In this document: positions 1-60,588 of the stretch, in pieces
Layout of the letters: each line of letters opens with the position of its first letter
Position numbering within the stretch: position 1 is the stretch's first letter
DNA from: Candidatus Dojkabacteria bacterium
GTDB taxonomy: Bacteria > Patescibacteriota > Dojkabacteria > B142 > WJKM01
Length of the DNA stretch: 60,588 nt
Direction: 5' to 3'
NCBI GenBank assembly: GCA_014729085.1
Contig: WJKM01000011.1
Span: 110,264 to 170,851 of the forward strand
Notes under the pieces: model-generated
Told to the model about the DNA's origin: nothing
The model's input: only the letters and a program-made list of their open reading frames with translations
Database searches by the model: none
Made by a program: the position numbers and the translations under genes

Positions 1-1
1 T

Positions 2-496
2 ACTAAAACAGATAATCCCGGATTTACTCTGGATGAAGATATTCATCCAGACCAACTAAAAGAGGTCTACAAGCTAGGTGAATTATATATAACCCTGACC
101 CAAAAACCCTCAGTAAACATACCAATTAATGCTCCTAATGCTACCTATTCAGGTTTATTAATAGGGGATAATATTGATAAGTTATGGGAAAAACTGCTTC
201 TTATCCAGGACTCAAATGAAACAGATAAAAACAATCCCTATGCACTTTGGCTGGAAGATAACAAACTCTTTCTGACTATTGTTGATCAAAACGGCGCAGG
301 AAGTGGAGAAGGAATCTTAAAACTTTATTCAACAATAGATGGAAAAACTTGGATAAAACAAGACTGTAATTATTACGTTCCAGAAATTGGTTCACCCGAA
401 TCATTAGAAAAAATCAATTCCCTCACTGACATCCCAGAAGAAGATAAAGACAAACTTTGTAATAATGTGACTTTGACTACATACCCAATTAACTAG
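2..496 (+). CDS. C-terminal part of an unknown protein (5' end outside window)
   Basis: An open frame runs from the left edge to a TAG at 494-496, giving about 164 residues with ordinary composition. I see no start in the window, so the gene begins upstream. The fragment is hydrophilic, with stretches such as YALWLEDNKLFLTIVDQNG and YSTIDGKTW that suggest beta strands. It has no membrane segment and no motif I recognise. It ends 63 nt before the polymerase gene on the same strand. Function unknown; only the reading frame is supported. Confidence 0.6.
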   Translation, partial: TKTDNPGFTLDEDIHPDQLKEVYKLGELYITLTQKPSVNIPINAPNATYSGLLIGDNIDKLWEKLLLIQDSNETDKNNPYALWLEDNKLFLTIVDQNGAGSGEGILKLYSTIDGKTWIKQDCNYYVPEIGSPESLEKINSLTDIPEEDKDKLCNNVTLTTYPIN

Positions 497-559
497 CTAA
501 CCGCCTTATTAAAATCAGTTTAGAATACCTCATTAATAAATAATAGAGTATTAAGTCAA

Positions 560-1915
560 TTGCTTGATAGTATAAGGTTACAAATATTTATCAATTACAA
601 AAGTGGTTTGATTATTAAAAAAAACGCACCACAAAAAAACAAAATCTTTGCTCTAATTGATTGCAATAACTTTTATGCTTCCTGTGAAAGGGTTTTTAAT
701 CCTAATTTAGCAGGAAAACCAGTGGCTATCTTATCCAATAACGATGGGATAATAATTGCTAGATCAAATGAAGTAAAGAAGCTTGGAATTCCTATGGGAG
801 CACCAGTTTTTAAATGGAAAGAAGTAATCAAAAAAAATAATGTCCATATTTTTTCTTCTAACTACGCCCTTTACGGCGATATGTCTAATAGAGTCATGAT
901 GACCCTTCAGGAATTTTCTCCAGAGGTTGAGATTTACTCAATAGATGAAGCCTTCATTGGACTTACCGATCTACATTGTGAGAATCTAGCAAAATTAGGT
1001 CAAAAAATAAAAAAAACAGTCAAAAAATGGACAGGAATTCCAGTCTCTGTCGGAATAGCGCCTACTAAAACTCTTGCTAAGTTAGCTAATGAAATAGGTA
1101 AGCTTTATCCAGATTACAATGGGGTTGTAGATTTAGTAAATACAAAAAGTATAGACCAATATCTTGAGAAAATTGACGTGAAAGATGTTTGGGGAGTTGG
1201 CAGAAAGTATACAAAATACCTAAAACGTAAAGGCATTAATACAGCCAAAGACTTAAAGTATGCTGATAGGAGCTCTTCGAACAAAAGAATGACAGTTCAG
1301 GGAGAAAGAACAATTTTGGAGCTTAACGGAATCTCCTGCTATCCTCTAGAACAAAATCCTCCTGCTAAGAAAGCAATAGCAGCAACACGCTCCTTTGGTC
1401 GTTATGTTACTACGCTTTCGGAAATGCAGGAAGCTGTCTCTTCTTTTGTGGCAAGAGCAGCTGAGAAACTCAGGAAACAAAAATCTACAGCAAATGTTTT
1501 ACAGGTATTTATACTTACCAATACTCATAATAAAAACCATTCTCAATACTGTAATTCCTTAACTATCAAACTGCAAAAACCAACGGCATATACACCCGAA
1601 CTTATCGACTATGCACTCCAAGGTCTATCTAGAATCTTTAAAGGAGGATACCGATACAAGAAAGCAGGCATTTTGCTTTTTGGGATACAGTCTGAAGATT
1701 TAATCCAAATGGACATGGTAGATCCGGATAATCCAAGGCTTACACGAAAAAGGAACGAGATGATGAAAATGCTCGATGAAGTGAATCAAACTTGGGGACG
1801 TAATACTCTCAAAATAGCATCCCAAGGAACGAAACAACGGTGGAGGATGAACCAGACAAAAAAATCAAATTTATATACCACAAGAATTGATCAACTGCTG
1901 AAAGTTCAATCATGA
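560..1915 (+). CDS. umuC: Y-family DNA polymerase, UmuC type
   Basis: Translesion polymerase subunit that copies past DNA damage. The palm motif LIDCNNFYASCERVFNP (near residues 32-48, acidic D34) and YSIDEAF (D129, E130) supply the metal-binding acids. The fingers segment NNDGIIIARSNEVKKLGI is typical of UmuC rather than DinB. The C-terminus (LYTTRIDQLLKV) matches the short C-terminal domain seen in UmuC proteins. The length (451 aa) is slightly above the usual 420-430 because the frame opens at a TTG; another TTG at 608 would give about 435 aa. Neither start has a clear Shine-Dalgarno. No umuD lies next to it, so activation by a UmuD' partner cannot be shown here. Confidence 0.9.
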   Translation: MLDSIRLQIFINYKSGLIIKKNAPQKNKIFALIDCNNFYASCERVFNPNLAGKPVAILSNNDGIIIARSNEVKKLGIPMGAPVFKWKEVIKKNNVHIFSSNYALYGDMSNRVMMTLQEFSPEVEIYSIDEAFIGLTDLHCENLAKLGQKIKKTVKKWTGIPVSVGIAPTKTLAKLANEIGKLYPDYNGVVDLVNTKSIDQYLEKIDVKDVWGVGRKYTKYLKRKGINTAKDLKYADRSSSNKRMTVQGERTILELNGISCYPLEQNPPAKKAIAATRSFGRYVTTLSEMQEAVSSFVARAAEKLRKQKSTANVLQVFILTNTHNKNHSQYCNSLTIKLQKPTAYTPELIDYALQGLSRIFKGGYRYKKAGILLFGIQSEDLIQMDMVDPDNPRLTRKRNEMMKMLDEVNQTWGRNTLKIASQGTKQRWRMNQTKKSNLYTTRIDQLLKVQS

Positions 1916-1936
1916 TGAAAATTTGTATTTGGTTTA

Positions 1937-1960
1937 GGAGCAAGTTGCAAAACTTGCTCC
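1937..1960. repeat. palindromic repeat copy 1 (GGAGCAAGTT family)
   Basis: Perfect 10-bp inverted repeat: GGAGCAAGTT, 4-nt loop, AACTTGCTCC. Related copies lie at 1993-2016 and 4755-4780, so this is a small dispersed palindrome rather than a one-off terminator. Confidence 0.75.
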
Positions 1961-1992
1961 TGCAATCGTCTGTAAAGAAGGAACGCAAGGCA

Positions 1993-2016
1993 GGAGCAGG
2001 TTTTTCAACCTGCTCC
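1993..2016. repeat. palindromic repeat copy 2 (GGAGCAGGTT family)
   Basis: Perfect 10-bp inverted repeat GGAGCAGGTT, loop TTTC, AACCTGCTCC. It differs from copy 1 by one base per arm, and the change is compensated in the other arm, which suggests that the hairpin is preserved. It is followed by ACATCAACTA, which also occurs downstream of copy 3. Confidence 0.75.
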
Positions 2017-2280
2017 CTAACATCAACTAGACCTCAACATCCAGCTCTTGTACTATAGAGCCTTCAATTCAAACATAAGATGCCTAATGATTGATTAGTC
2101 CTTCTGTATTGAAATTAGCACATAATCCTCGCTACGCTCGGAATTATTTGCCTTCATCCCGTAAAACAGGATTTCGGCAACTTGTATGTAAAAATGTAAA
2201 TTTTTAGAAAATTTCCAATTTCCGTAACAAGAGCCATATAGCAGCCTATTTTTATTTGAATTGTCTATACCTTTGAATAA

Positions 2281-4593
2281 TTAATACCCCACCCTTTCTA
2301 GTACAAATGTTCCATTTAGAGTATATCCATGATCGATCATTATGCATGTTCCTTCAAATTTATCACCCGTATGCGAACCATTTAGTGAAAACCCCTCAAG
2401 ATCTTTAAATGAAATTGAATCATTGCCTCCTATCTCCTTTGGCTTTTGCACGAATGCATCAGCATTATAGTTTCCGCTGGCTGTTATTATATTTTCTTCT
2501 TCGTTGTAAGTTCCGGCCATATTCCCAGATATCTTAATTGAAGCCGTAACTGGAAAACCTTCGAGAGTGGTATTATAGGAAGTATCGCTAGACATCTTAA
2601 TATCCACACTCTTATCCTCTTTTACCTCAGCTTTCAAGTCAACGTAAAAATCATCATTGCCGTAGAATGTACTAAACTGTGATTCTACCTGATCAATCTG
2701 ATAATACATATGTCCTTCAAACTTTCCCTGATAAAATGGAATTGCACTGATTGGAATTTTTGAACAAGCATTTGTGTCCATCCGGGTTAAGGTCAATGTG
2801 GCTTGATCATCCGGGCTGGTAAAACCAAATCCCCAGTTTAATTTCCCAGGTGTTCGTAAAGTCTTGCTTGAACTTCCAAAAAAGGCGCCATTTCCTGACA
2901 TTTCAACTTTTACATCAGTCCCACCTTTCGAGACTTTCTCCAACTCAGCAATAATTTTATACTCCAGAGGATTTTCCTCATCCTGCTGTGCATATGCCTT
3001 AATAGTCCCCATTTTTCTTAGATCTTCTTCTTTTAATTCTGGAAGTTTCTGGGCTTTTCTTGTATCGTTTATAACTTTAAGAACTGCTTTGTGAATCTGC
3101 AATAATGGACCTCCAGCTTCTGAATCAATTGTCTTTTCCTTGCCTCCCATCTTTACTTCGGTTACAGCAGTACTGACCAATATATCTTTTATTTCTGCTG
3201 CTGTTAGATCTGGATTAATTGATCTAAGCATTGCTGCGGTTGCTGTTACTTGAGGTGTGGCAAAACTTGTCCCATTTATATTCACAGCTTCTCCGGTTTT
3301 TTTATGAATTACGGCTGGAACGTTAGACCCAACAGCTACAAGCGATATTTCTCCTCCTCCAGTTACTTTATTTGAAAACCACGATCTATTACCCTGATTA
3401 TCAACCGATCCAACTGTTATTACGTTAGGTGCCGGAGTACCTCCCAAATCGTAATTTGTTCCATTTAAAGCAACTCCCTTATCAGCCTCATTACCGGCAG
3501 CTGCAACAAATAAGACTTTGGGGTATTTTTGGGCAACTTTGTTTAAAAACTTTCTGAAAACCGCATTATCAAACGAATTATAAAGATCCGGTTTTTCCGA
3601 ACCCCAGGAATAATTTATGATCGTTGCACCATTTTCTATCTGTTTAACCATTTTAGAAAATGTCTTAACCATATATCCTCTCCCATAATAAGCCACTTCT
3701 GTTAAATCTTCTTCATCAACATTAGAAACAGGTATTGCTGTGTATTCTCTTCCTCCAGTTTCCAAGTTCGAAACTGTTATTTCCAAATTTTCCCCCAGAC
3801 CGCCTGCTACACCAATTGTCCCACCGTTAGACCAGTCAGCTCCTATCATATTAGTCACTGCAGTTCCATGGTTATAACCTCCTGTGTCCCATTTTCCCTT
3901 TTTATTAACATCAGGTACGTTGTTTTCGTCGTCTTTACTTAGGGCAGATATTTTCACATTTCCATCTAACTCCTCTGATGTTGTATTGAGACCACTATCC
4001 GTTACACCAACATGCACTTTATTAAGCTTAACTCCACTTGCCTTTATATATCTCCATGCCTCCTCTAGCCTTACCATCTGGTAAACTTTACTATTCTCTC
4101 CAACCGTATACATATCTTCATATAATGTACAAGCTGTTCCTTGTATTTCTTTTAAGAAAAGGAAACTTTCAGGACCTACTATTTCTACATAATCATACTT
4201 TTGAATTTCGCTAATTAAGGAGTTCAACTGTTCTTCCGATTTTACACTAGTTTTAATTTGGAACAGATTGATAAACTCAACTTCCCCAACAACTTTACCT
4301 CCAATAGATTTCGCCAACTTATTTGCATCTCGTTTGGAAGCATCCTCTTTTAGAACTACTAAAATTTCATCCGCTATTACTTCACCGTATTCTTCTGTTT
4401 GTATAACATTATCCAAATCTGGTTCTTGGTAATATGCTTCTCCAAGTTCAGCATTTGAACTCCCACTAGAAAATAAGACACATGAAGATAGAATGCAACA
4501 AAGGAAAATTACGGAACTTATTAAGGTAATTATTACTTTTTTGTCTTTAAAAAATTTTATAAACTTCTGCATAGATTCTGATTTCGTGGACAT
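2281..4593 (-). CDS. membrane-anchored subtilisin-like serine protease (S8 family)
   Basis: Secreted or membrane-tethered serine endopeptidase of 770 aa. A hydrophobic segment at about residues 19-42 acts as signal or anchor. A propeptide-like region (about 65-150) precedes the catalytic domain. The catalytic triad is visible as D199 (VTDSGLN), H242 (NHGTAV) and S443 (NGTSFATPQ), with the oxyanion Asn at N368 (AAAGNE). The remaining 250 residues carry beta-rich sequence of unknown role, probably for substrate or surface binding. The gene is bracketed by members of the GGAGCARGTT palindrome family. It lies downstream of the 259-aa membrane protein gene on the same strand (238-nt gap). Substrate unknown; the class call is certain. 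Confidence 0.95.
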   Translation of the reverse strand: MSTKSESMQKFIKFFKDKKVIITLISSVIFLCCILSSCVLFSSGSSNAELGEAYYQEPDLDNVIQTEEYGEVIADEILVVLKEDASKRDANKLAKSIGGKVVGEVEFINLFQIKTSVKSEEQLNSLISEIQKYDYVEIVGPESFLFLKEIQGTACTLYEDMYTVGENSKVYQMVRLEEAWRYIKASGVKLNKVHVGVTDSGLNTTSEELDGNVKISALSKDDENNVPDVNKKGKWDTGGYNHGTAVTNMIGADWSNGGTIGVAGGLGENLEITVSNLETGGREYTAIPVSNVDEEDLTEVAYYGRGYMVKTFSKMVKQIENGATIINYSWGSEKPDLYNSFDNAVFRKFLNKVAQKYPKVLFVAAAGNEADKGVALNGTNYDLGGTPAPNVITVGSVDNQGNRSWFSNKVTGGGEISLVAVGSNVPAVIHKKTGEAVNINGTSFATPQVTATAAMLRSINPDLTAAEIKDILVSTAVTEVKMGGKEKTIDSEAGGPLLQIHKAVLKVINDTRKAQKLPELKEEDLRKMGTIKAYAQQDEENPLEYKIIAELEKVSKGGTDVKVEMSGNGAFFGSSSKTLRTPGKLNWGFGFTSPDDQATLTLTRMDTNACSKIPISAIPFYQGKFEGHMYYQIDQVESQFSTFYGNDDFYVDLKAEVKEDKSVDIKMSSDTSYNTTLEGFPVTASIKISGNMAGTYNEEENIITASGNYNADAFVQKPKEIGGNDSISFKDLEGFSLNGSHTGDKFEGTCIMIDHGYTLNGTFVLERVGY

Positions 4594-4754
4594 ATAAAAA
4601 AATGATGAAATTAAATTTAGGATACAATTTATATTAGCAGAAAAATTTTGTCATAGGTGGGCTGTAGAGCTAAATACATTGGAAAATTTACGAACAGAAC
4701 AAGAATAACAAGGGGGAATAGCAGAAGAAATGGCGCCCACAATTATCTAAAAAG

Positions 4755-4780
4755 AGGAGCAAGTTATTAAACCTGCTCCT
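4755..4780. repeat. palindromic repeat copy 3 (GGAGCAAGTT family)
   Basis: Inverted repeat AGGAGCAAGTT, 4-nt spacer, AACCTGCTCCT, with one mismatch in the stem. Same family as the copies at 1937 and 1993. It lies between the subtilase gene and the gene at 4832. Confidence 0.65.
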
Positions 4781-4831
4781 TCTATTATAAATTTACTTTC
4801 TGACCAACAACATCAACTAATTTTAAAATGC

Positions 4832-5611
4832 TTATTCATAATAATTCATATACTCCGTTGGTGCTGCATTTGGGTAGTAATTTGTCGATGTATCAGTCTC
4901 TTCGAAAAATGAAGAGTCCAATTGAATCAAAAATTCTCCATCCTCTACACCGAAATACTCAATTCCCTCAATTGGATTTTCCTGGCCTGGCTCCATTTCA
5001 GACTGCATATCTGTGTTTATATCTGCAGCCATATCATTTCCTTGTAAAAACTGACCCATGTTGAAGTTGCCAATCATAAATTCCTCAACTAAGAATGTAG
5101 AAAACTCTCCATCTTCTATCTCTATATCTCCTACTACATGTGCATTTAAATACTTATCCGTATCTTCTAATTTGTAAGACAGATCAACAACTGCCTGGTC
5201 TTCCTCATTTACATCTATTTTAAATACTTCTAAATTCGGATCTGAGCCGGATAATAACTGGGTTGCTTCTTCTCCGCTTAGTCTTACCGGTTCCCCTGCC
5301 TGCATCGCAGAATCAAATCTCACCATAAGATCCTCCATTTCCTGCTCACTCCAAGGAGCCGGCTGCACAATGTCCAGAGGTTCATCGGAAACAAACATAC
5401 TGAGCAGTTTTCCAGGCATATAAGTAGTCATTACAAAAAACGTTATACAGCAAGTTACAAGAGAACAAATAACAAGGATTAGGCACCCAAGAAATATATA
5501 TAATCCCTTGGACTTCTTTTTGGGCTTATTTGAAGTTGGTGTACTATTTGTATTAGGCACCTGCGATGTCTGAGAGGTATGGACCTCAGTTTGTGTATTA
5601 GTTTGAGACAT
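4832..5611 (-). CDS. single-pass membrane protein of unknown function
   Basis: 259 aa. The first 30 residues are Thr/Ser/Gln-rich and end in a basic stretch (KPKKKSKG). One long hydrophobic helix follows (about 36-62, with CCITFF). The remaining 195 residues are acidic and predicted to lie outside the membrane. This layout (short cytosolic tail, one TM, extracytoplasmic domain) recurs in the 557-aa protein at 21629. I do not recognise the outer domain. Its position upstream of the subtilase gene on the same strand suggests a shared envelope role but proves nothing. Confidence 0.75.
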   Translation of the reverse strand: MSQTNTQTEVHTSQTSQVPNTNSTPTSNKPKKKSKGLYIFLGCLILVICSLVTCCITFFVMTTYMPGKLLSMFVSDEPLDIVQPAPWSEQEMEDLMVRFDSAMQAGEPVRLSGEEATQLLSGSDPNLEVFKIDVNEEDQAVVDLSYKLEDTDKYLNAHVVGDIEIEDGEFSTFLVEEFMIGNFNMGQFLQGNDMAADINTDMQSEMEPGQENPIEGIEYFGVEDGEFLIQLDSSFFEETDTSTNYYPNAAPTEYMNYYE

Positions 5612-5716
5612 AATTAAAATTTAAAAATTTATCTCTAAATTATAAAGTATTTAGATGTGGGAGGGAATAAGATTAAAACTAGTCTGTACACTTAACTAAA
5701 ATTTACTCATCTATGA

Positions 5717-5740
5717 TATAATTAGTATATTAATATATCA
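5717..5740 (+). promoter_or_regulatory. putative promoter/operator of the 116-aa gene
   Basis: TATAAT at 5717-5722 lies about 30 nt before the start codon at 5751. An inverted repeat (TGATATA at 5714-5720, TATATCA at 5734-5740) overlaps the -10 box and the expected transcription start, which would suit a repressor site. No good -35 box is visible. Confidence 0.3.
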
Positions 5741-5750
5741 TCTGTCAATC

Positions 5751-6101
5751 ATGGAAACCCATTTTACTATTCCAGCAAGAGGACCTATTTTAGAAAGATT
5801 GGGTATACATCCTCATCCTCCGGATACAGTTAGCAGAAGAGTAGATGGAATTGTTTGGCATCCAGAGCATGGACCTTTCTTTGCTACAATGGTTAATCAA
5901 GACCAAGTTGAACTTATAAACTTTGCGGATGGGATGTCTTTCGCACCAAGAACAGATACTGATTCGCCACCCATACTTCAAATATGTAAAAATGATGGAG
6001 AGTGGAACAATATGCCCTTTCCACCTGCAGTTCGTAATCAACAGATTAGGTTTGAAGAAGGCAGTCCTGGTTATAAACAACTTGAAAATTTAGTAAGTTA
6101 A
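5751..6101 (+). CDS. hypothetical protein, 116 aa
   Basis: Soluble protein, rich in Pro and Gly at the N-terminus (FTIPARGPILERLGIHPHPP), with no signal peptide and no membrane segment. I recognise no family. The opposite-strand frame over the same region is a shadow with unlikely composition. The frame is supported by a TATAAT box about 30 nt upstream and by ordinary amino-acid usage. Function unknown. Confidence 0.6.
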   Translation: METHFTIPARGPILERLGIHPHPPDTVSRRVDGIVWHPEHGPFFATMVNQDQVELINFADGMSFAPRTDTDSPPILQICKNDGEWNNMPFPPAVRNQQIRFEEGSPGYKQLENLVS

Positions 6102-6268
6102 ATCTTTTTTGGCAATATAGGCGGTTTAAACCGTTCACCATTTCCTTTTACACCTCCTATAGCAACCAATCCACCACCACCACCAACTAAACATCTTCCA
6201 GTAATTGCACACCTATTAGCTGGTCTTTCCAACACATAAGTGCGTCCTCTATCGTCCTGGTTAAGCAT
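6098..6268 (-). CDS. possible small Gly/Cys protein, 56 aa
   Basis: A short frame from ATG at 6266-6268 encodes 56 residues with RCAITGRC, a run of five glycines, and a basic tail ending PPILPKKI. Its stop overlaps the last codons of the facing gene by a few bases. A second overlapping frame (6187-6312, 41 aa, starting MEIDFICKKQG) is also open, and the two could be one gene with a frameshift. The composition looks protein-like, but no family is recognised. The rest of 6269-6428 holds nothing I can see. Confidence 0.25.
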   Translation of the reverse strand: MLNQDDRGRTYVLERPANRCAITGRCLVGGGGGLVAIGGVKGNGERFKPPILPKKI

Positions 6269-6428
6269 ACATTATCTGTACCTTGTTTTTTGCAAATAAA
6301 ATCAATTTCCATTTCCAAGTAATTAATATTTTAGAATTAGAATTGTATCAAAAAACGATATATTCACAAAATATATCTTTTACTCTGACTTAACTTTGAC
6401 AATATTTGCCTAAAGCTGAGTTAAAAAG

Positions 6429-7049
6429 CTAGAATTCAAGCACTCTAGGTTCTAATAAAACAGAAGCTCTTAAGATATTTGCCATTTCATGCACAGCCAT
6501 TATCTCGTCATTGATGTTTAATTCAGAAGGTGAAATCTCAACTGGAACAGTTAGATCTACTGGAATATCCTGGTTAACTTTGATTGTCTCAAGGCTTGAA
6601 CTAATGAATTGTTCTTTGTCTATACTTATTTCCTCATTTATTGGAACATTTGCTTTAACTGGAACATCTGTATTTATCGGAATCGAAACTGTAACAGTGC
6701 CAGTAAGTGGAATATTAATATTTTGACTTACTGTTTTACTAATATTGACTGTAGTGTTTATTGGGATAATATCGTTTATTTTCACCGAGTCAGGAATTAC
6801 TGCATTCATGTCTATAATATCCTCAACCGGAATCTCCAGTTCAACTGGAATTTCTTCCTCTATGTTTATTTCCAGCTCAATATCTTTTTCCATGAATTCG
6901 ATCAAAGAGTCGTCTATTTTATCCGTTAATACCTTAACTCTTGATCTCGCATATAAAAAACTGACAGAAAAGGCGATACCCAGAAGTATGGATATTATTG
7001 CTAGAACTTGAGATGTAATCCGCCTTGTAATCTTTAGATTCTTAATCAT
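6429..7049 (-). CDS. membrane-anchored protein with IPV/IPI repeats
   Basis: 206 aa. A hydrophobic helix at about residues 14-34 follows a basic N-terminus and is itself followed by a probable coiled coil (about 35-55). The remainder is built of short alternating segments around IPV, IPI or VPV spaced roughly 8-12 residues apart (for example EEIPVELEIPVEDI and VSIPINTDVPVKANVPI), suggesting a regular extended or beta structure outside the membrane. I know no characterised function for proteins of this type. It is divergent from hsp20 across 174 nt. Confidence 0.7.
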   Translation of the reverse strand: MIKNLKITRRITSQVLAIISILLGIAFSVSFLYARSRVKVLTDKIDDSLIEFMEKDIELEINIEEEIPVELEIPVEDIIDMNAVIPDSVKINDIIPINTTVNISKTVSQNINIPLTGTVTVSIPINTDVPVKANVPINEEISIDKEQFISSSLETIKVNQDIPVDLTVPVEISPSELNINDEIMAVHEMANILRASVLLEPRVLEF

Positions 7050-7141
7050 ATGTAGAATTTCACTTAAAAATTATTTAGTTAATTAAAAATATCATAAATT
7101 TTAAGTCCAGAAAATAGTTCATAACTATTACTTACTAATTT

Positions 7142-7184
7142 TTTACATAAACTTTATATCTCTTTAATTTTTAAAAATTATAAT
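7142..7184 (+). promoter_or_regulatory. hsp20-BON promoter with 11-bp direct-repeat box
   Basis: TTTACA (7142-7147), 5 nt, TTTATA (7153-7158), exactly 20 nt, TATAAT (7179-7184). The two hexamers lie 11 bp apart, as in OmpR/PhoB-family sites, and occupy the -35 region, as expected for an activator-dependent promoter. The same spacing is found at 9166, 14813 and 19312. Confidence 0.7.
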
Positions 7185-7223
7185 TTAACTAATTAATTTA
7201 ATTTTAGAAATAAGGAGGTGTTT

Positions 7224-7634
7224 ATGAATAAATTATCTATTTGGAATCCAAGACGATTTTTATCGCAATTTTCTGAGTTCCCAGGTCAAGATTGGGGATG
7301 GCTTGATTATCCAGGGAATGAGTTGGATATGTACGAAGAAGATGACAGCTTAGTTATCGAACTAAAAGTTCCTGGATTTAAACAAGACGAAATAGATATA
7401 AAAATCGCGTCAGGAGCAGCAATCATAACTGGTAACAAAAAGGAAGAAAAACAGAAAACACGGAATTACTACAGAAGAGAAATTCAAACTAGTTCATTTA
7501 CGAGAAGAGTAGATCTTCCTTTTGCTATTGAAGCACAAAATGCAGATGCAGAGTTGTCCGATGGAGTTCTGAAATTAATCTTACCAAAATCGGAAGAAGC
7601 GAAACCAGAATCGATTAAGATTTCGGTTAAATAA
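7224..7634 (+). CDS. hsp20: small heat-shock protein, Hsp20/alpha-crystallin
   Basis: ATP-independent holdase chaperone that binds unfolding proteins. The 136-aa product has a short N-terminal arm, an alpha-crystallin domain (about 35-125, including LVIELKVPGFKQDEIDI and DGVLKLILPK) and an IxI-like tail (IKISV) used for oligomer assembly. I chose the ATG at 7224 rather than the GTG at 7218 because AAGGAGG at 7212-7218 is a proper Shine-Dalgarno 5 nt upstream of it, rare in this window. It is followed 43 nt later by a triple-BON gene, so the two probably form an operon under the 7142 promoter. Confidence 0.95.
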   Translation: MNKLSIWNPRRFLSQFSEFPGQDWGWLDYPGNELDMYEEDDSLVIELKVPGFKQDEIDIKIASGAAIITGNKKEEKQKTRNYYRREIQTSSFTRRVDLPFAIEAQNADAELSDGVLKLILPKSEEAKPESIKISVK

Positions 7635-7677
7635 AAATTTGTGTTTAAGTAAATATTTTAATTATTAAAAAATAAAA

Positions 7678-8337
7678 ATGGCAAACGAGAAAATAAAAAA
7701 AGATGTTGTAGATAACTTATATTGGGACTCGCGAATAGATGCATCCGATATTAAAGTACAAGTTGATAGAGGAGGAAAAGTTAAACTGAAGGGCACGGTT
7801 CCCTCATATACTGCAAAAACCTCTGCTACAACATGTGCATGGGATGTCAACGGTGTCACAAGAGTTGTAAACGAACTGGGTGTTGAATATCCAACTGCTC
7901 TCAAAGTACCATCGGATACTGATATAAAATCTAATGTTGAGAGTGCACTTCTTTGGAGTGCAGATATCGATTCAACCAAAATAGATGTATCTGTAGATGA
8001 TAATGAAGTTACTTTAGAAGGTACAGTTGATGCGTACTGGAAAAAATATCGGGCAGAAACTCTATCTGATCTTTCTGGAGTTCACAGCATTGTAAACAAG
8101 TTGGCAGTAGTTCCAACAGAAGATATAGCAGATGAACAAATTGCAGAGGATGTTATAAATGCTCTTACAAGAAATGTAAATGTAGATCCTGAAAAAATAG
8201 AGGTGAAAGTAAAAAATGGAAAAGTTACCTTAAACGGAGAAGTTACAAGCTGGAATACATTTAGGGCAGCAGAAAGAAGCACCTATTTCACAAGCGGAGT
8301 TAAAGACGTTGACAATCTAATTTCGATCGAGTATTAG
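7678..8337 (+). CDS. cytosolic triple-BON-domain protein (copy 1)
   Basis: 219 aa with three BON domains in a row (about 4-70, 80-148, 150-219). Each has the pattern of a short helix, V.V..G.VTL.G.V, a second helix, then a Val-rich strand (GVTRVVNEL, GVHSIVNKL, GVKDVDNLI). BON domains occur in OsmY, which protects against osmotic stress, and are thought to bind phospholipid or protein surfaces. There is no signal peptide, unlike OsmY, so this version should stay in the cytoplasm. Paralogues are at 9254 and 14891 and membrane-anchored forms at 13868 and 18122. It follows hsp20 in the same transcription unit. Confidence 0.9.
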   Translation: MANEKIKKDVVDNLYWDSRIDASDIKVQVDRGGKVKLKGTVPSYTAKTSATTCAWDVNGVTRVVNELGVEYPTALKVPSDTDIKSNVESALLWSADIDSTKIDVSVDDNEVTLEGTVDAYWKKYRAETLSDLSGVHSIVNKLAVVPTEDIADEQIAEDVINALTRNVNVDPEKIEVKVKNGKVTLNGEVTSWNTFRAAERSTYFTSGVKDVDNLISIEY

Positions 8338-8353
8338 TAATGAAATACTTGAA

Positions 8354-8381
8354 GGAGGGGAAAGTTCATGTTTTTCCCTCC
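8354..8381 (+). terminator. hairpin after the hsp20-BON unit
   Basis: GGAGGGGAAA and TTTTCCCTCC form a 10-bp stem with one G-U pair and a 7-8-nt loop, 16 nt after the BON stop codon. There is no T-run after it, so termination may be partial. It could also protect the mRNA end. Confidence 0.45.
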
Positions 8382-8414
8382 TAAAAAATACTTATTAAAT
8401 TTTAAAATAATCAA

Positions 8415-8936
8415 ATGAAAACTCGTAACTACATTATTTTTGGAATACAGATATTATTACTAAGTGTTGTCTTATTACTAGCAATACTTTTTCCATGGGT
8501 GACTATTCAAAGTGTTACCCTAATGTTTGCAGTATTACTAATAATTCAGGGAGTTTTTTCTATGATTGAAGCAATTACGAACTTCGGTTTGTATATTGGT
8601 TCAATCTGGTACCTACTGTTCGGTATTTTATCATTAATTGCGGGATTTGGAATTATTTACTATCCTATCACTTCGATAACAATTCTTGGATATGTACTAG
8701 CCGGATGGGTTTTAATATCAGGTTTTTTGAATATAATTGAAGGATTTATAATAAAACGTGAAAAACCAACAGAGATTTTCCTTATTATAAGTGGAATTTT
8801 ATCGATTTTCCTATCTATTTTAATCTTTATATTTCCGGCTAATTCCATCGCAGGATTTATGTGGTTTTTTGCTATATACCTTGTACTTTGGATTGTATTT
8901 GAATGGTCCCAGACTGAACGAATTAGAAATATTTAA
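8415..8936 (+). CDS. hdeD: HdeD-family (DUF308) integral membrane protein
   Basis: 173 aa, almost entirely hydrophobic, with about six membrane helices arranged in pairs. The repeated pattern (WVLISGFLNIIEGF, LFGILSLIAGFGIIYYP) is the hallmark of DUF308/HdeD. E. coli HdeD is an acid-stress membrane protein; the biochemical activity of the family is not established. It lies 33 nt after the hairpin that follows copy 1 of the BON genes and may be cotranscribed by readthrough. The location fits a general stress cluster. Confidence 0.88.
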   Translation: MKTRNYIIFGIQILLLSVVLLLAILFPWVTIQSVTLMFAVLLIIQGVFSMIEAITNFGLYIGSIWYLLFGILSLIAGFGIIYYPITSITILGYVLAGWVLISGFLNIIEGFIIKREKPTEIFLIISGILSIFLSILIFIFPANSIAGFMWFFAIYLVLWIVFEWSQTERIRNI

Positions 8937-9165
8937 CTCGACAAATTGGAAACTTTTAATTATTTTTACTTGAAATCTGAAGATTGGCGGTCAACGTCCG
9001 CTTTTCTTTATATAGATATATTAATATCCACAAATTTACCTTTAAATAGGTCGAATAACGTATTAATTGAAACTCATCCAGAAAGAAGCCTTATAATTTT
9101 TTTATCAGTATATTCAATCGTTATTAAAAACATACTACTCAAATATTTTTAAAATTTACCAACTT
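8937..9165. other. AT-rich gap with a weak hairpin
   Basis: No credible gene. A 68-codon frame starting at a TTG (8946) has poor composition and no relatives I know. GCGG at 8987-8990 pairs with CCGC at 8998-9001 and is followed by TTTTCTTT, a weak terminator for the HdeD gene. Confidence 0.4.
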
Positions 9166-9208
9166 TTTACAGTATCCTTATAAGCCTTTAATCAATAATA
9201 AATATAAT
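9166..9208 (+). promoter_or_regulatory. BON copy 2 promoter with 11-bp direct-repeat box
   Basis: TTTACA (9166-9171), 5 nt, CTTATA (9177-9182), exactly 20 nt, TATAAT (9203-9208). Geometry identical to the promoters at 7142 and 14813. The predicted transcription start is about 40 nt upstream of the ATG at 9254. Confidence 0.7.
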
Positions 9209-9253
9209 ACTTATGAGTTTATAACTCGTTATTTAATTTATTAATTTATTTAT

Positions 9254-9913
9254 ATGGCAACACAAGAGAAAATAAAGAAAGATGTCGTAGATAATCTATA
9301 CTGGGATACCAGAATTGATGCTTCAGATATTGAAGTTGAAATAGAGAAAGGACAAGTAACACTTAAAGGAACAGTACCTTCATACAGTGCAAGAAGTGCG
9401 GCAGCTTCCAATGCACTTTCGATACGTGATGTAACAAGCGTGGTTAACAACCTGACTGTAGAGTATCCTTCTGCAGTTACCGTTCCTTCAGATAGTGATA
9501 TTAAGGATAATGTTGAAAGCTCACTCTTATGGGATACGGATATCGACTCAACCAAGATTGATGTTTCAGTCTCAGGTGGAATCGTAACCCTGGAAGGAGA
9601 AGTCGATTCATTCTGGAAGCTATATAGAGCAGAAAGCGATGCTGACTTAACGGGTGTAATAGATATTGTTAATAAGCTTGCAGTTGTTCCAACCGAAAGT
9701 ATTGTGGATAAAGATATAGCAGAAGATGTTGTAAATGCATTAAGCAGAAATATTAGCGTTAATGTAGATGATGTAAATGTTAAGGTTAAAGATGGTAAGG
9801 TTACATTAACTGGTACAGTTCCAACCTCAACTGCATCAACAGCTGCCGAGAATTCTGCCTACTTCACTTTGGGAGTAACTGATGTTGACAATCAGCTTAT
9901 TGTCAGTTATTAA
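9254..9913 (+). CDS. cytosolic triple-BON-domain protein (copy 2)
   Basis: 219 aa with the same three-domain BON layout as the protein at 7678, to which it is closely similar from the first residues (EKIKKDVVDNLYWD is identical in both). The domains carry QVTLKGTVPSY, IVTLEGEVDSF and KVTLTGTVPTS as their core strands. No signal peptide or membrane helix is present. It is a single-gene unit with its own direct-repeat promoter at 9166 and a strong terminator at 9938. Role inferred: a stress-induced protein; its ligand is unknown. Confidence 0.92.
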   Translation: MATQEKIKKDVVDNLYWDTRIDASDIEVEIEKGQVTLKGTVPSYSARSAAASNALSIRDVTSVVNNLTVEYPSAVTVPSDSDIKDNVESSLLWDTDIDSTKIDVSVSGGIVTLEGEVDSFWKLYRAESDADLTGVIDIVNKLAVVPTESIVDKDIAEDVVNALSRNISVNVDDVNVKVKDGKVTLTGTVPTSTASTAAENSAYFTLGVTDVDNQLIVSY

Positions 9914-9937
9914 ACAAGTGCAGACATAGATTTTTCA

Positions 9938-9966
9938 AAAAGAGGGGGTTATCCCCTCTTTTTTGT
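9938..9966 (+). terminator. rho-independent terminator after BON copy 2
   Basis: AAAAGAGGGG, 5-nt loop, CCCCTCTTTT followed by further T residues: a 10-bp perfect stem with a U-tract, 25 nt after the stop codon. It could work in both directions. Confidence 0.92.
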
Positions 9967-10011
9967 AAAGCTATAATATACAAGTCTAATTCAAATTTTA
10001 AAAAATAAATA

Positions 10012-10659
10012 ATGATCGTTTATGAAGACAGGCAGGATGCCGGCGAAGGTCTTGCAGACGAATTAATTAACTACAAAGATAATAATCCATATATATTTGC
10101 TCTCCCAAGAGGAGGGGTTCCGGTGGCTTATCAAGTCTCAGAAAAGCTTAAGTGCCCCCTGGATATAATTACAGTAAGAAAACTTGGGGTTCCATGGCAT
10201 CCTGAGTTTGCATTTGGAGCAATAGCACCAGATGGTGTTAAAGTAATACATGAAGATGTAGTTGACAGACTAAACTTAACAAAGGAACAGATCGAGAGAG
10301 TAAAAAGCGAAGAGATAGAAGAAATGGAAAGAAGGACAAAGGTGTACAGAAAAAACCTTGACTATCCAAACCTTGCAGAAAATACGGCAATAATAATTGA
10401 TGACGGAATTGCAACAGGTGCTACTATGCACGCGGCTGTAAAGTTTGTCAAAAAACTGAAGCCTGAACGGACAATTATTGCGGTTCCTGTTTCGGCAGGC
10501 GATTCTGCTGATAAATTGCAGGAAGAAGTGGATGATTTCATATGTCCAAGCATTCCCCCGAATTTCAGTGCTGTAGGACAATGGTATAGAAAATTTACTC
10601 AGACAAGCGATGAGCAGGTAATTAAACTTCTGAAAAAGTCAAAAAATAATCTTAATTAA
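10012..10659 (+). CDS. phosphoribosyltransferase (COG1926 type)
   Basis: 215 aa. The PRPP-binding loop is clear: IIIDDGIATGAT (about 126-137). An upstream flexible-loop region begins ALPRGGVPVAYQ (about 32-43), typical of the predicted phosphoribosyltransferases often found beside stress genes. Substrate base or role is not established for this group. It heads a tight set with yjbQ (7-nt gap) and polX (overlap), so the three are probably one transcript. A TATAAT at 9973-9978 lies just after the preceding terminator and may be its promoter. Confidence 0.88.
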   Translation: MIVYEDRQDAGEGLADELINYKDNNPYIFALPRGGVPVAYQVSEKLKCPLDIITVRKLGVPWHPEFAFGAIAPDGVKVIHEDVVDRLNLTKEQIERVKSEEIEEMERRTKVYRKNLDYPNLAENTAIIIDDGIATGATMHAAVKFVKKLKPERTIIAVPVSAGDSADKLQEEVDDFICPSIPPNFSAVGQWYRKFTQTSDEQVIKLLKKSKNNLN

Positions 10660-10666
10660 AATTCCA

Positions 10667-11050
10667 ATGAAAAAAATTACAGTCAACAGCAAAAAGGAAA
10701 AGCAGGTAATTAATATCACATCAGATATAGAAAAGGTACTCCCTTCTGATTCCGGCGTATGCACAATTTTTTTAAGCCATACTACAGCTTCGATAACTAC
10801 AGCAGACCTGGATCCCGGAACGGATCTTGATATGCTTGATGCCTTTAATGAATTAGTACCGGAACTTAAATTCCGTCATCCTCATGATCCTTCTCATGTA
10901 GAAGATCATATACTTTCATCCCTTATTGGAACTTCTCTTATAGTACCCTATCAGAATTCAAGCTTGATTTTAGGAACTTGGCAGAACGTAGTTCTCATTG
11001 AGTTTAATGGGCCGAGAAAAAGAACTTTAGTTTTAAATATTTTAAAGTGA
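10667..11050 (+). CDS. yjbQ: YjbQ / UPF0047 family protein
   Basis: 127 aa, the normal length of the family. Diagnostic segments are FLSHTTASITTADLDPG, FRHPHDPSHVEDHI (a His cluster likely to bind metal) and LGTWQNVVLIEFNGPRKR near the C-terminus. Members have been reported to have weak thiamine-phosphate synthase activity, but the physiological role is open. Its TGA stop is overlapped by the GTG start of polX, so translation of the two is probably coupled. Confidence 0.92.
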   Translation: MKKITVNSKKEKQVINITSDIEKVLPSDSGVCTIFLSHTTASITTADLDPGTDLDMLDAFNELVPELKFRHPHDPSHVEDHILSSLIGTSLIVPYQNSSLILGTWQNVVLIEFNGPRKRTLVLNILK

Positions 11051-12765
11051 TCATACACAATAAAGAAATAGCTGAAAAACTGGAAGAGATGGCAAATCTT
11101 CTTGGTATCAAAGGTGCAAATGAGTATAGAGTCAGATCCTACCGAAATGCAGCTTTAACAGTTCGAAGGCAATCTAGAAGAATTCAGAATATGCTTGAAG
11201 AAGATAAGGATTTAACACAACTATCCAACATTGGAGAAAGTATAGCAGAAAAAATAAAAGAAATCGTAAATACAGGTGAATCTTCATTTCTATCATCATT
11301 GAAGGAGAAAATCCCTCCCGATCTGCTTGACATATTAGAAATTAAAGGTATGGGACCAAAAAGAGTTCAAAAATTATATGATGAACTGGATATAAAATCC
11401 AAAAAGGAATTAGAAAAAGCATTGAATAAAGGTAAAGTTAAAAACATTAATGGTTTTGGAAAAAAGACAACCAAAAATCTCAAAACAAATCTAAAAAAAG
11501 AGGAAAGTAATAATAAAAGAACCATTCTGAAACAAGCAAGGAATCTCATTCTGCCTTTTTGTGAATACTTAGAACGACTTAACGAAGTTCAGAAATTGCA
11601 TTTGGCCGGCAGTTACAGACGGAAAAAAGAAACTGTTGGAGATATAGACATCTTAATTTTAAGTTCTAAAAGACAAATAGTAATAGATCACTTTACTGAT
11701 TACGAAGAAGTAGAGAAAATCATATCCAAAGGTGAAACAAGGTCTACGGTAAAACTTAAGACTGGTATTCTTGTTGATCTCAGGGTAATCAAAGAAAAAA
11801 GTGAGGGTGCTGCCTTACTATACTTTACGGGATCCAAGTCGCACAATGTAACTTTAAGAAAAATTGCCCAAGACGATGGATACAAAATCAATGAATATGG
11901 AATTTTCCAAAATAATAAAAGAATAAACAAATCAAACGAATCAGAAATTTATCAAATGTTCGGATTTGAATACATTCCACCTGAACTAAGGGAAAACCGG
12001 GGAGAATTTGAAGCCTCTAAAAACAACAACTTACCTAAATTAATACAGCTTAAGGATATAAAAGGAGACGTACAAATGCATACAACCCAAAGCGATGCAG
12101 AAAATACCATTACAGAAATGGCGAAAAAATGCAGAAAGCTGGGTTATGAATATATTGCTGTCACGGATCATTCTGGGTATATAGGTGTTACCCAGGGCCT
12201 AAAAGATGATGAAATACCTGAACAAATCGAAAGGATTACAAAAATTAACGAAAATTTTGAAAATATAGAAATTTTATCTGGTATGGAGGTCGATGTTTTA
12301 GAAGATGGAAAACTAGATCTCTCAGATGAAGTACTGAAAAAACTAGATGTCGTTTTATTCTCCATACATTCCCACTTTAATCTTTCCAGTAAAAAACAAA
12401 CAGATAGGATCCTAAAGGCCATGGATAATCCTTATGTGAATATTTTTGCACATCCTACTGGAAGAAAAATAGGTAAAAGAGATCCTTACAGCTACGATAT
12501 TGAAAAAATACTAAAAAGAGCCAAAGCAAACAATATTATAATGGAAATAAATGCCTCCCCTGCTCGACTCGATCTTAACGATATCCATTCAAAACGAGCT
12601 AAAGAAATAGGAGTTAAGATGGTTATTTCAACAGATGCCCATAGCATCAACGAATTAAACTACATGAAGTATGGAGTCTGGCAAGCGAGGAGAGGTTGGC
12701 TGGAAAAAGAGGATGTTATTAACACAAAATCTGTAGAAAAATTTAAAAAGGCATTAAAAAAGTAG
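11047..12765 (+). CDS. polX: bacterial family-X DNA polymerase with PHP domain
   Basis: Gap-filling repair polymerase, 572 aa, the typical length. N-terminal 8-kDa-like region and helix-hairpin-helix motifs (IKGMGPKRVQKLYDEL, INGFGKKT) come first. The nucleotidyltransferase core is LAGSYRRKKETVGDIDILIL (two catalytic Asp in GDID). The C-terminal PHP domain (about 335-572) carries metal ligands in MHTT, TDHSGY, EVDV, HSHF, AHPTG and TDAH and supplies 3'-5' exonuclease or AP-endonuclease activity in characterised homologues. The start is GTG, overlapping the yjbQ stop as GTGA. Its place in a stress island fits a role in DNA repair. Confidence 0.95.
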   Translation: MIIHNKEIAEKLEEMANLLGIKGANEYRVRSYRNAALTVRRQSRRIQNMLEEDKDLTQLSNIGESIAEKIKEIVNTGESSFLSSLKEKIPPDLLDILEIKGMGPKRVQKLYDELDIKSKKELEKALNKGKVKNINGFGKKTTKNLKTNLKKEESNNKRTILKQARNLILPFCEYLERLNEVQKLHLAGSYRRKKETVGDIDILILSSKRQIVIDHFTDYEEVEKIISKGETRSTVKLKTGILVDLRVIKEKSEGAALLYFTGSKSHNVTLRKIAQDDGYKINEYGIFQNNKRINKSNESEIYQMFGFEYIPPELRENRGEFEASKNNNLPKLIQLKDIKGDVQMHTTQSDAENTITEMAKKCRKLGYEYIAVTDHSGYIGVTQGLKDDEIPEQIERITKINENFENIEILSGMEVDVLEDGKLDLSDEVLKKLDVVLFSIHSHFNLSSKKQTDRILKAMDNPYVNIFAHPTGRKIGKRDPYSYDIEKILKRAKANNIIMEINASPARLDLNDIHSKRAKEIGVKMVISTDAHSINELNYMKYGVWQARRGWLEKEDVINTKSVEKFKKALKK

Positions 12766-12840
12766 ACGTATTGATTTTGCTGTTTCTGTAAATCTATCCC
12801 CTACACTTTCCAGGTCAAAATTTTTGTAATTGGTTAATTT

Positions 12841-13128
12841 TTACTTATCTTTAATAATATCCTCTACTTCTTTTTTACCCTCTTTCATCATCTCAACCTG
12901 TTCTTGATCTCCAGCCAATAATAAAGTTTCAAATTCACCTACATGTTCTTTCTCCTCTCTTGCTACGTCTAAAAAAACTTTCTTTAATTTCTCATCCTCA
13001 GTAGAGGCTGCAAGTTGCTCATAGAGGTTAATTGCATCCAACTCCGCCATAATCCCAATTCTAAGCAAAGCTAAATTTCTTTGTTCTGTACTCAAGCCAG
13101 ATAAGTCTATTGGATATTTTGAAATCAT
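12841..13128 (-). CDS. small ferritin-like (rubrerythrin / encapsulated-ferritin type) protein
   Basis: 95 aa, about half a normal ferritin. Two helices carry the iron ligands: AELDAINLYEQLA (E29, E37) and VAREEKEHVGEF (E58 or E59, H62). This is the layout of two-helix ferritin-like proteins that form a four-helix site by dimerising. Relatives are often cargo of, or fused to, encapsulin shells, but no encapsulin gene is present in this window. The last 25 residues are a charged Lys/Glu tail that could be a targeting or assembly segment. It is the last gene of the BON-sod-ferritin unit and would store iron or remove peroxide. Confidence 0.8.
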   Translation of the reverse strand: MISKYPIDLSGLSTEQRNLALLRIGIMAELDAINLYEQLAASTEDEKLKKVFLDVAREEKEHVGEFETLLLAGDQEQVEMMKEGKKEVEDIIKDK

Positions 13129-13219
13129 ATAACTAAATTTAAAAATAAATTACTATATTGACTAATCACTTAATTGTCACAATTCAGTTTTTCAAAATAG
13201 TAGTGAGCTCGAATAAATA

Positions 13220-13798
13220 TTAAATCAGTTTCTGCTCTACTTCATCCCAATTCACAACATTCCACCATCTATCAACATATTCATTCCGATCATTTTTGTA
13301 ATCCAAATAATATGCATGCTCCCAAACATCTAATGCTAAAAGCAGTTTATAATTCGTTAAATATAATTTATTATGATTTTCTATTTGCATAATTTCGAAA
13401 TTATCATTTCTTTCATTACCAAGTAGAACTGCCCAGCCTGATCCTTCAACTGACTTTGCTGTATTTGCGAAAAGTTCTTTGAATCGTTTGAAACTTTTAA
13501 ATTTCTCTTCGATTTTCTTCTTAACTTTTGGAGAGGATGAGTTACTCTCGTCTGGAGCTCTCATACTTTTCCAAAAAACAGAATGTAATTTATGTCCATT
13601 AAGATTGAAACTTAAATCTCTAAGCACATGCTTAATATTACTATAGTCTCCAGCATCCAGGACCTCCAAAGCTTTATTTGCTTTTTTAACGTATCCTGCA
13701 TGATGTTTTCGATGGTGCAGCTGCATTATCTCTTCTGAAATTACAGGTTCTAATGAATTATAACTATAAATTAAATCAGGAAGCTTATATTTTTTCAT
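13220..13798 (-). CDS. sodA: superoxide dismutase, Fe/Mn family
   Basis: 192 aa. Metal ligands align with E. coli SodB: H28 (in MQLHHRKHH), H72 (in NGHKLHSVFW), D157 and H161 (in LDVWEHAYYLDY). The second helix motif is FNLNGHKLHSVFW rather than the enterobacterial QVWNHTFYW, like archaeal and other deep-branching enzymes. No signal peptide, so cytosolic. Metal preference cannot be decided by eye. It sits between a membrane-anchored BON gene and a mini-ferritin gene on the same strand, suggesting a joint oxidative-stress unit. Confidence 0.93.
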   Translation of the reverse strand: MKKYKLPDLIYSYNSLEPVISEEIMQLHHRKHHAGYVKKANKALEVLDAGDYSNIKHVLRDLSFNLNGHKLHSVFWKSMRAPDESNSSSPKVKKKIEEKFKSFKRFKELFANTAKSVEGSGWAVLLGNERNDNFEIMQIENHNKLYLTNYKLLLALDVWEHAYYLDYKNDRNEYVDRWWNVVNWDEVEQKLI

Positions 13799-13825
13799 AA
13801 CACCAATAATAATAATTTAGATTGT

Positions 13826-13850
13826 ACTAGGGAGAGTTTCTCTCCCTAGT
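13826..13850. terminator. hairpin between BON-TM copy 1 and sod
   Basis: Perfect 11-bp stem ACTAGGGAGAG / CTCTCCCTAGT with a 3-nt loop, in the 69-nt gap between two genes on the minus strand. There is no U-tract on that strand. It may be an attenuating or mRNA-processing hairpin that sets the ratio of BON to SOD. Confidence 0.5.
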
Positions 13851-13867
13851 AAGTATGTATATCGAAA

Positions 13868-14698
13868 TTAGAGAACCTCCAATCGATTTGTAACGCTTTT
13901 AACTCCTAATGTATAAAAAGCTATATCAGTGGATACACTAGATTCGTATGCAGTATCAACTTTACCAGTTAAAGTTACATGCCCGTCTGTCACTTTTACA
14001 ACAACATCTTCTTCATCAATTATCGCATTTCTTTCAAGTGCTTCCATAATATCCTCGGCAATATTCTCGTCTGTATAGTCTTCTGTAAAAACTATCGCTA
14101 ATTGGTTATCAACATTATGAACTCCATAGCTGCTATACGCTTGTTCTTCAGCCTGATTCTTTCTCCAAAAAGAATCTACAGTACCGGTTAATGTAACATT
14201 CCCATCTTCTACACTTACATCAATATCATATGATTCAAGATCAGAATCCCAAGCGAGTAGATTACTAACCCGCTCTTGTAAAATCTCGTCCTCAGGTATT
14301 TCAGAAATATCTGGAAATTCTACAATAATTTCATTATCCACAGAAATCACACCTTCCACATCTAGTGCACTTTGAGCAGCTGCTTTTTTAGATTCATAGT
14401 TTGGAACAGCTCCCGTCAATGTTACCTCACCATCCGTTACTGACACATCTACATTGTCTGAAAATACTCTCGAATCCCAAACTAATTGAGAAACAATGGT
14501 TTCCTGTATCTCCTCGTCTGTCGGTTCAACGACAGAAATATTTACATCACTCACTTCCGGCTCTGTCGGGGTTTTCCTAAAATAAAACCCTATCCATCCT
14601 ACTAAAATAATAAAAAGAATTACAGAAATAAATTGCCATATACCAGAGTTATCATTTACTCCGACTGATTTTTTAGTTGTTTGTTTTCTCTTTGTCAT
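13868..14698 (-). CDS. membrane-anchored triple-BON-domain protein (copy 1)
   Basis: 276 aa. A basic N-terminus (MTKRKQTTKKS) precedes one membrane helix (about 22-43), then three BON domains (about 58-130, 136-205, 207-276) with core strands EVTLTGAVPNY, NVTLTGTVDSF and HVTLTGKVDTA. By the positive-inside rule the BON domains lie outside the cytoplasmic membrane. It is the first gene of a probable operon with sod and the mini-ferritin. A direct-repeat box lies upstream at 14766-14782. It resembles the protein at 18122 more than the cytosolic copies. Confidence 0.9.
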   Translation of the reverse strand: MTKRKQTTKKSVGVNDNSGIWQFISVILFIILVGWIGFYFRKTPTEPEVSDVNISVVEPTDEEIQETIVSQLVWDSRVFSDNVDVSVTDGEVTLTGAVPNYESKKAAAQSALDVEGVISVDNEIIVEFPDISEIPEDEILQERVSNLLAWDSDLESYDIDVSVEDGNVTLTGTVDSFWRKNQAEEQAYSSYGVHNVDNQLAIVFTEDYTDENIAEDIMEALERNAIIDEEDVVVKVTDGHVTLTGKVDTAYESSVSTDIAFYTLGVKSVTNRLEVL

Positions 14699-14739
14699 AT
14701 TAATTATTTAATAAATTAAATTATAAAAATAATACTATT

Positions 14740-14782
14740 AACTTATGAGATGGTTATAAGATGACTATAAAAATTATGTAAA
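14740..14782 (-). promoter_or_regulatory. promoter region of the BON-sod-ferritin unit with direct-repeat box
   Basis: On the minus strand TTTACA (14782-14777), 5 nt, TTTATA (14771-14766), then 20 nt to TAAGTT (14745-14740). The box matches the other four in sequence and 11-bp period, but the -10 at the expected place is poor. It lies back to back with the box of the divergent BON gene at 14813. Confidence 0.5.
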
Positions 14783-14812
14783 AATTAAATTTTTTATCAT
14801 ATTTATAAATTT

Positions 14813-14855
14813 TTAACATGCTATTTATCTGTTTCTTACTATTTATTCTTATAAT
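14813..14855 (+). promoter_or_regulatory. BON copy 3 promoter with 11-bp direct-repeat box
   Basis: TTAACA (14813-14818), 5 nt, TTTATC (14824-14829), exactly 20 nt, TATAAT (14850-14855). Same geometry as the promoters at 7142 and 9166. The ATG is 36 nt past the -10 box. Confidence 0.65.
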
Positions 14856-14890
14856 GTATTTATTATTTAAAATATCAGTAAAACTAAATT

Positions 14891-15547
14891 ATGGACTCAC
14901 AAAAAATTAAAACCGATATTGAGGAAACGCTTTACTGGGATCCTAGAGTTGATTCCACAAAGATTGAAGTAGAAGTAGAAAAAGAGAAAGCAACACTCAA
15001 AGGGACAATTAATTCTTATTCTTCTAAGATAGCTGCTGTTAACGATGCTTGGTCGGTATTTGGAGTTCTAGATGTTGAAAGCAAATTAAACATTAAGTAT
15101 CCAACAACCGATACACTTCCATCAGACAGTGAACTCGAAAAGAATATCGAGAAATCTTTACTTTGGGATCCTTTTATAGACTCAAAAAATATTAATGTAT
15201 CTGTCGAGAATGGAAAAGTTACTTTGGAGGGCAATGTAAACGAATACTGGAAGATAAAAAAAGTAGAACGAAAAGCTGATATAGTAGGTGTAATAGATAT
15301 TATAAATAAACTGACAGTAACACCAACACAAAGTGTACTCGATAAAGATATAGCCAAGGATGTTACAAATGCTATTGACAGAAATACGAATGTCGATATT
15401 GATAATATAAATATTAAAGTTAAAAATGGCAACGTAACTCTATCAGGTACTGTTAATAATCGGAATGCTTTTAATGCAGCAGAAAGCTCTGCTTACTATA
15501 CATTGGGCGTCAGGGAGGTCAATAATAACCTAGCAATTAAATACTAA
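14891..15547 (+). CDS. cytosolic triple-BON-domain protein (copy 3)
   Basis: 218 aa, same three-domain plan and same lack of signal peptide as the proteins at 7678 and 9254. Core strands are KATLKGTINSY, KVTLEGNVNEY and NVTLSGTVNNR. It is more Lys/Asn-rich than copy 2 and looks like an older duplicate. It is monocistronic: the next gene faces it and ends 223 nt away. Its direct-repeat promoter at 14813 suggests induction together with the other copies. Confidence 0.9.
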   Translation: MDSQKIKTDIEETLYWDPRVDSTKIEVEVEKEKATLKGTINSYSSKIAAVNDAWSVFGVLDVESKLNIKYPTTDTLPSDSELEKNIEKSLLWDPFIDSKNINVSVENGKVTLEGNVNEYWKIKKVERKADIVGVIDIINKLTVTPTQSVLDKDIAKDVTNAIDRNTNVDIDNINIKVKNGNVTLSGTVNNRNAFNAAESSAYYTLGVREVNNNLAIKY

Positions 15548-15770
15548 AATCAAATCCAATATTTAAGATTTGTCCTATTGTTTGTGTGAGCTTTTGAAGC
15601 GAACTATTAACTTAATTGATTGGAAGGGCGCAACATAGAAAAAATTTCTACTTCCAAGACAGATCGTATCTGCTCTGATATTCTTTACAAAACAGAACAT
15701 ATGTATTCAAGCTGATAATACCAACGAATAAATCTATTTATAAAAACTTAAATATTTATATACAATCTAA

Positions 15771-16619
15771 TTATTTACCAAAGGGAGAGAAGCTTGGGTT
15801 TACTATTCTATTATTATTATCAAGGGTATCAATTTTTCCCAAATCTTCATCACTTAATTCAACGTTCAGGCTTTCGAAATTTTCTTGGATATGTTTCGGA
15901 TCGCTGCTTCTCGGAATTGCTATAATCCCTTTCTGCCTTATCCACGCCAATATAACCTGAGCTTCTGTGCAACCTCTTGCTCCAGCAATATCTTTAATTT
16001 TCTTAATCTCTAAATCCTGACCATGGCCTAGAGGTGAATAAGCTGTTACGGAAATATCATTCTGATGAGAAAATTTTACGAGTTCTTTCTGTTGTAGGGT
16101 AGGATGAAATTCAAACTGATGATTTGCAATTGAGATATCTTTCCCAAGAATATGCTGGCTACTATTCAAAAGGATTTTTAACTGCAAAGCTGTAAAGTTG
16201 CTTACTCCAATGTGATTAACTAATCCTTCTGTTTTTAATTCTTTCATAGCTCCAATTGTATCTGAGATTGGAACATCATCATTCGGCCAATGCACTAATA
16301 ATAAATCTAAATAGTCGGTATCAAGTTCATCTAAAAATCTTTTGGTGTCTTTTTTAAGATCTTCGGGATTCAAACTAGTCCGCCATACTTTTGAAGTCAG
16401 AAATATTTCATCTCTTTTAATTCCAGAACCATTGATTGCTTTCCCTACCTCCTGATGATTTTTATAAGCATCTGCGGTGTCTATATGCCTATATCCTACC
16501 TTTAGAGCATTGAAAACTGCATTTTGACACTCTGTTCCTTTTAACTTCCAAGTACCAAATCCTAGAACTGGTATTTTAGATCTATGATTTAATTTTTTCT
16601 TTTCAACTTGTTTGTTCAT
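15771..16619 (-). CDS. aldo/keto reductase
   Basis: NADPH-dependent reductase of carbonyl compounds, 282 aa, normal length. The catalytic tetrad is visible: D47, Y52 (DTADAYKNHQEVG), K77 (FLTSKVWR) and H110 (LLLVHWP). The C-terminal cofactor-binding stretch IAIPRSSDPKHIQENF is present. It is the last gene of the five-gene minus-strand unit starting with ytxH at 19277 (20-nt gap from the gene before). A role in detoxifying reactive aldehydes would suit the stress island, but the substrate is unknown. Confidence 0.95.
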   Translation of the reverse strand: MNKQVEKKKLNHRSKIPVLGFGTWKLKGTECQNAVFNALKVGYRHIDTADAYKNHQEVGKAINGSGIKRDEIFLTSKVWRTSLNPEDLKKDTKRFLDELDTDYLDLLLVHWPNDDVPISDTIGAMKELKTEGLVNHIGVSNFTALQLKILLNSSQHILGKDISIANHQFEFHPTLQQKELVKFSHQNDISVTAYSPLGHGQDLEIKKIKDIAGARGCTEAQVILAWIRQKGIIAIPRSSDPKHIQENFESLNVELSDEDLGKIDTLDNNNRIVNPSFSPFGK

Positions 16620-16639
16620 ATACTAAGGATTTTAAAAAT

Positions 16640-17704
16640 TTAACCGTCTTTTCGAAATTTAAATAAAATATTGTTCTCGCTAAACTCAAACTCAGTATCA
16701 GGATAGAAATGGATACTTCCTCCTAATCTAAGTACCTCCTGCGCAATATAATTTGCTCCTAGAGGAGAAATCGGGTTTTCGTATCCTTTTTCATATACAC
16801 CTAGCTTTCCAAAATAAACTTCTTCAACCTTAGCTTCGTATACAACAGATAATATGTGTATAAAATCGGCATATTGTAATTTAGTACCTCTGTCGAAATC
16901 TATTCTTGTTCTCAATTCCTCTATAAACTTTTTTGGGTATTTATCTATTTTTTGCTTTACCTTGCTAAGTATTAAATCCTTATCAAAATGTTTGATGTTA
17001 CCAGTAAGCTGAATTGGAGATAGAAATCGATCATCTATGTTTTTCCTGACTAAATCTATATTTTCTCTGGTTCCTGCAATTATTAATTTTGCATTATTTT
17101 GATCTACTATATCCTCCACTTTATTAGTTATTGACCTGATGTACTTTTTTACTAGATACGATTCCCGATCTTTTGCCGAAGGCGCATTTTGTCCATGCAT
17201 AGAGACGCTTGGTTCCCCGGGCATGTCTTTCTTTCCGAAATGTTGGATAGACTTATTTTCTTCCCTTCTTTTCATTTTCTTTTCAAAATCTTCTATCTCT
17301 TGCAACTTAACCTTTGAAATATTATTGAATCCAAGTTCATAAAAACTAGTTTGGGTTTTTGATATGAACAAAAAATATAAATTATCAAAAATTTTGTTTC
17401 TATAGTCAAAAAATGGAAGAAGGAAATATAAGATATCCTGATAATCCCCTTGGTACGGAAAACTCATACTTTCTACGGTTTCAACCTCTTGCCCTTCTGC
17501 AAAAATACCAATACTACTTACTTTGTGAGTTTGATCTAAATAATCTTCTAACTTGCTATTTAAATCATCCGAAAGTTCTAGGTCTTCTGTTCCCTTTTTT
17601 AACTTTAAGATATTCTTATCCTTCTTAACTGTAGATAATCTTATAAATCGACTAAGCTTTGTTTTTCTGTTTTCTGACAATAACTTTTCTAATTTACTTC
17701 TCAT
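16640..17704 (-). CDS. bacterial archaeo-eukaryotic release-factor-like protein (baeRF family 3 type)
   Basis: 354 aa, soluble. The arrangement of an N-terminal domain (about 1-140, ending near YFLFISKTQTSFYELGF), a middle domain with IIAGTRENIDLVRKNIDDRF (about 210-230) and a C-terminal domain with LGANYIAQEVLRLGGSIHFY (about 310-335) matches the eRF1-like proteins found in bacterial stress clusters. I do not see the GGQ peptide-release loop, so it need not act on peptidyl-tRNA. Suggested family role: ribosome rescue or stress-related hydrolysis, unproven. Cotranscribed with a PRC-barrel gene upstream and the reductase downstream. Confidence 0.72.
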   Translation of the reverse strand: MRSKLEKLLSENRKTKLSRFIRLSTVKKDKNILKLKKGTEDLELSDDLNSKLEDYLDQTHKVSSIGIFAEGQEVETVESMSFPYQGDYQDILYFLLPFFDYRNKIFDNLYFLFISKTQTSFYELGFNNISKVKLQEIEDFEKKMKRREENKSIQHFGKKDMPGEPSVSMHGQNAPSAKDRESYLVKKYIRSITNKVEDIVDQNNAKLIIAGTRENIDLVRKNIDDRFLSPIQLTGNIKHFDKDLILSKVKQKIDKYPKKFIEELRTRIDFDRGTKLQYADFIHILSVVYEAKVEEVYFGKLGVYEKGYENPISPLGANYIAQEVLRLGGSIHFYPDTEFEFSENNILFKFRKDG

Positions 17705-17744
17705 AATAATTCTTTAAAAATAAAAAAACGGAACTCAGAAGTAT

Positions 17745-18110
17745 TTATACTGCCTTAATCCCTGTCTGAGGCACAGGGTGAGTCCCTTGATAAACAGGGT
17801 AATCCGCGTAATCTCCATATTCCTGGTCATATCGCAGTAAATACTCGCCTTTTTCTGAGTTATAATCAAATAATTCCCATGGAATTGCATAATTGACAGT
17901 TTTTGTAAAATCAGTCTGTTCTCCGATTGCTAAAATTCCATACGAAATCTCTCCGCTAACTAAGTCTATGAGAAACTCACGTAGACTACCCAGCTTTCCA
18001 CCCTCAACATCTGTCACAGGAAAATCAAACTCTGTGGAGGATATAATGTTGGGATCCGAAAGTGCTTCTTTTGCACGTGTTATTAAATTCTCATTACTAA
18101 TCTCCTTCAT
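17745..18110 (-). CDS. PRC-barrel domain protein
   Basis: 121 aa. The stretch from about 25 to 90 (DFPVTDVEGGKLGSLREFL, then ISYGILAIGE and YAIPWELFDY) fits the PRC-barrel fold: small beta barrels found in RimM and in photosynthetic reaction centres, and as stand-alone stress proteins. No membrane helix. The C-terminal tail is Tyr/Pro-rich. It sits 11 nt after the membrane-anchored BON gene and 40 nt before the baeRF gene, in the ytxH unit. BON and PRC-barrel genes often neighbour each other in bacteria, which supports a joint function that is still unknown. Confidence 0.8.
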   Translation of the reverse strand: MKEISNENLITRAKEALSDPNIISSTEFDFPVTDVEGGKLGSLREFLIDLVSGEISYGILAIGEQTDFTKTVNYAIPWELFDYNSEKGEYLLRYDQEYGDYADYPVYQGTHPVPQTGIKAV

Positions 18111-18121
18111 TGCTTTTTAAA

Positions 18122-18997
18122 CTAATACAAACTAACTTCCAAATTATTCTCTACCTCTACAACTCCCATTGTAAAACTGGCAATCTCTTCAGCTTTGTCA
18201 TATTCTCTATATGAACTCACCTTGCCTGTTAACGTAACAAATCCACTAGTTACTTTTACATCAACATCCTCTTCGTCTATCCATAGATTCCGCTCTAAAG
18301 TATCAACAATATCTTCAGCAATACGTTCATCTGAAAAATACTCTGTAAAAACGATAGCTAACTGATTATCAACATCATGGACTCCAGAGATAGCATAAAC
18401 AATCTCCTGTGCTTTGGTTTTCTTTTGCAATGTATCAACCGTACCTTCTAAAGTAACTACTCCTTCATCTACAGTCGCTTCGATATCGTACTGTTCAAGA
18501 TCTGTATTCCATCTCAAAGCATCATTCACTCTTTCCCACAAAATTTCATTCTCAGGGATTTTGGAAGCATCTGCATATTGAACTGTAAGCTCATTATCCA
18601 CAGAGACAACACCTTCAACATCTAATGTGCTTTCACCCGCACCTTTTTTAGCTTCAAACGAAGGTACCGTTCCGGAAAGCGTAACCTTTCCTTCGTTAAC
18701 TGAAATTGCAACATTATCGGAAAATACCCTAGGATCCCATATCAATTGATTCTCGATATCCTCCTTAATCTGGACATCAACATTTTTCTCTTCATCAGTA
18801 ATTTCAGATACGGTCTGTGAAATATCCTTTTCAGACAACGTCTTACTTTGCTGTGCATAATAAAAGACTATCCATCCAATTAATAAAATTACGATAAAGA
18901 CTGTAACCGCTTTCCAAAAACCAGCCGTATTATCCTCTCCCCCTTTACTAACAATTTTTTTTACTTTGATTTTGTCTGTCGAATTATTCATGAACAA
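18122..18997 (-). CDS. membrane-anchored triple-BON-domain protein (copy 2)
   Basis: 291 aa. A charged N-terminus is followed by one membrane helix (about 28-47) and three BON domains (about 70-145, 150-218, 220-291) with cores KVTLSGTVPSF, VVTLEGTVDTL and FVTLTGKVSSY. It is clearly paralogous to the protein at 13868 (both contain DEEDV.VKVT and AIVFTE). It is the second gene of the ytxH-led unit, 16 nt after ytxH. The BON domains should face outwards. Confidence 0.9.
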   Translation of the reverse strand: MFMNNSTDKIKVKKIVSKGGEDNTAGFWKAVTVFIVILLIGWIVFYYAQQSKTLSEKDISQTVSEITDEEKNVDVQIKEDIENQLIWDPRVFSDNVAISVNEGKVTLSGTVPSFEAKKGAGESTLDVEGVVSVDNELTVQYADASKIPENEILWERVNDALRWNTDLEQYDIEATVDEGVVTLEGTVDTLQKKTKAQEIVYAISGVHDVDNQLAIVFTEYFSDERIAEDIVDTLERNLWIDEEDVDVKVTSGFVTLTGKVSSYREYDKAEEIASFTMGVVEVENNLEVSLY

Positions 18998-19013
18998 TTA
19001 AATGAAACTTAAT

Positions 19014-19277
19014 TTACTTAATTTTCTTCTGGGCCTTTTCTAATGTCTTCTGAGCTTGTTCAAGTTCTTCGACCATCGTTTGTTTCCCACTCATCTTTGC
19101 CTCTTCAATAGCGTTCTGAAGTTTCGAAAGCATTTCTTCTACATTGCCCTTAAATTCATTTGCCTTTTTCTTTATTTCGGCTCTATTATCCGGATCGATT
19201 AAATAAACTCCTACCCCTGCTAATACCGAACCGATTCCAAGCCCAGCTAAAAATCCTTTTAATTCTTTGTTTTTCAT
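19014..19277 (-). CDS. ytxH: YtxH-like small membrane protein
   Basis: 87 aa: one Gly-rich membrane helix (FLAGLGIGSVLAGVGVYLI, about 9-27) followed by DPDNRAEIKKKANEF and a long charged coiled coil. This is the YtxH/GvpP-like pattern seen in small general-stress proteins of Firmicutes. It is the first gene of a five-gene unit (ytxH, BON, PRC-barrel, baeRF, aldo/keto reductase), with a triple direct-repeat promoter at 19312-19365. Confidence 0.82.
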   Translation of the reverse strand: MKNKELKGFLAGLGIGSVLAGVGVYLIDPDNRAEIKKKANEFKGNVEEMLSKLQNAIEEAKMSGKQTMVEELEQAQKTLEKAQKKIK

Positions 19278-19311
19278 TAAAATGTAAGATAAAAAATTAA
19301 ATACTATTTTT

Positions 19312-19365
19312 ATAGTACAATCCGAGATTTAAGATAATATAAATTTAGGATAAAAATCTTGTAAG
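19312..19365 (-). promoter_or_regulatory. ytxH-operon promoter with three 11-bp direct repeats
   Basis: On the minus strand: CTTACA (19365-19360), 5 nt, TTTATC (19354-19349), 5 nt, TTTATA (19343-19338), exactly 20 nt, TACTAT (19317-19312). Three hexamers in phase at 11 bp, with the same distance to the -10 box as in the hsp20 and BON promoters. Confidence 0.68.
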
Positions 19366-19387
19366 AAAGAAAGTATACTTCACCAAG

Positions 19388-20065
19388 TTAATCATAATTA
19401 ATCATCATATATCCAAAAGAAGGTATAGTTTTTATAAATTTTTTCCCTGCTACTTTGTCTAACTTTTTTCTAACATATCCAACATATACATCAACATTAC
19501 GATCTATCACGTGCGTATCAAAACCCCATACATGGTTTAAAATTTTATTTCTTGACAGAACCTTTCCTCTATTTTGAATGAAATATCTAACCAATCTGTA
19601 TTCTTTAGGAGTAAACTTTATTTCCTGCTGTTTGTATAAAATTTTTTTCTTTTTTCCCTTGACAAATAGATCCCCATTTTCAAGACTATCTCTAACAGAA
19701 GTACTCTTTTTTGTATTCTTATTTATACGCAACAAGAGTGTTTCGGGATTAACTGGTTTTGCTTCAAAATCCTTTACTCCTGCTTTTAAATATTTATTAA
19801 TATATCCAACATCTTTCTTACTTGTTACAAGAATCTGAGGAATATAAGGAAATTTCTTTGATAAGCGTTTGCAAACAAACAAACTATCTATTTGTTCTAA
19901 CTCATCATCCACTAAAAAAATATCGGGTTGTTTACTTTGAGCTTGGTTTAAAAAATTCTCTTCTGTTGCATGAATGCATTTAATATTATTTTCTGATAAA
20001 TACTTCACCAACAACTCTGCCAGGCTTTTATTGTTACTAATCAGCAAAACACCTAATTTATTCAT
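19388..20065 (-). CDS. OmpR-family response regulator
   Basis: About 225 aa. Receiver domain (about 1-115): the phosphoacceptor position is the first Asp of FLVDDELEQ, with the conserved T/S (VTSKKD) and Lys (EAKPVNPETL). The usual acidic pair near the N-terminus is replaced by SNNKSL, so phosphorylation may be weak or absent. The C-terminal winged helix (about 130-225) has FTPKEYRLVRYF, VLSRNKILNHVWG and the wing end IPSFGYMM. I chose ATG 20065, overlapping the upstream stop as ATGAATAA, over the TTG at 20080. No histidine kinase is nearby. It is a good candidate to bind the 11-bp direct repeats found at five promoters in this island. Confidence 0.88.
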   Translation of the reverse strand: MNKLGVLLISNNKSLAELLVKYLSENNIKCIHATEENFLNQAQSKQPDIFLVDDELEQIDSLFVCKRLSKKFPYIPQILVTSKKDVGYINKYLKAGVKDFEAKPVNPETLLLRINKNTKKSTSVRDSLENGDLFVKGKKKKILYKQQEIKFTPKEYRLVRYFIQNRGKVLSRNKILNHVWGFDTHVIDRNVDVYVGYVRKKLDKVAGKKFIKTIPSFGYMMINYD

Positions 20066-20312
20066 TCTTATCTTTTTCAATCAATTTATAAAATCTGTTC
20101 TCTTCTGATTCATCGTACAGAAATTGCAATTCCTGATCTTCTAGGATCTCAAAAAACTCTGCCCAGGTAATTTCTTCTAAATTTTCTTCCAAAGGGTCAA
20201 AGCGAATTCGTATTAAATCATCAGTTCCTTTTACTTTGCATGGAATTCCCCCTCTTACCTTAGCCCATTCTTCAATTGTTTTAAGATCCTGAGTTGTTTT
20301 AATGTTAGCCAT
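20058..20312 (-). CDS. small protein of the family often mislabelled 1,4-alpha-glucan branching enzyme
   Basis: 84 aa. The pattern TTQDLKTIEEWAKVRGG, then KVKGTDDLIRIRF, then LEEITWAEFFEILEDQELQFLY is a common small protein in stress and regulatory neighbourhoods. Databases often call it a branching enzyme by transfer error; at this size it has no glucan-active domain. No membrane helix. It lies between hpf (9-nt gap) and the response regulator (8-nt overlap), so all three are one operon. Function unknown. Confidence 0.78.
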   Translation of the reverse strand: MANIKTTQDLKTIEEWAKVRGGIPCKVKGTDDLIRIRFDPLEENLEEITWAEFFEILEDQELQFLYDESEENRFYKLIEKDKNE

Positions 20313-20321
20313 GGGTTCAAT

Positions 20322-20630
20322 TTAAGAACTTAATTCTGCTTTGTATTCTTTAATCTGTCTTTCGACTTGATTTCTCAAACTTGTTAAAGCTGTCTCATAC
20401 TCATGATTGATTTCATCTGCATAAATATGCTCCTTGCCTGGAAGCCACATGTCAAAATTTACCTTATATTCTCCCGTTCTATTGATTTTCTTAACTCTTA
20501 CGTTTGCATTCTTTATATCTTCAGAAAAATCTTGTAAATACTTATCTAACTTTTCCATTACCTTCTTATCAACTAATTTTTTGTCCTTATCTGTTAGATT
20601 TAAATTGTCTTCTATTATGTTAAATTTCAT
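20322..20630 (-). CDS. hpf: ribosome hibernation promoting factor (short HPF/RaiA type)
   Basis: 102 aa, the size of the short HPF/YfiA forms. The alternating pattern of NIIEDNLNLTDKDKKLVDKK, VRVKKINRTGEYKVNFDMWL and a final Lys/Arg-rich helix (LRNQVERQIKEYKAEL) matches the beta-alpha-beta-beta-beta-alpha fold that binds the 30S decoding region and silences ribosomes in stationary phase. It is the first gene of the hpf, 84-aa protein, response regulator operon, with its own -35/-10 promoter at 20668-20696 and no direct-repeat box. Confidence 0.85.
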   Translation of the reverse strand: MKFNIIEDNLNLTDKDKKLVDKKVMEKLDKYLQDFSEDIKNANVRVKKINRTGEYKVNFDMWLPGKEHIYADEINHEYETALTSLRNQVERQIKEYKAELSS

Positions 20631-20667
20631 GTTAAAACAACTTCAGTTTAATTAATCCTCCAATTTC

Positions 20668-20696
20668 AATATAACATAAAATGTATATCTTTTCAA
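20668..20696 (-). promoter_or_regulatory. sigma-70-type promoter of the hpf operon
   Basis: On the minus strand TTGAAA (20696-20691), 17 nt, TATATT (20673-20668), ending about 38 nt before the hpf ATG. Good consensus and optimal spacing. Unlike the stress-gene promoters it has a true -35 box. Confidence 0.7.
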
Positions 20697-20740
20697 GACA
20701 TTGTATATTACGAATAAAATATATTGAATATAATTGATCA

Positions 20741-20770
20741 TTGACTTTTGATCTAAAGTTGTAATATAAT
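20741..20770 (+). promoter_or_regulatory. promoter of the MerR-type gene
   Basis: TTGACT (20741-20746), 18 nt, TATAAT (20765-20770), 33 nt before the ATG at 20803. A spacer slightly longer than 17 nt is common at promoters twisted by MerR-family activators, so autoregulation is possible. Confidence 0.65.
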
Positions 20771-20802
20771 TTCTAGAAAATTTTTAATATATAGCCAATA
20801 CA

Positions 20803-21132
20803 ATGAATTTTTTAGATCAAACTAAACCAGTATTCACGACTGGAATGGCATCAAAATTGACCGGAATTAATCCTAAAACAATCATTAACTATGAAAACGC
20901 CGGCCTTTCTGATGCACACCGCACAGCAAATAACCGTAGGTTATTCTCTAAATCCGATTTATATAAAATACTAATAATTAAATATTTATTAAAAGAGAAA
21001 CAACTGACTTTTAATTCAGCAAAATTTTTATTTGGTCTGCTTGAGAAGCTAGATGCAGATGGCATAGATGGATTAAAATATATCCTACCAGATAAAATCA
21101 AATCCAAATTTATTCAAAAAATTGATATTTGA
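20803..21132 (+). CDS. MerR-family transcriptional regulator
   Basis: 109 aa. The N-terminal winged helix-turn-helix reads FTTGMASKLTGINPKTIINYENAGL (helices at about 12-35), followed by the wing region NRRLFSKSDLYKILIIKYL. The C-terminal part is short and has no Cys cluster or effector domain, so it is not a metal sensor of the MerR/CueR kind and may be of the HspR-like or short type. It is divergent from hpf with overlapping promoters. The stop lies 4 nt from the stop of the convergent phosphatase gene. Confidence 0.85.
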   Translation: MNFLDQTKPVFTTGMASKLTGINPKTIINYENAGLSDAHRTANNRRLFSKSDLYKILIIKYLLKEKQLTFNSAKFLFGLLEKLDADGIDGLKYILPDKIKSKFIQKIDI

Positions 21133-21135
21133 TTA

Positions 21136-21606
21136 TTAAGGACGTACAAGATCCAGATCCTTCAATAATTCGTCACCTTTCTGTTTTATTGCTCTAAAAA
21201 TTTTCTCTGTTGCTTTAATTCTCTCGACATCATTTTGAAATCTATCTCCGTCTAATATCAACTCCGCATCACATAAATCAGGAATTTCCCATACTTTATA
21301 ACTTTCAGGAGAAAAATTTAAATCAGATTTACACTTTTTAAGATGATCTTTTCTCATAAATATTACCAGATCAACATCTTCCAAAAGTTCTTTGGTAGTC
21401 TGTCTCCAAGACTCTGTTATAAACGGTATTAAATCACTATTTTTAGCGATTCTTTGGGCATACCATGTGATGCAGCCATTATTATTCTGATCGGCTTCCA
21501 CTCCGCTTGAAGATACTATTAATCCATCAACTTTTTTGGATTTAAGATAAGCTTCTGCAAGTCTGCTTCTAAAAGTATTCCCAGTACAAACAAAATGAAT
21601 GTGCAT
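21136..21606 (-). CDS. low-molecular-weight protein tyrosine phosphatase family protein
   Basis: 156 aa, normal family length. The phosphate loop is at the N-terminus: FVCTGNTFRSRLAEA, with C7 and R13 in the CX5R pattern followed by Ser. The general-acid region is EIPDLCDAE near residue 110 (Asp in PD). The middle VDLVIFMRKDHL corresponds to the family's D-x-I-x-x-M segment. Targets could be phosphotyrosine proteins, phosphoarginine or arsenate; none can be chosen from sequence. It follows the 557-aa membrane protein gene on the same strand with a 22-nt gap. Confidence 0.9.
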   Translation of the reverse strand: MHIHFVCTGNTFRSRLAEAYLKSKKVDGLIVSSSGVEADQNNNGCITWYAQRIAKNSDLIPFITESWRQTTKELLEDVDLVIFMRKDHLKKCKSDLNFSPESYKVWEIPDLCDAELILDGDRFQNDVERIKATEKIFRAIKQKGDELLKDLDLVRP

Positions 21607-21628
21607 TTAAATATTTACTATCAATAAT

Positions 21629-23302
21629 TTATGTATTTGATTTAGTTCCCCACCATGTTCCTGTTGGTTCATCATCCCCATAACCCCATTTACCTTCAAA
21701 ATGGTCACATCCTGTAAATGTCCATTCAAATTTTCCTGCATCTGTTGGCGGAGAATATGAAGGGGCCTCACTCCAAGTACCGCTTGCAAATGATCCATCA
21801 AACGTTCCTTCTATCTTGCCTTGATCATGTTCATAATTGCCGGTTACTGAATTTTCGGATTGTGTTAAAGTCATTTTTCCCCAATCTGTATCCCAGGTTC
21901 CGCTTAGAGAACACCCGGACTCTTCTGTAATATTTGGAGTTTCTTGTTCTGTCACTAATTGTGTCACTGTTGGTTCAATTGTAGCAGTAATTTCATTTGT
22001 CTTCCCCGTCTCGTCCGGACCTATTTCCATACTAACTATTCCTTTTATGACTGCTGGATCAAAATCCTTCGGTAGTCCAAATTCGGACGGATTTATAATA
22101 TTCTCTCTGTTTTCTTCAATGAAAAAATTCTCTGTAAAAGACAAGATTTTCTCTCCAAGAATAGTTAAATCCCAATTTCCTGTAGGAATGTAAAAATTGT
22201 TCGCATCTTCTGCTTCATGATTGTGTGCGACAACTAAAGGGCCTGCTTTACTTTCTTCAATAACAGTTTTTGTGACCTCTTTCTTAGTTTCTTCAGACAC
22301 ATTTTCCCAACCCCAATTTTCATCCCAGGGATTCATGGAGTCAATTAATCCTTTTATTCTATTACTTATTCCTATGGTGACTTTTGGAACTCTTTTTTCC
22401 AAATCCTTCATTGTTATTTTAGATTTTGGTAATGGATCTTTTATACTGTCTAACTTCCCATCATCTATTGCATCTTTTACGACATTTTCCGAAAAACCTG
22501 ATACAGTAATCGGATTCTCCCTTTTTATAAGTGCTGTATTCGCATCAACTACTGTTTCAACAGCTGTTTTTCCAAGATCTGTAGTAACTTTAGTCCAATC
22601 AATGCTTGTTCTAAGTTCATGGTCGCGTGCCATTCTTTCTACTAAATCATCATTTGCATTACGAATATCCTCCACGTCGTTTAAATTAAATTGGTTAAGA
22701 ATTCTCTGTACGTCCACTGGTTCCAGATCATTTTGCTTGGCATTTTTTAGGTATTGGTATATTCCTGCCCTTGAAGTCTCTATCGATTGGTGTTTTGCTT
22801 TAATTAACGAACCAATTATGGGGATATAATACATCCAGCTACTTCTTTCCTTTGCGTAGGCCTGATTTATCAAACGTCCATCTAAGACGAGTCCATATGC
22901 CCCTTCATCTTGCGCAGATTGCTGGGCAAGAACTCTCGCTATAATCATTGTCTCATCTGCCACATCTTGGAACTCATTATAATTTTCAAAGAACGCATCG
23001 GGGTCTTCTACGCTTGCTGCATAAATCATATTTCTATCCAAATCAATCATATATGAAAGATTACTTTGGAATTCATACATAATCTCTTTGAAACCCGTAT
23101 ATTCTTCTCCATACTGTTCTGGGGCTTGAGTCACATCCTGTATTTCAGTAATGGAAGTACTTGTCTCTGGCTCGGTTGGTATAAAAACAGAAACCATACA
23201 GCAGAAAGCGCATATACATAATACTAAAATGATAATTACTAGTGTGATTATTAAAGCTTTGCTTTTGCTTCCAGTTTTGTTTTTTTGCGAAGAATTTGTC
23301 AT
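21629..23302 (-). CDS. membrane-anchored protein with C-terminal GTW-repeat beta domain
   Basis: 557 aa. A short polar N-terminus (with KSK) and one very hydrophobic, Cys-containing helix (about 17-42) come first. A helical extracytoplasmic region (about 60-440) follows, and a C-terminal beta domain starts at about 460 (CSLSGTWDTDWGKMTLTQ, then VTGNYEHDQGKIEGTF and ASGTW). The last domain, with G-T-W and G-x-F turns, resembles small beta barrels seen at the ends of secreted proteins. The middle has no motif I recognise. Same topology as the protein at 4832. Likely envelope protein. Confidence 0.75.
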   Translation of the reverse strand: MTNSSQKNKTGSKSKALIITLVIIILVLCICAFCCMVSVFIPTEPETSTSITEIQDVTQAPEQYGEEYTGFKEIMYEFQSNLSYMIDLDRNMIYAASVEDPDAFFENYNEFQDVADETMIIARVLAQQSAQDEGAYGLVLDGRLINQAYAKERSSWMYYIPIIGSLIKAKHQSIETSRAGIYQYLKNAKQNDLEPVDVQRILNQFNLNDVEDIRNANDDLVERMARDHELRTSIDWTKVTTDLGKTAVETVVDANTALIKRENPITVSGFSENVVKDAIDDGKLDSIKDPLPKSKITMKDLEKRVPKVTIGISNRIKGLIDSMNPWDENWGWENVSEETKKEVTKTVIEESKAGPLVVAHNHEAEDANNFYIPTGNWDLTILGEKILSFTENFFIEENRENIINPSEFGLPKDFDPAVIKGIVSMEIGPDETGKTNEITATIEPTVTQLVTEQETPNITEESGCSLSGTWDTDWGKMTLTQSENSVTGNYEHDQGKIEGTFDGSFASGTWSEAPSYSPPTDAGKFEWTFTGCDHFEGKWGYGDDEPTGTWWGTKSNT

Positions 23303-23416
23303 GGATGTATGTATTAAAATTTCATTGTAGGATCCAAATATATTTTATGGAGTAAAACCTACCACTGCAACTTTTTATAAACAAAAGTAGTTATATCTTC
23401 CATATATCAAACAAAT

Positions 23417-23429
23417 GTGATATAGTCAC
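23417..23429 (+). promoter_or_regulatory. possible operator upstream of ygeW
   Basis: GTGA, 5 nt, TCAC forms a short inverted repeat 37 nt before the ATG of the carbamoyltransferase gene, next to TATATT-like -10 candidates. It could bind a dimeric regulator; no regulator gene lies nearby. Confidence 0.25.
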
Positions 23430-23465
23430 CATATATTCTATATTATTTTTTATCTTAAAATATCT

Positions 23466-24671
23466 ATGGATAAAACTTTCCAAGAATCTGCCCAGAACCT
23501 CCTCAAACAGCTCCAGAAGTACGATTTAAAAAATTACGGATACGATTTTCTAAGAACATGGGATAAAGATGAAGATTCAATTCTAGCTACATTAGATGTC
23601 ATAAAATTAGTAAAGACACTCTATTCAAATAATATTTCTCCCAAAGTTTTTGATTCAGGTATTGCAATTTCGATTTTTAAAGATAATTCAACCCGAACAA
23701 GGTACAGTTATGCCTCCTCTACTAATTTACTTGGACTCCTAAATCAAGAATTAGATATGGGCAAATCCCAAGTTGCCCATGGAGAAACAGTCAAAGAAAC
23801 AGCCAATATGATTTCTTTCCTAACCAGAACAATAGGAATTAGAGATGATATCTATCTTGGAGTCGGACACAATTACATGAAGCAAGTAGCGAAGTCGGTC
23901 GAAGAAGGATACAAGGAAGGTTCTCTAAATCAACGACCATCCGTTATAAACCTGCAGTGTGACGAAGATCATCCTACCCAATCTATGTCAGACTTATCCT
24001 TTTTAATTGAACACTTCAATGGACTCCAAAATCTAAAAAGTAAAAAGATTGTTATGAGCTGGGCATATTCACCTAGCTATGGAAAGCCTTTATCTGTTCC
24101 ACAGGGTGTAATTGCTTTAATGACAAGGTTTGGAATGGATGTTACGCTCGCATATCCAGAAGGCTATAACCTTATACCAGAAATCGAACAAACAGCTGCA
24201 AAAAATGCTGAAGCTAGCGGCGGTAAGTTTGAAATAGTTGGCGATATGAAAGAAGCTATGAAGGATGCAGATATTGTTTATCCTAAATCCTGGGCACCAT
24301 ACTCAGTAATGCAGGAAAGAACAAAACTTCTGAAAGAAAACAACTCAAAAGGCCTACAAAAGCTCGAAAAACGAGCTCTTGAAAATAACAGAAAATATAT
24401 TGACTGGGAATACAACCAAGAAATGAAAGATGTAACTAAAGATAAAAATGCTTTGTATATGCATTGCCTACCAGCTGACATAACTGATGTTAGCTGTGAA
24501 CATGGAGAGGTATCTGCTGAGGTTTTCAAAGTAAGCAGAAAGGGAACTTATCTGGAAGCTGGATTCAAGCCTTTTGTAATAGCTGCCATGATTCTACTTG
24601 GCCAATATGGTAAAGATACACACAAAGTTCTAGGACAAATACTTAAAGAAAACCGCCCAATAAAGAAATAG
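23466..24671 (+). CDS. ygeW: knotted carbamoyltransferase YgeW
   Basis: 401 aa, near the 396 aa of E. coli YgeW and longer than ornithine or aspartate carbamoyltransferases. The carbamoyl-phosphate site is FKDNSTRTRYSY (about 70-80), and the second signature is MHCLPADITDV (about 332-342). The inserted segment between the domains and the family context support YgeW rather than ArgF. Its true substrate is not known. It is the first gene of ygeW-ygeX-ygeY, with gaps of 32 and 18 nt, the same order as in E. coli. Confidence 0.92.
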   Translation: MDKTFQESAQNLLKQLQKYDLKNYGYDFLRTWDKDEDSILATLDVIKLVKTLYSNNISPKVFDSGIAISIFKDNSTRTRYSYASSTNLLGLLNQELDMGKSQVAHGETVKETANMISFLTRTIGIRDDIYLGVGHNYMKQVAKSVEEGYKEGSLNQRPSVINLQCDEDHPTQSMSDLSFLIEHFNGLQNLKSKKIVMSWAYSPSYGKPLSVPQGVIALMTRFGMDVTLAYPEGYNLIPEIEQTAAKNAEASGGKFEIVGDMKEAMKDADIVYPKSWAPYSVMQERTKLLKENNSKGLQKLEKRALENNRKYIDWEYNQEMKDVTKDKNALYMHCLPADITDVSCEHGEVSAEVFKVSRKGTYLEAGFKPFVIAAMILLGQYGKDTHKVLGQILKENRPIKK

Positions 24672-24703
24672 TAGTTAATATCTAAATTCATAAATTTTTC
24701 AAA

Positions 24704-25939
24704 ATGAAAGATACAATAATTCATTGGTTGAAAAATGAGAACTCACGTAAATCCGGTAATTACGTACACGACTTTCTAACTGTAGAAATCTCAGATCAAG
24801 TAAGAAATTTTCACCAAAAACTTGAGGGTTTTAAACAAACACCTCTTCTCCATCTTTCCGATTTATCGAAAGAACTCGGAGTAGGTGGAGTATGGGTAAA
24901 AGATGAAGGAAAAAGAAATGAATTAAAATCTTTTAAAGCTCTTGGAGGTTCTTGGGCAATCTTTCAACATCTAAAAAAATGTTTGGGAATTCCAGAAGAT
25001 CGAGAAATCGGTTTTGATGAGCTTGGGAGATTATTAAAAGAGAAAAACAAAGATATTGTATTTTGTACTGCTACAGATGGTAACCATGGGGCAGGTGTCG
25101 CGTGGGCCGCACAAAAACTCAACCAAAAAGCCAAAATTTATTTTCCTCAAGAAACAGTAAAGGCAAGATTAGACAGAGTAAGGAGTTTAGGCGCAGATGT
25201 AATTGTTGTTCCTGATAACTATGATATAGCAGTGGAAAAAGCATTCAGTGATGCTAAAGAAAATGGGTGGACGATAATCTCAGATACTGCCTGGGAAGGC
25301 TATGAAGAAATTCCCAAATGGGTAATTCAAGGTTATACAACTTTAACTAATGAAGCACAAGAACAGCTCAATAAAAAGGGAATAGATAAACCAACGCACA
25401 TCTTTATCCAGGCAGGTGTTGGTTCGTTAGCCTCGGGTGTGGTTGGATACTATTCATCTCTTCTAAAAGAAGAAATGCCAATAACTGTTATTGTTGAACC
25501 TGAAAATGCCGACTGTATATTCTCTTCTCTTGAACAAAAAGATGGAAAAATCCATCAAATTGGAGGGGATTTACAGACAATTATGGCAGGCCTCTCTTGT
25601 GGAAGACCTAACCCCATCGCCTATGAAGTTCTATGGAATTTAGGTGACTATTCAGTAAGGTGTTCAGACTTTGTTGCAGCAAAAGGTATGCGCATTGCAG
25701 CAGCCCCCGCAGGAAATGATCCAAGCTTTATAGCAGGAGAATCTGCCGTTGTTGGTCTAGGACTGCTTTCATTTATTCAAAAATCCGAACAGCTTCAAGA
25801 TCTGAAAAAAGAACTACAGCTAAATAAGGACTCTCAGGTTTTAATTATCAGCACTGAAGGAGACACAGACCCAGTAAACTATCAACATGTAGTATGGGAT
25901 GGGGTTTATCCTACGCCTAAAAAATATCTTAATTATTAA
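24704..25939 (+). CDS. ygeX: diaminopropionate ammonia-lyase
   Basis: PLP enzyme that splits 2,3-diaminopropionate into pyruvate and ammonia. 411 aa, close to E. coli YgeX. The PLP lysine is in ELKSFKALGGSWAIF (about 66-80), the phosphate-binding loop is in CTATDGNHGAGVAWAA (about 124-139), and the C-terminal STEGDTDPVNYQ is typical of the family. The start has no Shine-Dalgarno but sits after an A-rich leader like its neighbours. Its product could feed the carbamoyltransferase or energy metabolism in the same operon. Confidence 0.93.
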   Translation: MKDTIIHWLKNENSRKSGNYVHDFLTVEISDQVRNFHQKLEGFKQTPLLHLSDLSKELGVGGVWVKDEGKRNELKSFKALGGSWAIFQHLKKCLGIPEDREIGFDELGRLLKEKNKDIVFCTATDGNHGAGVAWAAQKLNQKAKIYFPQETVKARLDRVRSLGADVIVVPDNYDIAVEKAFSDAKENGWTIISDTAWEGYEEIPKWVIQGYTTLTNEAQEQLNKKGIDKPTHIFIQAGVGSLASGVVGYYSSLLKEEMPITVIVEPENADCIFSSLEQKDGKIHQIGGDLQTIMAGLSCGRPNPIAYEVLWNLGDYSVRCSDFVAAKGMRIAAAPAGNDPSFIAGESAVVGLGLLSFIQKSEQLQDLKKELQLNKDSQVLIISTEGDTDPVNYQHVVWDGVYPTPKKYLNY

Positions 25940-25957
25940 GCTTAAATTTAATCAAGT

Positions 25958-27355
25958 ATGAAAAATCAAAATCAAATCGAAAAGTCAGAAAACCTGACTG
26001 ACTATATGATTTCCTTTTTATCAGACATGATTAAGGCTGGAAAGTCTGAAGGTGGTACAAGTGGGAGAGAAAGAGATAGAGCCAAACTTTTAGAACAGAA
26101 ACTACTTGAAATTACAAAGAATGTACACATAGATAAATTTGGAAATGTTTGTGGAGCTATTGGCGAATTGGAAAGTCCGAACCAAATCATTTGGTTTATA
26201 GGCCATATAGATACCGTAGCCAAAGGTGCTTGGGAAGATGCTTTTGTACCTAAAATTGAAGACGGCAAACTATATGGAAGAGGTTCCTCAGACCAGCTTG
26301 CTGGTGTTGTTTCGTCAGTAGGGGCTCTAAAGATACTTAAAGATGAAGAAAAACACTTGAAAAGTAAAGGCCTGAAAGTCGTTGTAATGGGTAACCCCCA
26401 TGAAGAAGACTGCGAAGGAGAAAGCATTAAATTTCTATTGAAAGAGGTAAAAGATAATGCCAGTAAAATTCCATTCTGGTTAAAAGGACTGCCTGACACC
26501 ATCGTAACTACGGAACCAACTTCAACTAAAAATGGCCTACCGAGACCATACTTTGGTCATAGAGGCAGATATTTATATCAGATGGGTATAAAAGGAGAAA
26601 CAGGACACGCGTCAATTCCAGTAGAAGTACCTGCTGCTGAGGTTCTAACCAAATCAGTCGCAAATATTTTCAAAAAAGTTAAAGGCTTTGATTCCCCTAA
26701 ATTTGGAAAAGACACCTATGCTTTTACAACCGGAGAAATTACATCCCCAAGTTTTAATGCACATACAGAAATTGCAAAATGGAATATTGACTTTAGAATT
26801 GCTCCTACATCCACACCGGAAAGTATTCTCAAGGACATGCAGAAATGTATACTGGAAACCAGAAAAGAGATTGCTGAAGAAAAAAATGTTGAGTTGGAGA
26901 AAGTACCGCAAATTGGATTTGAAATAGTAAGTCCTAAATATAAAACATATACCGGTTTCATATTTACTGGACTTCAAGAGCTTCCAGGGCCCTGGCTTCC
27001 TTTAACAAGTAATCTAAGAAAACTTGCATTAGAGGTTTATAAAGACCTATTTGAAATAGATCCTCCCTACGATAAGCCAAATACAAATCTACCAGACAAA
27101 GATGAGTATAGCCCTGAAGAGGGAGATTTAACAATCAGAGATTTTTATAATTTTTCAACTGATTTAACAGCAATTGCCCAGCTGAGGAGAAAGGCTAAGA
27201 AAGGAAAGAAAACTCAAAACATTGAATATATGGGGCTAGGCTCGGGTGTTGAGGAGCAGGCTCACCGTGAAAATGAATGGTGCCCAATCAGCTCACTTGC
27301 AAATGCAACTGCTTATTATGTTGCGTTAGTTTTGAGATTAGGTGAAGAAAAATAA
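25958..27355 (+). CDS. ygeY: YgeY-family M20 metallohydrolase
   Basis: 465 aa. Metal-binding motifs of the M20 family are in order: GHIDTVAKG (His and Asp), GRGSSDQLAGV (bridging Asp), NPHEEDCEG (Glu pair) and a C-terminal GSGVEEQAHRENEWCP (His). The small dimerisation domain occupies about 205-330 (GHRGRYLYQMGIKGETGHAS at its start). YgeY proteins are described as linked to selenium metabolism in some genomes, but no selenium genes are visible here. Probable role: hydrolysis of a small amide or peptide in the same pathway as YgeW and YgeX. Confidence 0.92.
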   Translation: MKNQNQIEKSENLTDYMISFLSDMIKAGKSEGGTSGRERDRAKLLEQKLLEITKNVHIDKFGNVCGAIGELESPNQIIWFIGHIDTVAKGAWEDAFVPKIEDGKLYGRGSSDQLAGVVSSVGALKILKDEEKHLKSKGLKVVVMGNPHEEDCEGESIKFLLKEVKDNASKIPFWLKGLPDTIVTTEPTSTKNGLPRPYFGHRGRYLYQMGIKGETGHASIPVEVPAAEVLTKSVANIFKKVKGFDSPKFGKDTYAFTTGEITSPSFNAHTEIAKWNIDFRIAPTSTPESILKDMQKCILETRKEIAEEKNVELEKVPQIGFEIVSPKYKTYTGFIFTGLQELPGPWLPLTSNLRKLALEVYKDLFEIDPPYDKPNTNLPDKDEYSPEEGDLTIRDFYNFSTDLTAIAQLRRKAKKGKKTQNIEYMGLGSGVEEQAHRENEWCPISSLANATAYYVALVLRLGEEK

Positions 27356-27387
27356 AAAAAATAACTTGTGAATTGCATAGATACACC

Positions 27388-27639
27388 CTAAGATAAAATC
27401 ATACACGGAGGAGTTTCTCCATCCGGTATCATGCACGTTTTATAGAGATTTCTATTCAATGACTGCAAATCTCCCTGGGAAAATCCACATTCTCTGCACA
27501 AGTGTGTTTCTACTTCCGGAGAAGACATGGTTACATGTATGGGGTTTGGGTTAAGGGGTATATTGGGGACGAGATAGTCTAGATGAATCCATCCTGATTC
27601 CTGTCCTGGTATATTGACTTGTTTTGCTCCTTCTGGCAT
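27388..27639 (-). CDS. hypothetical Cys-containing small protein
   Basis: 83 aa from the ATG at 27639, which has AAAGGAG just upstream (3-nt spacing); an upstream TTG would give 90 aa. The C-terminal half has four Cys (LCRECG, TCMIPDG, PPCMIL) that might bind metal. No family recognised. It overlaps nothing if the neighbouring Sel1 frame begins after 27660. Confidence 0.5.
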   Translation of the reverse strand: MPEGAKQVNIPGQESGWIHLDYLVPNIPLNPNPIHVTMSSPEVETHLCRECGFSQGDLQSLNRNLYKTCMIPDGETPPCMILS

Positions 27640-27661
27640 ATTCTCCTTTAATTTTGTCAAT

Positions 27662-27961
27662 AATAGAATAAAATGGTGCAGAAAAGCTGCTGAACAAAAT
27701 CAGGTAAGAGCTGTTTTTAACATGGGAGCGTTTCATGCTACCGGACAAGGAGTAGAAATGAGTATGGAGAAGGCCGTTGAATACTATAAGAAAGCATCAG
27801 AACTGGGACATGGTAAAGCCAGTGCCATCCTCGGCGTGATGTACAAAAAAGGCAGTGGACTTACACAAGATGATAAACTTGCAGAAAAATATTTCCAAAA
27901 ATCTGAAAATCAAGGTTATGATTTGATACCGCTATTATCTGCTCAGGGCATAGAAAGATAG
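27662..27961 (+). pseudogene. truncated Sel1-repeat protein
   Basis: The open frame begins inside a Sel1 repeat (KWCRKAAEQNQVRAVFNMG) and continues through a second one (AVEYYKKASELGHGKASAILG) and part of a third (AEKYFQKSENQGYD). Sel1-like repeats are alpha-alpha scaffolds for protein binding. No in-frame ATG precedes the first repeat, and the upstream DNA belongs to the opposite-strand gene, so the 5' half seems lost. A TTG at 27614 or the ATG at 27721 could still start a short product. Most likely a remnant. Confidence 0.6.
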
Positions 27962-28191
27962 TTAGTGAGTTAATGCAAAAGATCAAACTAATCATCATTA
28001 TAATGAAAAGTGATTGCTATGCTTTATGATCTTGTAAAAAGAAACAAGATTGCTGATCAAATCCATGGTGAGACAAAACAGCTAGGAGATATGTAACCGA
28101 AGTTCAGCCTATCAATGGAGTGTAATCAGCAAAGATTCTTTCCTTGAGTTGACAATTTTTTATGTTTTATAACTAACTGAGTCTGGTGCCT

Positions 28192-31100
28192 CTAACCTAC
28201 ACCATTGCTACTTGTATTGCTAATTATGGTAAAACTGTCTATCACCTCTTCGTAAAAATCTTCGGGTAGAGAAAGCTCTTGTGGAATTGCTCCATTTGGA
28301 TGTGAAAAAACTATGTTTTGATTGTTTCCTTGATAAAGTGTTTCATAGAGATCTCCCATTGGGCTGTCAGTTACTTCTATTTGATATTGTTCGTCGTTTA
28401 GTACAGAGATGTTAAAAAGGCCATATTCACCCTTCCCGCAATTTATATCCTCAGAGTTTCGTGCTTCTTCTAGTTGAATACAATAATCAAAAGATGCCAA
28501 AGCCCATTCGGGATTAGTTTCCTTCAACTCCACATTAGGAGCAAATTCACCTAGAAAAACTGAATAATTATATTCTGAATTTTCCACAAACCCCATAACT
28601 TCAGGATCTGGTATATTAGCCGGATCTTCAGTTTGCTCATATGTATTAGAATTATTGCCCTCATCGTTCTGAGTTTCTATTGTTGGACTAGATTCCGATG
28701 TATCACCATAAAATTCATTAGATGAATCAGCCGGACATACACCACCATCTCCAATAAGCCAGCTAAATATGGATATCGAACTTAATGAGCAGCCAATACA
28801 TACTCCTAAAATCAGAAATATTATGCCTATAATTCTCGTCTTTTTATCTTTCCGAAGTATTATAAAGAGAACAATACCCCCTGATAAGACTAGTAATCCT
28901 CCACAAATTAAGAATACTCCCCAAATACCGAGACTACTGTCTGTGCACTGGATATATCCACCAACTCCTTCATCTCTCCTTTCCGTAAAATCAGATATGA
29001 AATTAAGTGTTGCATCTACCGAGCCTAGCTTAGAATCAACAACTTCTTTTTCAGCCTTATATGTTTTCTCCCCAATTTTTATATCGGCACCTTTCTCAGT
29101 ACTAGAGAAGTCGAAATTTGCAGATGTTTCAGTTGATATTGGGATATCTGTGTATGAATAAGTCTCAAATTGATTTTCTCCATTCGGTATCGATTTATGA
29201 ATTTCAGCTTTGCCTGAGTCAATTCCAAACATTTCCACTGTATAATCACCATCCTTAGGCAAAGTAAAGTAAGAGAATATCTCTTGCTCATTTAAAAGTC
29301 TAAGATCTGGTAATAACTCTGGGATTTCATTAATTAAATTACCTTCTTTATCAATTCCAACTTTTTTACCAGTTGTATTATCTGTGACTAAAACTCTAAC
29401 AGGACAATCAACTATAACTTCAACTTTATTAAATCTTCGACTATAAATTAGTTCCTGAATTATATAACTTTTATGATTGATAAGTTCATTTTCGTATTTA
29501 GAGGCAAGTTCAAAATTTCTTTCCTGTTTTGATTTATTAATTTTATTCTGAATGCTTGAAAGGCTTGAATCAATTCTATTTCTCATTTCGCTACTTAAGC
29601 TGTCGTAAAATTTTTGTTCGGAAGAATTCAATTTATTGACCATTTTATCGGGCATTCTATATTCTTTATTACATGCAGGGTAGTATGGATGTTGGGCACA
29701 GGCAACATCTGCCACTATCCCCCACCCTGACCAAACTTTCATAGGGTACACATTATGATTATTCATAAGCCAAGGATCAAGAACCATACCATTTTCTTCC
29801 CAATTTGTTCCCTTAGGATAAATCATCACAGCCTCATGAGCTGGAATATTTGTCGTTACGGGTGAATAATCAAAGTAGCTTATTATTTTTCTTTCAGTTG
29901 CATCATTACTCCATCTCATTGAATTAAACATATGGGTGATTTTTGTTTGAAAAGAACCACATGTATATGGATCATACTGTTGGCTAATTTTGTCATACAC
30001 ATTTTTTACAGCTGTTAAATCTGGTTTACCGAGATTTAATTTTTCTCCAATCCAACCACCTCCAGATTCCAATTTTTGGAAGAACCAGCTATATGCATCG
30101 GCAAAACCTTTTGGGGCATTATTTCGCATACCAGTAAAATATAATTGAAAGCTCGCTGTACCCTCAGGATAATATGGATTTAATTTAATGTGGTTTGAAT
30201 ATCTATAACGAATTTCCTCTAGTGCTTGTTGATAGCTCACATTCCTTGCACAGTCAGATGGACAGTTTGCATTTGTTTCCCTTTCTTCGCATTCCCAGTT
30301 TCCACAATTAACACTGACAGAAGGGATGAGTTTAATTTTAGAGGATTTGCTCCCATTCTTATGCTCGACTTTAATAAATACATAGCCACCCTCAAAATCA
30401 ATGTACTGTTCATCAGTTTTATATGTGAATCTAAATTCTCCTTTTGAATTTGTTTTTCCCGATTTTGGATCAACACTTCCTTCCTTATCATCTTCAATCT
30501 TATTATTTTCATCTTCAATGGAAACTTTCAATTCTTCGTTTTCAGAAGTTTCTCCATTTACAATAACTCTAACAATAAATTCTTGTTTTGTTACTCCATC
30601 TGCAGTCATCTCAATTTCTTGTGGATTCAATGTGATTGACCATTCACAACTAGCTTCACAAATTCCACCACAATCAACCCCCTCTTCTCCTTCATCTTTA
30701 TCTCCGTTTGTACAAGGGTCATCAGGTGGAGTCATAGTGGGTTCGTCTTCCGAATCATCTACATCAATATCATCTGTAACTACGCACTTTGAACCAACCC
30801 AGCTAGCATTGGAATTACATTCACATCCATCATCTGCACCATAGTTGTAATGAGCCGCTCCAAAAATTCTTTGACAACATCCATCGTCCCCACAGATACA
30901 TTCTCTTTGTTCAAAACTTGCAGTATAGTCTAAACCACAAACACAAAGATCATTCTGAACTACCGCTCCCGCCATACAACTGCAGCCACTGTTGGTTTCA
31001 TTAGAATTATGTATAGCGTCACCCCAAAGAGCCTGACAACAGGAATCTGATTGACAAAGACATTTTGACCCTGTCCACACTGATCCTCCCGCACATCCAC

Positions 31101-31692
31101 ATCCATCGTCCCCATCACCATTCCAAGTAGAGTTTGCACCAAAAAGTCTATCACAGCAAGACTCATCTGCACATATGCATATACCATTTGAGTGCCTTGT
31201 ATAATCGCCCCCACAAGGAGGATATACAAATTTTTGCAAACTAGCATCCCATACAGCACCTTCCTTAGGTCTACAAGTATCTTCGTTAGTGCTTAGATAT
31301 GATGAATCATAATAGGATTCACCATACTTTGAGGTGCAGCAGCTATCTGTTGCACACACACATACATTTCCTGCATTAGGAGTTTCATTTGATGCACAAT
31401 TTGGTTGAGAACATTTTTGTGCACATTCACTTGTATCATCAAATTGAGTTCTATAGCATCCGAAACCTGAACATTTGCAAGGACCGTTTGCAGGATCTGC
31501 ACACGATGGCGATCCTGAATAATTTTCAGTATCATATGTGGAAGAAACATCTTTACCAATTCCAAGGCAAGAACATTTGCATACACAATCAAGATAAGCT
31601 TGATCTTCCTGTGCTTTAATTGAGCTTATATGAAAAAAAATAAACAAGAGAACTATAGAAAAGAAGAAAATAAAAAATTTTTTATATTGCAT
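28192..31692 (-). CDS. giant cysteine-rich surface protein with Ig-like and cysteine-peptidase-like domains
   Basis: 1166 aa. The signal peptide (about 1-27) ends at IKAQ. A Cys-rich region (about 34-305) has at least four units of the form C-x-C-x4-CC-x3-4-[YFW]G (near 111-124, 172-185, 211-224, 265-278). DPCTNGDKDEGEEGVDCGG (about 325-343) and CGNWECEERETNANCPSDC (about 463-481) are known Cys-rich linkers of secreted proteins. Between them an invasin-like Ig fold (about 350-455) starts WSITLNPQEIEM. Residues about 490-670 hold YTCGSFQ (C578), PAHEAVMIYP (H619) and MVLDPW (D639), fitting a papain/transglutaminase-like triad. Two membrane helices lie near 935-1005. An adhesin or surface enzyme is likely. 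Confidence 0.85.
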   Translation of the reverse strand: MQYKKFFIFFFSIVLLFIFFHISSIKAQEDQAYLDCVCKCSCLGIGKDVSSTYDTENYSGSPSCADPANGPCKCSGFGCYRTQFDDTSECAQKCSQPNCASNETPNAGNVCVCATDSCCTSKYGESYYDSSYLSTNEDTCRPKEGAVWDASLQKFVYPPCGGDYTRHSNGICICADESCCDRLFGANSTWNGDGDDGCGCAGGSVWTGSKCLCQSDSCCQALWGDAIHNSNETNSGCSCMAGAVVQNDLCVCGLDYTASFEQRECICGDDGCCQRIFGAAHYNYGADDGCECNSNASWVGSKCVVTDDIDVDDSEDEPTMTPPDDPCTNGDKDEGEEGVDCGGICEASCEWSITLNPQEIEMTADGVTKQEFIVRVIVNGETSENEELKVSIEDENNKIEDDKEGSVDPKSGKTNSKGEFRFTYKTDEQYIDFEGGYVFIKVEHKNGSKSSKIKLIPSVSVNCGNWECEERETNANCPSDCARNVSYQQALEEIRYRYSNHIKLNPYYPEGTASFQLYFTGMRNNAPKGFADAYSWFFQKLESGGGWIGEKLNLGKPDLTAVKNVYDKISQQYDPYTCGSFQTKITHMFNSMRWSNDATERKIISYFDYSPVTTNIPAHEAVMIYPKGTNWEENGMVLDPWLMNNHNVYPMKVWSGWGIVADVACAQHPYYPACNKEYRMPDKMVNKLNSSEQKFYDSLSSEMRNRIDSSLSSIQNKINKSKQERNFELASKYENELINHKSYIIQELIYSRRFNKVEVIVDCPVRVLVTDNTTGKKVGIDKEGNLINEIPELLPDLRLLNEQEIFSYFTLPKDGDYTVEMFGIDSGKAEIHKSIPNGENQFETYSYTDIPISTETSANFDFSSTEKGADIKIGEKTYKAEKEVVDSKLGSVDATLNFISDFTERRDEGVGGYIQCTDSSLGIWGVFLICGGLLVLSGGIVLFIILRKDKKTRIIGIIFLILGVCIGCSLSSISIFSWLIGDGGVCPADSSNEFYGDTSESSPTIETQNDEGNNSNTYEQTEDPANIPDPEVMGFVENSEYNYSVFLGEFAPNVELKETNPEWALASFDYCIQLEEARNSEDINCGKGEYGLFNISVLNDEQYQIEVTDSPMGDLYETLYQGNNQNIVFSHPNGAIPQELSLPEDFYEEVIDSFTIISNTSSNGVG

Positions 31693-32536
31693 CAGTATAT
31701 TATACTAGAAATTAAATATCTATAAATATATTATGCCTCTAAATCAATTCAATCGCAATGATTTTAATTAAGAGAAAAAAATTACACTTACACTGAAAAC
31801 TCACTAACTGGGCAACCGACTTGTTACTCCATACCAGCTGTCTTCAATAAAACCTACAATCACATACCCCATGAGGAAATGCAGAATCATCAGTCAAAAA
31901 TTTCGTTGGGGGAGAGGGCGGAAGTGCTAAATCAGCTCTAAATAAAGCAGATATAGGCTTCATCTTTTGTTCTTCGCGAATATCAACGTTATGTTAATTA
32001 CAGTACTAATTGAAGCACATTTGAGTTGGTTTTTGATGTAAGGATCTATGCGTTTATTTTGTTTAAAGAAGTTAAGAATTTCTTTGTTGAGGCATTTTGT
32101 TTTTGTATATACTTCGAGATTGTGGAAATCGAATATAAATAATTCGATAATAAGTAAACTCCAAAAGTATCTAAATTCATAAATATACTTGCACTCTATC
32201 GTAACGCAAATTTGAATGATTTTAACTAAGAAGATATTAGATGGATTTATAAATTCGGTGAAGAAAGATTACAAAAACAAATTACGAATTATAAATTACT
32301 CAAATTTTTTGCGGATTTAAACTTTAATCTTCGAATTTGTAATTTGTGTGTGTAATTTGTAGTTGGGGAAATTTTTTGTCAACAAAAAATTGGTGGAGAA
32401 TAGTGAACGATGTTGGAAATATGTTGAAAATTACCAAATACATTAAACTTTCTACTGATATAGGACTAATCGAAAAAAGAAGTGCTTTTCTAAGCTAAAG
32501 CGAGAAGAGGACATGGAACGGTAAATTTTAATCATT
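31693..32536. other. 844-nt gap without genes
   Basis: No credible ORF on either strand. It is AT-rich and contains partial repeats of ACAAATTAC/GTAATTTGT type around 32276-32362 that can pair with each other, and the left copy of a 20-nt direct repeat (32400-32419) shared with the other side of mcrBC. It may be decayed mobile DNA. Confidence 0.4.
32400..32419 (+). repeat. left copy of direct repeat flanking mcrBC
   Basis: ATAGTGAACGATGTTGGAAA. The copy at 37026-37045 matches 18 of 20 bases in the same orientation. The two copies enclose exactly the mcrB-mcrC pair and no other gene. Confidence 0.5.
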
Positions 32537-33598
32537 CTAATCATTTACCAATGCTAATAATCTTTCATGAATAACATGCCAATCTTTATTTAAATCGACT
32601 GTCTTTATACTTACCTTTTGTCCCTGAATCTTATACTCCAAATTCAATTCCCTATCTATTGTAGGGTATAACAACATCCCTTGGACTTCTTGTCCGGGAA
32701 ATTCTTCTTTATAATTCTTAATATAAGCAAAAATTTGATATAGATTATTTGAATCAATAATCATTTTGTCGTAGTGTTTTTTTAAAGTAGTCTTATAAAA
32801 CTTAGTATCGATTATGTACTTTATTTCCCCACAACTAATCGAAATATCTGTTTTCATCTTTGGGAGATACTGCTTAGAAAAACCAAAAACAGGTTCATCA
32901 AGAATCCATTCAATAGCCTCAGAACGCACATTTGAATCTGGAAATTTCTTATAAAGTTCAATTTCATAGAAATTTCTTACGAAATTCTCAAAAACCATAG
33001 CCATTGTAGATTCCTCTTTCACGAAATTCCTGAATTTAATCTTTCCATCTTCCTCATCTAAAAATAAATTTTTTAGAATTACTTCACAAATGTTTAATAA
33101 AAACTCATAGAAACTATTATTTCTATCTATACGGACCATTTTGAAATGTTTCTTCTGGATTTCGATTTCATCAACTTCCCGAAGATACCTATAATACCCC
33201 ACTAAACTTGCTTTTATCTCAGTATCAATTTCCTTTGAACTTAATAACTTTCTTATTGTAGATTTGATAATTTTATTAGGTAAGATATTAATACTAAACT
33301 CATCAAATTCACAATGTAGAGATGCCTTTATAAAGCTTAGCGAGTTAAATGTTTCATTGAAAATAATCTTTCCTTTTACACCTTTAATCTCCTGATTATT
33401 TAAAATATAATTTTTTTGAAACCCCTTCTTATACAGATAATTTAACCCATTTGCTAAAACTTTAGCGAAGAGATTTATCAAATCGGTATTTTCATACGAA
33501 CTAATCGAGGCAATTTCAGATTCAGGCAGTTTTTTCCATGCGTATGAAAGCATGAAGTATATATTTTTTATTGGTATTGTTGTAATCTTCGTTTCCAT
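32537..33598 (-). CDS. mcrC: McrC nuclease subunit of an McrBC restriction system
   Basis: 353 aa, normal size. The N-terminal region contains IPIKNIYFMLSYAW, typical of McrC proteins. The PD-(D/E)xK nuclease core lies at about 255-285: PKMKTDISISCG then YIIDTKFYK (Asp, Asp-x-Lys). Together with the McrB motor it cuts DNA bearing modified bases. It begins 4 nt after the mcrB stop, so translation is probably coupled. Confidence 0.93.
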   Translation of the reverse strand: METKITTIPIKNIYFMLSYAWKKLPESEIASISSYENTDLINLFAKVLANGLNYLYKKGFQKNYILNNQEIKGVKGKIIFNETFNSLSFIKASLHCEFDEFSINILPNKIIKSTIRKLLSSKEIDTEIKASLVGYYRYLREVDEIEIQKKHFKMVRIDRNNSFYEFLLNICEVILKNLFLDEEDGKIKFRNFVKEESTMAMVFENFVRNFYEIELYKKFPDSNVRSEAIEWILDEPVFGFSKQYLPKMKTDISISCGEIKYIIDTKFYKTTLKKHYDKMIIDSNNLYQIFAYIKNYKEEFPGQEVQGMLLYPTIDRELNLEYKIQGQKVSIKTVDLNKDWHVIHERLLALVND

Positions 33599-33601
33599 AC
33601 T

Positions 33602-36600
33602 TTAATCTAGACTTTCCTGTAATTCATCATACCTTTCCAAATCATCAAAGAAGTATTCTTGCAACAATGGTTTAACCTCAAGTTCTACAATACTTGTGTA
33701 CCATTCTGATTCATCTTTTACAGCTTTAGTTGGTGTGAAAAAACTATGACCTATCAGAAATCCTTCTCCGAGCCTTGTATTATCTCTTTCAATTTCCTCA
33801 TTTAATCCCTTAATCTTTTCAATTATTTTTTCAATTCTTTCCTTTGAGATACCAAATTTATCAAGATAATCACGAAAGTTATCATTGAAAGCAGGTCTTA
33901 AACTAATGAAACTAAACCTCCTCCTCAACGCATAATCGACCATTGCTAGGGATCTATCTGCTGTATTCATGGTCCCGATCAGAAAGATATTTTCAGGTAT
34001 ATAAAACTTTTCACCAGAATAAGGAAGGATTACCTCAAAATCTTTTCCTCTCTTGTCAGCTTCTATAAGCAGCATTAACTCTCCAAGTATCTTACTTAGA
34101 TTCCCTCTGTTTATTTCATCAATAATCATAAAATAATCATGCTCTGGATCTTCTTTAGCATCTTTGCACATCTTGTAAAAAGTACCATTCCTGAGAATAA
34201 AACCCCCATCTTCTGTCGGACGATATCCTTGAATAAAATCCTCATAGGAATAAGATTGATGAAACTGAACCAAACGGATCTTTTTTGGATCTTTCATTCC
34301 CATATGACAATAAGCGAGTCTTTTTGCAATAAAACTTTTTCCAACACCTGGGGGTCCTTGCAAGATAATATTTTTCTTGTATTCTAATGCGTTTAAAATA
34401 TTCTGGAAATCATTCTCTTCCATAAATAAATCTTCAATAGCATCAGTTAACGTATATCTATCAACCATTATTTCTGTCTTAGCAACACTTGTATTCAAAT
34501 TAAGGTTACGACCTAACTCTTCAGATATTGAACTCAATATAGAAACTAGTTCAGGCGGAAGTTTTGTAATGTATTTGCCCTGAGCAAGCTTTAAATCCTT
34601 TGTATAAAACACACTATTGTTTTTATTCAATTCCTTAAGTGTTTTTTTAAACTTTTTATTTTCTAACAAATCTCCATAAATACTGATGGGTTTTTCAAAA
34701 CGTGTAAATTTTTCAAGTTTCACTTTATAACAAGGCAGTCCTCCCCACTCAGTATTTTTCAATTCATTATTACTCGTAAATTCCTGAAATCTGTTTTTTA
34801 CCTTTGATATACCAACAATCTCTTTATTATCAATTAGATGTAAAACATAATCTCCTTTATTCAGTTCCCTCATATCCGAATATATGTCCTTACCGTCTCT
34901 ACTTTCTTTAGGGGACCAAAGGTAAGATCCTAATCCATATTTTTCTCCCTCTTTCCGTGTGGGTCTATTTGAAATAATAGTCTTCTCTATCCATACTTTT
35001 TGCTGTTTCTCCTTTATTGCTTGTAGCAATTCTTTAACATACTCAGAATACTTTGTTAAGTTAGTCAATGTCTTTACAACAAGATTAATTTTATTGTCTG
35101 AAATATCAATTGTTTTTTCATCAATCCATTCCACCTTGCGTAAATGAGGATATTCTTCCCTTGATTCATCATAGTAATAATCAGAGGCTACTTTAACTAA
35201 TCCATTTATTTTTTCAGCTCCGGATTTAATAAAAACCAAATCACCTTTATCAATTTCGTTGACAAATTCCCAACAAGCAAGAGAATCATTCATCTTGCTT
35301 GATCCATTGTCTTTCAAACTTTCGATCTCTATCATTTTTTTTCTCAATTCTTCTTTGCTTCTGTAATTCCGTAAATCACCTAACTCTTCATGAAAGTTTA
35401 TTGCTATTACATTGTTTTCTTTGAAATCATTAAGTAAGCTTCCTGATGGTCCAGCTGAGATAATCCAGTATTTCTGGCTACCTTCTATATACGATTCTTT
35501 CCAAACAAAAAAGAAGTCCTGACCGTCTAGGGCTGTTACACCAGGTTTAACTTTTATATTTTTTAGTTCGATCACCTTAAGCAACTTCTCCTCTTCCAAG
35601 TATTTTCCAACCAAAAGACAACACTCTGCAAATACCTTATATTTCATCCCGATAGATATAGATTTCCATTCCTCATCCATTTGCAAGACGCTCTTCAATT
35701 TCTGGTATACCTGATCTTTAAACAATGGATATTTTGAATAATCATAGAGAGCTAACAAATACCCAATTAACGCTGTTCCCCAGCTTGCTTTTGAATAAAA
35801 TTCCTTAACTTTTTCTCGGAAAGTGTTTACCCTTACCGCTAAGTCCTCAGATTCATCGAATAGGTCTTTTAATATCAATACCAATTCGGAAGGATATTCG
35901 AGTGCAAACTTCTTGAGATTATCAAGTTCACTCCAATGAACCCAGCTTCCGTTTTGTGGATTTCCTTGAATTAATTTCTCTACTATCTCCTGAATATTAT
36001 CTTCGGTAAATTCATCCTTAAATATTTCTTTTCTTATTTTTGGTAATTCTTTCCATTTATACTCTTCTTTCCAGACCTCAGTATTTATGTTGTTCCTATC
36101 ATCTGCATATTGTCTTATCCATGCGACCCATTTCTCATTGGTCGTTAACTCTTCCAAATCTAGGTCGAAATAAGTCATAAGATCTATACCTTCTTTAATC
36201 TCTGTTCCAAAGTGCATAATACTATCAATAACCAAAAAATCTAGAGACTTATCTAAGCTCTGCAAATATTTATAACCGTCTGATAACTTTTTGTATTTCT
36301 CTTTCACTGATAACTTTGAGGTGTTTAAATTTATCCCTAATAACTTAAAAAATGTTTCCGTTTTGTTATTCCAGTTAGGGAGTGTATCAGGAAATTGTAC
36401 ACCAAATAGAGGGGTCCAGAATGCCTTAGCATAGTACCTAAGTTTTAAATCACCCTCAAGTATCCTTTCCGCCTTTCGAAATGGTGAATCATCTGATTGT
36501 ATAAGGTATATCAAGATTTCTTTGAGATCTTTAATACTTCCTCTTATCCTGGATTCCCCTAGATTTATATAAGCTGGTCCATCCAAACTCCTTGAGTATT

Positions 36601-36799
36601 CATATATTATTTTAAAAAACTCATTATCATCCAACTCATTTAAGTTATCGATATTTAGAATGCTATTCTCAATCTCTTTGTCTCTTTGCCTTTTTTTCCT
36701 ATGATATTCTTTTTCCTCTTCACGTGAATCTAACCAATTCTTGTAGGACTTAAGTAACTGTATCAATTTATCTTTGTCTAAGCTAAAAGGATTTTCCAT
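33602..36799 (-). CDS. mcrB: McrB-type AAA+ GTPase/ATPase with EVE-like reader domains
   Basis: 1065 aa, more than twice E. coli McrB (about 459 aa). The C-terminal motor has Walker A GPPGVGKS (about 818-826), Walker B FMIIDEINRGNLSK and the McrB signature GTMNTADRS (about 937-945). The long N-terminal half includes two candidate modified-base readers: an EVE-like domain at about 416-556 (QKYWIISAGPSG to KGDLVFIKSG) and a second EVE-related domain at about 605-700 (SYLWSPKES to KGDYVLHLID). The first 400 residues are helical and unassigned. The target is probably hypermodified phage DNA, by analogy with other EVE-McrB proteins. Confidence 0.9.
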   Translation of the reverse strand: MENPFSLDKDKLIQLLKSYKNWLDSREEEKEYHRKKRQRDKEIENSILNIDNLNELDDNEFFKIIYEYSRSLDGPAYINLGESRIRGSIKDLKEILIYLIQSDDSPFRKAERILEGDLKLRYYAKAFWTPLFGVQFPDTLPNWNNKTETFFKLLGINLNTSKLSVKEKYKKLSDGYKYLQSLDKSLDFLVIDSIMHFGTEIKEGIDLMTYFDLDLEELTTNEKWVAWIRQYADDRNNINTEVWKEEYKWKELPKIRKEIFKDEFTEDNIQEIVEKLIQGNPQNGSWVHWSELDNLKKFALEYPSELVLILKDLFDESEDLAVRVNTFREKVKEFYSKASWGTALIGYLLALYDYSKYPLFKDQVYQKLKSVLQMDEEWKSISIGMKYKVFAECCLLVGKYLEEEKLLKVIELKNIKVKPGVTALDGQDFFFVWKESYIEGSQKYWIISAGPSGSLLNDFKENNVIAINFHEELGDLRNYRSKEELRKKMIEIESLKDNGSSKMNDSLACWEFVNEIDKGDLVFIKSGAEKINGLVKVASDYYYDESREEYPHLRKVEWIDEKTIDISDNKINLVVKTLTNLTKYSEYVKELLQAIKEKQQKVWIEKTIISNRPTRKEGEKYGLGSYLWSPKESRDGKDIYSDMRELNKGDYVLHLIDNKEIVGISKVKNRFQEFTSNNELKNTEWGGLPCYKVKLEKFTRFEKPISIYGDLLENKKFKKTLKELNKNNSVFYTKDLKLAQGKYITKLPPELVSILSSISEELGRNLNLNTSVAKTEIMVDRYTLTDAIEDLFMEENDFQNILNALEYKKNIILQGPPGVGKSFIAKRLAYCHMGMKDPKKIRLVQFHQSYSYEDFIQGYRPTEDGGFILRNGTFYKMCKDAKEDPEHDYFMIIDEINRGNLSKILGELMLLIEADKRGKDFEVILPYSGEKFYIPENIFLIGTMNTADRSLAMVDYALRRRFSFISLRPAFNDNFRDYLDKFGISKERIEKIIEKIKGLNEEIERDNTRLGEGFLIGHSFFTPTKAVKDESEWYTSIVELEVKPLLQEYFFDDLERYDELQESLD

Positions 36800-37083
36800 A
36801 TGTTATAAATAATAGATAAATACCTTAAATTATAGCTAAGAGAATCCTCCAGAACAATTCTTCTTGAAATTAGAGAGATAATGTTTGTGAGGAATTTGTT
36901 TAAGTAAATGGAGCATTATTCAAAAAGTTCGAAATTACTTCACTTTCAATGAGTTTCCAGACCTGACAGTTTTATCCAGAGTTCCTACTGTACAAAATCA
37001 TTCGATTTAGAAAAAAGAACATCGGATAGTGGATGATGTTGGAAACTTTGCTTATCTTTTTATTGATCTTCACTAATACAATT
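36800..37083. other. gap upstream of mcrB with the right direct repeat
   Basis: 284 nt without an ORF. It should contain the mcrBC promoter, but I see no clear consensus. The repeat copy at 37026-37045 is the only recognisable feature. Confidence 0.35.
37026..37045 (+). repeat. right copy of direct repeat flanking mcrBC
   Basis: ATAGTGGATGATGTTGGAAA, 18 of 20 bases identical to 32400-32419, same orientation. Confidence 0.5.
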
Positions 37084-37641
37084 TTAATCATACAATCGGA
37101 AGCAGATTTCTCTATCTTCATTTTTTTGTTTATCTAACCACTCAATTGTTGTATGAGGTAACTTACATCCAGTTGTTCCTTCAGGACAATTTGCATTCCA
37201 ACGATCTAAATATGTGATCTCAGCTTTCTGAAGACAGTCTTGCAACTTTTGTTCATCAGATATAACTGGGGTGGTGGATGGCAAAGTGACTGGGATAGTA
37301 TCATCTGAACTATTATCTGAGGTATTGTACCCAATAAATGACGTTAATATCCAGAGTATTATCAAAACTACAATCTTCGTAGTTTTAGTCTCTCCATACT
37401 TATCAATTAACCATGCTAATGTTCCTACAATTAGACCACCAACTATACCAAAATAATAACCTGCAGGGACAAGGCATATAAGACTCAAGATAATAACAAT
37501 TGTTGAACTTTTTTCTTTACTTTTGTTTGTTTGGGTTTCTTTTGGTTGTTCCTTCTGATCTAAAAATTCCTTACAATACCTACATTTAATTGCCTCTGCT
37601 TTTATTTCTTCACCACAAAAAGGACATTTTTTAACTGCCAT
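37084..37641 (-). CDS. zinc-ribbon membrane protein
   Basis: 185 aa. An N-terminal zinc ribbon (CPFCGEE and CRYC, four Cys at about 5-24) faces the cytosol. Two or three hydrophobic helices (about 46-110) follow, then a Ser/Thr/Pro linker and an outer domain with three Cys (about 130-185, QDCLQKAEITYLDRWNANC). Zinc ribbon plus membrane helices is a frequent layout of small bacterial proteins with no assigned role. It lies between mcrBC and the integrative element on the same strand as both neighbours. Confidence 0.75.
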   Translation of the reverse strand: MAVKKCPFCGEEIKAEAIKCRYCKEFLDQKEQPKETQTNKSKEKSSTIVIILSLICLVPAGYYFGIVGGLIVGTLAWLIDKYGETKTTKIVVLIILWILTSFIGYNTSDNSSDDTIPVTLPSTTPVISDEQKLQDCLQKAEITYLDRWNANCPEGTTGCKLPHTTIEWLDKQKNEDREICFRLYD

Positions 37642-37695
37642 TTATAAGATATAACAAAATAAAATTAATATTATTATTCCATCTGACTACTTAGA

Positions 37696-38049
37696 TTAAG
37701 TGTTAATATAATCTTCCCTGTATTTTTTGATAAGAGAATCAATTTCAGCCTGAGTAAAGTACTCTTTTTTAATTCCTGCAAAATATTGAAATAGCATAGC
37801 TAGTGAGAGGATGATTAGGGTAACAGGACAATTCAATATAATAAGAGCAGGTTCACGCAAGAGAACCATAACTGCACCAACTCCATAAATCACACCTATG
37901 ATTGCAAAGGCGAACTTCAGAAAGACACAAATATCCCTAATATTTTTATCGGTAGCTAGATGTTGATATTTATAATAGCCTTTTTCGTCTTTATCGACCT
38001 GATTATTATAGTACCTTAAAACTTCCAAGACGGTTACATCCTTTTTCAT
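37696..38049 (-). CDS. hypothetical membrane protein, two helices
   Basis: 117 aa. A charged N-terminal helix (VLEVLRYYNNQVDKDEKG) is followed by two membrane helices (about 42-62 and 70-90) and a short charged tail with FTQAEIDSLIKKYRED. It has the topology of small membrane proteins with a terminal helical hairpin. No family recognised. It is 54 nt upstream of the zinc-ribbon gene and may share its transcript. Confidence 0.65.
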   Translation of the reverse strand: MKKDVTVLEVLRYYNNQVDKDEKGYYKYQHLATDKNIRDICVFLKFAFAIIGVIYGVGAVMVLLREPALIILNCPVTLIILSLAMLFQYFAGIKKEYFTQAEIDSLIKKYREDYINT

Positions 38050-38353
38050 ACTTGATAGAAGATTAGATATTTAAAGATATATGATTGTCTAATTAAATAT
38101 TAGCAAATTTATTTTTCGAAAGCTAAGATATATATCCTATACAATAAAGGGGCAAGACTAGACATATAAATACATCTCCGTTCTGGGGTATAGACCACCC
38201 TCGTGGATAACATTTCAAAAATTAATTTAACTTTTACCCAGGAAATAAACCCTTCTCTTATTTCAAATACATATTACTTCTTATGGCTGAGATATCTTTT
38301 CTAATAGTCTCTTTAGCTCTTTGATACCTAAGAGCACAAAGTAAAATATTAAT
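38050..38353. other. 304-nt gap, possible left border of the integrative element
   Basis: No gene. Composition is ordinary and AT-rich. This is one place where the left end of the element ending in ssrA could lie, but no copy of the tmRNA 3' end is visible here. Confidence 0.3.
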
Positions 38354-38764
38354 TCAGTGCTTAATGGCGTTCGTGCCTCCTGTTTTCCCATCAATCTTGT
38401 CTGCAAAGTCACTAATAATTACTTTAATATTCTGTTCTTGTTTAACTGTATCGTCTGCTTTATCAAATCCTAACCACTTGCCTATTAGCCTTATTGCTCT
38501 TATAGCCTCATTATTATTATTTGTGGTCTTTTGTATCTCATTTAACCGGTTTAGGTAAGTCTCTTTTTTCATTTCCATTTTCTCTCTTGTCTGCTTTTGT
38601 ATCTGTCTTAAATACTCTTGTATAGACTTTTTACTCAAAAGCCGAGAAGCTTGTTCTGTGGCTGTCTTTGTACTATAACCTGCACGTATTGCAGCCTTCT
38701 TACCGTTAAAATCTATCGAGTATTCTTCACAAAATCTTTTCTGTTTTACTGTCAAGTTTTTCAT
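38354..38764 (-). CDS. terS: phage terminase small subunit (TerS)
   Basis: About 136 aa from the ATG at 38764, which gives MKNLTVKQKRFCEEY, the usual start of this family; the frame stays open 10 codons further. The N-terminal helix-turn-helix reads FCEEYSIDFNGKKAAIRAGY, then TATEQASRLLSKKSIQEYL. The middle helices would form the oligomer ring. TerS recognises pac or cos DNA for packaging. There is no large terminase, portal or capsid gene in the window, so this looks like a satellite or remnant rather than a full prophage. It is divergent from the gene at 38909. Confidence 0.85.
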   Translation of the reverse strand: MKNLTVKQKRFCEEYSIDFNGKKAAIRAGYSTKTATEQASRLLSKKSIQEYLRQIQKQTREKMEMKKETYLNRLNEIQKTTNNNNEAIRAIRLIGKWLGFDKADDTVKQEQNIKVIISDFADKIDGKTGGTNAIKH

Positions 38765-38855
38765 ATAAATTGAAATATTAACTTTTATTAACATAGAAAT
38801 ATTTAATAATATTTTATTACACTTGATATAATTTCTTAAAATTTAAAATATTAAC

Positions 38856-38901
38856 GGGACCAGATCACTCACGCTTTACGGTCCTGTTAGGCGTGAGTGA
38901 T
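38856..38901 (+). ncRNA. candidate pseudoknot in the leader of the 338-aa gene
   Basis: Perfect 11-bp stem ATCACTCACGC (38864-38874) with GCGTGAGTGAT (38891-38901). Its loop contains GGTCCT (38880-38885), which can pair with GGGACC just before the stem (38856-38861), giving a pseudoknot. The structure ends 7 nt before the ATG. It could control translation, or in DNA form be a protein-binding site. Confidence 0.5.
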
Positions 38902-38908
38902 TTAACAT

Positions 38909-39925
38909 ATGAACATTCTTGATTTACCTGAAAATAAAGCCATCCTTCTAATCCATAATCTCGAGAGTTCTTCTTTTAAAAATCAGGAAAGCTTAAAACA
39001 TTGTTATCGCTTTTTCCTTGAATTTTTATCGAAAGGAAAATTTGATATTCATAAAGACAACATCTTCAAAATAGGTGAGATAAGAAAAAAATATTCTGAT
39101 GGAAACCAAGGATTTGAAACTATTCTAGTCAACAATAATAAAGCCTTTATTAAAAGAGGGGATCAATTGATTCTAACAAAAGCAAAAAGAGTTCCTGAGA
39201 CGCGAAGAACATTTGGCAAGCTATCTTATGAAATTGTGGTCTCAAATATCAATAATGAACACGAAACATTCCCCGAGCTCATCCCATTTGAAAAATATAT
39301 AATTCCCATTTACATAAACTACGCGAAGCTTATTGAATTAACTTTTGAGAAAATTTACAATATCAAATCCAAACATCTTCAATCCGAAAAAAACAGCCAC
39401 ACTGAAATTGAATTAGGATATTTAAACCAATTACTCCAACCATATGAAATATCAAGGGCAAATGAGATTGCAGAAGTCTTTCATTTCACCAAACTAAAGC
39501 AGTATGAAGATCTGAATAGGTGTTATTATTTTATATATAATCAAAGCAATCGTTTGATTAGTGAAGTAAAGAAAATTGTTTCTGAATATGATAAAGCACC
39601 AAATCTCTTAAATGCAAAATCAGCAACATATAAAAAAATCAAATACGAAGGTGTTAACGTATGGGATTCTGAAGATGGTTTTTCATGCGCTCCGGACAAT
39701 ACTGCAAAGATCTCCGAAAAAAATATCCTTCTCTTTGAAAGGACAAGAGATCTCTTAGTTTGGGAATACTGTAACCACATTGCAAAAAACAAAAAAACTT
39801 GTGACAATTGCGGACACTTCTTAAAAAAGGATTATCGTGGTAAATACTGCCCTAAAGAAGATAATCCGAATTGTTATAAACAGAGGGAGGTTTTACGTAA
39901 AAGAAAAAGCAGGAAAAATAAATAA
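38909..39925 (+). CDS. unknown element protein with C-terminal zinc finger
   Basis: 338 aa. About 290 residues of helical, charged sequence are followed by a zinc-binding end: TCDNCGHFLKKDYRGKYC then CYKQREVLRKRKSRKNK (Cys at about 305, 308, 322 and 330). Such basic zinc fingers at the very C-terminus suggest DNA or RNA binding. It is preceded by the pseudoknot leader at 38856. It could be the replication or control protein of the element, but no known Rep motif is visible. Function unknown. Confidence 0.65.
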   Translation: MNILDLPENKAILLIHNLESSSFKNQESLKHCYRFFLEFLSKGKFDIHKDNIFKIGEIRKKYSDGNQGFETILVNNNKAFIKRGDQLILTKAKRVPETRRTFGKLSYEIVVSNINNEHETFPELIPFEKYIIPIYINYAKLIELTFEKIYNIKSKHLQSEKNSHTEIELGYLNQLLQPYEISRANEIAEVFHFTKLKQYEDLNRCYYFIYNQSNRLISEVKKIVSEYDKAPNLLNAKSATYKKIKYEGVNVWDSEDGFSCAPDNTAKISEKNILLFERTRDLLVWEYCNHIAKNKKTCDNCGHFLKKDYRGKYCPKEDNPNCYKQREVLRKRKSRKNK

Positions 39926-40009
39926 AAAATGTCACAAGTCTGAACAAGCTTCAAATACCCGATAGATTTACTGAGAAAATAAATTAGTTAAATTTACTAA
40001 TTTATTTTT

Positions 40010-40315
40010 ATGTTTATTCAATCTTTAAACTCCATAGTTCCAATACTAGAAAAACTCTTATCTTCAAATCCTAACCGCTCCCTCTCTGGAATTTTTAAAT
40101 CACTCAGAAAACAACCGCGTATAGATTTAATAGGTGACTATCCCCTTTTAAGTTTTATTATCCGTTATGGGCATTCTAGAACTCCACAATACCTCTGGAA
40201 TAGAAATCAAGTACTCAGAGCAGTAAGAATTTCAGAATTTTATAAAGATGAGGGAAGAAAGCAAGCTTATGTATCCAAAGAATGGAATAAATTCTTAAAG
40301 GAAAGCAATGACTAA
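40010..40315 (+). CDS. hypothetical element protein, 101 aa
   Basis: Basic, soluble protein. No motif recognised; the sequence LSFIIRYGHSRTPQYLWNR and the Arg/Lys content hint at nucleic-acid binding. It overlaps the next small ORF by 8 nt (40308-40315), so the two are probably translated together. Function unknown. Confidence 0.6.
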   Translation: MFIQSLNSIVPILEKLLSSNPNRSLSGIFKSLRKQPRIDLIGDYPLLSFIIRYGHSRTPQYLWNRNQVLRAVRISEFYKDEGRKQAYVSKEWNKFLKESND

Positions 40316-40466
40316 GGAAAACGAACTTAAAAACCTTGATAACGATATTGAGCAATCTATAAATGATTATCTCAAGTTAGTCTGTAAATTTGTAAAGGAA
40401 CTGACCGAACAAGATTTTAATTTTAAAGAATTAACAAACAATGGGACCACCAGAAAAAATAAATAG
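40308..40466 (+). CDS. small hypothetical protein, 52 aa
   Basis: ATG at 40308 overlaps the stop of the previous gene as ATGACTAA. The product is helical: an acidic first half (ENELKNLDNDIEQSINDYLK), then VCKFVKELTEQDFNFKEL and a basic end. The overlap and normal composition argue for translation. No family recognised. The 87 nt after it contain an unusually GC-rich stretch (around 40466-40490) whose role I cannot name. Confidence 0.5.
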   Translation: MTKENELKNLDNDIEQSINDYLKLVCKFVKELTEQDFNFKELTNNGTTRKNK

Positions 40467-40553
40467 GACCCCGCGGATACGAGGCCCACCTAAACAATAT
40501 TAAAACCTACTAGGGAATTAAATACTGCTTATTTTAAATATTATACAACAATA

Positions 40554-40886
40554 ATGGATTACGATACCTTTGATCTTGATAATCTAGAAGTAAATATCAA
40601 AATCAACAAAAAAGGCTCAATGTTAGCACAAGTTGAACTCACTTATGGATCACTTAAACTATACGGTTATAGAGTAATGAAATCCGATCATGGAGATGGG
40701 CTTTTTATACAACCCCCATCGGTTAAAGCTCAGAACGGGAAATGGTTATGGCTAGTAAGGATTGACGATCAGCTTAAATGGAGTGAATTACAAAACCTAA
40801 TAAAAGAGGAATATAAAAATGCAGCAAAAGATTATAAGGATGACGAAGATGATATGACTATAGATCCGGATGATATACCATTTTAG
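40554..40886 (+). CDS. SpoVG-like protein with SSB-type acidic tail
   Basis: 110 aa. The core (about 10-85) resembles SpoVG: MLAQVELTYGSLKLYGYRVM then DGLFIQPPSVKAQNG, matching the family's strand order and the G-L-F-x-x-x-P-S signature. SpoVG proteins bind nucleic acid. The C-terminus is acidic and ends DDIPF, the same final residues as the tail by which single-stranded-DNA-binding protein recruits replication and repair enzymes. I infer that it binds DNA or RNA of the element and contacts host SSB partners. It lies upstream of the leader ORF and recombinase. Confidence 0.65.
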   Translation: MDYDTFDLDNLEVNIKINKKGSMLAQVELTYGSLKLYGYRVMKSDHGDGLFIQPPSVKAQNGKWLWLVRIDDQLKWSELQNLIKEEYKNAAKDYKDDEDDMTIDPDDIPF

Positions 40887-40909
40887 CCATATATTAACTA
40901 TTTATAGTT

Positions 40910-41140
40910 ATGTTAAATACAGAAACTTTATGGGAAATAATAGTAATTATATATATACAATTATTTATTATCTTCTTTTCTATACAAATATTATTTTATA
41001 TTTACTATCTAAATAGTTATAATAATCTCGGTGTAACACAATATATGACTAGAGTCTTGAAGTGGGCGTCTCTAACACGACTTCTAGTCTGTGTTACACC
41101 AAGGGACGCCCGCTTTATTTTTTACTTCTTATTCATATGA
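40910..41140 (+). CDS. small membrane-like leader ORF coupled to the recombinase
   Basis: 76 codons. The first half encodes a hydrophobic helix (WEIIVIIYIQLFIIFFSI). The second half runs straight through the structured RNA at 41030-41113. Its TGA overlaps the recombinase ATG (ATGA at 41137-41140), a classic sign of translational coupling. The second half has odd composition, as expected if its sequence is constrained by RNA structure. It may act as a leader peptide whose translation opens the hairpin. It could also be a chance frame in AT-rich DNA. Confidence 0.4.
   Translation: MLNTETLWEIIVIIYIQLFIIFFSIQILFYIYYLNSYNNLGVTQYMTRVLKWASLTRLLVCVTPRDARFIFYFLFI
41030..41113 (+). ncRNA. candidate switch RNA ahead of the serine recombinase gene
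   Basis: Two stem systems cross. The first is GGTGTAACACA (41030-41040) with TGTGTTACACC (41090-41100), continued inwards by GACTAGAGTC (41047-41056) with GACTTCTAGTC (41079-41089, one bulge). The second is GTGGGCGTCTC (41062-41072) with GGGACGCCCGC (41103-41113), 11 pairs including two G-U, followed by TTTATTTTTT, so it reads like a terminator. Only 2 nt separate the outer arms, too few to span both helices, so the two folds are probably alternatives. The recombinase ATG is at 41137. Confidence 0.55.
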
Positions 41141-42654
41141 AATACTTCATATACTGCAGGAAAAGTACAGAGAGTGACGAGAGACAAGCTTTATCTTTAC
41201 CAGCCCAACAAAGGGAATTAAAACAGCTAGCCATAAAAGAAAATCTGAATATTGTAGAGACTTTCCAGGAATCAAAATCAGCTAGAATACCAGGTAAAAG
41301 AACAATCTTTAAAGAGATGTTAAACAGAATCAAAAAAGGTGAAGCCGAGGGGATAATCTGCTGGGCTCTAAATAGATTATCTAGAAATTGGGAAGAAGGT
41401 GGGGAAATAATGCAACTTCTAACAGAAAACACTATTAAAGAAATTATCACACCAGATAAAAAAATAACTCGAGATAATACGAACGACATTGTTCTCGGAG
41501 TTGAGTTTGGACAGTCTTCTCAGTATTCCAAAGAACTCAGCAAAAATATTAAACGAGGCTTTAGAGAAAAATATGTCCGTGGACAATACCCTTTCCGAGC
41601 TCCTAATTTTTACCAGAATGTTGGAATAAGCAAATTTGACAAAAATATTGCTCCAAATCCAGATAATTCAGAATACTTTAAACCGTGGGTAAACTACATA
41701 ATCAAAGAAAAAGCAAGCCTGAGGCAAGCTTGTGAGTGGCTAAATAAACGAGGTGTAAAGACTAACAAAGGAAAAGATTTTCAAACTAGCACGGTCCACA
41801 GAATGCTTAAAAATCCAGTTTACTGCGGAGTATTACAATTTGGAGATTATCCCAGAAAACAGGGAACCTGGGAGGCTCTAATCTGTAAAAAGAAATTTAG
41901 AAAACTCCAAGATGTGTTAAGTATCAGAAGAAAGCCTCAATTTTATTCTCACTCTACAGCTTACAAAGGGCTTGTTATGTGTGCTCATTGCGGATGTTCT
42001 ATTACATGCACTCATAAAGTCAAAAACGGTAAAAGCTATATTTACTATCACTGTACAAAAAGACGCGGTAAATGCCCACAACCATATATCAAGGAAAGTG
42101 AACTTGAAGACCAGTTTTATGAGCATATATCTAAATTACAATTTGAAGATGGCTTTCTAGAAGAATGCAGGGAAAAATTGCAAACCATTGCTAAAAACGA
42201 GACTAAGGACCACAGAGAACGAAAGAGAAATTTTGAAAAGCATAAAGATGAGCTGGACCAAATGACAAATGAACTGATAGACATGAGGCTGAAAAAACAG
42301 ATAACTCAAGATGCCTTTGAGACTAAAAAATTAAAGCTGGATAAAGAAAAAGAAAAATTAAACGAGGTATACATTGATAATGATTTTAATCAAAAAAACT
42401 GGGTAGATAATCTAATGAATTTTTTTGAAGTCTGCGTATATGCTGAAATGATCTTTGATAATGGGAGTATTGAATGTCGTAGAGAACTTGTAAGAGTACT
42501 CGGTAAGAACTTAACTCTTGAAAATGGTGTATTGCGTTGGAAATTTAGAATGCCATGGAAATTAATGGTTTATGGGGAAAATCACGAAAAGTGTCCAAAA
42601 TGGTGGAGATGGCGGGAATCGAACCCGCGTCCAATGGAATTACTAGAAGGCTAG
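41137..42654 (+). CDS. large serine recombinase (integrase)
   Basis: About 505 aa. The N-terminal resolvase domain starts MKYFIYCRKSTESDERQ with the nucleophile S10, and continues with the helix NRLSRNWEEGGE. The recombinase domain (about 160-260, with TSTVHRMLKNPVYCGVL) and a zinc ribbon (CAHCG and a later HCTKRRGKC) follow, then a coiled coil (about 350-420, DELDQMTNELIDMRLKK). I chose ATG 41137 because the family begins there. The last 18 codons (RWRESNPRP and on) lie within the 3' end of the oppositely oriented tmRNA gene, so the original end was probably changed by integration. Confidence 0.92.
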   Translation: MKYFIYCRKSTESDERQALSLPAQQRELKQLAIKENLNIVETFQESKSARIPGKRTIFKEMLNRIKKGEAEGIICWALNRLSRNWEEGGEIMQLLTENTIKEIITPDKKITRDNTNDIVLGVEFGQSSQYSKELSKNIKRGFREKYVRGQYPFRAPNFYQNVGISKFDKNIAPNPDNSEYFKPWVNYIIKEKASLRQACEWLNKRGVKTNKGKDFQTSTVHRMLKNPVYCGVLQFGDYPRKQGTWEALICKKKFRKLQDVLSIRRKPQFYSHSTAYKGLVMCAHCGCSITCTHKVKNGKSYIYYHCTKRRGKCPQPYIKESELEDQFYEHISKLQFEDGFLEECREKLQTIAKNETKDHRERKRNFEKHKDELDQMTNELIDMRLKKQITQDAFETKKLKLDKEKEKLNEVYIDNDFNQKNWVDNLMNFFEVCVYAEMIFDNGSIECRRELVRVLGKNLTLENGVLRWKFRMPWKLMVYGENHEKCPKWWRWRESNPRPMELLEG

Positions 42655-43099
42655 TTTCCACAAGTTTGGTTTATTTTGCTTTTAAGGTCAGCTTATTATC
42701 AAAAATAAACAAAAAACAATAAGCTCCCAGTTTAGAAATACTTGGAGTTTTGTCCTAAACTAAAACAAAACTTTGCGCCTAATCTATTTAATGGACTTAG
42801 GATAACTCGATTAGGCCAGTTATTCCCAAAGTCTTCACAGAAGAGTCTTAAAAGACTAGCTTACTGCGAAAGCATATGCTGGCTGAGCGACAAGACCGGC
42901 AATTGAGTCTGAAAGAGCCATAAGGCCATTTCGGATCTTACCGAATGCGCTAGATAGCATAGCTACTAGTTTGTTTTTGCCAGTTAAATTTTGGCTTGAA
43001 CTTTGATAACGGAGTAAAGTTCGAGCCCCTGCTTTGCGGGGCAAATCTCCGACTTGCCAGCGAACTAGGGTATTTCCCTGTCGATGCCTGTGCATCCCC
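42601..43099 (-). ncRNA. ssrA: transfer-messenger RNA (tmRNA)
   Basis: On the minus strand the RNA begins GGGGATG and ends CATCTCC-A-CCA (42601); these pair as a 7-bp acceptor stem with one G-U. The T arm is GCGGG-TTCGATT-CCCGC, and the 5' region has the tmRNA-type GGCATCGACAGGG. The tag frame opens at GGC (42981) after TTTAACT and reads GKNKLVAML..., ending AYAFAVS before TAG at 42856-42858: 41 residues. A hairpin AGTCTTTTAAGACT follows the stop at once. At about 499 nt it is longer than usual (about 350-400 nt). It rescues stalled ribosomes and tags the product for proteolysis. The 3' end is the integration site of the neighbouring element. Confidence 0.92.
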
Positions 43100-43131
43100 C
43101 CCGTAAAATCATAGATTTAATTCCACGGGGG
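43098..43131 (-). promoter_or_regulatory. inverted repeat in the tmRNA 5' leader
   Basis: CCCCCGT at 43098-43104 pairs with ACGGGGG at 43125-43131 (20-nt spacer). On the transcript the leader copy can pair with the G-run that starts the mature tmRNA, so the acceptor strand may be masked before 5' processing. The promoter itself is not clear. Confidence 0.4.
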
Positions 43132-43221
43132 AAATATCGACATGGGTTGTAAAAGAGCAAATCTAACCTAATATAGTGTAGCATACAAACCTATAATAAT
43201 ACAACCAGATCATAAAATATA

Positions 43222-44094
43222 CTACTCTTCATTACTGTAATAAATACTACCCAAATCTGGATCTACATCGTCTCTCACACCATCACCGTCGCTGTCGTGG
43301 TTAAAAAATAGTGTAGGAAAACCCGTATGATATCCAAAAATTTCTTCTAAATCTGTCATATTATCTGCATCACCGTCGATGTTTTTATGATTATTCCTTA
43401 CGATTGGTCTGAACACCTCTAAATCGTCGTTACCTTTTATAAAGTTTGCAAGAAAGACTCTCCTTAGTGCTTTTTATACACTATTGCTCAAACCATCACT
43501 ATCTGAATCTCGCTCATGCCCCCATAAAATACCATTCATTTCCGATATGAAATCTACAAATAATTGATTTCCATGATTCCCCTCAGGAAACAAAGCTTCG
43601 AAATAATTTTCGTATACTTCCATGTTCCTAACACTAGGATTCAGCCTATAAAGCTCTTGATATTGTTCATCAAATTCTACCCAGTCCATTAAACCGTCAC
43701 CATCGCTATCTAATTTTAAAGGATTGGAGCCGGCAAGTATCTCTTCCAAGTCACTAATCCCATCGCCATCGCTATCTGGATCTCTAACCTTAAGTCCTAA
43801 TAATCTCTCCATTCTGTTAGTTAAACCGTCACCATCTGAATCTCGATTAAAAGCCCCCTTAAACCAGCTGCTACTATGCATACCTGCATATTCAGCAAGA
43901 CCAACTCCCTGGTCTTCCAAATATGTCTCATAATTCCTCAATCTTAAACTTCCTAAATCTATCTGACTACCAGGATTAACTGGATCTTCTACTATCGTGG
44001 GATTAGAGAACAAATCTCTTTCACTAGCATCATCATAAAATTCTAAATTGGTATCGATAATACCTGTTAAATTTATATCTTGCTCTGGAGGCAT
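43222..44094 (-). pseudogene. calcium-binding DSDGDG-repeat protein gene with internal stop
   Basis: Two frames, 44094-43474 and 43473-43222, are in the same phase and separated only by a TAA at 43476-43474. Read through, the product is 290 residues with repeated thrombospondin-type-3-like Ca-binding loops (DSDGDGLTNRMERLLG, DSDGDGISDLEEILAG, DSDGDGLMDW, DSDSDGLSNSV, then NIDGDADNMTDLEE and DSDGDGVRDDVD). A GAA to TAA change would explain the break. There is no signal peptide. The longer 5' part (206 codons) may still be made; readthrough cannot be excluded. Confidence 0.75.
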
Positions 44095-44248
44095 AATAGT
44101 AAATAATAATATATAAGAATAAAATTCTCAGACGTATGATAAGTTAAAATATGGGCTATAAAATGAATTATATTACAAATATATCATTTGTTTCAACTAT
44201 ACAAATAAATGGAGAATATATAATGCGAAATTTTACAGTTTTTAATTC

Positions 44249-44644
44249 TTACTTTTTCTTTCTCTTTGCCGCTGCCAAACGTAGAACCATGTCAATATAC
44301 AAAGCAATCTTTTCGGGAGCAACTCCGACTTTAGGTGCCAATTCATTTGCAGTCTCACTTACTGATTTCGTCTTTCTATAGAGTTCAATCACTTCTTTCG
44401 AGAACTTACTAATCTTATTAATTTCTTCTTTTTTAAGCTTTGGTTTTTGAGCGCCTTCTGGGACATCATCCAGTCCTAATGAAGAAAGATATTGTATGGT
44501 ATTGGAAATAAAAAATATAGGAGCTAAGACCAAGGAAATAGTACCAGCCCAACCTATTAAATTGGGGGTATTAACCTTCCAATAAAGTTTTTTAATACAT
44601 GTTTTGCAATAATCCCCCTCAACGGTTTTACGATTTCTCATCAC
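44249..44644 (-). CDS. hypothetical single-pass membrane protein with Cys pair
   Basis: 131 aa. The N-terminus has CKTC (about 13-16) followed by KKLYWKVNTPNLIGWAGTIS, a membrane helix (about 31-55), and a C-terminal helical domain (about 75-125, ISKFSKEVIELYRKTKSVSE) ending in a basic tail. The pattern of a Cys pair plus the N-L-x-x-G-W-x-G-x-x-S helix occurs in small proteins of unknown role attached to zinc-ribbon genes. Function unknown. Confidence 0.65.
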   Translation of the reverse strand: MMRNRKTVEGDYCKTCIKKLYWKVNTPNLIGWAGTISLVLAPIFFISNTIQYLSSLGLDDVPEGAQKPKLKKEEINKISKFSKEVIELYRKTKSVSETANELAPKVGVAPEKIALYIDMVLRLAAAKRKKK

Positions 44645-44741
44645 TAAAATCCAATATTCTGTTCAAACTTAACATGTTTGGTTTGAGCTTTAACTCCGCA
44701 ATTTTGGCAAATCATAATATAAACAGTAAAAATTAGAACTA

Positions 44742-45239
44742 TTATATGTTTACAATATTCCCGATTGCTTCCCAATGTAAGAAGGTGTAAATAAGGAAGA
44801 ATAGCGAAAATACTGTTGTTATCTGCATTGTGATTTGTAAAATGAAAAATACTTTCTGATTACTAATATTTCCAAAAACTTTCTTAAATATTTTTAAATC
44901 ATCCCATAAAAATTGGTTGTGGGGATACATGGTAGGTTGATTAAACTGCTGCAGAAAATTATATAATGCCTCCCCTAAAGATCTCACAACCCAAAAAACA
45001 AGTGTTAATACGACTGCATACCTAAAGTCATCTAAAACCAAAACTAAATTAGCTGCAATTATATTGTAGAAAGAAAATACAAGCAGATCTTCCCAGACAA
45101 ATGCACCCAGAATTCCAGCCCACCACCAAATCCACCCGACTTTTTTACCGCTATTTCGTACTCTATAAAAAGATAGAGATACAAAGAGTATATTGATAAA
45201 TATCCATATAAATAAAAAGTATCTTAATAAAGGAATCAT
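44742..45239 (-). CDS. integral membrane protein of unknown function
   Basis: 165 aa with four predicted membrane helices (about 5-24, 35-60, 65-90 and 130-155). The loop between the last two carries HNQFLWDDLKIFKK. No known transporter or enzyme motif. It lies 110 nt upstream of no clear partner and is separated from comF by an AT-rich gap. Function unknown. Confidence 0.65.
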   Translation of the reverse strand: MIPLLRYFLFIWIFINILFVSLSFYRVRNSGKKVGWIWWWAGILGAFVWEDLLVFSFYNIIAANLVLVLDDFRYAVVLTLVFWVVRSLGEALYNFLQQFNQPTMYPHNQFLWDDLKIFKKVFGNISNQKVFFILQITMQITTVFSLFFLIYTFLHWEAIGNIVNI

Positions 45240-45349
45240 ATACTTGATTATAAAAATACAATAATTAAAGAATTATACCAAGATTAAATGAAATTGGGGA
45301 TTTGACCAAAAAAATACTTTACCAAAAGTAAATTTTTCTCTAATAATTT

Positions 45350-46081
45350 TTATGCCTGTGAAAATACCATAGCTTTTATTTCCTTCAATCCATCCTTCCT
45401 AAGTACTTTGGCACATTCTTCCAGAGTACTACCTGTTGTCATAACATCATCAACTAAAACAATTTTTGAACTTTTTGAGATAGAGTTATCCTTATGGATA
45501 ATAAAAGCATCAGTTAGATTGTGCACACGTTGCTGCCTTGTCATACCCACCTGGGTTTTTGTGTTTCTAACTCTTCGGATCAATTCTATAACTTGAGTAC
45601 TGATTCCATATTTTTTAATCTTAGAAGAAATTTCCAGGGCAATAAGTTCCGCCTGATTAAATCCCCTGACTCTTTTTTTCGCTCTGTGTAAAGGCACTGG
45701 AACTAAAATGGAATTCCTGAGTTTTGATATGTCAAGATTTTTTAACATTAAATCTGCAATTAAGCTCACAATATCATAATGATATTTATATTTAATTTCT
45801 TTGATTATTTCTTCCACAAGCTTAGAATATCGGACGCATGCTGAAACCTCATCCAAATTGGATTTAGGAATACAGTTTCGATGAATATTCAATCCGTTTA
45901 CTTTGCTAAAAACCTCATTTTTACAGACGTGGCAAATATTTTTATCCTGAAATTCTATGTACTTATTCATGCATCGTTGACACAAATAACTACAATACTT
46001 TCTGCAGTTAATACATTGTATCGGGAACAAAAAATCTAAACACCTCTCTTTTACTCCTTGTATTATCTTGTTTATCTTCAA
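45350..46081 (-). CDS. comF: ComF-family phosphoribosyltransferase-like protein
   Basis: 243 aa. A zinc-binding N-terminus with Cys pairs (CINC, CQRC, CHVC at about 23-54) precedes a PRTase fold with the PRPP loop IVLVDDVMTTGSTLEEC (about 207-223). The middle PVPLHRAKKRVRGFNQAELIA is the family signature. ComF assists DNA uptake in naturally competent bacteria, perhaps at the inner face of the membrane. The frame opens at a TTG; the sequence MKINKIIQ fits other ComF starts. No other competence gene is in the window. Confidence 0.93.
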   Translation of the reverse strand: MKINKIIQGVKERCLDFLFPIQCINCRKYCSYLCQRCMNKYIEFQDKNICHVCKNEVFSKVNGLNIHRNCIPKSNLDEVSACVRYSKLVEEIIKEIKYKYHYDIVSLIADLMLKNLDISKLRNSILVPVPLHRAKKRVRGFNQAELIALEISSKIKKYGISTQVIELIRRVRNTKTQVGMTRQQRVHNLTDAFIIHKDNSISKSSKIVLVDDVMTTGSTLEECAKVLRKDGLKEIKAMVFSQA

Positions 46082-46168
46082 AAATCACAGATTGCTGAAT
46101 TTAATTCTAATACAATCAGTTATATAGCAAATAACAAAATTCGTTTCATTGTGATGAGATACAAAAAC

Positions 46169-46852
46169 CTAGAACTGAAGTTCTTTAAGGGAAGAAATGG
46201 TTTGGAATTCGAGAGAATCTTGTTGTTGTTTTCTATCCAAGTAGATTGTAAAAAGTCCTACTTCTTTTGCGATTTTTAAAAAAATAACAGAATCATCTAT
46301 TAAAACACTCTCCTCCGGATTCATCCCAAATCTCTGGAGTGCCAAAACATATATTTCTGGATCACTCTTTGAAATTCCAAGAGTATGTGAGTTTAAAACT
46401 GTTTCAAAAATATTATAAAACCCAAGTCTTCTGCATTCTTGGATTCTAGATGGTAATCCTTCAGTAATAATTCCCAAACTATACTTACCACCTATATTCT
46501 CGAGGATACTTTTTACATCCGGATATAGCTCGAATTCTTGAGTTAGCCTTCTGTCCACCATAAAATTCACAAATTGGCCTAAATCTTTAATTTGAATAAA
46601 CTTAGCCATTTCGGTGTAGAACTTTTGGTGAACTTTCTTTTCCTCTTCTATATCTTTAATTACATTTTCCTTAGAATAAAAAAAGTAGTTTTTAATATTT
46701 TCTTTCTCAAACAGTTTAGCCTTTTGAATTTGTGCATTATTTAGTTTGAAATTGGACTGTAATACAGCCTTTGGAATATATCCACCAAGGGGTCCTGGAG
46801 ACAACGTCCCATCAAAATCAAAGAAAATTGCTTTATATTTGCTGATATCCAT
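46169..46852 (-). CDS. HAD-family hydrolase
   Basis: 227 aa. Motif I is FFDFDGTLSPG (nucleophile Asp near 12). Motif II is LGIITEG (Thr), motif III includes the Lys of GISKSDPEIY, and motif IV is VLIDDS. A helical cap (about 20-85) makes it a subclass I enzyme, phosphoglycolate-phosphatase- or epoxide-hydrolase-like. Substrate unknown; likely small phosphate esters. It is 87 nt upstream of comF on the same strand. Confidence 0.92.
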   Translation of the reverse strand: MDISKYKAIFFDFDGTLSPGPLGGYIPKAVLQSNFKLNNAQIQKAKLFEKENIKNYFFYSKENVIKDIEEEKKVHQKFYTEMAKFIQIKDLGQFVNFMVDRRLTQEFELYPDVKSILENIGGKYSLGIITEGLPSRIQECRRLGFYNIFETVLNSHTLGISKSDPEIYVLALQRFGMNPEESVLIDDSVIFLKIAKEVGLFTIYLDRKQQQDSLEFQTISSLKELQF

Positions 46853-47098
46853 GGTTGGTAAAAAATTTTTAGGAAACAGAGTTAAAATGTATTGTAATTA
46901 TACCCTTTCTGTCTCGTTTTCCATATTTAACGGAATACATGCTTTTAAAAACCCGAATATAGTCTTGAAATAACATTTGATTATATTTAGATGAGAGATC
47001 TGTACCGGAGCGATAATTGAAGTGTTATAGTTATTTTTAGTATCTCTAGAAACTTCATCTGCTTTCTATTTAGTACTCTTTGGTTACTTAAATCCATA

Positions 47099-47407
47099 CT
47101 ATAGATATACTGCCGTATGAGGCATGAAATAGCCATAATCAAGAACGTTTAAGAAAGGCATACCCTCATCTTTGGGTAACTGACGTAAGCGAAAGACATT
47201 TTCTTGATCACGTAATAAAGTACACAAAGGATTTTCGCTACAAAAATGTCCACAATGTCCGGTTTGTAGGTCAATATTAGGACATACGCTTGGGTCTTTG
47301 GCACCACTTTCATGTAGTAAGAAAGACCCAGGAGACTTTCGAAATTCCCTGAGGTGTCGTTGCGACCTAAGTCCAGGTGGTTTGCATTCTTGGATTTCTT
47401 GAGACAT
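47099..47407 (-). CDS. hypothetical Cys-rich protein, 102 aa
   Basis: Soluble, with seven Cys or so in the middle (VCPNIDLQTGHCGHFC, then LC). The spacing C-x9-C-x3-C with nearby His could hold a metal. The N-terminus is basic. No family recognised. It stands alone between the HAD gene and a 380-nt gap. Weakly comparable in size and Cys content to the protein at 27388, but I see no real sequence similarity. Confidence 0.5.
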   Translation of the reverse strand: MSQEIQECKPPGLRSQRHLREFRKSPGSFLLHESGAKDPSVCPNIDLQTGHCGHFCSENPLCTLLRDQENVFRLRQLPKDEGMPFLNVLDYGYFMPHTAVYL

Positions 47408-47789
47408 TTTTAGTAAATGAATAAATATCTTATAATATTATATACTAATAAATTGATCTAAACAAGATTCTAGCTCAAATATGAGCCCGAAAAAAGGTAA
47501 GTAAGTCTTCTGTATAAAGGTAGCGCTGGTATATAAATTATAACCTGTATACTTACGTACTAAGGAAAGACTGCAACTATAGGAAAAGTGTGTTCTGAAC
47601 TGCTAGAAAACCTTGAGTAAAATATCGTTCCGTAATTATTAATACTGAATTCGAAATTGCTCTTCTACCTCCTTATTCCCTAGTTATACCTGTGGAAGAA
47701 TTTTTATGTCAGCTCCCTCATATATATAATTACATAAATTAACACAGTTATCTGATAGAATTTTCCATGAGGGTTCTTTCTACTACTTA
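47408..47789. other. 382-nt gap without recognisable features
   Basis: No ORF with credible composition. A few short stem-loops, nothing that I can name. Confidence 0.4.
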
Positions 47790-48767
47790 TTAAGCTCCAT
47801 TGTAAATATGCTCAATCTCGTGAGAAATCTCTCTGCTTGTGCTCTTTTCATCTAACTGGCTTGTCTCAATTTCAATCAGAATATCACCTGTTCTATCTGT
47901 ATATTCTCGGATCTTTTGTCTTGTTTCTTCTTGAAGCCAATACAGAAAATCAACATCTAAACCTTCTTCAAAATCTCTACCACGTTGTCTTTTCCTCCAT
48001 TCTAGCTCCTCGGGCGAAGCTTCCAGGAAAAAAAACATTTTAGGAGGAACGTATCTATCGAATAAATCCTTTATGTCCTCTAATAAACCATATTCACGTT
48101 CGTCTATATTTCCATTCTCTTTGTGCATGTTTATAAAGACATCATCTCCAACAAAGTATGATCTGTCCATACATATTAATCCTTCTTCCTGCTTAAGTTT
48201 AGCAAGAGTTTCAAGCATTGCTTTAATTTTAGTAACTCGATAAAAAAGCTGGGCTCCGAATGCTGTTTCTTTTCTAACTTGAGCTTGATCCTCCTCAGAT
48301 CTATCGACATTCTCTATTGAAGCTGAAAGCCAAGGGTTAACCAAATCTTCTTGAATCACATGGAAATCATAGAAATTAAGAAGTCGTTTTATTGCACTTG
48401 TCTTGCCAACTGCAATCGTACCCTCAAAATTGATCATGAGTTTATTATCACTCCAGGCAGGTGCTATATACCTCGATAAATCATAAGCATCTAAAAGCCC
48501 TGTCAGTAAGTAGTCGATTTCATGCCTGGAAAGCGTCTCGGAGCCTTTCTCCAAACGTAGGTTCTCCCAACTTTCTTTTTGTTTATCCTTCCATTCATCA
48601 AAATTAACGCCCTCAGTGAACCAAATTTCTGTATTTAGCCCTGATACAAGATTGTCTAAGACGGGAACTAAGTTGTTACCTTTATAAACCTCCTGGTCGA
48701 AGGATGGAGGCGTTTCCAAAACTAAGGATTCTGCAGCCATAATTTGTCCAGATTCGCTTTCAAGCAT
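47790..48767 (-). CDS. deoxynucleoside kinase-like protein
   Basis: 325 aa. The kinase domain begins with a P-loop FEGTIAVGKTSAIKRLL (about 114-130), followed by QED, a DRS motif (CMDRSYFVGDDVF, about 199-211) and an Arg-rich lid (WRKRQRGRDFEEG, about 262-274). These fit the dNK/dGK family that phosphorylates deoxynucleosides for salvage. The first 110 residues form an extra N-terminal region with no motif I know. Useful to an organism that takes up nucleosides or DNA. Confidence 0.88.
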   Translation of the reverse strand: MLESESGQIMAAESLVLETPPSFDQEVYKGNNLVPVLDNLVSGLNTEIWFTEGVNFDEWKDKQKESWENLRLEKGSETLSRHEIDYLLTGLLDAYDLSRYIAPAWSDNKLMINFEGTIAVGKTSAIKRLLNFYDFHVIQEDLVNPWLSASIENVDRSEEDQAQVRKETAFGAQLFYRVTKIKAMLETLAKLKQEEGLICMDRSYFVGDDVFINMHKENGNIDEREYGLLEDIKDLFDRYVPPKMFFFLEASPEELEWRKRQRGRDFEEGLDVDFLYWLQEETRQKIREYTDRTGDILIEIETSQLDEKSTSREISHEIEHIYNGA

Positions 48768-48920
48768 AATAAATCCCGAAATCCAAATAATTTATAAATC
48801 TAACCAATGGGCAGAAATAGAGTTTTGAGTCATTAACTCATTTAGTTGGTATAAAATTATTTTAACAAAACCGCGTTTGAAGAAAAGGAAATTTTTCAAG
48901 TTATCTATAAATTTTCTGTT

Positions 48921-50744
48921 TTATTGTGTACTGTATTCTCTACTTAACCAAATTACCTTAGCCATTTGGCCCCTCGTCATTTCCTCGGCTGGTTTGAAGG
49001 TACCGTCACTGTAACCGCTCATAATCGCCTCTCCATTTGATTCCAGGGTAGATACAAAACCAATATAATGTTCAAATCCCCAGCTATCTTTCTCAACATC
49101 TGGATATTCTTTGACCCCGATATACTTCTTCCAAAATTGTCGACCATCAAAAAGAATAGAGAAGTTATCATCCTTGATTTCCAACGCTTGGCTTTCATCA
49201 TATGCAAATTTTTCTTGTAAATAAATTTCAAGCTCACCCAGTATTAATTCAGGCCCCTCAGCTTTTAGAGCGAACATATAACCTTGGGTGCTTAATTGAA
49301 CTTTAGTTAATTCAGGAAACGAAGTTAAAATATCAGATAGCAGCAATGAGTTTACCATAAATTTCGTTGCTTCCTGTCTTTCTAGAGTTTTATCCGGCTT
49401 AAATGTTCCATCTGAGTATCCTCCTATTATTCCACTGTTTTTTAATGTCTGTACGTATGGAAATAAGCTGTGATTCTCATCTATATCTGGAAACTTCTCC
49501 CCGGTTGTATCTATCTCGAAACCAAATGCCTTCACAATAAACTTTGCCATCTGTGCTCGTGTTACGGGCTTCTCAGAATAAAAGACTCCATCGTTATAAC
49601 CATTTATTATTCCCAATTCAAGTAAATTGAAAATATAACCTGAAAAGCCTTCGTATTCATACTCATCGATTAATTCTTTATGACTTCCGTCATTATATTC
49701 AAGTCGATTCCCGTTAACCTCAATATAACTTCTAGAGCTGGGATCTTCAATTGATTTTGAATGTACGGATTCAATTCCTTCATTATTCAATTCATAAACA
49801 TGAAGTGTGTCCACACTTCTATTTATAGCAACTGCATAGAATTTATCTCTAACCATTAGGAATGATTCTGAGTAGAAGTAATCATCAAAAATTTTGATTG
49901 TTTTTACCTCCCCCTCAATATTGATGTACATAATTTTTTCCAGCTCTTGAGGGATATTATATTCACGGAAATATATTCCATTGTCTTCTACTCTAAAACT
50001 ATTATACTCACTATAACGTGCATCAATATTGTTTTCTGTAGAATATAGACCTCTTACCTGTTTATCAGGCTCAATTACTGCAATAGAGTGAACTTTTCTA
50101 TCTTGAGTATCAGCTAGAAATAAATAGACATGCTGTCCAACCGGGAAAATTTGAGTGTAAAACGAGTCTATGCAATCAGTATAAGCACCACTTACATTTC
50201 CCTGTGTATCCATGCTCCATATTTTCACACAAGAGTCCATGCTGTCCTTGCCAATAAAAAACATTTCGTTTTCGACAATTCTGAATTTTGTGAGATGTTG
50301 ATCTTCACCGAGTATTGTTCCGTGACCAAAAAAGTCATTGTGCTCTATTTGAGTAATAACATCATTGTTATCCAACTTATAAAAAAACATTTGGTAATAA
50401 TATGCATCCTGGGCGACCTGCCGATAAAAATATAATGTGTCATTAATAATACCCACAAACCCTCCGCCTTCAATCTTTTCCAGTTCGAACAAAAGTTCGC
50501 TTTCTTGACCATTGGCTTTTCTGAGTCCACGAATGTCATTCTCTTCAGAAAAATAATAAGTAGCACTATTGTATTCTACGCTCTCATCTGGAGTATAGGG
50601 TCTATCTGGAAAAGCATAGCCTGGAATTTCTTCCTGGGCTTTAATTACACTAGTTCTAAAAATTATTAAACTAATGAATAAACTGAATACAAAAAAAGCA
50701 AGTATTTTTATATTCATGTAATTTTTGGATTTGAAATTTTGCAT
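48921..50744 (-). CDS. SLH-domain surface protein with beta-propeller-like N-terminus
   Basis: 607 aa. Signal peptide about 1-36 (ending VIKAQ). Residues about 50-370 contain repeating beta segments (YFSEENDIRGLRKA, NDTLYFYRQVAQ, NEMFFIGKDS) like a cell-surface propeller. Three SLH modules follow (about 373-432, 433-480 split by an insert, 545-603) with INGYNDGVFYSEKPVTRAQM, IGGYSDGTFKPDKTLERQEA and MSGYSDGTFKPAEEMTRGQM. SLH modules bind secondary cell-wall polymers in other bacteria. An insert of about 80 residues interrupts the second and third modules. Confidence 0.88.
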   Translation of the reverse strand: MQNFKSKNYMNIKILAFFVFSLFISLIIFRTSVIKAQEEIPGYAFPDRPYTPDESVEYNSATYYFSEENDIRGLRKANGQESELLFELEKIEGGGFVGIINDTLYFYRQVAQDAYYYQMFFYKLDNNDVITQIEHNDFFGHGTILGEDQHLTKFRIVENEMFFIGKDSMDSCVKIWSMDTQGNVSGAYTDCIDSFYTQIFPVGQHVYLFLADTQDRKVHSIAVIEPDKQVRGLYSTENNIDARYSEYNSFRVEDNGIYFREYNIPQELEKIMYINIEGEVKTIKIFDDYFYSESFLMVRDKFYAVAINRSVDTLHVYELNNEGIESVHSKSIEDPSSRSYIEVNGNRLEYNDGSHKELIDEYEYEGFSGYIFNLLELGIINGYNDGVFYSEKPVTRAQMAKFIVKAFGFEIDTTGEKFPDIDENHSLFPYVQTLKNSGIIGGYSDGTFKPDKTLERQEATKFMVNSLLLSDILTSFPELTKVQLSTQGYMFALKAEGPELILGELEIYLQEKFAYDESQALEIKDDNFSILFDGRQFWKKYIGVKEYPDVEKDSWGFEHYIGFVSTLESNGEAIMSGYSDGTFKPAEEMTRGQMAKVIWLSREYSTQ

Positions 50745-50946
50745 AAAATATTTTTGAAATATAGAAATAATTACGAAGTATAATCTCTAAATTGGTTTGA
50801 ACTTACTATTACTATTTGCTCCCATGACTGGTTCATTTTCATTGGCTTCACAATTTTAAGTCAAAGTATGAATTCAAATTATTTATATATATGACTATCT
50901 ATATAGCTTTTTTATTACACAATATTGTCTATTTTAATATTTCTAT

Positions 50947-52896
50947 CTAAGAATATTTTCTGCTCAAATCAATTATTTTTGCCATCTGTTCTCTATTTAA
51001 ATCCAGGTCTTGCTTGTAGGTACCGTCTGAATATCCTCGCACTATTCTCTCTCCTCCTACTTCTTGATTTGTAAGGTATGCAATATATCCTTCAAACGTA
51101 GAGCCTATGATGTCTGGAAATTCATGACTCATGTTTAAATCAATGTCTATACCTTTTACCCTCATTGTCTCCACTACAAATTTACTTACCTGCCCCCTTG
51201 TTACTGGATTTCCAGGATAATAATTTCCATCACTATATCCTGAAACAATTCCCAGATTCTTTAATGTTTGAACATACTGATTTAACTCACTTTGCATATT
51301 AGTAACATCTGGAAATTTTTCTCCAGTAGTGTCCACTTCCAAATTAAAAGCCCTTACAATGAACTTTGCCATTTGGTCTCTTTTAACAGGGTCTTTTGGC
51401 CCATACAATCCGTTACTATAACCAGATATGATCTCATCTTCATATAAGTTCATAATATACTGATAAAACTGATTTGACTCTGGGACATCCGGGAAAACAA
51501 GGATTGATTCACCACCTATATATTCATAAGCTCCAATATCATAACCTGTTCCCTGTGGCCTAGTATTGCCTTCAAAATCGAGAGTTGTTGTGTACGAAGC
51601 CGATGCATTATCTATAGCTGGAGATCCTGCCAATATAGAAAACTCTGCATTACTTGGATTTTTAAATAGCGGATCCCCCTCTTGATGATTGTCTCCATAA
51701 GTCTCTCTTGTATCTATATCCCTAAAGCCATCTATTAGATTGTTGGTAATAATTGTATTGTCCTCTGCTCCGGGATATATAAGAATTTGGTAATTCGCCC
51801 CTTGACTTACGATATTGTTGGCAACTACGAAATTTGAATCCTGGGGATGCTCCCCTTCTATTAAAATTCCTCCTCCAGATGCGTATCCTTGATTATAATT
51901 ACCTGTATTATAAACCGTATTGTTAAATATCTTTATATTCTGCTTTGGCCCTTGGTCAGTTCCGCAACAGCTGGAAATCTTAATGCCCCTAGCCTCATTG
52001 TTGTATGTTATATTGTTAAATATTTTGATATCTCTACTCAGTCCTCCTTGTTCTGAGGCAACTGCAATTCCTACATCTGTAGTTACAATATTGTTATATA
52101 CTTCCATATCATAAACCTCCTCTCCATCTTCATATGCCCCGACATAAATACCAACATCGTCTGGTAAATCATGTACATAATTTCCATAAACCTTGCCAGA
52201 ATATGAAATACCCCCATCGCCACTTGTTTTCACATCAATCCCCTCCCCTCCCTGGGCTAATCCTACACCATCATGAACTTCATTATTCTTAACTTCAAAA
52301 TTATTTGTATTTACTACACTTATACATTCCTGGTATTTTGATTCATTTGAAAATCTTACATTGTTACTATCGACCCAAACATAGGAAGAATCAAAAACAT
52401 AAATACCTGAGGAAGCTGTATGGACTGTCTCATTATCTTGCACAATAATATTATTACCTCTATTTACAAAAATACCAGTAAAATCACTGTTAACGACCTT
52501 AAATCCTTTGACCTTTACATAAGCTGCATCTTTCACTTCAAGCAAACCTCCCCACCATCCAATATCAATTCCCGCTCCATCTACAACTACCTTTCCTTCA
52601 TCACCTGGATTGACACTTACTGTAATATACTGATTTGTAGAACCTGTTTTACTAACAGTCACCCTTTCATTATAAGTTCCTTCTTTAATAAAAACTGTAT
52701 CTCCCGCCTCCAAATGATCTACAGCATGCTGAATGGAAAGCCATGGTTCACTTTCTGAACCTGAATTACTGTCATTTCCGTTCTTAGCTACATAGTAAAC
52801 TTTTCCTGCAGCTTTTACTTTACCAACACTCATACAAAGTAAAAGTGCTATGAAAAGGATTTTGATGAACCTTGTCTTATTTTTTTTGTATATCAT
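50947..52896 (-). CDS. SLH-domain protein with right-handed beta-helix
   Basis: 649 aa. Signal peptide about 1-29 (GKVKA). The body (about 32-450) is a pectate-lyase-like parallel beta-helix: a DUF1565-type opening YYVAKNGNDSNSGSESEPW, then repeated NN-ladders (VQDNETVHTASSGIYV, EVKNNEVHD, IFNNITYNN). IGAYEYIG at about 460 closes the helix. Three SLH modules follow (about 475-649; ISGYSNGLYGPKDPVKRDQM, VSGYSDGNYYPGNPVTRGQV, VRGYSDGTYKQDLDLNREQM). Probably a surface polysaccharide-binding or lyase-like protein; catalytic residues were not identified. Confidence 0.9.
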   Translation of the reverse strand: MIYKKNKTRFIKILFIALLLCMSVGKVKAAGKVYYVAKNGNDSNSGSESEPWLSIQHAVDHLEAGDTVFIKEGTYNERVTVSKTGSTNQYITVSVNPGDEGKVVVDGAGIDIGWWGGLLEVKDAAYVKVKGFKVVNSDFTGIFVNRGNNIIVQDNETVHTASSGIYVFDSSYVWVDSNNVRFSNESKYQECISVVNTNNFEVKNNEVHDGVGLAQGGEGIDVKTSGDGGISYSGKVYGNYVHDLPDDVGIYVGAYEDGEEVYDMEVYNNIVTTDVGIAVASEQGGLSRDIKIFNNITYNNEARGIKISSCCGTDQGPKQNIKIFNNTVYNTGNYNQGYASGGGILIEGEHPQDSNFVVANNIVSQGANYQILIYPGAEDNTIITNNLIDGFRDIDTRETYGDNHQEGDPLFKNPSNAEFSILAGSPAIDNASASYTTTLDFEGNTRPQGTGYDIGAYEYIGGESILVFPDVPESNQFYQYIMNLYEDEIISGYSNGLYGPKDPVKRDQMAKFIVRAFNLEVDTTGEKFPDVTNMQSELNQYVQTLKNLGIVSGYSDGNYYPGNPVTRGQVSKFVVETMRVKGIDIDLNMSHEFPDIIGSTFEGYIAYLTNQEVGGERIVRGYSDGTYKQDLDLNREQMAKIIDLSRKYS

Positions 52897-52992
52897 GATA
52901 TTTTATATTGTAAATTAAAGATAATGTAATTACTTAAAACGAAAAGATATTTAATTTATGATATATATAATCTGTATCTTTTTAAAGAATTA

Positions 52993-53018
52993 TGTAACCT
53001 TATTTAAATTTCATCGTC
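52993..53018 (+). promoter_or_regulatory. ECF-type promoter of the sigma gene
   Basis: TGTAAC (52993-52998), 16 nt, CGTC (53015-53018). This is the pattern of ECF sigma promoters (for example B. subtilis SigX/SigW classes). The predicted start lies about 53025, only a few nt before the ATG at 53029, so the mRNA may be nearly leaderless. It suggests autoregulation. Confidence 0.55.
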
Positions 53019-53028
53019 ATTATATTTG

Positions 53029-53553
53029 ATGGTCGACCAAATAAAAGACGAAAATGATTTTACTCTTGTGTATAAAGAGTTTAACAGTCCTGTATTTAAT
53101 TACGTATATTTTCGCACCGGGTTACAAAAAGAAAAGGCAGAAGATATTACCCAAGATGTCTTTTTAAAAATCTGGAAAAAACGGAAAACAATTAAAAAGA
53201 ATAAATCATTGAGAGCCTGGATTTTTACAATTGCAAGAAATACAGTCATTGATTTTTATAGAACAAATAAAAAAACTACATCTTTGGACGATTTAAATTA
53301 TTATGATTTTCTGGAAGCTGAGAATGTTTCGAAGGACGATCCAATTCTCTTTGACTATTTAACAAAACAAATGTCTAAATTATCAAATAAGGATCAGGAA
53401 TTAATTACTTTAAAATATATCAATCAATTATCCATAAAAGAAATATCAAAAGTTATTAAGAAATCTAATACAGCAACAAAAGTTGCAATACACAGAGCAC
53501 TTAAAAGATTAAAAAAAATTATTAGTGAACAAAAACAAAAAAACAAAAATTGA
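53029..53553 (+). CDS. ECF-type RNA polymerase sigma factor
   Basis: About 174 aa, standard ECF size. Region 2 is visible as VYFRTGLQKEKAEDITQDVFLKIWKKR followed by LRAWIFTIARNTVIDFYR. Region 4 is YINQLSIKEISKVIKKSNTATKVAIHRALKRL. I chose ATG 53029 over the adjacent TTG. It overlaps the next gene by 29 nt, and that gene encodes a membrane protein, the usual anti-sigma arrangement. An ECF promoter at 52993 implies self-activation. Downstream SLH-protein genes are candidate members of its regulon. Confidence 0.93.
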   Translation: MVDQIKDENDFTLVYKEFNSPVFNYVYFRTGLQKEKAEDITQDVFLKIWKKRKTIKKNKSLRAWIFTIARNTVIDFYRTNKKTTSLDDLNYYDFLEAENVSKDDPILFDYLTKQMSKLSNKDQELITLKYINQLSIKEISKVIKKSNTATKVAIHRALKRLKKIISEQKQKNKN

Positions 53554-54226
53554 AGATCAACTAAAAAACCTTTCGAGAAAGCCTGACGTTAACTGGCAAA
53601 AAAAGGCCCTAAATGAACTTTTAGTTGAAATCAACTCTTCACAGAGTAATGGACAAGAAAGGAAGATATACCGGTTCTGGAAATTTCTTTTCCAAACAAA
53701 ACAAATTGCTTTTTTGACCATGATGTTTTCATTTTTAGTAATTGCGAGTATTATCTTCTTTCCTCTTACCAAGTCAGAAGATAAACCCATTTTTGATAAA
53801 TTTATTGATACATTTGACGGAATAGACGAAGATCTTGAAAAAGATGAACTACAAACGAAACCAGTACAGAATCCTACGGAAGAAGATGTTATTAAGGAAG
53901 AAGAAATTACAAGTATACCTAACAAAGAGCCGACTCAAACACCCGAAACAAAAAATATTATTTTGTCTCCTACCCTGAAACCTCTACCTACAACGGATGA
54001 AGAACAAATCAGTGCAACCCCCGAACCAACCTATCCTGCCCTGGACGGAGGAGGCGAATTAACTGCTGAAAATATAGAAATTTGTATCTTGAATGAAAAC
54101 AATAAGGAAGAAACAATTACTATTGAATCCATTGAATTAGAGAAATATCTAGATAAAGGAGCAACAAGGGGAGCTTGCCCTACTCCAACACCTACGGAGT
54201 GTTTTGAAACTAACAACTGTGAATAA
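53525..54226 (+). CDS. putative membrane-bound anti-sigma factor
   Basis: 233 aa, GTG start overlapping the sigma gene by 29 nt. The cytosolic N-terminus (about 1-55, LKNLSRKPDVNWQKKALNEL) could bind sigma, followed by one membrane helix (about 60-80), a Glu/Thr/Pro-rich outer stalk and a final Cys-containing tail (ACPTPTPTECFETNNC). No zinc-binding HxxxCxxC motif, so not a ZAS-type anti-sigma. The role rests on gene order and topology. Confidence 0.72.
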   Translation: MNKNKKTKIEDQLKNLSRKPDVNWQKKALNELLVEINSSQSNGQERKIYRFWKFLFQTKQIAFLTMMFSFLVIASIIFFPLTKSEDKPIFDKFIDTFDGIDEDLEKDELQTKPVQNPTEEDVIKEEEITSIPNKEPTQTPETKNIILSPTLKPLPTTDEEQISATPEPTYPALDGGGELTAENIEICILNENNKEETITIESIELEKYLDKGATRGACPTPTPTECFETNNCE

Positions 54227-54293
54227 TTTATATGTTTTACTGTAACTTAATACATCTAATTTTATATAACTTAATTATTTTAAATTTATTTTT

Positions 54294-56717
54294 ATGAAAA
54301 GCAAAATTACTAGAATCATTCTAACGACTATCTTCTTAGCATTAAGTCTCTCATTTTCTAATGTAAATGCAATTGAGGCCACTTTTCCTGATAGTCATGG
54401 CATAGAATCAGCTGAAGCTATTAAATATCTTAAGGATGAAGGTATTGTGAATGGCTTTACAGATGGCCTTTTTCATGCTGAACGACAGATAACTCGGGCA
54501 GAGTTTCTAAAAATGGTTTTAAATGGCAAGAGTTTTTATGATCCAAACTGTTTAGACTCGAAGATTAACTTTCCTGACGTTCCCCATGACTTCCATTTTT
54601 TTACATATATATGCTCTGCAGTTAACAATGACTTTGTACATGGGTACCAGGATGGATATTTTAGGCCTAATGATCCTATCAACTATATCGAGGCCTCCAA
54701 GATTGTATCTAATGTGGAAAAGATATCCGTGCCAACAGATGCAGGGCCTGACTGGTTTTCGGGATTCCTTAGTGCCATGGAAAGAGAAAGAGTTGTACCG
54801 TCTACTATTGAATCAGGAGACCAAGACCTTACTCGAGGAGAAGTAGCACAGATTCTTTGGGGTGTAAGGACAGGTTATGAGGTAGAAAATTCAAAAAGAG
54901 GCCCTTTGCCAAAACTCAACTCATGTGTTGAACTCTCAACCCAGATGAACAAGTACAACAAAAGAATGAATCAAAGAAACAGAATGTATATGATAGATGG
55001 AATAAGTGTGGATACCTCAGCAACAACTTCCGAGGAAGAGAAAGTAGCCTCGGCTCAGGCAGATGGTGCTGGGGATTATTCAACCACAAATATTCAAGAA
55101 TTAGGAGTAGACGAAGCAGACATTGTAAAAAATGATGGGTCACATATTTTTATGATTAAAGATCAGACAGTCAGAATTATAAAAGCTTATCCGCCCGAAT
55201 ATTTATCTCAATCTTCTATTATCAGAATCAATAATGATTCATTCCGTCCAAAGGAAATGTATCTTGATGGTAATATTCTTACAATAATCGGTAGCAGTTA
55301 TCCTGTATATGATGAACCCCTGTCTCTGACAGAAACAGATATGTACTACCCATCGTATCAGACAAATTCAACCGAGGTATATGTTTATAATGTATCTAAT
55401 CGTTCATATCCAAGACAAGTTAGAAGTGTAATTATTGAAGGTGACTATACAAATTCAAGAAAAATTGGGGATTATGTATATTTAGTTACAAACAAATGGA
55501 ATTATTATCCTGAACCTGTAGCACTTGAAAATACAGATTTACCGAAATTATCTGATTCTACTCATCCAGAAGAGAATTATATCGCAAGATGTGGAGATAT
55601 TTATTATTTCCCAAACTTCCAGGAAGCAAGTTACATGACTGTATCTTCAATTAATACAAGAAATGTGCACGAATCTATTGATCGTGAAACCGTACTCGGA
55701 TCCAGCCATGAAATTTATGCTTCCAAACAAAATATGTATCTTACACGTACGACTTGGAACGAAATATTGGTGAGAGATTCCTGGTATGACAGCCAATATA
55801 CAGAAATATACAAATTTGGATTAGATGGAAATGATGTAAACTTCAAAACAAGAGGAACAGCCGAAGGCAGAATTTTAAATCAATTCGCTATGAGCGAACA
55901 TGCAGGTTTCTTCCGGGTTGCAACGCAAAAAGGTAATTCGTGGGGTCTCTCTAATTCTCAAAGCAATATTTATGTTTATGATGAAAACCTTAACCTAGTA
56001 GGATCTGTTGAAGGCATTGCTCCTGGGGAAAATATGCATTCTGCAAGATTTATGGGAAATCGGGGTTATCTTGTTACCTTTCTAAATATAGATCCTTTCT
56101 TTGTAGTAGATTTATCCGATCCTTATAATCCAAAAATTCTAGGTGAGTTGAAGATCCCTGGGTACAGTGACTATCTTCATCCTTATGATGAAAACCATAT
56201 TATTGGTTTCGGAAAAGATGCAATTCCAAATAACGATACATATGGACCAGATGCCTGGTATCAGGGAGTGAAGATCTCAATGTTTGATGTTTCAAATATA
56301 AATAGTCCTAGAGAAATATTTTCAGAAATAATTGGAGACAGAGGAAGTGAAACTCCAGTCATCTATGACCATAAAGCTTTGTTATTTGATAAAGAAAAAA
56401 ATATTATGGCTTTCCCGATAACTGTTGCAGAGGTTGAAAATAAAAGCCAGGTGCCTCCTAACACTTACGGAGAAGTGATTTTCTCTGGGGCTTATGTCTA
56501 TGATATTGATTTAAATAATGGATTCAGACTTCGTGGTAAAGTTACCCACTTTGAGAATGGATTCGAAAATTACCTCTATTACAATTACTATGGAGATGGA
56601 AGAAATATAGATAGGATTGTATATATCGGAAATAATTTCTATTCTATTTCTCAAGATATGGTTAAAGCACTTGATTGGAATAGTGTAACAGAGAAAAATA
56701 GAGTTAATTTATACTAA
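54294..56717 (+). CDS. SLH-domain protein with beta-propeller domain
   Basis: 807 aa. Signal peptide about 1-26. N-terminal SLH modules: about 30-75 (VNGFTDGLFHAERQITRAEF), 90-140 (VHGYQDGYFRPNDPINYIEA) and a third (about 145-190). Then comes the secreted beta-propeller domain (Beta_propel, PF09826 type, about 260-800), recognised by YSTTNIQELGVDEADIVKND and repeated VYVYNVSNRSYPRQV-like blades. Function of the propeller unknown; surface display is clear. Opens a two-gene unit with the SLH-serpin (30-nt gap). Confidence 0.88.
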   Translation: MKSKITRIILTTIFLALSLSFSNVNAIEATFPDSHGIESAEAIKYLKDEGIVNGFTDGLFHAERQITRAEFLKMVLNGKSFYDPNCLDSKINFPDVPHDFHFFTYICSAVNNDFVHGYQDGYFRPNDPINYIEASKIVSNVEKISVPTDAGPDWFSGFLSAMERERVVPSTIESGDQDLTRGEVAQILWGVRTGYEVENSKRGPLPKLNSCVELSTQMNKYNKRMNQRNRMYMIDGISVDTSATTSEEEKVASAQADGAGDYSTTNIQELGVDEADIVKNDGSHIFMIKDQTVRIIKAYPPEYLSQSSIIRINNDSFRPKEMYLDGNILTIIGSSYPVYDEPLSLTETDMYYPSYQTNSTEVYVYNVSNRSYPRQVRSVIIEGDYTNSRKIGDYVYLVTNKWNYYPEPVALENTDLPKLSDSTHPEENYIARCGDIYYFPNFQEASYMTVSSINTRNVHESIDRETVLGSSHEIYASKQNMYLTRTTWNEILVRDSWYDSQYTEIYKFGLDGNDVNFKTRGTAEGRILNQFAMSEHAGFFRVATQKGNSWGLSNSQSNIYVYDENLNLVGSVEGIAPGENMHSARFMGNRGYLVTFLNIDPFFVVDLSDPYNPKILGELKIPGYSDYLHPYDENHIIGFGKDAIPNNDTYGPDAWYQGVKISMFDVSNINSPREIFSEIIGDRGSETPVIYDHKALLFDKEKNIMAFPITVAEVENKSQVPPNTYGEVIFSGAYVYDIDLNNGFRLRGKVTHFENGFENYLYYNYYGDGRNIDRIVYIGNNFYSISQDMVKALDWNSVTEKNRVNLY

Positions 56718-56747
56718 TAATTTCACTTTAATTTTTAAAATTAATAA

Positions 56748-58496
56748 ATGAAAAGATTATTTGCAGCTCTCATATTATTTTTCGCAGGAACTATTGTAGT
56801 AACACCAAAGGTCCACGCGCAAGGTTTTCCAGATGTGGATTCTTCACATCCCAATTATGACGCAATAATCTACGCACAAGAAAATGGAATTGTAAGTGGC
56901 TTTACAGATGGAACTTTTAAGCCTGACAGACAAATCTCAAGAGCAGAATATACAAAAATTATTGTGAATTATCTTTTTCCGGATGATGTTGTCTACTGCA
57001 CCTCAAACTATTTTCCGGATGTAACTGGAGACGCTTTAAATTCATTTGGAGGATTTATTTGTGTTGCCAAAGAATACAGTATCGTGAATGGATTTACGGA
57101 CGGGACATATAGGCCTTACCAAAGTATAACTAGCGCTGAAGGTATGAAAATAATTTCTAACGGGTTTAACTTTACAAGCTATGCAACAGTAGTCGATCCC
57201 GAAAAGCCATTTAAGGTTTATATAGACAAATTAGCTGAAAAAAATGCAATTCCAACTACAATTATTGGACTAAATAAAGAAATGACAAGAGGAGAAATGG
57301 TTGAGATTATATATAGAATCAAAAACAATATTACGACTAGACCTTTTACAAACTATGAAAATATAACAACTGCAAATATCAGCAATCTACCAATCTCTCA
57401 CAATAGGTTCGGAATAAATGTCTTCAAGGAGCTGTATGCTCAGGAGCCTAGCAAGAATATCTTTATTTCCCCGTCGAGTATTGAGCTTGCACTTTCTATG
57501 ACCTACAATGGTGCAAGTAGCGAGACCAAACAAGCAATGGCCCATACGCTCAATCTCTGGGAATACGATATTGAAGATGTCAATCAGGCTAGTAAAAACC
57601 TCATAGATAATCTTGTAAACTCCTCATCAGATGTTGAGCTTACTATCGCGAATTCGATCTGGGCAAAACAGGAAATTCCCTTTAATGACCAATTTCTTCA
57701 AACAAATGAGATTTATTACAACGCTGATGTAAATAATGTAGATTTTTCAGATCCAAATACTGTAAATCTGATTAACGATTGGGTTAACCAACAAACTCAA
57801 GGAAAGATTACAGAAATTGTCCAATCACCAATCGATCCATATAAAATTATGTATCTTATTAATGCAATCTACTTCAAGGCTGAGTGGTCTTCTAAATTTA
57901 ACGAGTATGCAACCGCTCCTGATACTTTCTACAATATCGACGGAGGCTCAACCCAACAGGACATAATGCACAACGAAGGGTATTACAATTATTTAGAAAA
58001 CAATGAGTTTCAAGCAATTAAAATCCCATATAAATCAGGAGGAAGATGGAGTATGTATGTGTTTATGCCAAAAGATTCATTCCAAGAATTCATAAATTCA
58101 ACTAATTCATCAAAAATAGATAAATGGATCGATGAATTTGAATATCTTTATGGATCTCTTGAATTACCCAAATACACACTTGAATATGAAAAAGGGCTTA
58201 AAGATGTTTTGACAACACTTGGTATGGGAATTGCTTTTCAGCCTGGAGTTGCAAATTTTTCTAATATGAATAATCAAATTGATATTCAAATAGATGAGGT
58301 AAAACACAAAACGTACATCGAAGTGAATGAAGATGGAACGATAGCTGCTGCCGTTACCAGTGTGGGGGTAGGAACAACATCTATGCCACCAGCACCACAA
58401 TTTCATATGAATGTAAACAGACCATTCTTCTATATAATTCGTGATGATGAAACAAAAACTGTAATGTTCACTGGGGCTGTAGTAAAGTTAAATTAA
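56748..58496 (+). CDS. SLH-anchored serpin
   Basis: 582 aa. Signal peptide about 1-24 (VHAQ). SLH modules at about 27-72 (VSGFTDGTFKPDRQISRAEY), 85-130 (VNGFTDGTYRPYQSITSAEG) and 138-190. The serpin domain (about 215-582) starts RFGINVFKELYAQEPSKNIF and has the shutter motif ISPSSIELALSMTYNGA. The reactive-loop hinge is EVNEDGTIAAAVTSVGVG (Gly-Thr-x-Ala-Ala-Ala as in inhibitory serpins), and RPFFYIIRD follows. Inhibitory serpins trap serine or cysteine proteases; here the inhibitor would sit on the cell surface. Confidence 0.93.
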   Translation: MKRLFAALILFFAGTIVVTPKVHAQGFPDVDSSHPNYDAIIYAQENGIVSGFTDGTFKPDRQISRAEYTKIIVNYLFPDDVVYCTSNYFPDVTGDALNSFGGFICVAKEYSIVNGFTDGTYRPYQSITSAEGMKIISNGFNFTSYATVVDPEKPFKVYIDKLAEKNAIPTTIIGLNKEMTRGEMVEIIYRIKNNITTRPFTNYENITTANISNLPISHNRFGINVFKELYAQEPSKNIFISPSSIELALSMTYNGASSETKQAMAHTLNLWEYDIEDVNQASKNLIDNLVNSSSDVELTIANSIWAKQEIPFNDQFLQTNEIYYNADVNNVDFSDPNTVNLINDWVNQQTQGKITEIVQSPIDPYKIMYLINAIYFKAEWSSKFNEYATAPDTFYNIDGGSTQQDIMHNEGYYNYLENNEFQAIKIPYKSGGRWSMYVFMPKDSFQEFINSTNSSKIDKWIDEFEYLYGSLELPKYTLEYEKGLKDVLTTLGMGIAFQPGVANFSNMNNQIDIQIDEVKHKTYIEVNEDGTIAAAVTSVGVGTTSMPPAPQFHMNVNRPFFYIIRDDETKTVMFTGAVVKLN

Positions 58497-58520
58497 AAAA
58501 CAAATAATAACAGAACACAA

Positions 58521-58548
58521 GAGAGGCCATTTGGTCTCTCTTTTTTTT
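58521..58548 (+). terminator. rho-independent terminator after the SLH-serpin gene
   Basis: GAGAGGCCA and TGGTCTCTC form a 9-bp stem (one G-U) with a 2-nt loop (closing pairs probably open to enlarge it), followed by eight T. Confidence 0.9.
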
Positions 58549-58571
58549 GCGACCTTTGACAAATAAAAATT

Positions 58572-59833
58572 ATGCAATATAATCAGATTATGGAACTAGA
58601 GAATACCACTAATAAAGAAAATACAACTAAACAATTAGTAGATAACCAGATACAAGCTCCCCTTGCACCATCCAAAGAAGTGATAACTACAAAACCAGAG
58701 GGTCCAGCCCTTGCAGGACTCGAAATACCTGATGACCAATTCGAGCAATTTGATCCCTTTAAAGAGGTAGAAATAATAGTTCATAGAGCTGGTTTTTCTA
58801 GGCCAGAAACAGCCGAGGATGGCTCAACAATAGAAGAAAATACCATTCCACGAGCTATTGAAACACTACCTTTATCAGACGGCTGTGAGATAGACCTTCA
58901 ATTCACCTCAGAAGGTGTTGGCGTAGTAACTCACGATCGTATAGGTAAATTAACTTTTGCTGAATTCAAAGAGCAGTATCCCAACCATGCCACGCTGGAA
59001 TCATGGGTTAATTGGTTTAAAACGGATCAACTTTCCGAAAAAAACTTTATATTGACCTCAAAGGCCAAGAAGAAGATCCTTACAAACTAATAGCTCTGGT
59101 AAAGGACCTTGGCGATAGAGGAAGTATTATGGCTATGGATCCAACCACTGTATTTAAACTTTTGCTTGCAAGGGAAATTCTGGGTACTGATACCCAAATT
59201 GTTTATCAAACTCCTGAACCGCTTTTTCCACAAACCGCCATAGAACAAGTTAAAGAGCTTTTGACTGTAATTGGTCTAAAGGATGCTTTCGATCCAAATT
59301 TTTTTCAGGATCTGAAACCAGATACTGTCCAGTTTTGGAACTCAGAGGGACTATTAAAATCCATATTTACCGATCTAGTCAAACATGGCGAAGTAGCTCT
59401 AAGTACAGATAGTGAATTTCATGAAGATGTCATGACGCTTCCTTCTATAAGGTTCTTAAGAGAAAGAAGAGACAGACGCTTAAAAAATTATACTGATCAA
59501 GCTAAACTTGAAGGTTTTAAAGTTTTTAGCGGTATGACTGCAAGTCCAGAGACTATGAGAAAACACGTAGATTGGGGTGTGGACATTCTTTTACCTGAAC
59601 ATCCCAAATTCTTACCTGAGGAGATCAAATTAAGTAGAGAAGATTTAAAAGACTGGGTTATTGATCCTCCCTCTGATCATGACTCATGTGATATCGATTT
59701 ACGGGAGAGTGACTTGAAGGAGGAATTGTCAGAACTGGATCCAGAGGTTGATGCCGAAAGATACAAGTATCTCCAAATAGCATCAAGACTAAAGAAGAAG
59801 CAAAATATTGTCAAATCCTATTTTATGCTTTAG
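58572..59833 (+). pseudogene. glycerophosphodiester phosphodiesterase-like gene split by a -1 frame change
   Basis: The first frame (58572-59090, 172 aa) has the GDPD opening VHRAGF, EENT and EIDLQFTSEGVGVVTHD. The second frame (from about 59045, with an in-frame ATG at 59129 to 59833) continues the fold as YIDLKGQEEDPYK, then DILLPEHP. The join lies at an A7 run (59038-59044) in the heptamer A-AAA-AAC (59039-59045), read in the zero frame as GAA AAA AAC. A -1 shift there restores one 420-residue enzyme. An A8 to A7 deletion, a sequencing error or programmed frameshifting are possible. The N-terminus (1-55) is a polar extension. Confidence 0.7.
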
Positions 59834-59856
59834 CATAACTTTTCGAAAATTTCACT

Positions 59857-60588
59857 TTATTCCCTTACTCGATTTTTTTGACTTAAGACTACACCAATAT
59901 TAGCTCCTAAAACAATAATCGTACCGAGTATCATTAGAAAATTAAAGATTTCACCTAAAAAGAAAAAACCTAGTATTCCTGCAAAGATTACTTGGGAAAG
60001 AAGAATTATTGAGACCAACTGAACTTTCAAAACTTTGTAAGCTTTGGCCATGAACAGAAAACAAAGCATTCCCCCAAAAACTCCCATCACGGCTGTAACT
60101 AGAAAATCGTTTAAAGAGATAGAAAATATATCTATCCTTAGAAACAAAACCAAAGGGAGAGTAATAATGAAATTTCCAGTTGAAAGAATTACTGGGATTA
60201 AAATATCTGGATTTTTTTGGGATACTTGTCTATTCATTATTGAAACAAATGCATTTAATACAAATGCTAAGAAAGCCAAAATTAATCCGTATGAAAAATT
60301 GAATTCCAATCCCTGAGTACTTTGCCCATATACAAAAATTATTAGTCCAAAAAACCCAATAATTGCAAAAATAACTTCCGCTTTTGTTGACTTTTCCTTA
60401 ATCAATATAGGCGCAATTAAAGCTATCAATAAAGGTGTAGCATTAGTGATCAAAATGACTGCCGAAGTTGAGATCTCTGGATCGGAAAATGCATAAAACG
60501 AAGCTGAAACAAGAATAGTTTGTAGGACTGCAAAGATAAACATATCCATTGTAAATTCAGTTTCTTTCAATTCACCCAACTTTTTTAT
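59857..60588 (-). CDS. EamA-family transporter (N-terminus outside window)
   Basis: At least 243 residues, open to the right edge. About eight membrane helices are visible in two EamA repeats (ITNATPLLIALIAPILIKE for the first and SIILLSQVIFAGILGFFFLGE for the second). The full family has ten helices and about 290-300 aa, so the first one or two helices lie outside. The TTG at 60579 is probably internal. EamA proteins export small metabolites such as amino acids; the substrate cannot be told. Confidence 0.85.
   Translation of the reverse strand: MKKLGELKETEFTMDMFIFAVLQTILVSASFYAFSDPEISTSAVILITNATPLLIALIAPILIKEKSTKAEVIFAIIGFFGLIIFVYGQSTQGLEFNFSYGLILAFLAFVLNAFVSIMNRQVSQKNPDILIPVILSTGNFIITLPLVLFLRIDIFSISLNDFLVTAVMGVFGGMLCFLFMAKAYKVLKVQLVSIILLSQVIFAGILGFFFLGEIFNFLMILGTIIVLGANIGVVLSQKNRVRE

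What the first reader, a model, noticed from the sequence alone, without database searches (positions are those of the whole stretch)
41030..41140. Two competing RNA folds plus a coupled leader ORF ahead of the recombinase gene
An 11-bp stem extended by a 10-bp stem (41030-41100) crosses an 11-bp GC-rich stem (41062-41072 with 41103-41113) followed by a T-rich tract. With only 2 nt between the outer arms both cannot form fully, so they look like on/off states. A 76-codon ORF crosses the whole structure and its stop overlaps the recombinase ATG (ATGA). Ribosome position could therefore choose the fold: an attenuation-like control of integration or excision. The same DNA could instead be a recombinase binding site.
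Basis: partly seen in the sequence, partly recalled or inferred. Interest (0 to 1): 0.65.

Follow-up and report, generated by a model that had tools for sequence, protein, structure and literature searches.

The report
Conserved RNA switch before CPR recombinase genes
Just before a DNA-recombinase gene in an ultra-small (CPR) bacterium, the messenger RNA can fold in two mutually exclusive ways, and the same two-fold design, with entirely different but still matching sequences, precedes recombinase genes in dozens of other CPR bacteria, so it is very probably a real, undescribed on/off switch for mobile-element recombinases.

Summary
The stems are real at the stated coordinates and far beyond chance. 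The decisive evidence is comparative. The same layout lies between a -10 box and the start codon of large serine recombinases (LSRs) in 32 curated CPR loci: outer stem S1a, inner stem S1b, and crossing stem S2 whose 5' arm is in the S1 loop and whose 3' arm starts within 3 nt of the end of S1 in 31 of 32. All 21 core pairs change on both sides (99.7% paired; covariation score 1.18 against 0.24 shuffled, 0/500). The -10 box sits at a fixed distance, so transcription should start at the first base of S1. S2 is followed by a U-rich tract, and the two folds have nearly equal energy in the window (-32.5/-32.4 kcal/mol). Rfam has no such family. Recombination-site, guide-RNA and antisense-promoter ideas found no support. 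Best reading: an undescribed family of bistable 5'-leader attenuators, S1 = antiterminator (on), S2 = terminator/translation block (off). The trigger is unknown; nothing was tested at the bench.

The parts
40995..41023 (+). predicted recombinase promoter: -35 TTTATA, 17 nt, -10 TATAAT (41018-41023); start predicted at about 41030
   Evidence: 10/12 match; the same -10 box at the same distance from S1 in the relatives; enriched over shuffles (best score 10.0 against 6.7; 10 loci score 11 or more, 0.26 expected)
41030..41040 (+). S1a 5' arm GGTGTAACACA, predicted 5' end of the mRNA
   Evidence: covariation in 32 loci
41047..41056 (+). S1b 5' arm GACTAGAGTC (inner stem)
   Evidence: inner stem of 5 or more bp found in 31 of 32 loci
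41060..41073 (+). S2 5' arm AAGTGGGCGTCTCT, in the loop of S1
   Evidence: covariation
41079..41089 (+). S1b 3' arm GACTTCTAGTC (bulge at 41082)
41090..41100 (+). S1a 3' arm TGTGTTACACC
41102..41115 (+). S2 3' arm AGGGACGCCCGCTT, directly after S1
   Evidence: distance between S1 and S2 3' arms is -1 to 3 nt in 31 of 32 loci, 13 in L087
41114..41125 (+). U-rich tract after S2 (terminator-like)
   Evidence: 6.8 T in 12 nt after the stem on average in relatives against 3.0 expected
41137..42654 (+). large serine recombinase gene controlled by the leader; its 3' end runs into the tmRNA gene
   Evidence: Resolvase 2e-18, Recombinase 7e-16, zinc ribbon 6e-11; tmRNA at 42601-43099 on the minus strand

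Best explanation
The 107 bases from 41030 to the ATG at 41137 are the 5' leader of the recombinase mRNA and form a bistable RNA switch (attenuator). Transcription starts at the first base of S1. As RNA polymerase proceeds, S1b and then S1a close into a long hairpin with the S2 5' arm held in its loop; because the S2 3' arm follows S1 with almost no linker, a closed S1 excludes S2, polymerase passes, and the recombinase is made (on). If S1a does not close, S2 forms just as polymerase reaches the U-rich tract, ends transcription or blocks ribosome landing on the nearby start codon, and the recombinase stays off. Shown: the anatomy, its conservation and covariation, the fixed promoter spacing, the U-tract enrichment, the near-equal energies in the window. 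Inferred: mutual exclusion in the cell, which fold is on, termination against translation block. Unknown: what triggers the choice (own protein, antisense RNA, host factor, or just a kinetic race that sets a low basal level).
For: Covariation: 32 loci, S1 core 8 bp 100% paired with 30 distinct sequences, S2 core 13 bp 99.5% paired with 28 distinct sequences; arms of one locus pair only 46-55% with arms of another; all 21 pairs compensated, covariation 1.18 against 0.24 shuffled and at most 0.19 slid. Inner stem in 31/32. Wobble signature of RNA: with G.U and A.C scored alike, S2 has 51 G.U to 3 A.C and S1b has 17 to 4. -10 box at fixed distance. U-tract. Energies of the two folds balanced in the window and within a few kcal in many loci; in stepwise folding S1 wins from nt 71 and S2 from nt 87, when polymerase would be at the U-tract. 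A covariance model of one subtype finds 39 sites in 31 of 380 phylum genomes at E <= 0.001; 20 of 30 fetched have an LSR within 70 nt downstream. A second LSR of the same genome has its own copy (L121).
Against: No expression data. In some relatives (e.g. L051, L063, L095) the start codon is 4-5 nt from S2 and there is little room for a U-tract, so a pure terminator cannot be the rule. S1 is 10-20 kcal more stable than S2 in the L035/L047/L059/L091 group and 10-18 kcal less stable in the L092/L097/L098/L100 group, so balance is not universal. The element is absent from about two thirds of sampled LSRs and patchy on the tree (17 changes).
Confidence: 0.7

Rival explanations
1. Insulation: S2 is mainly a 5' terminator that shields the recombinase from read-through transcription from neighbouring genes, and S1 exists only to let the element's own transcripts through.
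For: Known for IS elements ('mobile attenuators' upstream of transposases, PMC2965389). In the window genes lie upstream in the same direction (38909-40886). U-tract present.
Against: S2 lies downstream of the element's own promoter, and read-through and own transcripts share S1 and S2; no upstream segment complementary to the arms that could unbalance read-through RNA was found in 32 loci (z about 0.1).
Confidence: 0.15
2. Antisense-RNA attenuator of pT181 type: a countertranscript of the leader binds S1 and lets S2 form.
For: Same logic of 5' hairpin against terminator (PMC4878617). S1a is almost free of G.U pairs and very variable between relatives, as expected if it must fold on both strands and carries specificity. 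Similar crossing stems precede a small gene and a possible replication gene in related elements.
Against: No sigma-70-like antisense promoter is enriched between S1 and 110 nt past S2 (7.4 against 7.6 in shuffles).
Confidence: 0.12
3. Leader-peptide attenuation: a ribosome on an ORF across the structure chooses the fold.
For: The ORFs exist in the window: 76 codons, or 31 codons from ATG 41045, with ATGA overlap.
Against: Not conserved in relatives (9/32, unrelated peptides); the long ORF starts upstream of the predicted transcription start.
Confidence: 0.05
4. The inverted repeats are DNA sites: a recombinase attachment site, or an operator bound by the recombinase or a repressor.
For: S1a arms are near-perfect inverted repeats, and one overlaps the predicted transcription start.
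Against: Spacing between arms differs by tens of bases between loci; no third copy of the arm in any locus; S2 and S1b wobbles point to RNA; the recombinase junction with the tRNA/tmRNA is at the other end of the gene.
Confidence: 0.06
5. Chance or generic terminator of the upstream genes with no role for S1.
For: Intrinsic terminators are common in gaps between genes (general knowledge); S2 with its U-tract resembles one.
Against: Covariation of S1 and fixed promoter spacing.
Confidence: 0.02

Closest known systems
pT181/pIP501-type plasmid rep leader attenuators
   Same: 5' hairpin at the start of the mRNA competes with a downstream terminator-like stem; element-borne gene controlled (PMC4878617)
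   Different: here the terminator 5' arm is held in the hairpin loop and excluded by adjacency instead of being paired by an antiterminator sequence; no antisense promoter found; controls a serine recombinase; CPR
5' terminators and 5'-UTR structures of insertion sequences ('mobile attenuators', IS200, ISPpu9)
   Same: RNA structure upstream of a mobile-element recombinase that lowers its expression (PMC2965389; ISPpu9 PMC8450116)
   Different: those are mostly species-specific and of high sequence conservation; here a two-fold architecture is kept across many CPR lineages while the sequence is replaced; serine recombinases instead of IS transposases
Riboswitch expression platforms
   Same: antiterminator/terminator choice in a 5' leader with near-equal energies
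   Different: no conserved aptamer-like unpaired core noticed; the conserved part is the crossing helices themselves; no Rfam match
Leader-peptide attenuators (trp type; Tn916 orf12, recalled from memory)
   Same: control of element transfer genes by termination
   Different: no conserved leader peptide
IS110/IS1111 bridge or seekRNA
   Same: structured RNA from the non-coding end of a recombinase element (PMC11187229)
   Different: no match between leader and integration target beyond chance (own 6.5 against foreign 6.4 nt); different enzyme class

Membership tests
intrinsic-terminator attenuator (general kind) | two alternative, mutually exclusive 5'-leader helices | tested here: met
   exclusion itself inferred from geometry
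intrinsic-terminator attenuator (general kind) | terminator stem followed by U-tract | tested here: met
   on average; weak in L051, L063, L095
intrinsic-terminator attenuator (general kind) | condition-dependent termination in the leader | not testable with these tools
   needs in vitro transcription or RNA sequencing
pT181-type antisense attenuator | convergent antisense promoter and countertranscript | tested here: not met
   no enrichment of antisense promoter-like sites; consensus scan only
leader-peptide attenuator | conserved short ORF across the structure | tested here: not met
   9/32, unrelated peptides
known Rfam family | covariance-model match | tested here: not met
large serine recombinase attP/attB site | sequence shared with the element-chromosome junction | tested here: not met
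   no further exact copy of the arm in the locus; no leader-target match
IS110-type bridge/seekRNA | loops complementary to target | tested here: not met
large serine recombinase (gene 41137-42654) | Resolvase + Recombinase + zinc ribbon domains | tested here: met

The most novel reading that the evidence does not exclude
A new RNA family, found so far only in CPR lineages, acts as a portable promoter-plus-switch cassette on mobile-element genes. Its hypervariable but perfectly paired 5'-terminal stem S1a is the specificity handle, read by a trans-acting partner that co-evolves with each element (its own recombinase or a countertranscript), giving each element private control of its own integration and excision.
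Probability: 0.25. Interest if true: 0.78.

Novelty: new variant of a known kind. Interest (0 to 1): 0.63.

Why it matters
Little is known about how CPR bacteria, mostly uncultured and small-genomed, control gene expression or mobile elements. A structured leader kept by compensatory change in many CPR lineages, absent from Rfam and seen with a precisely placed promoter, gives a testable control point for the serine recombinases that sit next to their tRNA and tmRNA genes. It also adds a compact two-state attenuator design in which exclusion comes from helix adjacency. If it works on a purified polymerase it can be studied without culturing the host.

Tried and rejected
Leader-peptide control. 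Antisense promoter 3' of S1. Extra complement to the arms upstream or in the coding start, as in IS10-like fold-back of read-through RNA (no signal). Guide-RNA idea, leader against tRNA/tmRNA target (own 6.5, foreign 6.4 nt). Third copy of the S1 arm as attachment site (none). Rfam match of window and eight relatives. First neutral parse of S1 gave G.U 11 to A.C 15, partly from mis-set arms; curated arms gave S1a 6 to 1 and S1b 17 to 4, so the RNA wobble signature is firm for S2 and S1b only. Exact-pattern search of viral contigs for the GGCCGTC subtype found nothing; DNA similarity search found only the window itself. Model R2 from the window's own subtype found essentially its training loci plus weak sites, of which two lie upstream of other LSR genes. 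A control search in another phylum could not be set up. Literature searches found no description of this element (one query was rejected by the tool); only open-licence papers are held.

Full report
Observation. S1a pairs 41030-41040 with 41090-41100 (11 bp), S1b pairs 41047-41056 with 41079-41089 (10 bp, one bulge), and S2 pairs 41060-41073 with 41102-41115 (14 bp, two U.G), followed by TTTATTTTTTAC. The region folds 5.1 standard deviations better than its shuffles.

Setting. The genome is a CPR bacterium of 1.6 Mb (identified by kinship with named CPR loci and the tree). The gene at 41137-42654 is a large serine recombinase with all three canonical domains. Its 3' end reads into the antisense of the 3' end of a tmRNA gene (Rfam, 42601-43099 minus). 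A promoter-like site at 40995-41023 puts the transcription start at about 41030, exactly the first base of S1.

The layout is conserved. Relatives of the recombinase were fetched by protein similarity. Upstream of about a third of the roughly 108 distinct recombinases lies the same order a-b-c-b'-a'-c' (a = S1a, b = S1b, c = S2). In 32 curated loci the S1a core (8 bp) is paired in every case with 30 different sequences, and the S2 core (13 bp) in 99.5% of cells with 28 different sequences; arms of different loci pair only 46-55%. On an alignment of the arms joined by constant spacers, all 21 pairs are supported by changes on both sides; the covariation score is 1.18, against 0.24 +/- 0.02 for 500 shuffles and at most 0.19 for slid partners. 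The arms were chosen because they pair, so the percentage paired alone is not a test. The independent parts are the number of distinct compensated sequences, the fixed geometry (S1 3' arm to S2 3' arm -1 to 3 nt in 31 of 32), the inner stem (31 of 32), the -10 box at a fixed distance from S1, and the rarity of such layouts in shuffled DNA (2 against 70).

RNA and not DNA. With G.U and A.C mismatches scored alike, S2 shows 51 G.U and 3 A.C and S1b 17 and 4, the signature of selection on RNA of the coding strand. S1a has almost no mismatches of any kind (6 and 1), so it does not decide the matter alone; that is left as an unexplained oddity.

How it probably works. In the window the two states have equal computed energy (-32.5 and -32.4 kcal/mol); over 32 loci S1 is the more stable in 20. 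In stepwise folding of the window leader S1 is the best fold from nt 71 and S2 takes over at nt 87, when the polymerase would be on the U-tract. T is enriched after S2 (6.8 of 12 against 3.0 expected; 69-91% in the first three positions). With S1a closed, the S2 3' arm has no linker with which to reach the S1 loop, so the two exclude each other (geometric inference). The simplest reading is S1 = antiterminator/on and S2 = terminator and ribosome block/off. The distance from S2 to the start codon is 4-44 nt, so where it is short the effect is likely on translation.

What sets the choice. Not a leader peptide: the 76-codon ORF begins upstream of the predicted start, and leader ORFs crossing S2 occur in 9 of 32 loci with unrelated sequences. 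No antisense promoter signal, no further complementary segment, no match to the integration target. The trigger remains unknown.

Distribution. A covariance model of the GGCCGTC subtype finds 39 sites in 31 of 380 genomes of the phylum at E <= 0.001; 20 of 30 fetched sites have an LSR starting within 70 nt, and six are orphan copies with a shared 3' flank, one of which keeps a fragment of the recombinase C-terminus. The same genome has a second LSR with its own copy (L121). The label is clustered but patchy on the recombinase tree (17 changes against 28.4 in shuffles), and near relatives differ by presence or absence of the whole promoter-plus-leader cassette (L080 against L086/L101, L104 against L103).

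Known or new. Attenuation of mobile-element genes by RNA structure is a known kind (PMC2965389, PMC4878617, PMC8450116). This particular architecture is not in Rfam and was not found in the held literature. I therefore rate it a new variant of a known kind.

Noticed in passing
window 42560-42654; many loci: LSR reading frames in CPR commonly end inside the antisense of a tRNA or tmRNA 3' end (27 of 34 loci with the leader, 41 of 75 without, many different tRNAs), giving chimeric C-termini such as WRWRESNPR.
   Followed up: partly
about 30 loci, e.g. L061, L080, L089, L092, L104: An inverted copy (about 75-190 bp, mostly 90-100% identical) of the recombinase 3' coding end lies upstream of the recombinase; in L092 and L076 a tRNA lies at or near that copy, as if each end of the element abuts a tRNA 3' end. 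Not seen in the window.
   Followed up: partly
L057 4270-4355, L044 923-1012, L038 4079-4156: Similar crossing stems upstream of a small gene (LPKEAIEEFKKLY..GIELSDEEA type), followed in L057 and L044 by a larger gene that might be a replication gene (function not tested).
   Followed up: no
L044 2100-2194 and L039 minus strand 10320-10453: A further subtype of the crossing stems (S2 arm AAAGCGGCATC), in L039 upstream of a zinc-ribbon protein gene.
   Followed up: no
L133, L141, L147, L153, L156, L157: Orphan copies of the leader in six genomes with a shared flank (AAAAGTTCTTT...), three with an antisense tRNA within 400 nt; L153 keeps an LSR C-terminal fragment, so these look like deletion derivatives.
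   Followed up: partly
L080 vs L086/L101; L104 vs L103: Promoter plus leader is present or absent as a unit between close recombinase relatives.
   Followed up: partly
32 curated loci, S1a arms: The outer stem is hypervariable yet almost free of G.U pairs (1 in 256 core pairs), unlike S2.
   Followed up: partly
window 42601-43099 minus: tmRNA found by Rfam (89.9 bits, 499 nt against a 374-nt model) but missed by ARAGORN; probably a large insert.
   Followed up: no
window 32537-36799 and 38354-38794 (minus): McrBC-like restriction pair and a terminase small-subunit gene (Terminase_2, 3e-24) near the recombinase: possible element cargo.
   Followed up: no
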